Source: a virus. Taken from it: a DNA stretch of 27,975 nucleotides. The position numbers and the translations under genes were made by a program. The stretch spans positions 1 to 27,975 of IMG/VR virus record IMGVR_UViG_3300007539_000148; one strand, 5' to 3'. The notes beneath the pieces are model-generated. The model did no database searches and was not told where the DNA came from. It worked only from the letters and a program-made list of their open reading frames with translations. Positions 1 to 27,975 of the stretch are shown piece after piece (the stretch's first letter is position 1; each line of letters starts with the position of its first letter).

Positions 1-745
1 TATCGCCAATGAATGCCACAGCACCACCCAATGCATCAGATATAGATAAAAGAGTAATTACATTCGCCTTAATACTATCTGCCCAAGCTGCATTAGCAAA
101 AGTATTCAGCGCATCTCCCATACCAGCAATAGATGATCCGATTCCAAATACTGCCAGACCGAGACCGATACCTGTCATAGCAAGTAAGAATGCTCCACCC
201 TTTTTCAGAAACTCCCAGTTGCCACCTTCAAACTCGTCACCAATACTAAGAAGAGTGACAACTTGTTTTTTAATATTGGCACCGTCTAAATCATTCAGTG
301 CGTTGAGTAGATAGCCTGCGCCACCTGCAAGTATACCTGCACCTGCTAAGAAAGCACCAGCACCTATTCCGGCACTAGAAGCAAGTCCACCGATTATACC
401 GCCAAGTTTTTTACCTAGTCCAGAAAGGAGTCCACCCTTTTTAGCATCAACAACAACATCACCATTGACGGTCACATCACCATCACCACCTGCACCACCA
501 AGACCAACACTTCTAGATGCTTCTCTAGCGGCTTCCAAATCCAAGCCAGCCTGCGATGCCTGTGCATCCCACCCTGCTTTTTGCATTTCATACAAATCAC
601 GCAAAGTGTTATGCATACTATCAACAGACTTGACAACATTCAAAAGACCTGCTCGTAGACTTTTTTGTAGTCTTTGTCTATTATCGGTGGCAGCGTTTAT
701 CTGCTCTTTACCAATCTGTTCATTAATGTCAGGCAATTCAGCCAT
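1..745 (-). CDS. Probable tail tape-measure protein, N-terminal part (runs off the left edge)
   Basis: This gene reads leftwards from an ATG at 745-743 and is open to base 1, giving 248 codons with no stop. The N-terminus is hydrophilic and helix-prone (MAELPDINEQIGKEQINA, residues 1-18), followed by an Ala/Glu-rich segment. Two long Gly/Ala-rich hydrophobic stretches come next, reading GIIGGLASSAGIGAGAFLAG and, further on, GIGLGLAVFGIGSSIAG. A motif of the form IK-x2-V-x-TLLSI-x-D occurs twice, 67 residues apart, so the protein seems built from tandem repeats. Long helical proteins with hydrophobic stretches lying after the tail assembly chaperone gene are typically tape-measure proteins, which set tail length. 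That role is inferred from position after gp26 and from composition; no T4 gp29 similarity is recognised. The start follows the EF-hand gene by 9 nt with a TAGGA-type ribosome site. A repetitive membrane-active structural protein is the main alternative. Confidence 0.6.
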   Translation of the reverse strand, partial: MAELPDINEQIGKEQINAATDNRQRLQKSLRAGLLNVVKSVDSMHNTLRDLYEMQKAGWDAQASQAGLDLEAAREASRSVGLGGAGGDGDVTVNGDVVVDAKKGGLLSGLGKKLGGIIGGLASSAGIGAGAFLAGAGILAGGAGYLLNALNDLDGANIKKQVVTLLSIGDEFEGGNWEFLKKGGAFLLAMTGIGLGLAVFGIGSSIAGMGDALNTFANAAWADSIKANVITLLSISDALGGAVAFIGD

Positions 746-754
746 GGATTATTC

Positions 755-1096
755 CTACTTCTTCTTATTTGCAATAGCATCTGCACCAAAGAAAGCAGAT
801 ACTAGAACTGCAATAGATGCAAAGTATGTTGGTGCAATGTCTGCAATCAACTCTGATGCTTGGTCAAGACCTAGAATAGAAGTTAAAGCAATGCCTATTG
901 GATAAATCAATAGACCAATAAGAGAGAACCATGCCATCTTACGAATAGCATCTCTCTGTGCATCTTTATCTTCTAGTTCTTTTCTCTTAAATTCCAAATG
1001 CATCTCCATTTCTTCTTTTGAGATGTGACCATCACCATTTGCGTCCATGCCTTCGACAGCAGCCGCATCAATAGTCTTCTTGTTTTCTTCAGCCAT
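755..1096 (-). CDS. EF-hand protein with two transmembrane helices, holin-like
   Basis: This 113-aa protein has one complete EF-hand calcium-binding loop, DANGDGHISKEE (residues 18-29), with acidic or amide ligands at loop positions 1, 3 and 5 and Glu at position 12. A charged helix (about 30-53) follows. Two hydrophobic membrane segments then lie at about 54-75 and 88-109, and the C-terminus is basic (NKKK). One loop plus two membrane spans in a small protein resembles holin-like or membrane-anchoring phage proteins, but no specific family is recognised. It starts 5 nt after the stop of the small ORF next to gp26 and ends 9 nt before the probable tape-measure gene, so it belongs to the same leftward late operon. 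It might act in the membrane at infection or lysis; this is inference. Coding is certain, function is not. Confidence 0.75.
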   Translation of the reverse strand: MAEENKKTIDAAAVEGMDANGDGHISKEEMEMHLEFKRKELEDKDAQRDAIRKMAWFSLIGLLIYPIGIALTSILGLDQASELIADIAPTYFASIAVLVSAFFGADAIANKKK

Positions 1097-1101
1097 GTGA
1101 C

Positions 1102-1278
1102 TTACCTCTTTCTTGCTTTTTGTCTTTCTTCTTCTTCTTCGAGATATTGTTTTAGCAAAGTCACATAGATATTCCTTTCAAAAGGAATCATACTATCAAG
1201 TTCATTCAATGAATATTTATGATGTTGCATAAGTGCAAAGTTCATATGATACATATTCGTCAGTGAATCATGTATCAT
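1102..1278 (-). CDS. Small tail-assembly-chaperone-like ORF, probably read as a -1 frameshift extension of gp26
   Basis: The ORF has 58 codons (MIHDSLTNMYHMN to the basic end RQKARKR) and contains the segment LNELDSMIPFERNIYVTLL followed by a Glu-rich helix. Its ATG overlaps the gp26 stop as ATGA, and the ORF lies in the -1 frame of gp26. No Shine-Dalgarno is visible ahead of the ATG; instead there is a slippery T7 run and a hairpin whose stem contains this ATG. The likely main product is therefore a gp26 extension: 231 gp26 residues, then Tyr-Leu-Ala, then these 58 residues, 292 aa in total. The arrangement matches the lambda G/GT type of tail assembly chaperone, where a minor frameshifted form recruits tail-tube and tape-measure proteins. 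Independent translation by coupling at ATGA remains possible. Confidence 0.75.
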   Translation of the reverse strand: MIHDSLTNMYHMNFALMQHHKYSLNELDSMIPFERNIYVTLLKQYLEEEEERQKARKR

Positions 1279-1293
1279 TGCAAGGTAAAAAAA
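1246..1293 (-). promoter_or_regulatory. Candidate -1 programmed ribosomal frameshift signal at the end of gp26
   Basis: On the minus strand, seven T residues (1293-1287) are phased as T TTT TTT in the gp26 frame (codons AGT TTT TTT ACC). After an 8-nt spacer (1286-1279), a perfect inverted repeat begins: ATGATACAT (1278-1270) pairs with ATGTATCAT (1254-1246). Inside it, after one bulged G (1269), ATTC (1268-1265) pairs with GAAT (1258-1255) around the 6-nt loop ACTGAC. Slippage by -1 avoids the gp26 TGA at 1277-1275 and enters the small ORF in frame. A slippery heptamer plus a hairpin 5-9 nt downstream is the known layout of programmed -1 signals. The geometry is read directly; frameshifting itself is inferred. 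Confidence 0.75.
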
Positions 1294-1979
1294 CTTTGCA
1301 GACCCTCCACTAGCATCTCATCATTTTCACCACACTTAGCACATTTCCATTCTACTGTGTGTGATAATTTTGGCATACCTTCAAAGAAAGAAGAGATGTG
1401 TCTAAATTGTGCTTGATTTAAACCATTAACCCATTCTTCAATTTCTTTATCAGTAAATTCATTGTAAATTTGATCTTTATCATAAACATATTCTATACAA
1501 TCACAAATCATACGAAATAGTGAATTGGTATCTTCACCTTCCATTTTCAAAATAATATCAAGTGTTGGATATTTTAGTTTTACACCAACATCATCAGTTA
1601 GCATAATATTTGTATCTTTTACTTCACCCTTGACCTTAATGTCATCTAGATTAATTTGAATTTCTGTTTTATGTTTACATTCAGTTTCGCCAGTATGACC
1701 TACACTTGCGTTGATAACTTCACCAACAGATTTACCTCTAACTTTTAGAAAAAGATATTCGATATCAAAGGTTGACAATTTATCGATGTCAATATCATTC
1801 ACAATACAATTTTTAAGTAGGTTTACAATTGCGTTTGAAATTTCTTTGTTGTCTTGTCCTTCAAGTGCAATGAGAAGAACTTTCTCTTCACCGACTAGAA
1901 AAGGACGATATTTGATTTCTTCTTTTGTGGAAGGAATCGCATCAAAAAACTCTGGTGTAGAGATTTTAGGTAAGGCCAT
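1275..1979 (-). CDS. 26: gp26-like baseplate protein (T4 baseplate protein family)
   Basis: The protein has 234 aa; T4 gp26 is 208 aa. The N-terminus (MALPKISTPEFFDAIPST, then IKYRPFLVGEEKVLLIALEG at about residues 23-42) is the hallmark of the T4 baseplate gp26 family, thought to act in assembly of the central hub. A Cys-Lys-His element lies near residue 100, and a Cys-x2-Cys pair near the C-terminus (WKCAKCGEN), suggesting a bound metal. The start has a strong ribosome site (AGGAG, 1990-1986, 6 nt before the ATG). The gene ends in a slippery T run and overlaps the next ORF as ATGA, an unusual ending that suggests a gp26 population with a frameshifted extension. Position ahead of the probable tape-measure gene supports a tail-assembly-chaperone role. 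Family assignment is good; the division of labour between short and long forms is inference. Confidence 0.85.
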   Translation of the reverse strand: MALPKISTPEFFDAIPSTKEEIKYRPFLVGEEKVLLIALEGQDNKEISNAIVNLLKNCIVNDIDIDKLSTFDIEYLFLKVRGKSVGEVINASVGHTGETECKHKTEIQINLDDIKVKGEVKDTNIMLTDDVGVKLKYPTLDIILKMEGEDTNSLFRMICDCIEYVYDKDQIYNEFTDKEIEEWVNGLNQAQFRHISSFFEGMPKLSHTVEWKCAKCGENDEMLVEGLQSFFTLQ

Positions 1980-1996
1980 AATTTACTCCTATAAAA

Positions 1997-2692
1997 TTAT
2001 AATCTGATAGCACCAAATGGTGTATTCACTGTACCAGTTGCACCGAGTCCACTCTGTGCTGATATATTTCCAAGACCAGGCACTCTTGCTGAAGCCGCAA
2101 GTCCGCCAGGTCCAAATGAGAATCCAAAAGAAGCACCCAAGCCAGGTTGATCTGAACGATTGAATACAACTTTATAATCTCTGTAAGCCATTGTCACAGT
2201 CAGTTTTGCTGGAGCATCATCACCCCATGACATACCAACAGGCCCTATGTTGATAGGATATGCTTCTAATAGAGTATGTATACTGTTTAGTTGACCTGCT
2301 TCTCCATACTGACGAATGTTCAATGTTCCTGTGATGGTGTCATAATATTCGACATTGTATTTTCCGTTGCCTGTTCCAAAAGAGTTTGAACCAGAAATAA
2401 CATTCACCCAGTTCTCAAAATATTCCTTTTCTCTCATATCTTCACTGAGAAGAAATGTCAAGTTAGCATCACCTACTAGTGAACCATATGGTATTTTTCT
2501 TATATGCCCGTAGATACGATATTCAGTCGTTGTTACTGTTCGGCCTGGAAGTTCAACACTATCGCAACGAATCATCATATCTCTTTCAAGATCCGATTCA
2601 CCAACACCAGTGATCTGAACTTCAAAATGAGATGCTTTTGCGATGCCGCTTTTGTTGAGTGATGCAACAAGGTTTTGGACATTGAGTGTCAT
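1997..2692 (-). CDS. gp19/gp54-family tail-tube-like protein, candidate baseplate tail-tube initiator
   Basis: This 231-aa protein has features of the T4 gp19 tail-tube fold: an early LNVQNLVASLNKSGIAKASH segment, SVELPGRTVTTTEYRIYGH (about residues 46-64), IPYG, then a SEDMREKEYFENWVNVI helix (about 83-99) and a late TVTMAYRDYKVVF strand (about 165-177). About 50 Gly/Ala-rich residues follow at the C-terminus. It is longer than the major tube protein (163 aa in T4) and shorter than gp54 (320 aa). Lying among baseplate genes rather than beside a sheath gene, it is more likely the tube initiator or a tube-like baseplate ring than the main tube. The start overlaps the stop of the upstream 194-aa gene as ATGA, indicating translational coupling. 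The gp54 identity is tentative. Confidence 0.7.
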   Translation of the reverse strand: MTLNVQNLVASLNKSGIAKASHFEVQITGVGESDLERDMMIRCDSVELPGRTVTTTEYRIYGHIRKIPYGSLVGDANLTFLLSEDMREKEYFENWVNVISGSNSFGTGNGKYNVEYYDTITGTLNIRQYGEAGQLNSIHTLLEAYPINIGPVGMSWGDDAPAKLTVTMAYRDYKVVFNRSDQPGLGASFGFSFGPGGLAASARVPGLGNISAQSGLGATGTVNTPFGAIRL

Positions 2693-3273
2693 GTTATCAT
2701 CTTCCTACTGTCTGCCCATACCGTTGTCTTTCTTGCTTTCTCAAATCTTTCTACTGGAAGGAATAATGCGATATCCCATTCTGTCGAATCAATCTTTACA
2801 AATCTTGAACGAACATGAGCATTTAGATATTTTTTAAATGTTGGTTTAAAGTATCTATATTTAGACGCACCATTCAATAAATCATAGGATAATCTCAATC
2901 TGGTGCTTTCATCATATCTACGATTGTTTACTATATCATAAAGAGAATCCATAAGTTTTGCTCTGAGTCTGTATGGTAAATAGTGTAGATTGATACCATA
3001 AAAACCATCACTTGTATTCGCAACTTTGAATATGAGTGGAAATCTATCATAGTAAGGCAAATCTTTTTTACCTTTCGGATCATAGAAAAAGAAATACATA
3101 TGACCTACTGCCGCACGATTTTTAAGTCTATCTCTATCTTTAGAGACAGCAGAAGGTGTGGTTCTCGATTGTCTTGCTTGATTACGAAACCAATCTCTAG
3201 AGGCTTCTTGTCGTGCTGGAACTTCACCAGCACGAACACCTCTCAGCAAAAGATCGTCAAATACAGTTGCCAT
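2689..3273 (-). CDS. Conserved-looking T4-like phage protein of unknown role, 194 aa
   Basis: The protein begins MATVFDDLLLRGVRAGEVPA and is rich in Arg, Tyr and Phe. The centre reads VGHMYFFFYDPKGKKDLPYY (about residues 56-75), then FYGINLHYLPYRLRAKLMD (about 92-110), and the C-terminal third is basic and helical. There is no signal peptide or membrane segment. It is the second gene of the leftward operon, coupled to gp4 by a TAATG overlap and to the tube-like protein by ATGA, so it is very likely a virion or virion-assembly protein. In T4 the gene next to gp4 is gene 2 (DNA-end protector, 274 aa); that identity is suggested only by position and is not supported by a motif I can name. Coding is certain, function unassigned. 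Confidence 0.8.
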   Translation of the reverse strand: MATVFDDLLLRGVRAGEVPARQEASRDWFRNQARQSRTTPSAVSKDRDRLKNRAAVGHMYFFFYDPKGKKDLPYYDRFPLIFKVANTSDGFYGINLHYLPYRLRAKLMDSLYDIVNNRRYDESTRLRLSYDLLNGASKYRYFKPTFKKYLNAHVRSRFVKIDSTEWDIALFLPVERFEKARKTTVWADSRKMIT

Positions 3274-3713
3274 TAGTATTTAATCCCTAGTTCTTTTTCT
3301 GTAATGATCATAAACTTCCACTTTCTGTCTTTACAGAACTCAATAGCGGCTTCCCATTTACTCTTATTTATACCCCATGTCTTTACTTCGTATAAATACT
3401 TCTTAGTAAGACGCTTTTGTGGTTTTGGTTCTTTTGTTTCCTTAGAAGGTTTCACCTCAATCATAATAGTCTCCAGTTTACCTTCTTTGTTCTTAACACG
3501 AATGAGAAAGTCTGGAAAATAACGATGGTATCTGCCGTCAATAGGTGATTTGTATGGCACTATTACTTCTTCAGAACTCCACTTCAAAACATTTGGATTC
3601 TGATCAAAATAGCGCATACAGTTTCGTTCCCACAAAGAACGATAAATAATGTTTGTAGGATCGCCACGATATTTTTGTGGAAACTTAGGACGAAATTTAC
3701 CTTTATAAGCCAT
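3273..3713 (-). CDS. 4: gp4 head-completion protein (TnsA-like nuclease fold)
   Basis: The protein is 146 aa, close to T4 gp4 (150 aa). The N-terminal region (GKFRPKFPQKYRGDPTNIIY, about residues 5-24, then SLWERNCMRYFDQNPNVLKW, about 26-45) and the core YFPDFLIRVKN...IMIEVKP (about 65-88) show the PD-(D/E)xK-like pattern of the TnsA N-terminal family to which gp4 belongs: Glu near 29, Asp near 67 and Glu-x-Lys near 86-88. In T4, gp4 acts on the packaged head before tail attachment. It is the first gene of the leftward operon. Its ATG is 12 bp from the divergent gp48 ATG, so any promoter for it must overlap gp48 coding sequence. Identity is confident; nuclease activity is inferred from family. 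Confidence 0.9.
   Translation of the reverse strand: MAYKGKFRPKFPQKYRGDPTNIIYRSLWERNCMRYFDQNPNVLKWSSEEVIVPYKSPIDGRYHRYFPDFLIRVKNKEGKLETIMIEVKPSKETKEPKPQKRLTKKYLYEVKTWGINKSKWEAAIEFCKDRKWKFMIITEKELGIKY
3365..3372 (-). promoter_or_regulatory. Candidate T4-type late promoter box (TATAAATA, minus strand)
   Basis: The minus strand reads TATAAATA exactly, inside the gp4 gene and about 92 nt upstream of the 194-aa gene start. This is the T4 late-promoter -10 consensus recognised by the gp55-type sigma factor. In AT-rich DNA such an 8-mer is expected by chance a couple of times per strand in a window this long, so position is the only support. Confidence 0.3.
3391..3398 (+). promoter_or_regulatory. 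Candidate T4-type late promoter box (TATAAATA) for the rightward cluster
   Basis: An exact TATAAATA on the plus strand lies inside gp4, 328 nt upstream of the gp48 start. A closer near-match, GATAAATA (3641-3648, 7 of 8), is 78 nt upstream of gp48 and may be the better candidate. Because only 12 bp separate the divergent genes, a promoter for gp48 has to lie within gp4. Chance occurrence cannot be excluded. Confidence 0.3.
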
Positions 3714-3725
3714 ATGGATATTTAG

Positions 3726-4850
3726 ATGTCAATAATAAAGAAACCAAGCATAAATGTAAGAGGCAGTCAAGTTACAGCATCAGGAACACTTGATCCTTCT
3801 GGCGGAACTGGCGCTTTCTCAATCTCTGCTGGACCTAACGGTATATCTGGTAATTTTTCATTTAGAGAAAAACTTAATCGTAAGGTTCAAAATAGTAGAG
3901 TTAGAGGTCCACTTGCTTCTTTATATAGACCCAATGGAGGAAAGACAAACCGACCTATCGTTTTTCCTTTAGATTTAGATGATGAACATTATATGATTTA
4001 CAATGTAATTGAAAGAAGAAGACCGAGTCAAAAAAATGAAGGCACAGATCGTATCATTCGTAGCATTGTTTTACCTATTCCAGCAAACCTTCAAGTAGAA
4101 TATAAAGCAGGATATGAAAACACTTCACTAGGCGCCCTTGGCTCTATGGCTCAAGGTTCAATGGGAGGTGCTGAAATTGGTGCGGCGTTCAGTTCAATCT
4201 CAGATTTTGTTGGTGAAAAAGTAACGGCCGCAAAAAATGCATTTAAAAATGACACAAGTGATGCAGTTTCTAAAACAGCGGCAGTGGCAATAGGTGGTGC
4301 TGTTTTTGCAGGTGCTATAGGAGCGGCTGGGCCTCTTGGTGCTATTGTTGGTGCGAATCCTGTTGAAAGTGTAATTACTGGTTTACTACAAGATGAAGGT
4401 CTAGCAATCAATCCACATATGGCTGTAGTCTTCAAGGGTGTTGATTTTAGAACACATCAATTTCAATACAAATTTGTTGCAAAAAATCAAGAAGAGAGTG
4501 ACAGACTAAAAGAACTTATCAACTTGTTAAGATTTCATATGTTACCTTCATATAAATTTGGTACAGAAAGAGCAGGTTTCGCATTTGTATATCCTGATGA
4601 ATTTAGAATTGAATTTAGCGAAAAACTTTCATCATATCTTTTTGATATTGGTACATCCGTTCTTACAGACTTTTCGGTTAATTATAACGGCGAAAGTATA
4701 CCAACATTCTTTGAAACCACAGGCGCACCAGTATCTATTAATATCTCAATGACTTTCCAAGAAACTCGTATTCTTACAAGAGAAGGTTTCGATGAAATTG
4801 AATATGCATCAGATAATCTAGATGAAGCCGGAAGACCAACAGAGATTTAA
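3726..4850 (+). CDS. 48: gp48 baseplate tail-tube cap
   Basis: The protein has 374 aa; T4 gp48 has 364. It carries the family pattern IVFPLDLDDEHYMIYNVIE (about residues 78-96), then LPIPANLQVEYKAGYEN (about 116-132), a long Gly/Ala-rich hydrophobic insert (about 135-208), and the conserved late block NPHMAVVFKGVDFRTHQFQY (about 230-249) followed by an Asn-Gln-Glu-Glu-Ser helix. Family knowledge: gp48 sits on the hub and, with gp54, forms the platform from which the tail tube polymerises. It is the first gene of the rightward cluster and ends 3 nt before gp53. The start has almost no leader because gp4 begins 12 bp away on the other strand, and no clear Shine-Dalgarno is seen. The hydrophobic insert could be a flexible or membrane-active segment. 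Confidence 0.87.
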   Translation: MSIIKKPSINVRGSQVTASGTLDPSGGTGAFSISAGPNGISGNFSFREKLNRKVQNSRVRGPLASLYRPNGGKTNRPIVFPLDLDDEHYMIYNVIERRRPSQKNEGTDRIIRSIVLPIPANLQVEYKAGYENTSLGALGSMAQGSMGGAEIGAAFSSISDFVGEKVTAAKNAFKNDTSDAVSKTAAVAIGGAVFAGAIGAAGPLGAIVGANPVESVITGLLQDEGLAINPHMAVVFKGVDFRTHQFQYKFVAKNQEESDRLKELINLLRFHMLPSYKFGTERAGFAFVYPDEFRIEFSEKLSSYLFDIGTSVLTDFSVNYNGESIPTFFETTGAPVSINISMTFQETRILTREGFDEIEYASDNLDEAGRPTEI

Positions 4851-4853
4851 GTT

Positions 4854-5426
4854 ATGTCTAATTACTTTTCATATTTTCCAACAACACTGCACGATCTAAG
4901 AAACACTGGTAGACCAACAGAGGTTACCAATATCCTTCGTAGATTTAAAGTAAAAGATACTCTAAGACAAAGAACAGATGTTTTTTATGAGTATAGTATA
5001 CAAGAAGGTGATAGACCTGATGTAATTGCCGAGAAGTATTATGGTAATTCAAAATATGCTTGGGTCATTCTACTCTTCAATAATATAATTGATCCTTTTT
5101 ATGACTGGCCGTTATTTAGCAAAGATTTTGATAGATATATCATTGGTAAATACGGTAGTATAGCATCTGCAAGAAACACCACAAAAGAATACTACAAAAT
5201 ACTATCGCAAGCAACTGTCAAAAATGATGGCACTAGGGTTGAAAGAAGAGAACTTCAAGTTGATGAGACTACATTCAATACATTAGATCCAAATTTTCGT
5301 AGAAGTGTATCTTCTTATGAATGGGAAGTGGATAAAAATGAAGACAAAAAACAGATTCGCCTACTAGAACCCAGATACCTGTCTAAAATCATTGATGAAG
5401 TAGAGACAATACTACAGGAAGAATAA
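4854..5426 (+). CDS. 53: gp53 baseplate wedge subunit
   Basis: The protein has 190 aa, close to T4 gp53 (196 aa). The sequence carries the gp53 landmarks: an N-terminal SNYFSYFPTTLH, then a LysM-like segment YSIQEGDRPDVIAEKYYGNS (about residues 47-66) followed by YAWVILLFNNIIDPFYDWPL (about 68-87). The C-terminus ends in LLEPRYLSKIIDEVETIL (about 169-186). In T4, gp53 clamps neighbouring wedges together when they assemble around the hub. It lies between gp48 (3 nt upstream) and the gp27-like hub (1 nt downstream). Confidence 0.9.
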   Translation: MSNYFSYFPTTLHDLRNTGRPTEVTNILRRFKVKDTLRQRTDVFYEYSIQEGDRPDVIAEKYYGNSKYAWVILLFNNIIDPFYDWPLFSKDFDRYIIGKYGSIASARNTTKEYYKILSQATVKNDGTRVERRELQVDETTFNTLDPNFRRSVSSYEWEVDKNEDKKQIRLLEPRYLSKIIDEVETILQEE

Positions 5427-5427
5427 T

Positions 5428-6765
5428 ATGGCCGTTGAAGGTTACAGACAAGCAGGCGACATTGAACTCAACAATTTGACGCTTATGGCTCGTTCAGGTC
5501 AGCAATTTGACCTGACAGAGTTGATGCTTGAGGTAAACATATATCAAGACTTATACAATAAAGAAATGACTTGTGAGATTGCCATCTCAGATGCAACAGG
5601 TTTGATGGATTTCATTAAACCAGCAGGCGATGAAATAGGCGGTTTTACTGGTGCAGAACTTTTGTTTCTTTCATACAGAACACCAGACGACAATATTCCT
5701 AAAAATAGACATATTTTTATTTTACATAGTATTGAAAATAGACAGAGTGTTGACGAAAAGATTGAAACATATGTATTGCTTGGTGCATCTATAGAAACAA
5801 TTTCTATCGCAGATAAAAAGATTTCTCGTAGTTATGGTGGTGATAAAGGTAATACTATCAGTAATATGATCAAAAGTATTCATAAAGAGTTTTATGAAAG
5901 TGAACTGATTACAAAGATTTATACAAATATTAGAGAAGCAAATTTTAATGTTAAAAAGAAACTCACTGTAGATGAAACTAAAAGTAAGCACAGATATGTA
6001 ATACCAAATTTATCTGTAGAAAAAACTATCGACTTTTTAGTTAGAGAATCTGAGGGCGATGATATTGCCTCATTGTATACTTTCTATGAAGATACAAACG
6101 GATATAATTTTAGAAATGTGTCAGAACTCGTAAAGCAAGAAGATAAAGAAATATACAAATGGGAGCCCTCAAACTACACTGAAGGCGGTCAAGGTAAAGA
6201 TTCCTCTAACTTAGATGCGTTTAAGATTATTCGTTATGAGGTTGTGAAAGATAGTAACTTGCTGGAGAATATTGAATCCGGACTTTATGCGTCTCGTACA
6301 ATATTAATTGATCCTCTAAGAAAGAAAAATATTGTAAGAAACTATGACTATAAAAAACAATATACAAAGTTTAGTAAACTTCAAAAGTTTCGTATACCTG
6401 GAGGTTCAGAGTCAACCGCAGTTGTTGACATGATGACTACTCGATTTGAACATGATCAATTGCCTGTTTTTAGAAATGAAAATGTATTACCAAAAACTTT
6501 AGAAAGAACATTGCCTTTCAGAAGAAGTTATGCGGCACATCTGAACAATAAAGTGCTTGAAGTCACACTTCATGGAAATTCTACACTGAATGTTGGTGAT
6601 GTTCTGTTCCTTAGTTTTCCAGTTATGAGTACTGGAGAGGAACAATTGCGAGAAGATAAATATATGACAGGCAGACATCTTATCACATCTTTGAGACATA
6701 AATTTGATAAGAGAACTCATGTAACAGTAATCGAGTGTATCAAAGACACAGGATTTAAGAAATGA
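5428..6765 (+). CDS. 27: gp27-like baseplate hub protein
   Basis: The protein has 445 aa; T4 gp27 has 391. It fits the hub fold shared with gpD/VgrG-type proteins: an early β-barrel region (SGQQFDLTELMLEVNIYQDL, about residues 23-42, then EMTCEIAISDATGLMDFIKP), a middle region with FLVRESEGDDIASLYTFYED (about 203-222), and a late barrel with LHGNSTLNVGDVLFLSFPV (about 380-398) and HLITSLRHKFD. The hub trimer links the six-fold tail tube to the three-fold spike. Placement in the same operon as gp48, gp53 and the gp5-like spike fits. The last codons overlap the kinase gene as ATGA. Assignment rests on fold pattern and position. Confidence 0.8.
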   Translation: MAVEGYRQAGDIELNNLTLMARSGQQFDLTELMLEVNIYQDLYNKEMTCEIAISDATGLMDFIKPAGDEIGGFTGAELLFLSYRTPDDNIPKNRHIFILHSIENRQSVDEKIETYVLLGASIETISIADKKISRSYGGDKGNTISNMIKSIHKEFYESELITKIYTNIREANFNVKKKLTVDETKSKHRYVIPNLSVEKTIDFLVRESEGDDIASLYTFYEDTNGYNFRNVSELVKQEDKEIYKWEPSNYTEGGQGKDSSNLDAFKIIRYEVVKDSNLLENIESGLYASRTILIDPLRKKNIVRNYDYKKQYTKFSKLQKFRIPGGSESTAVVDMMTTRFEHDQLPVFRNENVLPKTLERTLPFRRSYAAHLNNKVLEVTLHGNSTLNVGDVLFLSFPVMSTGEEQLREDKYMTGRHLITSLRHKFDKRTHVTVIECIKDTGFKK

Positions 6766-7637
6766 TACTAGGACTACAAGAATATTTTACACAGAAGTTG
6801 TTTCAACAACTTGACGAAAAACTGATTATGTATAATCAAGGTAAGAGATACGGACAGGTTGTATTTCTAGCCGGTGGTGCTGGCTCTGGCAAAGGTTTTG
6901 CGATTCAGAACTTTATGGAAGGTGAAAAGTTTAAGATTCGTGATGTAGATGAGTGGAAGAAAGCATTCATGAAGATCGATGAACTGAAAGGTAAATATCC
7001 AGAAGTTCGTGGTCTCAACCTAAAGCAACCAAAAGACGTTTTCAAGTTACATATGTTTGTCAAGAGAGCAAACATCAAAGACAACACACTTAAGGTAATG
7101 CTTGATGATCTTGTTCGTTCTGGTGCGGCTTCAAAAGGAACTCTACCAAATATCATTTTCGATATCACACTGAAAGAGATTGCTGATATCACAGAAGTTC
7201 TACCGCAACTAAAAAAGATTGGTTATAAACCAGAAGACATTCATGTAACTTGGGTATTGACAAACTATCATACTGCTGTTAAAAATAATGCTGGTAGAGA
7301 ACGAGTCGTGCCTGGAGATATTCTTCTAAAGACGCATGAAGGTGCGGCTAAAACCATGTCACAGATCATTCAAGGTAAACTACCAAGAGGTATCAATGGT
7401 GCTGTCAATGTTATTTTGAATAACAGAGAGAACACGATACCTTGGACAGACAAAGACGGTAAGCCTATCAAGACAAGTGCTGGTGGGATTATCGTCAAGG
7501 ATTTCACATATGTGAATCTGAAAAAAGAAGGCAAAAGATTTAGAAACGAAAGTGCTGTTCAGAAACAAATCTATGACTGGATTACAGATAATGTTCCTGA
7601 CACAGCACTAAAAGCAATCGATGAACCAAAACTATAA
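6762..7637 (+). CDS. P-loop NTPase, zeta-toxin/polynucleotide-kinase-like, inside the baseplate operon
   Basis: This 291-aa protein has a clear Walker A motif, FLAGGAGSGKGFAIQNFM (GxxxxGKG at residues 38-45), preceded by a hydrophobic strand. After it comes a DVDEWKKAF segment (Asp-x-Asp, near residues 57-59), then NIIFDITLKEI (about 132-142), a likely strand carrying an acidic residue, and a basic helical C-terminal part. This order resembles zeta-toxin-like and small-molecule/polynucleotide kinases. The substrate cannot be told from sequence. It is coupled to gp27 by ATGA overlap and followed 11 nt later by the small lysine-rich ORF, so it is expressed with the baseplate genes, unusual for a kinase. 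Roles could include modifying a structural protein, an injected effector, or nucleotide metabolism; all are inference. Confidence 0.8.
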   Translation: MILGLQEYFTQKLFQQLDEKLIMYNQGKRYGQVVFLAGGAGSGKGFAIQNFMEGEKFKIRDVDEWKKAFMKIDELKGKYPEVRGLNLKQPKDVFKLHMFVKRANIKDNTLKVMLDDLVRSGAASKGTLPNIIFDITLKEIADITEVLPQLKKIGYKPEDIHVTWVLTNYHTAVKNNAGRERVVPGDILLKTHEGAAKTMSQIIQGKLPRGINGAVNVILNNRENTIPWTDKDGKPIKTSAGGIIVKDFTYVNLKKEGKRFRNESAVQKQIYDWITDNVPDTALKAIDEPKL

Positions 7638-7648
7638 GGAGTGTAGAT

Positions 7649-7819
7649 ATGCCATTGCCAGGTTCTAATAGAGAAAAGCAGATGCAGAAACAGTTTCTTC
7701 AAGAGATTGTAGAACCAGAAGTTCAACCTACTGAGGAAGTTGTAGAAGATGAAGCACCAAAGCCAAAGGCTAAGAAAAAAGCCACTAAAGGAAGAAAGAA
7801 AATCTTCGGAGTCCTTTAA
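7649..7819 (+). CDS. Small Lys/Glu-rich protein (56 aa), possibly the first half of a +1 frameshifted product
   Basis: A strong ribosome site (AAGGAG, 7636-7641) lies 7 nt ahead of the ATG. The protein starts MPLPGSNREKQMQKQF, then has a Glu/Val/Pro stretch (residues 19-37) and a Lys-rich tail APKPKAKKKATKGRKK (36-51) before IFGVL and stop. It lies between the kinase and spike genes. The end reads CGGAG TC CTT TAA T, close to the RF2 +1 recoding site; slippage of CTT to TTT continues straight into the next ORF and would give a 96-aa protein. No known domain is recognised. The disordered charged sequence is typical of small accessory proteins. Coding is well supported by the ribosome site and codon pattern. 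Confidence 0.75.
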   Translation: MPLPGSNREKQMQKQFLQEIVEPEVQPTEEVVEDEAPKPKAKKKATKGRKKIFGVL

Positions 7820-7940
7820 TCATCTAACTGATTATGTAGATGAAAAAGAAAAAACAAAAGAAACTCTAAAGAATGGTCTTCTGAGTTTTCTAAAGTATGT
7901 AGAGAAGGTGGAAGATGAGAAACTTCCTAACAGCAAATGA
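7749..7940 (+). CDS. Second half of a split small ORF (reached by +1 frameshift or by its own ATG)
   Basis: This frame is open for 63 codons. The part after base 7815 looks truly coding: FNHLTDYVDEKEKTKETL, then NGLLSFLKYVEKVEDEKL. The first 22 codons from the ATG at 7749 overlap the lysine-rich tail of the upstream ORF and look like an out-of-frame shadow. No ATG, GTG or TTG lies near the point where this frame becomes coding. The simplest reading is that translation enters from the 56-aa ORF by a +1 shift at 7814-7817. The gene overlaps the spike gene start by 26 nt. Alternatives are initiation at 7749 (GAGGAAG at about 7733-7739 could serve as ribosome site), or a single-base sequence error in one continuous 96-aa gene. 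Confidence 0.55.
   Translation: MKHQSQRLRKKPLKEERKSSESFNHLTDYVDEKEKTKETLKNGLLSFLKYVEKVEDEKLPNSK
7808..7820 (+). promoter_or_regulatory. Candidate RF2-like +1 frameshift site
   Basis: The sequence is GGAG (7808-7811), TC, CTT (7814-7816), TAA (7817-7819), T. The bacterial prfB site has a Shine-Dalgarno-like element, a 3-nt spacer, CTT, a stop codon and then the shifted frame. Here the spacer is 2 nt and the stop is TAA rather than TGA. Slippage of CTT onto TTT puts AAT CAT CTA next, exactly the downstream coding frame. Everything up to the slip is seen directly; use of the site is inferred. Confidence 0.55.
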
Positions 7941-8712
7941 TTTTGTATGGTTCTTCGGCAGAGTGGAAGACCGTAATGACCCTGTACAACTCGGCCGGGT
8001 CCGTGTACGGTGTTATGGTTTCCACACCGATGATAAAGACAAGATACCTACTGAACACCTCCCATGGGCTCAGCCAATTCAAGATATCACCTCTGCGGCT
8101 GATAGCGGAAAGGGCAGAAGTCCAACAGGACTCCTAGTTGGTAGTTGGGTAGTTGGTTTCTTCGCTGATGGTAACAGGGCGCAAGAACCTGTTATTTTAG
8201 GAAGTCTTGGTGGTATACCAGAAACAACAAATGAAAGTGATGTAAATAAACTCGCAAGAGGAACTAACACACTTACAAAAACACCTGATAGTGTAAACGG
8301 AGAGCCAGCATCACCTTATGCGGCACAATATCCAAAAAATCATGTGTATGAATCTGAATCTGGTCATGTCGTAGAGATTGATGATACTGACAATGCTGAA
8401 AGAATACACATCTATCACAAGTCAGGTACATTTATTGAGATGCATCCAAATGGTGATGTTGTTACACATCATAAGAATGGATTCAGAACTGTAACTGGTA
8501 ATGATAAACTTCATGTAACAGGTGATCTGAATATTGTTGCAGATGGTAATATTACAATGGATGGTAAGACAATTAATCTGAACAGTGGAACTAAGGGTGC
8601 TGCCAGACTAGATGATACTGTAGATACTGGTGATGATCCAGCAGGCATATCAGGATCAGATGGTTCTAATAAGATTGAATCAGCATCTAAGACAGTGTTT
8701 ATTGGAGACTAA
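7915..8712 (+). CDS. 5: gp5-like central spike, lacking the lysozyme domain
   Basis: The protein has 265 aa; T4 gp5 has 575. Residues 1-105 match the T4 gp5 OB-fold: FVWFFGRVEDRNDPVQLGRV (about 10-29), PTEHLPWAQPIQDITSAADS (about 45-64) and ILGSLGGIPE. Residues 142-225 match the start of the T4 C-terminal β-helix: HVYESESGHVVEIDDTDNAE (about 143-162), then repeats such as LHVTGDLNIVADGNITMDG. The lysozyme domain that lies between these in T4 is absent, with only a short Ser/Thr/Pro linker (about 105-142). The trimer should form the membrane-piercing spike under the gp27 hub. The start ATG overlaps the preceding small ORF by 26 nt and follows GGTGGAAG. The late repeats are shorter than in T4, so the needle is likely short. 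Confidence 0.9.
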   Translation: MRNFLTANDFVWFFGRVEDRNDPVQLGRVRVRCYGFHTDDKDKIPTEHLPWAQPIQDITSAADSGKGRSPTGLLVGSWVVGFFADGNRAQEPVILGSLGGIPETTNESDVNKLARGTNTLTKTPDSVNGEPASPYAAQYPKNHVYESESGHVVEIDDTDNAERIHIYHKSGTFIEMHPNGDVVTHHKNGFRTVTGNDKLHVTGDLNIVADGNITMDGKTINLNSGTKGAARLDDTVDTGDDPAGISGSDGSNKIESASKTVFIGD

Positions 8713-8722
8713 ATATTATATC

Positions 8723-8755
8723 TGATAAACCACAGAATCATTTTATCACATTTTT
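8723..8755 (+). terminator. Weak hairpin with a following T run after the spike gene
   Basis: TGATAAA (8723-8729) and TTTATCA (8742-8748) form a perfect 7-bp inverted repeat with a 12-nt loop, followed by ACA and five T residues. The stem is AT-rich, so termination would be weak. It lies in the only gap above 60 bp in the baseplate cluster. It may only lower read-through or protect the spike mRNA end. Confidence 0.3.
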
Positions 8756-8777
8756 ATAATTTGTCAAGGGCAAAACG

Positions 8778-8951
8778 ATGAATAATCATGATAATTTAGT
8801 AAATTTGTTTGAGACTTATATCACTGAAAGTGAAAAGTTTGAAAACGGAAATAAGACAGCAGGCACAAGAGCAAGAAAAGCACTAGCAGAGATTGCAAAA
8901 CTGTGTAAAGAAAGACGAGCAGAAATACAATCTGCCAAGAATGGGTCATAA
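8778..8951 (+). CDS. Hc1-like (histone H1-like) DNA-binding mini-protein, 57 aa
   Basis: The ORF begins at ATG 8778 after AAGGGC (about 7 nt upstream). The protein reads MNNHDNLVNLFETYITESEK and then NGNKTAGTRARKALAEIAKL (about residues 23-42), ending KERRAEIQSAKNGS. The GNK-x-A-x-x-R-x-RK core followed by a basic helix is the signature I associate with the bacterial/chlamydial Hc1 family, which binds and compacts DNA. The family's Lys-rich C-terminal tail is missing, so this is only the core helix pair. It lies between the spike and gp25 in the virion operon, so it is probably made late and might be packaged or help condense DNA. Coding is well supported; nucleic-acid binding is inferred from the motif. 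Confidence 0.75.
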   Translation: MNNHDNLVNLFETYITESEKFENGNKTAGTRARKALAEIAKLCKERRAEIQSAKNGS

Positions 8952-8955
8952 ATAG

Positions 8956-9141
8956 ATGAAAAGAATACCGATGAAATCGGCAGATGAATTTGATGCGCTT
9001 ACAGGTTGGAAACAGTTTTTGAACTGGAGACCTGGTCAAAGAAAGCGTATTAAAAAAGCATATAACAAACGCTTTCGTAAGCATGGTGATATGTCACTAC
9101 ATCGTCTTCATACAACAAAATATGACGATCTCTGTATGTAA
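8956..9141 (+). CDS. Small basic protein of unknown function, 61 aa
   Basis: The gene starts 4 nt after the Hc1-like stop. The protein is strongly basic (MKRIPMKSADEFDALTGWKQ, then RPGQRKRIKKAYNKRFRKHG) with two Trp residues near 18 and 24, and ends HTTKYDDLCM. No family is recognised; the charge suggests contact with nucleic acid or an acidic structural partner. A second in-frame ATG at residue 6 is an alternative start. A near-match to the late promoter (CATAAATA, 8947-8954) lies just before it, overlapping the preceding stop. It is followed 9 nt later by gp25, with AAGGAAG as the gp25 ribosome site. Confidence 0.65.
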   Translation: MKRIPMKSADEFDALTGWKQFLNWRPGQRKRIKKAYNKRFRKHGDMSLHRLHTTKYDDLCM

Positions 9142-9150
9142 GGAAGAATA

Positions 9151-9549
9151 ATGGCTGGTGCAAAAGAAACTGTAGTGTTTAGTGATTTCGATAGTCTATT
9201 CCAGGCTAATCCAATTACCAAACAACTAAACAGAAACACAAACAGAGAAGCCGTCAAGGAATCTGTTCGTAATCTGATTCTCACAGATTACTTCGAGCGT
9301 CCTTTTCGTTCAGATATTGGTTGTTCTATTCGTTATTATCTGTTTGAACTATGGTCTCCAGCACTGAAACAGACAATGGAAAATGCTATTCGTGAAGTCA
9401 TTCGTAACTATGAGCCAAGAGCAGATATTCTTGATGTGTTGGTGGAAGATCGTTCTGATCTAAATGCTATTTCTGTAACTGTCGCTTTTTCTGTTCGCAA
9501 TGACATCAATCCAGTCGTTTTAGATGTAATCTTAGAGAGAGTTAGGTAA
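9151..9549 (+). CDS. 25: gp25 baseplate wedge subunit
   Basis: The protein has 132 aa, the same length as T4 gp25. The GPW/gp25 family pattern is clear: FDSLFQANPITKQLNRNTN (about residues 13-31), an AVKESVRNLILTDYFERPFR segment (about 34-53), and the family signature EPRADILDVLV (about 90-100). In the baseplate, gp25 forms the inner wedge junction with gp6 and the first sheath ring, and it resembles a sheath subunit domain; homologues occur in type VI secretion systems (TssE). Start and ribosome site are unambiguous. The stop overlaps the gp6 start as TAATG, so gp25 and gp6 are translationally coupled, as expected for wedge partners. Confidence 0.95.
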   Translation: MAGAKETVVFSDFDSLFQANPITKQLNRNTNREAVKESVRNLILTDYFERPFRSDIGCSIRYYLFELWSPALKQTMENAIREVIRNYEPRADILDVLVEDRSDLNAISVTVAFSVRNDINPVVLDVILERVR

Positions 9550-11309
9550 TGGCCGCTAATACATATTTACAAGTTACTGAAGTCGATTTTGAAGACATTC
9601 GCAGTAATCTAAAATCATATCTCAGTTCACAGACACAGTTCAATGATTACGACTTTGAAGGTAGTAACATGGCTGTGCTGTTGGATATTCTTGCATACAA
9701 TACACATTACAATGCATTCTATACAAATATGCTTGCGAATGAAATGTTCTTGGATACAGCACAACAAAGAGATAGTGTTGTATCAAGAGCAAAAGAACTT
9801 GGTTATGTAACTCGCTCTGCGAGAGGTGCTACAGCAAATGTAACGATTACCTTTACAGGTATCGCAAACACAATATCTTCATTTACACTACCTAAAGATT
9901 CTAAATTTACTACAACGATTGACGATATTACATATACTTATGTGACACCAGAAGCATTTATAATTAGAAATACATCTAACACATTCTCTAAAGCAATTTC
10001 AATTACTGAAGGTGAACCTCTTACACAAAGATTTGTAGTCAATACTGGCGATCCTGTTAAATATGTTCTACCTAACGAAAATGTCGATACAAGAAGTATA
10101 TCAGTAAGAGTTCAAGAGTCTGGTTCTAACTTTGCAAACACTACATTTACAAGAGCAACAAATATTCGTGGTGTCACAGCCGCTTCTCCTGTTTATTATT
10201 TACAAGAAACTGCTGATAAAAAATATGAACTATACTTTGGTCAAGGCTCTCTAGGTAAAGCACTAAAAAATGGTAATGTCGTTATTGTAGATTATCGTGT
10301 ATGTAATGGCTCTACAACAAATGGTGCTAATACATTTACCATTGACTCAATCACTATAGATCCTTCATATACTTCAACATCACTGACAGTCAACACTGTA
10401 GCAAGAGGTGGTGTTGAAATAGAGAGTGTAGATAGTATCAAGTTCAATGCTCCTAGAAACTTTGAAGTTCAGAATAGAGCAGTGGTCAATAATGACTATC
10501 AAAGAATTCTTCTGAATGAAAATACTGATCTACAGTCGGTCACAGCATTCGGTGGTGAATTTGCTGATCCTGCTGTTTATGGTAAAGTATATATTGCTGT
10601 GAAACCTCAAAGTGAGCAGTTTGCTACTGCTATTCGTAAGACAGAAATTCGTGAGAGCATTTTAGATAGAACACCTCTTGGTATTGATCCTGTTATCATT
10701 GATGCAGATTATATTTACATTATACCAACAGTGAACATTTTTTATAACAAACTACTCACAACTCTTACTGCGTCTGCTACAGTGAACTCTGCAAGAACTG
10801 CTATTAATTCTTTTGACAGTAAAAATCTACAGAGATTTGGAAATAAATTGAGATATTCTAGACTTGTTCGTGCGCTTGATAATATTAACGAATCTATTCT
10901 CAATACAGAAGTTGATATTAGAATTCAAAAAAGAATTGTTCCAAATACACAGAGAGCCGAAAAAGTTACTCTAAGATTTAGCAATGCTCTGAGAGCAGGC
11001 ACACTTTCATCGACAAAATTTACATTCAATAACTTTGATGCTTTCTTAGACGATGACGGCAATGGTAATGTCAACATTTTTAGATATGATTCATCAAAAC
11101 AAAAAGTAAATATTGTTTCTGGAGCAGGAACAGTAAATTACACGACAGGTCTTGTTGAGATTGAAAACTTTAGACCAAGTGCTTATGATGGCATTGAACT
11201 TAAAGTTACAGTTGAACCTGTAAGTTCAGATATTACACCTGTTCGTGAACAAATTCTTGTCATGAACGGACAAGACGCAACGATTACTGCTACTGCTGAG
11301 ATTGAATAA
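9549..11309 (+). CDS. 6: gp6 baseplate wedge subunit (baseplate J family)
   Basis: The protein has 586 aa; T4 gp6 has 660. The N-terminus is highly characteristic: DFEDIRSNLKSYLSSQTQFN (about residues 14-33), DYDFEGSNMAVLLDILAYNT (about 34-53) and NMLANEMFLDTAQQRDSVVS (about 60-79), all closely like T4 gp6. Central and later parts contain the baseplate-J-like region (NFEVQNRAVVNNDYQRILLN, about 306-325). In T4, two gp6 copies per wedge link into the ring that switches from the extended to the star-shaped baseplate. It starts at a TAATG overlap with gp25 and ends at a TAATG overlap with the gp7 gene, so all three wedge proteins are coupled. Confidence 0.95.
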   Translation: MAANTYLQVTEVDFEDIRSNLKSYLSSQTQFNDYDFEGSNMAVLLDILAYNTHYNAFYTNMLANEMFLDTAQQRDSVVSRAKELGYVTRSARGATANVTITFTGIANTISSFTLPKDSKFTTTIDDITYTYVTPEAFIIRNTSNTFSKAISITEGEPLTQRFVVNTGDPVKYVLPNENVDTRSISVRVQESGSNFANTTFTRATNIRGVTAASPVYYLQETADKKYELYFGQGSLGKALKNGNVVIVDYRVCNGSTTNGANTFTIDSITIDPSYTSTSLTVNTVARGGVEIESVDSIKFNAPRNFEVQNRAVVNNDYQRILLNENTDLQSVTAFGGEFADPAVYGKVYIAVKPQSEQFATAIRKTEIRESILDRTPLGIDPVIIDADYIYIIPTVNIFYNKLLTTLTASATVNSARTAINSFDSKNLQRFGNKLRYSRLVRALDNINESILNTEVDIRIQKRIVPNTQRAEKVTLRFSNALRAGTLSSTKFTFNNFDAFLDDDGNGNVNIFRYDSSKQKVNIVSGAGTVNYTTGLVEIENFRPSAYDGIELKVTVEPVSSDITPVREQILVMNGQDATITATAEIE

Positions 11310-14300
11310 TGGCCATTGAGAATAAACTCTCAACTTTAATTCAAGGACAATTTCCCTCCTTCTATAATGAAGAAGGAGAAAACTTTATATTGTTTATGAA
11401 GGCCTATTATGAATGGCTAGAAGAAACCGGAAATCAGACACACGAATTAAGAAAACTTGAAGAATATAAAGATATCGATTTAACAGTTGATGCTTACATT
11501 GAATACTTTCGTAAAATTCTTCTTGCTGAAATACCAGAAAATGTTCTCGCTGATAAAAGAATTCTAGCAAAAAACATTCGTGATTTTTATCAATCTAAAG
11601 GCACATTTTCATCGTATAAACTGTTGTTTCGCATTCTTTATAATGAAGATGTAGAACTTAATTATCCAGCAGATCAGATACTAAAGATTTCTGATGGTGA
11701 CTGGCGCATTGATAGATATCTTGTAACTACACACGACAAAGCAAATCTAGGCTTTATTGGTAGAACTATCAGAGGCACAGATTCTGGTGCAACCGCACTT
11801 GTTGAAAATGTAGTAAAAAGAACTATTCGCAATAAAGTCATTGATCAGATATATCTTTCAAATATTAAAGGTTCGTTTTCACATTTAGAACCCATTTTAA
11901 CACAAACTGGTCCTACTCCTCACTCACCCATTGTAGAAGCGGGCATTAGTTCTTTTGAAATTATTTCTGCTGGTGCAAGATATAATCCAGGCGATATTGT
12001 TGACATCATTTCTTCAGATATTGGTAAATTCGGTAAAGTTGTTGTTACACAAACTGTTGACTTAGGCGGTATTATCACATTTTCGATTTTAGAAGGTGGC
12101 TCTGGTTATACATCTAGTATCAATGATACAACTCAAATCAGAATAACTGGTGGTGATGGTCTTGAGCCTGCAAGTTTTACAATCGCAAGAGCCGACTTGA
12201 ACGATACTTTTGCTGTCTCTGTGAATGTGAATCTTCTATCAAGTAATAGTGTGTTTGGTGAACTAGCACCTCTTGTTACATATTCTGATGCATCTACTGG
12301 TATTACAGACACTTTTGCAAACACTTTACTTGCAAGTCCTAACTATGGTTTTCAAGAGCAAGGTGAAACCGTTACTGCTGGTGTAAACTATAGAACAAAC
12401 TCAAATGCAGTTATTGTTCTTGCTAATACTTCTGACCCTGGCGTGATTGTTGGTGATAGTCTTTATGGTGTTACATCTGGTGCAAATGCCACCGTTCAAA
12501 CAATCAGACGGGCACACAATAGCACAGATGTAGTCATTGCTGTAGATACATTCAAAAACTTTACGACAGCAGAAAAAGTAAATAAAGCAACTGCTGGCGG
12601 CACTACTGTCGGCACTGTATCAGCATTCAACGCAAATACTATCGGCTATCATGTTTTACAAATGGGTAAAATTGTAGCAGTCAATGAAGGTGATGAACTC
12701 GTAGGTAGAACATCTAACGCATTTGGTGTTGTAAAGAAAGTAATATCTACAGTAGCAAATGGTTACAGTCGTGGTGTTGGCGGTGCTGATGATAGAGACC
12801 TAGTAACACTGCAAGTGACAGCAAACACTACAGCAAATCTTACATCACAATTTGATGCTGGTCCTATGAGAGCATTTATTGAGAATGAGGGTTTGCGTCT
12901 TGTTGGTGCAAACACAACGGTTGGTAATGTTGTATCAACAACTTCAAACACAAAGATAGAAAATGTTTATACAAAACTAAGCGACTCTTTGTTGTTCCAA
13001 GCCGCTACAATTGGTACTATTGCACAAATTTCAAATCGTGTTGGTGGTTCTAGCTTCTCTGTTGCGCCTACAGTCAATGTCACTGATCCTGCTATTGCGG
13101 CACTTGGTATTGGTGAACAATATATTACACTACACTATGATAATGTAAACTTTGGTACAGGTAATTCGCAGATAACTGTTATCGATACAAATGATAGAAT
13201 TGTTCAAGCGAATACCAAAGCAAGCGGTGATGTAAAGAGACGAGTTTCTGGCAGACAGTTTTCTAATGGCACATACGAAACAGTTCTTCGTGTATGGCAA
13301 GATGAATTGCAAAGAGATCCAGGTAATATAACATATGCCAATAATCAGTTTGTTAATATTCGCTTCTATACAAGTTCGGATCAAACAACAGAAGAAAATG
13401 GTAGTCCTGGTACAGCAAAGATTGTAAGCATTACCGATGAAGGTGTTCTAGGTAAGAATGCAAATATCAATGCAAGTGTCGGTGCTAATGGTACTATCAC
13501 AGCACTAAGGCTTCTAGATTCTGGTTTCAATCATAAACAAAATGAGATTGTAAACATCAAAGAGACCACACATCCTGATGCTTTACAAGCACAAGTTAAA
13601 CTAACACTAAATGATGTTGCTAATGCAGAAGGTTATTATGCAACTACAAGAAGTCATGTATCGTCAAAGAGAGGCTTCATTCAAGATAGTAGATTCTATC
13701 AAGAGTTTTCATATGAAGTTGAAGCATCTGTTGCGCTAGACAGATATAGAGACATTGCTCTCAGACTAGTTCATCCAGCGGGTCAAGCACTATTTGGTAA
13801 ATTTAAAACGGCGTCTAATGTTGATGTGAATGTTGCAGTAACAAAACAAAACAAGAAGAGATCGTTGTCAAATGGTACAATTAGTATTACTAAAACTTCA
13901 GCAACTGGAAGTATTGCTATCACAAACAATAGTGTTAACATCGTTGGAACAAGCACCGATCTTTCTAATGAATTTGCAAATAATAGTACCATTTTGATTG
14001 AGCCTACTTACAACAGGTTCTTTGAAGTAAGACTAAATAGAGTAAGTAACACAACTTCAGCAAATATGAGTTCTGCTTGGGTTTATGGTAATGTATCTGG
14101 AGCAAATGTATACTACGCAAATGCATTTAACATTGTTGGTTCTTCAACAACACTCTCTTCAGAATTTGCAAACGGTGATTCAATTGTAATTGAAACTGCT
14201 GATAATGTTTATAGAACGGTAACACTAAATAAAGTAAATAGTGCAACAAGCGCAAACCTAGTTGCTAACTGGACATTAACTGATGTGTCTGGTGCTAATG

Positions 14301-14329
14301 CATACTATTACACAGGGAATATTGCATAA
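11309..14329 (+). CDS. 7: gp7-like baseplate wedge protein with rearranged domains
   Basis: The protein has 1006 aa; T4 gp7 has 1032. Residues 84-116 (DKRILAKNIRDFYQSKGTF, then SSYKLLFRILYNEDVELNY) match the late part of T4 gp7. A second T4-like element, IALRLVHPAGQALFGKF, appears near residue 815. So the piece that lies at about two-thirds of T4 gp7 sits at the N-terminus here, and the large N-terminal β-propeller-like part of T4 gp7 is absent. The space between is filled by Ser/Thr/Gly-rich β-repeats, several with a GD-x-LxG-xTSxA motif. The last 130 residues are a tandem duplication. The gene is coupled to gp6 and gp8 by TAATG overlaps. It is the central wedge scaffold; outer decoration by the repeats is inferred. 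Confidence 0.85.
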   Translation: MAIENKLSTLIQGQFPSFYNEEGENFILFMKAYYEWLEETGNQTHELRKLEEYKDIDLTVDAYIEYFRKILLAEIPENVLADKRILAKNIRDFYQSKGTFSSYKLLFRILYNEDVELNYPADQILKISDGDWRIDRYLVTTHDKANLGFIGRTIRGTDSGATALVENVVKRTIRNKVIDQIYLSNIKGSFSHLEPILTQTGPTPHSPIVEAGISSFEIISAGARYNPGDIVDIISSDIGKFGKVVVTQTVDLGGIITFSILEGGSGYTSSINDTTQIRITGGDGLEPASFTIARADLNDTFAVSVNVNLLSSNSVFGELAPLVTYSDASTGITDTFANTLLASPNYGFQEQGETVTAGVNYRTNSNAVIVLANTSDPGVIVGDSLYGVTSGANATVQTIRRAHNSTDVVIAVDTFKNFTTAEKVNKATAGGTTVGTVSAFNANTIGYHVLQMGKIVAVNEGDELVGRTSNAFGVVKKVISTVANGYSRGVGGADDRDLVTLQVTANTTANLTSQFDAGPMRAFIENEGLRLVGANTTVGNVVSTTSNTKIENVYTKLSDSLLFQAATIGTIAQISNRVGGSSFSVAPTVNVTDPAIAALGIGEQYITLHYDNVNFGTGNSQITVIDTNDRIVQANTKASGDVKRRVSGRQFSNGTYETVLRVWQDELQRDPGNITYANNQFVNIRFYTSSDQTTEENGSPGTAKIVSITDEGVLGKNANINASVGANGTITALRLLDSGFNHKQNEIVNIKETTHPDALQAQVKLTLNDVANAEGYYATTRSHVSSKRGFIQDSRFYQEFSYEVEASVALDRYRDIALRLVHPAGQALFGKFKTASNVDVNVAVTKQNKKRSLSNGTISITKTSATGSIAITNNSVNIVGTSTDLSNEFANNSTILIEPTYNRFFEVRLNRVSNTTSANMSSAWVYGNVSGANVYYANAFNIVGSSTTLSSEFANGDSIVIETADNVYRTVTLNKVNSATSANLVANWTLTDVSGANAYYYTGNIA
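13937..14326 (+). repeat. Tandem duplication of a ~65-aa β-module at the end of gp7
   Basis: Copy A (residues 877-940) starts NIVGTSTDLSNEFANNSTIL. Copy B (941-1006) starts NIVGSSTTLSSEFANGDSIV. Both end in a similar W...VSGANAYY-type segment, and the copies follow each other directly. The DNA has drifted enough that this is an old duplication under protein-level selection. A related module (GTITGISGNTVSGSGTSF, near residue 586) occurs in the DUF4815 protein. Confidence 0.8.
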
Positions 14330-16101
14330 TGGCCTCATATACTAGTAAAGAAATGAGTGTAATGAACGCAAAGGCTTTTGTCGAGTCTTTGACACATGAA
14401 GACGGTAGAGCAACAAAGACTTCTAACATTCTTTATGCTGTTCTAGGCAACCAACTTGCCTATCCAGAAGAACCTACAGCAACTACACCTATCGAGACTG
14501 ATAAAAATAAACAAAGACAGATTTGGAAACAGGCCATCGGCGGTAAAAAAATCACCTCAGGTGATGTAAGTCATGTTGTACCTCGCTACAACTGGGAATC
14601 CGGCACAGTATATGCTCAATATCGTGACACAGATACAAATCTATACACTCGTCCTTTCTATGTGATGACAAATGAAAATAATGTATATAAGTGTTTATAT
14701 AATAATAAAGGCGCCGCTTCAACTGTAAAGCCAGCAGACTTTTCTACTCTTCCTTTTACAACGAGTGATGGCTACACCTGGAAATATATGTATACAATTT
14801 CATTGGGTGATGCAGATAAGTTTTTAACCGCTTCTCATATGCCTGTAAAAACAATCAGTGCTGTTGATGGTTCAGTAGAAAGTGATAGACAAATTGCTGT
14901 CCAAAATGCGGCTGTCAATGGTTCTATTGAAGTTGTCGAAACTGTAACACCTGGTGCTGGTTATCACCAATTATCAAATGGTATCGTGTTGACCGCATCA
15001 ACGACAACAATAAGACTTTCTGCTGTAGGTGACAATCCTCCTTCGCCTGTAGATAATTTTTATAATGGTTCTTCTTTGTATATCAATACAGGAACAGGTG
15101 CAGGTCAAATTCGCAGAGTTATTAACTATGCAGGCTCTACAAAAACATTTACAGTAAACTCAGCATTTACTACTATCGCAAATACAGATTCAAGAGTTAT
15201 TGTGTCACCTACTGTTACAATTCGTGGTGATGGTAGAGGCGCACTTGCTTATTCGGAAGTTGACTCACAGGGTAGAATTGCAAATGTGAATATCATCAAC
15301 ATTGGTAGTGATTACTCTGAAGTGGATGTATTTATTACCGCTAACTCTATTCATGGTTCAGGCGCTACAGCCAATGCTATCATTTCACCAATTGGCGGCC
15401 ACGGTAAAGATCCTATTCGTGAACTTGGCGGTGATAGGATTCTACTCAATGCACAATTTGACGGCTCTCTAGGCGTATCAGCAAATGGTAATGGGTTTAT
15501 TCCTGCTAACACTGACTTTCGTTCAATTAGTATATTGAAAGATCCTATTCTAAAATGTGATTCAAATAATAATATTCTATCTACAGAACATATTGCTAAC
15601 ACCTCAAATAGTCCTAATACTCTACGTCTTACAACAAGACTTCTTGTTTCTTATCAGCAAATGAGTGGTGATACTCCTGTAAATCCAATTGTTGCCGGAG
15701 AAACATTGACGAATGAAAGAATGAGACTACTATATGAACTAGGCACATTAAACTTTGCAACAGAACTAAATCCTGTTGTAAGAGCGAACACCTCAGCAAA
15801 CAATGCGGTGTATGGCGCAAACGGAGATGTTGTATTTGTTAAAGATGCAGAAACAGAAACAGATACATCCTTCTATAACATTTATATAAATAATGTACAG
15901 AGTGAAGGTGATCGTGTTGCATTTACATCTGACGATATTATTCTCAAAAGAGATAATGCTACAAAGATTGCGACAGTATCATCGATCAAAGGACCAGAAG
16001 CAAACACATTCTCTGGTGAGTTTATTTACACAGAGAATATTCAAAAAGTTACAAGAAATGTAGATCAAACAGAAGATATTAAGATCATTCTGGATTTCTA
16101 A
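14329..16101 (+). CDS. 8: gp8-like baseplate wedge subunit with a large insertion
   Basis: The protein has 590 aa; T4 gp8 has 334. Clear T4-like blocks: GDVSHVVPRYNWESGTVYAQ (about residues 78-97), a YTWKYMYTISLGDADKFL block (about 147-164), TDFRSISILKDPIL (about 394-407), and an ending VDQTEDIKIILDF that mirrors the T4 ending DQTEEINILFTF. About 215 residues between the second and third blocks (about 180-393) are Ser/Thr/Gly-rich β sequence without a T4 counterpart. gp8 dimers sit at the wedge periphery and contact gp7 and gp10 in T4. Overlap with gp7 is TAATG; the next gene starts 11 nt later after AAAGGTAAG. Confidence 0.9.
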   Translation: MASYTSKEMSVMNAKAFVESLTHEDGRATKTSNILYAVLGNQLAYPEEPTATTPIETDKNKQRQIWKQAIGGKKITSGDVSHVVPRYNWESGTVYAQYRDTDTNLYTRPFYVMTNENNVYKCLYNNKGAASTVKPADFSTLPFTTSDGYTWKYMYTISLGDADKFLTASHMPVKTISAVDGSVESDRQIAVQNAAVNGSIEVVETVTPGAGYHQLSNGIVLTASTTTIRLSAVGDNPPSPVDNFYNGSSLYINTGTGAGQIRRVINYAGSTKTFTVNSAFTTIANTDSRVIVSPTVTIRGDGRGALAYSEVDSQGRIANVNIINIGSDYSEVDVFITANSIHGSGATANAIISPIGGHGKDPIRELGGDRILLNAQFDGSLGVSANGNGFIPANTDFRSISILKDPILKCDSNNNILSTEHIANTSNSPNTLRLTTRLLVSYQQMSGDTPVNPIVAGETLTNERMRLLYELGTLNFATELNPVVRANTSANNAVYGANGDVVFVKDAETETDTSFYNIYINNVQSEGDRVAFTSDDIILKRDNATKIATVSSIKGPEANTFSGEFIYTENIQKVTRNVDQTEDIKIILDF

Positions 16102-16112
16102 AGGTAAGATAA

Positions 16113-19100
16113 ATGACAATTGAAACTAATCTAAATCAAAGTCCATATTTTGACGATTTCAGTGAAAACAAAAATTTTCACCGTGTTCTATTTCGTCCTG
16201 GTTTTGCTGTACAAGCAAGAGAACTAACTCAACTACAGTCTATTCTACAGAATCAGATTGAGAGATTTGGTAATGAAATTCTTGTTGACGGTACAATTGT
16301 CACAGGTTCGCCAATCAAAACAGAAACAATCGATTTTGTAAAACTTCGTGACAAAGACGCAAACAATAGAGTTATTCTTCTGTCAGATTTCTTCTCTGGC
16401 GGCGCAGTCTCTAACGCCATTGTAACTGGTGCAACTTCTGGTATGACTGCTCAGTTGATTGATGCAAAAGAAGGTTCTGAAGCCGCTGATCCAAACTTCT
16501 TCTCTATCTTTGTTCAGTATACAAACTCTGGTGCAAATAATACAACAAGAGCATTTGTCGATAATGAATCTCTTATTGTTCGTAATCGTTCAGACAACTC
16601 TTTCATTGTTGCCGCTAATACAATTACTTCAAGCGCAACTGGTAAGGGTTTCAGAGCAACTGTTGGCGATGGTATTGTTTATCATAAAGGTAACTTTATT
16701 CGTGTTGCACCACAGAGCATCATTGTAAATAAATTTAATAGTAGACCTTCCGTTCAAATTGGTTTTGAAACAAGAGAAAGAATCATTGATTCAAATCAGG
16801 ATAGTTCACTACTTGACAACGCAACAGGTGCTACTAACTTTGCCGCACCAGGCGCTAATCGTCTAAAGATTACACCTACACTTGTATCTCGCCCTCTTAA
16901 CTCTGCTAACACAACTACATTTGTTACAATTGCAGAGGTGACCGAAGGTCTTATCACAAAGAAAAATACAGATACAGTTTACTCAGACCTTGGTAAATAT
17001 ATTGCAGATAGAACATTTGAAACAAATGGCAACTATGCAGTAAGTCCTTTCAATACTCGTATTCGTGAACATCTCAAGTCTGGCACAAATCTTGGTCGCT
17101 ACTCAGATGGTAACTATCTCAAACTCGTTGCTGAGATTGAGAAAGGTGCTGGCTATGTCAATGGTAATCGTGTAGAACTTGTCAATCCTCTTTACATTGA
17201 TGTTGACAAAGCGACAGATTTTGAAACAAAAGATGGTAGAGTTCTTTCACAAGGTTATGGTAACTATGTTATCGCAAAAGAAGTTGTAGGCACTTGGGAC
17301 TTCCAAGGTCTTCGTCAAGTCTCTCTTCGTGATGCGGCGCAGAAAGGTATCTCTGGTAAAAACTTAGGCACACAAGGCGCACAAGGTTCTGAAATCGGAA
17401 CAGCAAGAGTTCGTGGTTTTCAGTGGCATAGTGGAACACCAGGCACATATAATGGTCAGTTCCGTATCTATCTCTTCGATATTTCGATGAACTCTGGTAA
17501 GTCATTCTCACAAGTTCGTGGCATCTACGAAAACAACTCGTCTGGTCCTAAATCGATGGCTGACATTGTTCTTGATGCAAACGGTGCGGCAAAACTACAA
17601 GAACCTGGTCTTAATACTCTTGTCTTCCCATTTACTCAAAAGGGAACAAAGCAACTTACAGATTCAGCAGGCACAGTTGACACACAGTTTGTTTTTAGAA
17701 CAGAAAAATCTGTTACATTTACAAGCGGAACAGCAACTGTTACTGCTAACACCGCACACGCTGGTGGCACAGAGACACTTAATGAAACTGGTACACCTCT
17801 TACAAACACTGAAGAAAGAAATATTCTCGTTGTTGCCAAAGCGCAATCTGAAACTGATCCTCACACAGGTACGATTACAGGTATCAGTGGTAATACAGTA
17901 AGCGGTTCAGGCACATCGTTTACTACAGCATATCAAGTGGGCGATTTCATTTCAGTTGGTGGTGGTAGCATTGAGCGTATTACTGAAGTCACAAACAATA
18001 CAACATTAAAGATTGCAAATACAACTACAAACCAGACTGGTTCTCATAAGACAGTATTTCCAACAGGCTATGTCTTCGATCTATCTGGTAACGGAACGAT
18101 TTCATCTTCCTCTACAACACACACGATCAATCTACAGCAAGCAAATCTTTCCTCGTTCACTGCTTCTGTATATTTCAATGTGTTGAGAACTTCTGCTGTC
18201 CAGACTGCAAAGACAGTCAACAAGAATAAGTTTGTTCATATCAATACTGGATCAAATCCAGCATCTTCAACAGGCCCATGGCCTCTTGGTGTATCAGACG
18301 CATTCAAACTTGTAGCGGTTTACAAAGGTTCAAACACTGGTGTTACAACATCTGACAATGATGTCACTTCACACTTTGAACTTGACACTGGTATGAAAGA
18401 CGCCTTTTATGATACTTCATATCTAAAGAAGAAAGCAACCAGCACACTGAATACAACTAACGCTGGTCTTATGGTAAAGTTCCATCACTTCGGTAGAGAT
18501 CGTTCACAGGGTATTGGATATCTTTCTATCGACTCTTATCCAATTGATGATTCAAATACAGCAAATACAACTGCTATCACAACACAAGATATTCCAAAGT
18601 TTGTATCGCCTACAACCGGCAAGTCTTATGATCTGCGTGATGCTGTTGACTTCAGACCTTTCAAAGCAAACACTGTTGCTGTTTCTGCTACTGGCACCGT
18701 ATCAGCCGCACCTACAAATCCAACCGCATCTACAGCATTCGATATTGACAGTGATGGTGCTTACTTCCCAACTCCTGATGAAAACTTCCAGGCTGATGTT
18801 CAGTTCTATCTACCTCGTAAAGATAGAATTGTAGTTACAGACACAGGTCGTGTAGAAGTCATTAAAGGTAATCCTTCACTTGCACCAAAGACACCTGATG
18901 AAAAAGCAGGGACAATGACGATTGGTGTTCTTGACATTCCTGTATATCCTTCACTCTCAGCACAAGTCGCAAGAGAAACTGGTAGAACAGATTATCAAGT
19001 TAAGTTGACACTAGAAAACAATCGCAGATACACCATGCGTGATCTAAGAGCGATTGAAGATCGTATCAAGAATCTAGAATACTACACATCATTGAATGCT

Positions 19101-22004
19101 CTTGAGACAAACGCAAGAAATAAACAACTCTTTGGAGATACTGGTATCGAAAGATTCAAGAATGGTTTCTTAGTTGAGAACTTCGATGGCCATAATCTAT
19201 CCGATACTACAAAGAGTGGTTACAGAGCATCTATTGATAGAAACAGAAATATACTGAGACCTGCTTTCCGCAGAACTGATATTTCTCTTTCAAAAGATAA
19301 GTCTCTATCATCCACAAATGTAACTAAGACTGGTAATCTGCTAACACTTTCATACACACATACAAATGAAATTAAGCAACCATTTGCAAGTAAACTTCGC
19401 AATCCTGTTCAAGAGATTACATTCAACTGGAAGGGTGAAGTTGTTCTTGATCCACCAATGGATAACACACCAGATATCACAACTCTACCAGACATTCAAC
19501 TAGATTTTGAAGGAATGTATGAGGCAATTGAGTTGATTGCAAATCAGACTGGTGTTACTGGTATCGATTGGGGTAACTGGACAACAGTTTCAAGTGTAAC
19601 AACAAGATCAGGCAATCAGCAGACCACACAAACTGATCAGATTATCAACGGTATTCAGACATCAATCAGTCCTTCTACACAGACGTTCAATATCGGAAAC
19701 TTTGTGGAGAATGTTGCTGTTCGTGACTTCATGCGTTCTCGCTTGATCAAGTTCACTGGTGTTGGTATGAAACCCAATACAAGAGTATTTGCATACTTTG
19801 ATGATGAACTTGTATCAAGTTTCTGTACTCCTGCTAACTCTTCTTTCGCTAATACAGGTATTGAAGGCGCTAATCTAGTCACAGACAGCACTGGTACAGT
19901 TTATGGTAACTTCAGACTACCAAATACTGATACTCTCAAATTCCGTGTCGGCACAAAACGCTTTGCACTAAAAGATGTTGCAAATACTGTAACACAGTCT
20001 GATTTAATCACAACTTCTGCTTTTGGTGATTACACAAGCATTCCTCTTGATATCACACAAAGAGGTTCTTCTGTTAATCTTGTGATACCTCAGATTCAGA
20101 CAGAAAGAGTTACTGATACAAGAACTGTTACGACCACTGTGAATACGGGCGGTGATAGAGATGGTCCCGCAGGACAAGCTGGAAATGATCCATTATCACA
20201 GACATTCACTGTTAATGTTGGTGACAATTCTGAAGGCATCTTCGCTACAAAGGTTGGTGTCTACTTTGGTAGAAAGTCTAGCACATATCCAATATCACTA
20301 CAAATTCGTGAAGTTGTGAATGGCTTCCCAACACCAGTTGTTCTACCTTACGCATCTAAAACACTTCAAGCATCTGCTATCTCTGCTAACTCATCTGGTA
20401 CAGGTGGCGGTAGTGATGAAACACAGTTTGTATTTGACTCACCAGTATTCTTGAAGTCTGGTAAAGATTATGCAATTTGTCTAAAGCCTGCTGGTGATAA
20501 CGATGAATATGCGGTGTGGGTTGGTGAACTTGGTGGAACTGATGTTGATGATAGTCGTATTATCAATAAACAGCCTGCTTCTGGTGTCCTCTTCTCATCT
20601 GCTAACGATAAGTCGTGGACTGCTATTCAAGCAGAAGACTTGAAGTTCAATCTATATCGTGCTAACTTTACTAGAAATACAGGTACAGTTTATGTTGAAA
20701 ATGAAGACATCGATTACTTCAACATTGACAATCTAACTGGCACATTCAACGCCGAAGAAAAGGTTGTATCTGAATCAGTCATCACACTACATGGTGTGAC
20801 TGGTAATACAGCAGGCAACTATGTGACTGTAGGAACTGTTATCGCTAATAATGCTGTATCAGGTCGTTCTGCTAACGGCACTGTTCGTGATATTGTTCGT
20901 GAATACGCAAACGGTACAGTCATCGTTAAGATTGATCCATATAACACAACTGGACTTTCTTCGCTTGCTACGGCAAATGGAACAGTAAACATCTATGGTT
21001 CTAACTTTACAAGCGGCGCCGCACAGGTAGATTCGTTTACTGCTAACACATCTCAAGCATTTGTTGATTTCATTGATACAGCAAATCTTAGAATGAATGT
21101 CAAGCGTTCTTCTGGTGGTTTTGCAAACGGCTTCATTAGAGGTCAAGTCTCTGGTGCTTCTGCGAGAGTTACAGCCGCAAATAACATTGTGATGAACGCT
21201 CTTGTGCCTAAGATTCCTCAGATCACATATGCAAATACAAGTGCTTCTTGGGGTGCTAGACTTACAAGCACATCAGGCACAATCAGCACATCTTATGTTG
21301 ATGTTGACTTGGGTATTGAAAATGAGTTTCTTGATGCAGAAAAGAAAGTCTATGGTAAGACAAATGAGGCTGGACTAGCACCTGTTGCTGGTTCTAGAAA
21401 GTCTCTTATTCTTAAAGGCACTCTTGCAACAACAGATACTAAACTATCACCAGTCATTGATTTGTCAAGAGCGAATGCTTATGTTGTTGAGAACTTTATC
21501 AACAACTCATTTAGCACAGAAATTAATGAAGTTGGTAATGCAAAGATGAGATACATCTCTAAGCCTATCGAACTTGCTGACGGACAAGACGCTGAAGATA
21601 TCAAAATCTTTGTCAACGCATACAAGCCTTCTGGAACTGATGTTAAAGTCTATGCTAGAATCCATAATGCTGAAGATGGTCAAGCGTTTGAAGATAAAGA
21701 CTACACACTACTCACGCAGATCACCGCATCGAATGTAATCTCTGATAGTGTTGATACAACTGACTTCAAAGAGTTTGAATACGGCTTCTCTGCAAACTCA
21801 AATGGTGATAACTTCCTTGGTTCAAATAGCGATAATCAAGCGAAACTAAATAGTGCTAATAACAATGTCGTATCTTACAGAGACTCAGATGGTGCTATCT
21901 ATGCTACTTATAAGACATTCGCAATCAAGATTGTAATGACAAGTAGCGGCACAAACATCGTTCCTCTTGTAAAAGATATGAGAGCAATTGCACTTCAGAG
22001 GTAA
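16113..22004 (+). CDS. Giant DUF4815-domain virion structural protein (baseplate periphery)
   Basis: The protein has 1963 aa. The N-terminus, LNQSPYFDDFSENKNFHRVL (about residues 6-25) then FRPGFAVQARELTQLQSILQ (about 26-45), is the DUF4815 signature common in marine T4-like phages. Other blocks include SYDLRDAVDFRPF (about 836-848), a coiled-coil-like RAIEDRIKNLEYYTSLNALE (about 976-995) and KFTGVGMKPNTRVFAYFDDE (about 1213-1232), the last typical of phage structural proteins. A β-module related to the gp7 repeats occurs near residue 586. No enzymatic motif, signal peptide or membrane span is seen. The position after gp8 and before the fibres is where T4 has gp9, gp10 and gp11, so it probably links wedges to fibres. 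That role is inferred. Confidence 0.85.
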   Translation: MTIETNLNQSPYFDDFSENKNFHRVLFRPGFAVQARELTQLQSILQNQIERFGNEILVDGTIVTGSPIKTETIDFVKLRDKDANNRVILLSDFFSGGAVSNAIVTGATSGMTAQLIDAKEGSEAADPNFFSIFVQYTNSGANNTTRAFVDNESLIVRNRSDNSFIVAANTITSSATGKGFRATVGDGIVYHKGNFIRVAPQSIIVNKFNSRPSVQIGFETRERIIDSNQDSSLLDNATGATNFAAPGANRLKITPTLVSRPLNSANTTTFVTIAEVTEGLITKKNTDTVYSDLGKYIADRTFETNGNYAVSPFNTRIREHLKSGTNLGRYSDGNYLKLVAEIEKGAGYVNGNRVELVNPLYIDVDKATDFETKDGRVLSQGYGNYVIAKEVVGTWDFQGLRQVSLRDAAQKGISGKNLGTQGAQGSEIGTARVRGFQWHSGTPGTYNGQFRIYLFDISMNSGKSFSQVRGIYENNSSGPKSMADIVLDANGAAKLQEPGLNTLVFPFTQKGTKQLTDSAGTVDTQFVFRTEKSVTFTSGTATVTANTAHAGGTETLNETGTPLTNTEERNILVVAKAQSETDPHTGTITGISGNTVSGSGTSFTTAYQVGDFISVGGGSIERITEVTNNTTLKIANTTTNQTGSHKTVFPTGYVFDLSGNGTISSSSTTHTINLQQANLSSFTASVYFNVLRTSAVQTAKTVNKNKFVHINTGSNPASSTGPWPLGVSDAFKLVAVYKGSNTGVTTSDNDVTSHFELDTGMKDAFYDTSYLKKKATSTLNTTNAGLMVKFHHFGRDRSQGIGYLSIDSYPIDDSNTANTTAITTQDIPKFVSPTTGKSYDLRDAVDFRPFKANTVAVSATGTVSAAPTNPTASTAFDIDSDGAYFPTPDENFQADVQFYLPRKDRIVVTDTGRVEVIKGNPSLAPKTPDEKAGTMTIGVLDIPVYPSLSAQVARETGRTDYQVKLTLENNRRYTMRDLRAIEDRIKNLEYYTSLNALETNARNKQLFGDTGIERFKNGFLVENFDGHNLSDTTKSGYRASIDRNRNILRPAFRRTDISLSKDKSLSSTNVTKTGNLLTLSYTHTNEIKQPFASKLRNPVQEITFNWKGEVVLDPPMDNTPDITTLPDIQLDFEGMYEAIELIANQTGVTGIDWGNWTTVSSVTTRSGNQQTTQTDQIINGIQTSISPSTQTFNIGNFVENVAVRDFMRSRLIKFTGVGMKPNTRVFAYFDDELVSSFCTPANSSFANTGIEGANLVTDSTGTVYGNFRLPNTDTLKFRVGTKRFALKDVANTVTQSDLITTSAFGDYTSIPLDITQRGSSVNLVIPQIQTERVTDTRTVTTTVNTGGDRDGPAGQAGNDPLSQTFTVNVGDNSEGIFATKVGVYFGRKSSTYPISLQIREVVNGFPTPVVLPYASKTLQASAISANSSGTGGGSDETQFVFDSPVFLKSGKDYAICLKPAGDNDEYAVWVGELGGTDVDDSRIINKQPASGVLFSSANDKSWTAIQAEDLKFNLYRANFTRNTGTVYVENEDIDYFNIDNLTGTFNAEEKVVSESVITLHGVTGNTAGNYVTVGTVIANNAVSGRSANGTVRDIVREYANGTVIVKIDPYNTTGLSSLATANGTVNIYGSNFTSGAAQVDSFTANTSQAFVDFIDTANLRMNVKRSSGGFANGFIRGQVSGASARVTAANNIVMNALVPKIPQITYANTSASWGARLTSTSGTISTSYVDVDLGIENEFLDAEKKVYGKTNEAGLAPVAGSRKSLILKGTLATTDTKLSPVIDLSRANAYVVENFINNSFSTEINEVGNAKMRYISKPIELADGQDAEDIKIFVNAYKPSGTDVKVYARIHNAEDGQAFEDKDYTLLTQITASNVISDSVDTTDFKEFEYGFSANSNGDNFLGSNSDNQAKLNSANNNVVSYRDSDGAIYATYKTFAIKIVMTSSGTNIVPLVKDMRAIALQR

Positions 22005-22006
22005 GT

Positions 22007-22222
22007 ATGAGTGACTATGTGAAAGTGAAAGATAATGATGATCTAGTCAGAGATAAAAATAACTCTGCTATTCTCAATGTTGATATGGACGCTCTATCTA
22101 AATATAAGATGAGAAGAGAACAAGAACGAAAAAGAAATGAAGAGATTGATGAACTCAAAAAAGATGTTTCTGAAATCAAGTCTCTTCTCTTACAAATGAT
22201 AGATAAAGAAGGTAACAAATGA
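22007..22222 (+). CDS. Small coiled-coil protein, 71 aa
   Basis: The protein starts MSDYVKVKDNDDLVRDKNNS, then has a highly charged helical region (KYKMRREQERKRNEEIDELK, about residues 32-51) and a heptad-like tail VSEIKSLLLQMIDKEGNK. The gene lies 2 nt after the giant structural gene and overlaps the fibre gene as ATGA. Small coiled coils in this position could help fibre trimerisation or attachment; no family is recognised. Confidence 0.8.
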   Translation: MSDYVKVKDNDDLVRDKNNSAILNVDMDALSKYKMRREQERKRNEEIDELKKDVSEIKSLLLQMIDKEGNK

Positions 22223-25200
22223 CTGTTGCAGTATCAAATACAAATCTAAATGATAGTTTTAATACTTGGAGATTGAATACCAATCTAGCCGCAACTACTT
22301 TGAGTAACAATGTGGTGACAGTTTCAAGGGCTGGTTCTGCAAATAGAGGCGGCGCCGCTAAAGGTAATGGTCATGTTTCAGGTACTTTTAGTGCTACTCA
22401 GTTAAGAGCAACTACTCTCAAGGGTGGTAACACTACTGCTGATAGCACACTTACGATTGCTTCAAACACAACCATTCAAGCAACAACACTCACAGTTGCC
22501 GCAAATACGACATTCACTGGTAATGTTGACTTCTCAACTGCTGGTACTGACAGATTGAATCTTGGTACCATTTCTCGTATTATTATTGGTGGTGGTGCGG
22601 CTGGTCAATTTATTCGTTCAAGTGCCGCAACAGATAATCCAGAATATAAATCTCTAACTCTCAGAGATATCACTGATCTATCATCAAATGCAGCCAATAT
22701 CATTCTATCTGGCGCAAACTCATCCTTTACAGCACAAGGTGGACAGCCTGCTATTGTATTTTCAAATGGAACAGACTACGCATATCTACATCTCGCATCT
22801 TCTGTTACCGCTGGTGATTCAGATGTTCATCTAAAACTATCTGACACAAATGGTTCTAGTAGATTTGCAATTGCTGATTCAGCGAATGTGGTTGTCGTAC
22901 ATATCACTTCTGATGGTGATGCAACATTCTCGGCTAATGTTATCACTGCTGGTATTCGTTCTAGTGGTAATATTCTCCCGGCATCAGATGATGCAATAGA
23001 CTTAGGTTCAACAACAAGAGAATTTAGAAATCTTTACATTGATGGTGTAGCAAACATTGATGAACTTTCAATGGGAACTGCTACTGGTCAAGGTGTCTCT
23101 ACTTCACTTATTCCAAAAACAGATGCCGCAGGTAATCTAGGCTCTGCTACTCGTAAATGGGGAACAGCATGGGCTGATACTACAAACGGTGGTGCTGGTG
23201 TATTTAATACAATGGGCATCAGCGGCACACTAAACGCAAATGGTGCTACCACTCTCGCTGGAACTACAGTAACAACCCTTAATGCAACATCCGCTGTCGA
23301 TTTAGATACGACACTGAATGTTGATGGTAACTCTACTCTAAACGGAGTTACAGTTACTACTCTGACAGCAAACGGTGCCGCTACCTTCAACGGTAACATG
23401 ACGCTTGGTGATGCACAGACAGATACGATTACTGTCAAAGGTAAATTTGCCAACCAGTCAACAACAGGTACAGCATCATTCAATGGTGATGTAAATCTTG
23501 GTCAAGCAACCGCAGACACAATTAAGGTAAAAGGTTATGTTGGTTCTGATGTGATTCCTAAGACTGGTGAACAACACGATCTTGGTACTACAGTAAACAG
23601 ATGGCATAACATTTATGCTAACACAGCATTTGCTAATACTTTATCTGTCGATAACAACGCAACTATTGCAGGTGATCTAACAGTTCAAGGCGCAACATCT
23701 CTTGCGTCTGGTCAGACATTCACTTCACCAATTGGTCGATTTGCGAATGTCACTACAACCGATACTCTATCATCTGAAGGTGATACAGATATTGGTACTG
23801 ATACATCAGATACAGTTACAATCAATGCTCTCGTAGATTCAAGTGTTCTGCCTTCAGGTGCAACAAGAGACTTAGGCGGCACATCAAATAAATGGCGCAA
23901 TATCTATGCAAGTGGTAGTTTGTTTATTGATACAAATGCAGATATTGATGGTAAAATTACAAATGATGGTGTTACAGTTATCAGTTCTAATGGTAAACTA
24001 CACGCAAACAATGCAGTAACCTCAGGAACGATTACAACCACAATGCTTGCTAATACAATGACAAGTGGTGGTAATTTTGGCTCTGCTACACAAGTTCCTG
24101 TTTTTCAAGTAAATGACAAAGGACAAGTTACAGGTATTACTGAAGTTTCTGTTGCTGGTGTCTCAAATATTGATTACACACAATCTAATAATACGATCAC
24201 AGTTACTACACAAGCAGGTACAATATTCAAAGCGCCTATCGATGCGGCTACAACTACAGCAACAACTGGTAGAGGTTTAGCATCATTCAACTCAAGTGAT
24301 TTTACAGTATCTTCTGGTCATGTGTCATATGTTGACACAACTGTAAGATCAGTTGGTTCTGATAGCGGTACCGCCACACCTTCTGTTCACACATTTAATA
24401 TTTATGGCGGTGAAGGTATTGACACAAGCGGATCTGGTGCTAACATCACTATCGCCGGTGAAAACGCAAGCACATCTAATAAAGGTATCGCATCATTTGA
24501 TAGTGGAGATTTCAGCGTATCTTCTGGTGCGGTTTCACTCAAAAATGCTACAACTGGTGCAGTTCTTACAATCAACGGAACATCGAATGAAGTAAATGTT
24601 TCTCGTTCAAATGGTACAGTGACGGTTGGTCTACCAGATGATGTGACTATTGCTGGACAGTTAAATGTCGGTGAGAATGTTGTTGTGTCTGGTAACTTAT
24701 TTGTTTCTGGCACAACCACTACAGTCAACTCAGAAACGGTGAATATTGCCGATAACATTATTGTTCTCAATAGTAATCACACAGGATCACCAACACAAGA
24801 TGCTGGTATTTCAATTGAGCGTGGCACCAGCGCAGACAAAACTTTAATTTGGGATGAAAGCAATGACAGATGGACAGTAGGCTCTGAAACATTTGTTGCT
24901 GGAACATTTATAGGTGCATTAACTGGAAATTCATCGACAGCAACAAAATTAGCAACATCAAGAAGTATTGGTATTAGTCTCTCAGGAGATGTGGCAGGCT
25001 CTGGTTCTGCCAACTTTGATGGTAGTGGTAATATTACTATCAGTGCAACAAACATGACTGTTCAGCCAAACTCTGTTGAACTTGGAACAGATACAACTGG
25101 TAACTATGTTGCTGGTGTTTCTGCTGGAACAGATATCTCAGTATCAGGCTCTGGTAGTGAGAGTGCTACTGTTACAATCAATCATGCAGACACATCTACT

Positions 25201-25983
25201 TTAGATGGGGCATATGGTTCTACAGATGATGGCACTAAGATTGATACTATCACAGTTGATGCAAGAGGTCATGTGACCGCAGTTTCGACTGGTCCTACTA
25301 TGGATCAATGGATTCTTGAAGATGGTGATGGAACCGAAGTTACAATCACAAATGATAAAGAAGTGAAGTTTGTTGAAGGCGGCGGCATCAACATTGATTG
25401 GACTGATACCTCTACTGGATCAGACGGTGATCCATACGATTTGACATTTACAATCAACACAGGTATAACAGCAGGCTCTGGATTGAACGGCGGCGGCACA
25501 CTAAACGCAACCAGAACAATAAATCTAGATTCTGATGTTCGTGGTGATATGTGGATAATGGGTAGAGATACAAACGATTATTACTCTGTTGGAACAACTA
25601 CACATAATTGGTATCTAGATGGCGCTGAAGATATGCGCTTGAGTAACAACGGTAATCTCGATGTTGAAGGTGATATCATTGCATTTTCAACAAGCATTTC
25701 ATCAGACGAAAGACTTAAAACAGATATTACTAAGATTGATAATTCTCTTGAAATTCTTGACAGTATCAATGGTGTAAACTTTACATGGAAAAAGAACGAT
25801 AGAAAATCTACTGGTGTAATCGCTCAAGATGTTGAAAAAGTTATGCCACATCTCGTCAATGAAACTGAAAAACTTGGAACAGATGGTGTATATAAGACTG
25901 TTAATTATGATGGTTTGGTTGGTGTTCTTATTGAAGCAGTCAAAGAACTTTCTGCAAGAGTTAAAGAACTAGAGAGCAAATAA
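22219..25983 (+). CDS. Long tail fibre with C-terminal S74 intramolecular chaperone
   Basis: The protein has 1254 aa, rich in Ser, Thr, Gly and Asn with many short β-repeats (LNVDGNSTLNGVTVTTL, ATFNGNMTLGDAQTDTITV). Four copies of a P-x-dLG-x-W/F-x2-Y motif occur at residues about 251-560. The C-terminus is an S74 chaperone: SSDERLKTDITKIDNSLEIL (1161-1180), STGVIAQDVEKVMPHLVN and TVNYDGLVGVLIEAVKELSA. The S-D-x-R-x-K motif supplies the catalytic serine (Ser1162) and a lysine 5 residues later (Lys1167). Known biology of S74 domains: they trimerise the fibre, then cut themselves off. The mature fibre should therefore end near residue 1161. It starts at an ATGA overlap with the coiled-coil gene and ends at a TAATG overlap with the next. 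Receptor specificity cannot be predicted. Confidence 0.88.
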   Translation: MTVAVSNTNLNDSFNTWRLNTNLAATTLSNNVVTVSRAGSANRGGAAKGNGHVSGTFSATQLRATTLKGGNTTADSTLTIASNTTIQATTLTVAANTTFTGNVDFSTAGTDRLNLGTISRIIIGGGAAGQFIRSSAATDNPEYKSLTLRDITDLSSNAANIILSGANSSFTAQGGQPAIVFSNGTDYAYLHLASSVTAGDSDVHLKLSDTNGSSRFAIADSANVVVVHITSDGDATFSANVITAGIRSSGNILPASDDAIDLGSTTREFRNLYIDGVANIDELSMGTATGQGVSTSLIPKTDAAGNLGSATRKWGTAWADTTNGGAGVFNTMGISGTLNANGATTLAGTTVTTLNATSAVDLDTTLNVDGNSTLNGVTVTTLTANGAATFNGNMTLGDAQTDTITVKGKFANQSTTGTASFNGDVNLGQATADTIKVKGYVGSDVIPKTGEQHDLGTTVNRWHNIYANTAFANTLSVDNNATIAGDLTVQGATSLASGQTFTSPIGRFANVTTTDTLSSEGDTDIGTDTSDTVTINALVDSSVLPSGATRDLGGTSNKWRNIYASGSLFIDTNADIDGKITNDGVTVISSNGKLHANNAVTSGTITTTMLANTMTSGGNFGSATQVPVFQVNDKGQVTGITEVSVAGVSNIDYTQSNNTITVTTQAGTIFKAPIDAATTTATTGRGLASFNSSDFTVSSGHVSYVDTTVRSVGSDSGTATPSVHTFNIYGGEGIDTSGSGANITIAGENASTSNKGIASFDSGDFSVSSGAVSLKNATTGAVLTINGTSNEVNVSRSNGTVTVGLPDDVTIAGQLNVGENVVVSGNLFVSGTTTTVNSETVNIADNIIVLNSNHTGSPTQDAGISIERGTSADKTLIWDESNDRWTVGSETFVAGTFIGALTGNSSTATKLATSRSIGISLSGDVAGSGSANFDGSGNITISATNMTVQPNSVELGTDTTGNYVAGVSAGTDISVSGSGSESATVTINHADTSTLDGAYGSTDDGTKIDTITVDARGHVTAVSTGPTMDQWILEDGDGTEVTITNDKEVKFVEGGGINIDWTDTSTGSDGDPYDLTFTINTGITAGSGLNGGGTLNATRTINLDSDVRGDMWIMGRDTNDYYSVGTTTHNWYLDGAEDMRLSNNGNLDVEGDIIAFSTSISSDERLKTDITKIDNSLEILDSINGVNFTWKKNDRKSTGVIAQDVEKVMPHLVNETEKLGTDGVYKTVNYDGLVGVLIEAVKELSARVKELESK
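22972..23911 (+). repeat. Four copies of a ~35-residue motif within the long fibre
   Basis: The motif begins ILPASDDAIDLGSTTREFRN (from about 22972), LIPKTDAAGNLGSATRKWGT (about 23107), VIPKTGEQHDLGTTVNRWHN (about 23551) and VLPSGATRDLGGTSNKWRNI (about 23842). The shared core is I/L-P, about 6-7 residues, LG, about 5 residues, an aromatic residue, then often an IY segment. Spacing is uneven, so other β-segments are inserted between copies. They look like repeating structural units of the shaft. Confidence 0.75.
24457..24705 (+). repeat. Fibre module paralogous to the second fibre (27622-27890)
   Basis: The fibre segment starting GENASTSNKGIASFDSGDFS closely matches GEDATASNKGIASFDSGDFV in the second fibre. 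Both continue with an SSGA segment, then a GAVL motif, VSR, NGTVTVGLPDDVTI or NGIVTIGLPNDVTI, and a QLNV segment. The DNA is similar but not identical, pointing to duplication followed by divergence. The segment just ahead (GGEGIDTSGSGANITIAGE versus AGEGMDVTLNGNGSITFSGE) is also related. Confidence 0.85.
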
Positions 25984-26321
25984 TGTCAGCAAAAGCAAAT
26001 CTCATAATTGAACAAGGCACAGACTATTCAACAACTCTCACTGTTGAAGATTCAAATGGTTCTGCTCAGGACTTGACAGGCTACACAGCCGCAGGTCAAA
26101 TACGAAAGCATTACACATCAAACACTGCTATAAACTTTACAATGACCTTTGGTTCACCTAGAACGGATGGTCAGTTGACCATTTCTCTTGGTAGAACAAC
26201 AACTGCCAATATGGAATCAGGTCGTTATGTTTATGATGTAGAGATCACAAGTGCAGCCAATACTCGTTCAAGACTTGTTGAGGGTATCGTTACCATCACA
26301 CCTGAAGTCACGAAGACATAG
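25983..26321 (+). CDS. Fibre-associated β-sandwich (Ig-like) protein, 112 aa
   Basis: The sequence ANLIIEQGTDYSTTLTVEDS (about residues 5-24) then DLTGYTAAGQIRKHY and ESGRYVYDVEITSAANTRSR (about 78-97) fits the short Ig-like proteins common among T4-like phage tail genes, with the usual D-x-TG and G-x-YVYDV motifs. It starts at a TAATG overlap with the long fibre gene, so it is translated with it. It may cap or connect fibres. The family resemblance is strong, the precise role unknown. A late promoter box follows the stop. Confidence 0.75.
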   Translation: MSAKANLIIEQGTDYSTTLTVEDSNGSAQDLTGYTAAGQIRKHYTSNTAINFTMTFGSPRTDGQLTISLGRTTTANMESGRYVYDVEITSAANTRSRLVEGIVTITPEVTKT

Positions 26322-26330
26322 AGAACTCTT

Positions 26331-26338
26331 TATAAATA
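26331..26338 (+). promoter_or_regulatory. T4-type late promoter box (TATAAATA) in an intergenic gap
   Basis: An exact TATAAATA lies in the 36-bp gap between two fibre-region genes, 20 nt upstream of the start of the 81-aa gene, with a strong ribosome site (TAAGGAG, 26344-26350) between. Intergenic placement makes it the best-supported late promoter in the window. Confidence 0.65.
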
Positions 26339-26357
26339 GAGTGTAAGGAGTTCAAAC

Positions 26358-26603
26358 ATGGCAAATTCACCAGCACAAAATCAGTTCAGAGTAAGATTTG
26401 CAGGAGCGACACAAGATATCACTCTTAGAAACCAAGTCACGGCTGGCGCTAGACTTGACACTCTTGCTGATGTAAACACTGCTACTTCTGCTAACGGTTC
26501 TATTCTTGTATACGATAACTCTACTGATACTTATGTTCAAAGAGATATTTTGACCTTTGATAATGAATATAATGCATTCAAACTTGATGGTGGAACATTC
26601 TAA
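26358..26603 (+). CDS. Small fibre-region protein, 81 aa, ending DGGTF
   Basis: The protein starts MANSPAQNQFRVRFAGATQD, continues with a β-rich LADVNTATSANGSILVYDNS segment (about residues 41-60) and ends FDNEYNAFKLDGGTF. The end resembles the end of the next protein (DDLDGGAF), so both may share a C-terminal attachment motif. The gene has its own likely late promoter and Shine-Dalgarno and overlaps the next gene as TAATG. No known family is recognised; a virion accessory role near the fibres is inferred. Confidence 0.75.
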   Translation: MANSPAQNQFRVRFAGATQDITLRNQVTAGARLDTLADVNTATSANGSILVYDNSTDTYVQRDILTFDNEYNAFKLDGGTF

Positions 26604-27004
26604 TGGTTAATATTATTCAGATTAAAAGAAGTCAATCTAATAATGCGCCTACAACTTTAGCAAATGGTGAGATTGCATATTCTTATTCATCAAATAAATT
26701 ATTCATTGGTCAAACTGATACGAGTGATGCCACAGTTTCAGTTGAATATATAGGTGGTAAACTAATCGTTGACAAAGTGGCGAATCTTGAGAGTATTGTT
26801 ATTGATGGAAATGTTGACAGTAGAACATTCAGTAATGTGATTATTACAAATACACTGATTTTGCAGAACTATTCAAATAATGGTGTGTTAATCACAAAAG
26901 CAGGTGGTGTTATTGAATCTATTACAGGATCAAGCGGTAAACTTATGCAGATTGCTTCTAATAGTTCGCCTGTATTTGACGATTTAGATGGTGGTGCTTT
27001 TTAG
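26603..27004 (+). CDS. Short fibre-like protein with conserved N-terminal head motif, 133 aa
   Basis: The N-terminus MVNIIQIKRSQSNNAPTTLA then NGEIAYSYSSNKLFIGQT is the common phage-fibre head motif (IKxKRS, GEIA, L-x-x-G). It is shared with the second fibre, which begins MASIIKLKRSSSALAVPGSL. The centre is β-rich (SIVIDGNVDSRTFSNVIITN, about residues 72-91) and the end is DDLDGGAF. It could be a short fibre, or a head-and-connector piece of a fibre whose shaft is encoded next. It is coupled to the previous gene by TAATG and followed 11 nt later by a coiled-coil gene. Confidence 0.75.
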   Translation: MVNIIQIKRSQSNNAPTTLANGEIAYSYSSNKLFIGQTDTSDATVSVEYIGGKLIVDKVANLESIVIDGNVDSRTFSNVIITNTLILQNYSNNGVLITKAGGVIESITGSSGKLMQIASNSSPVFDDLDGGAF

Positions 27005-27015
27005 GTGAAAAAAAC

Positions 27016-27303
27016 ATGGACAGTTACAAAGATGATGCTGTAAATTATGCGAAACTTGTTGTTGACTTAAAAAATGAAATTGATAGACAGAACAATGTAA
27101 TTAAACATCTGAAGAATCAGATTGAGATACAAAAACAAATTCCTGTTCCTGTCACAGTTATTAAACAAGTAGCCGAGATGAAAGAAGAGATAAGTAAATT
27201 ATATAGTGAGTTGAAATATTACAAAGATAACGCTCAAAGTCATGTAATTATAAATAGAGAAAAGTATAATAATACCACTCGCAAAGGCAGTGGACTCAGA
27301 TAA
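27016..27303 (+). CDS. Coiled-coil protein in the fibre region, 95 aa
   Basis: The protein is nearly all helical: NYAKLVVDLKNEIDRQNNVI (about residues 9-28), then a second heptad region KQVAEMKEEISKLYSELKYY (about 50-69), separated by the Pro-rich linker QIPVPVTVIK. The tail is basic (NNTTRKGSGLR). Two coiled-coil segments broken by Pro suggest an oligomeric adaptor or fibre chaperone. It is translated just before the second fibre gene. No family is recognised. Confidence 0.75.
   Translation: MDSYKDDAVNYAKLVVDLKNEIDRQNNVIKHLKNQIEIQKQIPVPVTVIKQVAEMKEEISKLYSELKYYKDNAQSHVIINREKYNNTTRKGSGLR
27249..27256 (+). promoter_or_regulatory. Candidate T4-type late promoter box (TATAAATA) for the second fibre
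   Basis: An exact TATAAATA lies inside the end of the coiled-coil gene, 66 nt upstream of the second fibre ATG. Spacing is suitable for a leader carrying the AGGAG ribosome site seen at 27308-27312. Chance occurrence in AT-rich DNA is possible. Confidence 0.45.
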
Positions 27304-27321
27304 AACTAGGAGTGACGGAAA

Positions 27322-27975
27322 ATGGCTTCCATTATTAAACTAAAGCGTTCATCCTCTGCACTAGCCGTTCCAGGCTCATTGCAAACGGGTGAAATTGCTG
27401 TTAACCTATTTGATAGAAGGCTCTATGTAGGTAACGGTGCTGGTGTTACTGCTGTTGGTGGTGAAGCATTCAAACTAACGGTAGATGAAGGCACAGTAAA
27501 CGGTGACGGTGCGTATATCAAATTACTTGGCGAAACGACACCTTCAACTAACTCAGTATTTCTTGCCGCTGGCGAGGGTATGGATGTTACACTAAACGGT
27601 AACGGTTCTATTACCTTCTCTGGTGAAGACGCAACAGCATCTAACAAAGGTATTGCTTCGTTTGACAGCGGTGATTTTGTTGCATCATCTGGTGCAATCA
27701 CGCTTGCTAACACAGTAAACGGTGCTGTTCTTGCACTTAACTCTACAGCAAACGAAACTACAGTTTCTAGAACAAACGGTATCGTAACAATTGGTCTACC
27801 AAATGATGTGACAATTGGCAACGATCTCACAATTACAAATGACGCTTCTGTTGGTGGACAGTTGAATGTCACCGAAAACATTGTAGCAACTGGTAATACA
27901 TCTGTTGGTGGTAATCTAACGGTTACTGGTGATGCTCATGTTGATGGTAATCTAACAGTTGAAGGCGCAGTCACA
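27322..27975 (+). CDS. Second tail fibre, N-terminal part (runs off the right edge)
   Basis: The gene is open from ATG 27322 to the end of the window, 218 codons. A good ribosome site (AGGAG) lies 9 nt upstream. The N-terminus MASIIKLKRSSSALAVPGSL then QTGEIAVNLFDRRLYVGNG is the phage fibre head motif also found in the 133-aa protein. From about residue 101 it matches the long S74 fibre (GEDATASNKGIASFDSGDFV), followed by VTIGLPNDVTIGNDLTI and tandem β-repeats (ASVGGQLNVTENIVATGNTS, VGGNLTVTGDAHVDGNLTV). This is the start of a paralogous fibre, likely long, and perhaps also with an S74 end beyond the window. Confidence 0.85.
   Translation, partial: MASIIKLKRSSSALAVPGSLQTGEIAVNLFDRRLYVGNGAGVTAVGGEAFKLTVDEGTVNGDGAYIKLLGETTPSTNSVFLAAGEGMDVTLNGNGSITFSGEDATASNKGIASFDSGDFVASSGAITLANTVNGAVLALNSTANETTVSRTNGIVTIGLPNDVTIGNDLTITNDASVGGQLNVTENIVATGNTSVGGNLTVTGDAHVDGNLTVEGAVT

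Follow-up and report, generated by a model that had tools for sequence, protein, structure and literature searches.

Gene 26 of an uncultivated marine T4-like phage is predicted to encode short and long tail assembly chaperones by -1 frameshifting

The DNA analysed here (hereafter, the window), a virus record 27,975 bases long, comes from an uncultivated marine T4-like phage, and all features described in it lie on the minus strand. Gene 26, at positions 1275-1979, encodes a predicted short tail-assembly chaperone (TAC-N) of 234 amino acids. Its product, gp26, is a member of the T4-like gp26 family, matching PF12322 over its full length (E 1.8e-64; 217.8 bits against a curated cut-off of 24.5) and phrog_150 (E 3.2e-67). 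The protein ends in ...GLQSFFTLQ*, and the junction that encodes this end reads AG(T TTT TTT) ACC TTG CAA TGA, in which a slippery heptamer of seven Ts (1287-1293) lies in phase with the gp26 frame and the TGA stands 9 nt on. The heptamer is followed by an 8-nt spacer (ACCTTGCA, 1279-1286) and then by a stem-loop at 1246-1278, the predicted frameshift stimulator, with 9 bp, one bulged G, a further 4 bp and a 6-nt loop. An earlier note on this DNA had described the phased T run, its distance from the stop, the spacer and the hairpin in these terms, and each is found as claimed.

The -1 frame is open from 40 nt ahead of the gp26 stop. Read from the slip, it gives a tail ('gp51', 1102-1287) of 61 codons and a stop, beginning with TAC at 1287-1285. 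This tail matches phrog_634 ('baseplate hub assembly catalyst', gp51) with E 2.1e-24, and its ORF is matched by the final part of the phrog_150 profile as well, a hint that the tail is encoded in frame in some members of the family. Contained within it is a 58-codon ORF (1102-1278, with ATG at 1278) which, as had been noted earlier, lacks a Shine-Dalgarno of its own, none being present in the preceding sequence GTCTGCAAAGTTTTTTTACCTTGCA. Together, gp26 and the tail make a long form (TAC-NC) of 292 amino acids; this figure had been given as the length of the extension and is correct for the total product, whereas the extension itself, beyond the slip, is 61 amino acids.

The next gene (755-1096) encodes 113 amino acids with hydrophobic helices and an EF-hand-like motif, for which EF-hand_5 scores 22.6 bits, under its curated cut-off. 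The EF-hand-like loop reads DANGDGHISKEE, and the gene is kept, between the chaperone and a long gene, in a related locus, L010. The long gene is rich in Gly and Ala, has no family match, and is represented in the window by its start only (2-745), as the window edge cuts the rest; its intact relative in L010 (4241-6484) encodes 747 amino acids with internal repeats. This long downstream gene, a possible tape-measure candidate, contains multiple near-identical repeats (GGNWAESIKQNVLTLLSI...), each about 70 residues long. The earlier note had placed gp26 next to a probable tape-measure gene, and a long gene does lie one small gene further on, but PHROG searches with the window and L010 copies gave no tape-measure match, and the P-SSM2 gene in the corresponding position, when compared, did not confirm that identity either.

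Related gp26 loci were compared, as the earlier note had proposed, in a set of 103 loci (13 from IMG/VR, 80 from a profile scan, nine isolate or single-cell phage records and the window) with 95 distinct junctions, Tevenvirinae/Twarogvirinae and Ackermannviridae being left out of this set. Both the T run and the -1 ORF proved to be conserved. An in-phase T_TTT_TT[C/T/A] stands 7-16 nt ahead of the gp26 stop in 103/103 loci, in most relatives as six Ts and then C, and the -1 frame past gp26 is uninterrupted for 55-68 amino acids in all but two loci that are ended by contig edges. Ten further loci agree, with tails of 54-61 amino acids, although some of them are copies of isolates already counted. 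Runs of seven Ts (or As) are scarce in the window (4 present, against 17.8 expected from dinucleotide shuffles) and the site is kept across the relatives examined outside Tevenvirinae/Twarogvirinae and Ackermannviridae/D533, so the run in gp26 is not a chance occurrence.

Codon usage at the junction is more constrained than the protein requires. The codon ahead of the Phe-Phe pair ends in T in 95/95 junctions, where synonymous usage predicts 57.6, and the first Phe codon is TTT in all 95, compared with 73% elsewhere. Junction loci share ancestry, and the relevant contrast is the internal one: within the same genes, T_TTT_TTY is found at only 11 of 102 other Phe-Phe pairs. By these counts, codon choice at the slip site exceeds amino-acid need. 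Past the slip, the second codon position of the -1 frame is the most conserved and the third the least, already within the first eight codons, and the invariant columns of the junction alignment all fall at -1 frame codon positions 1 or 2. Conservation by codon position thus shows a -1 frame that is coding from the slip onward.

A coding tail could also be a separate small protein, gp51, made by termination-reinitiation at an ATGA overlap, with the T run incidental. The ATG at 1278 does overlap the gp26 TGA in the window and its close relatives, and cyanophage annotations give gp51 a CDS of its own. However, no ATG, GTG or TTG occurs within the first 13 tail codons of 17 of the 95 junctions, 14 more have only GTG or TTG, and 63 of 64 tail ATGs are without a Shine-Dalgarno, a scarcity that tells against independent initiation as the usual origin of gp51. 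Such a protein would moreover leave the conserved heptamer and its codons unexplained, and in T4 the tail of gp51 is fused to a gp26-like domain. Separate initiation is therefore a highly improbable account of the family, while some separate 58-aa product may be made in the window's own clade through the ATGA overlap.

The window hairpin folds at -11.9 kcal/mol (z = -3.67), and none of 200 shuffles was equally stable. Across the surveyed loci, the 45-nt RNA beginning 5 nt past the slip has a mean z of -2.13, whereas offsets that do not overlap it give -0.7 to +0.2. A downstream stimulatory structure is common but not universal in -1-frameshifted tail assembly chaperones. Conservation of the hairpin with compensatory changes, as the earlier note had envisaged, is accordingly seen in part: compensatory pairs are found in relatives, but a significant post-slip stem is present in only about half of the loci and the other half are without one. 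The named stem is 73% paired in a set of 15 window relatives. At its first pair A-U, C-G, U-A and U-G all occur, six sequences have two-sided changes, and the covariation score was reached by 0/500 shuffles; a stem partner shifted by -2 scores similarly for covariation while pairing far fewer cells. Pairing was scored by such named-structure counts in place of RNAalifold, which returned no common structure on either junction alignment, probably because stem registers differ among subclades. A second stem, likewise covarying, is found in Kyanoviridae, and three loci (L007-L009) have a different pairing register and a different outer stem. An Rfam search gave only matches far below gathering scores. 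Judged from these alignments, the position of the stem is recurrent and its sequence is lineage-specific.

Transcriptional slippage, in which RNA polymerase would add or drop one base on the T run and so produce the fusion, has a homopolymer to act on. The T6 followed by C of most relatives is, however, short for such slippage, and an exact codon phase and a downstream stem are features of ribosomal rather than transcriptional slippage, so that we consider the chance of this explanation to be very slight. Homopolymer runs are also error-prone, but a sequencing or assembly error that split one intact gene is close to inconceivable, being refuted by the same split in more than 100 public records, isolates and metagenomes alike, in which gp26 stop codons and distances vary.

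The heptamer is absent in T4, Karamvirus AS6, Acinetobacter Henu6, LG358 and Klebsiella HMGUkp2. At the T4 junction the sequence is GAG TTC TTT, and the -1 frame of these five phages belongs to gene 25. A search of 18 phage records for PF12322 genes gave two in precisely these five and one in each of the other 13. In T4 gp51, residues 1-201 form a PF12322 domain (E 3.9e-52), to which the -1-type tail is fused in frame; with a gp26-like domain and this tail, it is, on sequence grounds, a paralogue of T4 gp26. This suggests a reason for the missing slip site of T4, namely that its long form comes from gp51, the fused paralogue. T4 resembles the window in its gp26 orthologue and in a gp51 that joins a gp26-like domain to the same tail. 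It differs in that the two genes stand apart, one on each strand, in that the heptamer is missing, and in that its -1 frame continues into gene 25. Cyanophage P-SSM2 (Kyanoviridae), in turn, shares the gp26/gp51 layout of the window, with T_TTT_TTC and a 10-bp stem; its gp26 is about 46% identical to that of the window, and the locus is annotated as two CDS. In cyanophage records, L016 and L031 among them, the -1 tail is annotated as its own gene, 'gp51, baseplate hub assembly catalyst'. This cyanophage 'gp51' corresponds to no more than the C-terminal portion of T4 gp51.

A further exception is found in the Ackermannviridae (L018, L025, L026 and L113-L130), where gp26 and the -1 tail ORF are kept and the heptamer is absent. 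Their junction reads ATT TTC AT[T/C] TAA in 16 distinct IMG/VR junctions (18 loci) and three isolates; Kuttervirus and Taipeivirus types have TAATT, with no ATG at the junction, and Dickeya-type phages have TAATG. Similarly, Vibrio phage D533 (L021) has both ORFs, with CTT TTC AAG TAA, no heptamer, and TAATG. Loss of the T run with both ORFs intact, which the earlier note had named as the pattern that would speak against frameshifting, is thus seen only in the distant Ackermannviridae and D533. Tentatively, and with somewhat less than even confidence, it could be proposed that a -1 frameshift with a covarying hairpin is ancestral in T4-related phages, that T4 and its allies escaped it by gene duplication, and that the Ackermannviridae use a third, undescribed route.

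Structural comparison was made with an AlphaFold2 model of gp26 (pLDDT 89.8). For residues 1-94 of the model, the best structural matches are HK97 gp13, YqbN and Rbstp2171 (2OB9, 3KLU and 3FGX), with Z of 7.6-7.8, just under 8 and in the range where the structure tool warns of common arrangements; the next matches fall to Z 5.3 (5IR0) and then 2.6. These three proteins are described as tail assembly chaperones (PMC9603447). The predicted fold of residues 1-87 matches that of HK97 gp13, on which residues 1-85 of gp26 superpose (Z 7.8, 4.2 A over 84 residues) with a sequence identity of 7%, and HK97 gp13 differs in lacking the extra domain of about 150 residues, with a Cys-x-x-Cys pair, that makes up the rest of gp26. 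Foldseek alone found no match for the gp26 model with E below 0.001. The modelled N-terminal domain is consistent with a tail-assembly-chaperone fold, as support for this assignment rather than proof of it.

Gene 26 and the 'gp51' ORF are very probably one recoded gene, in which a predicted -1 frameshift gives short and long chaperones. The lambda G/GT-like frameshift that the earlier note had proposed for gp26 is well supported by a heptamer and a -1 ORF that are conserved across species, by codon choice, by compensatory stem changes and by the predicted fold. Most ribosomes would stop at the gp26 TGA and yield the 234-aa short chaperone, while a minority, at T TTT TTT with the hairpin 8 nt ahead, would shift by -1 on the two Phe codons and translate 61 more residues to make the 292-aa long form. 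On the model of lambda gpG/gpGT, the short form may bind along the tape-measure protein, the 61-aa extension may recruit tube or hub subunits, and neither form would stay in the virion. The occurrence of slippage, its efficiency and the binding partners are inferred in this scheme. The lambda system differs in its slippery sequence and in its siphovirus tail, as opposed to the contractile tail of T4-like phages, and no sequence relation between the two is seen here.

The predicted frameshift in gp26 is not new in kind, as earlier work, represented here by the papers citing it, has already outlined a poly-T -1 signal for the TAC-N genes of T4-like phages. Vladimirov, Gautam and Davidson reportedly identified the tail assembly chaperone genes of T4-like phages in 2022 (in Virology 566:9-15). 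That study is credited in two citing papers (PMC10885494 and PMC12846349); PRFect cites it for some T4-like phages that carry a short gene and a fused long gene, and the Adele paper (2025) for -1 signals of the poly-T type in TAC-N genes of T4-like phages. As these citations present it, its TAC-N/TAC-NC belong to the same gene family as gp26 and have a poly-T -1 signal, and the window phage, uncultivated and marine, is not known to be among the phages that it covered. The earlier note's suggestion that a frameshifted gp26 links this protein to tail assembly chaperones is therefore upheld as a link, but not as a novelty. GeneTack 2013 and the pf16 paper contain nothing on gp26 frameshifting. 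In the literature searched, where Vladimirov 2022 figures through its citing papers, neither the covarying hairpin nor the Ackermannviridae exception was found, and both are apparently new relative to earlier work.

The G-T frameshift has been described as widely conserved 'except T4' in a 2016 review of recoding (PMC5009743). The present analysis indicates that relatives of T4, marine cyanophages included, do carry a frameshift site, unlike T4 itself. Small 'gp51' proteins that follow gp26 in the databases are better annotated as the C-terminal portion of a predicted frameshifted chaperone, and the 'catalyst' role of T4 gp51 in the hub can now be tested as that of a chaperone long form.
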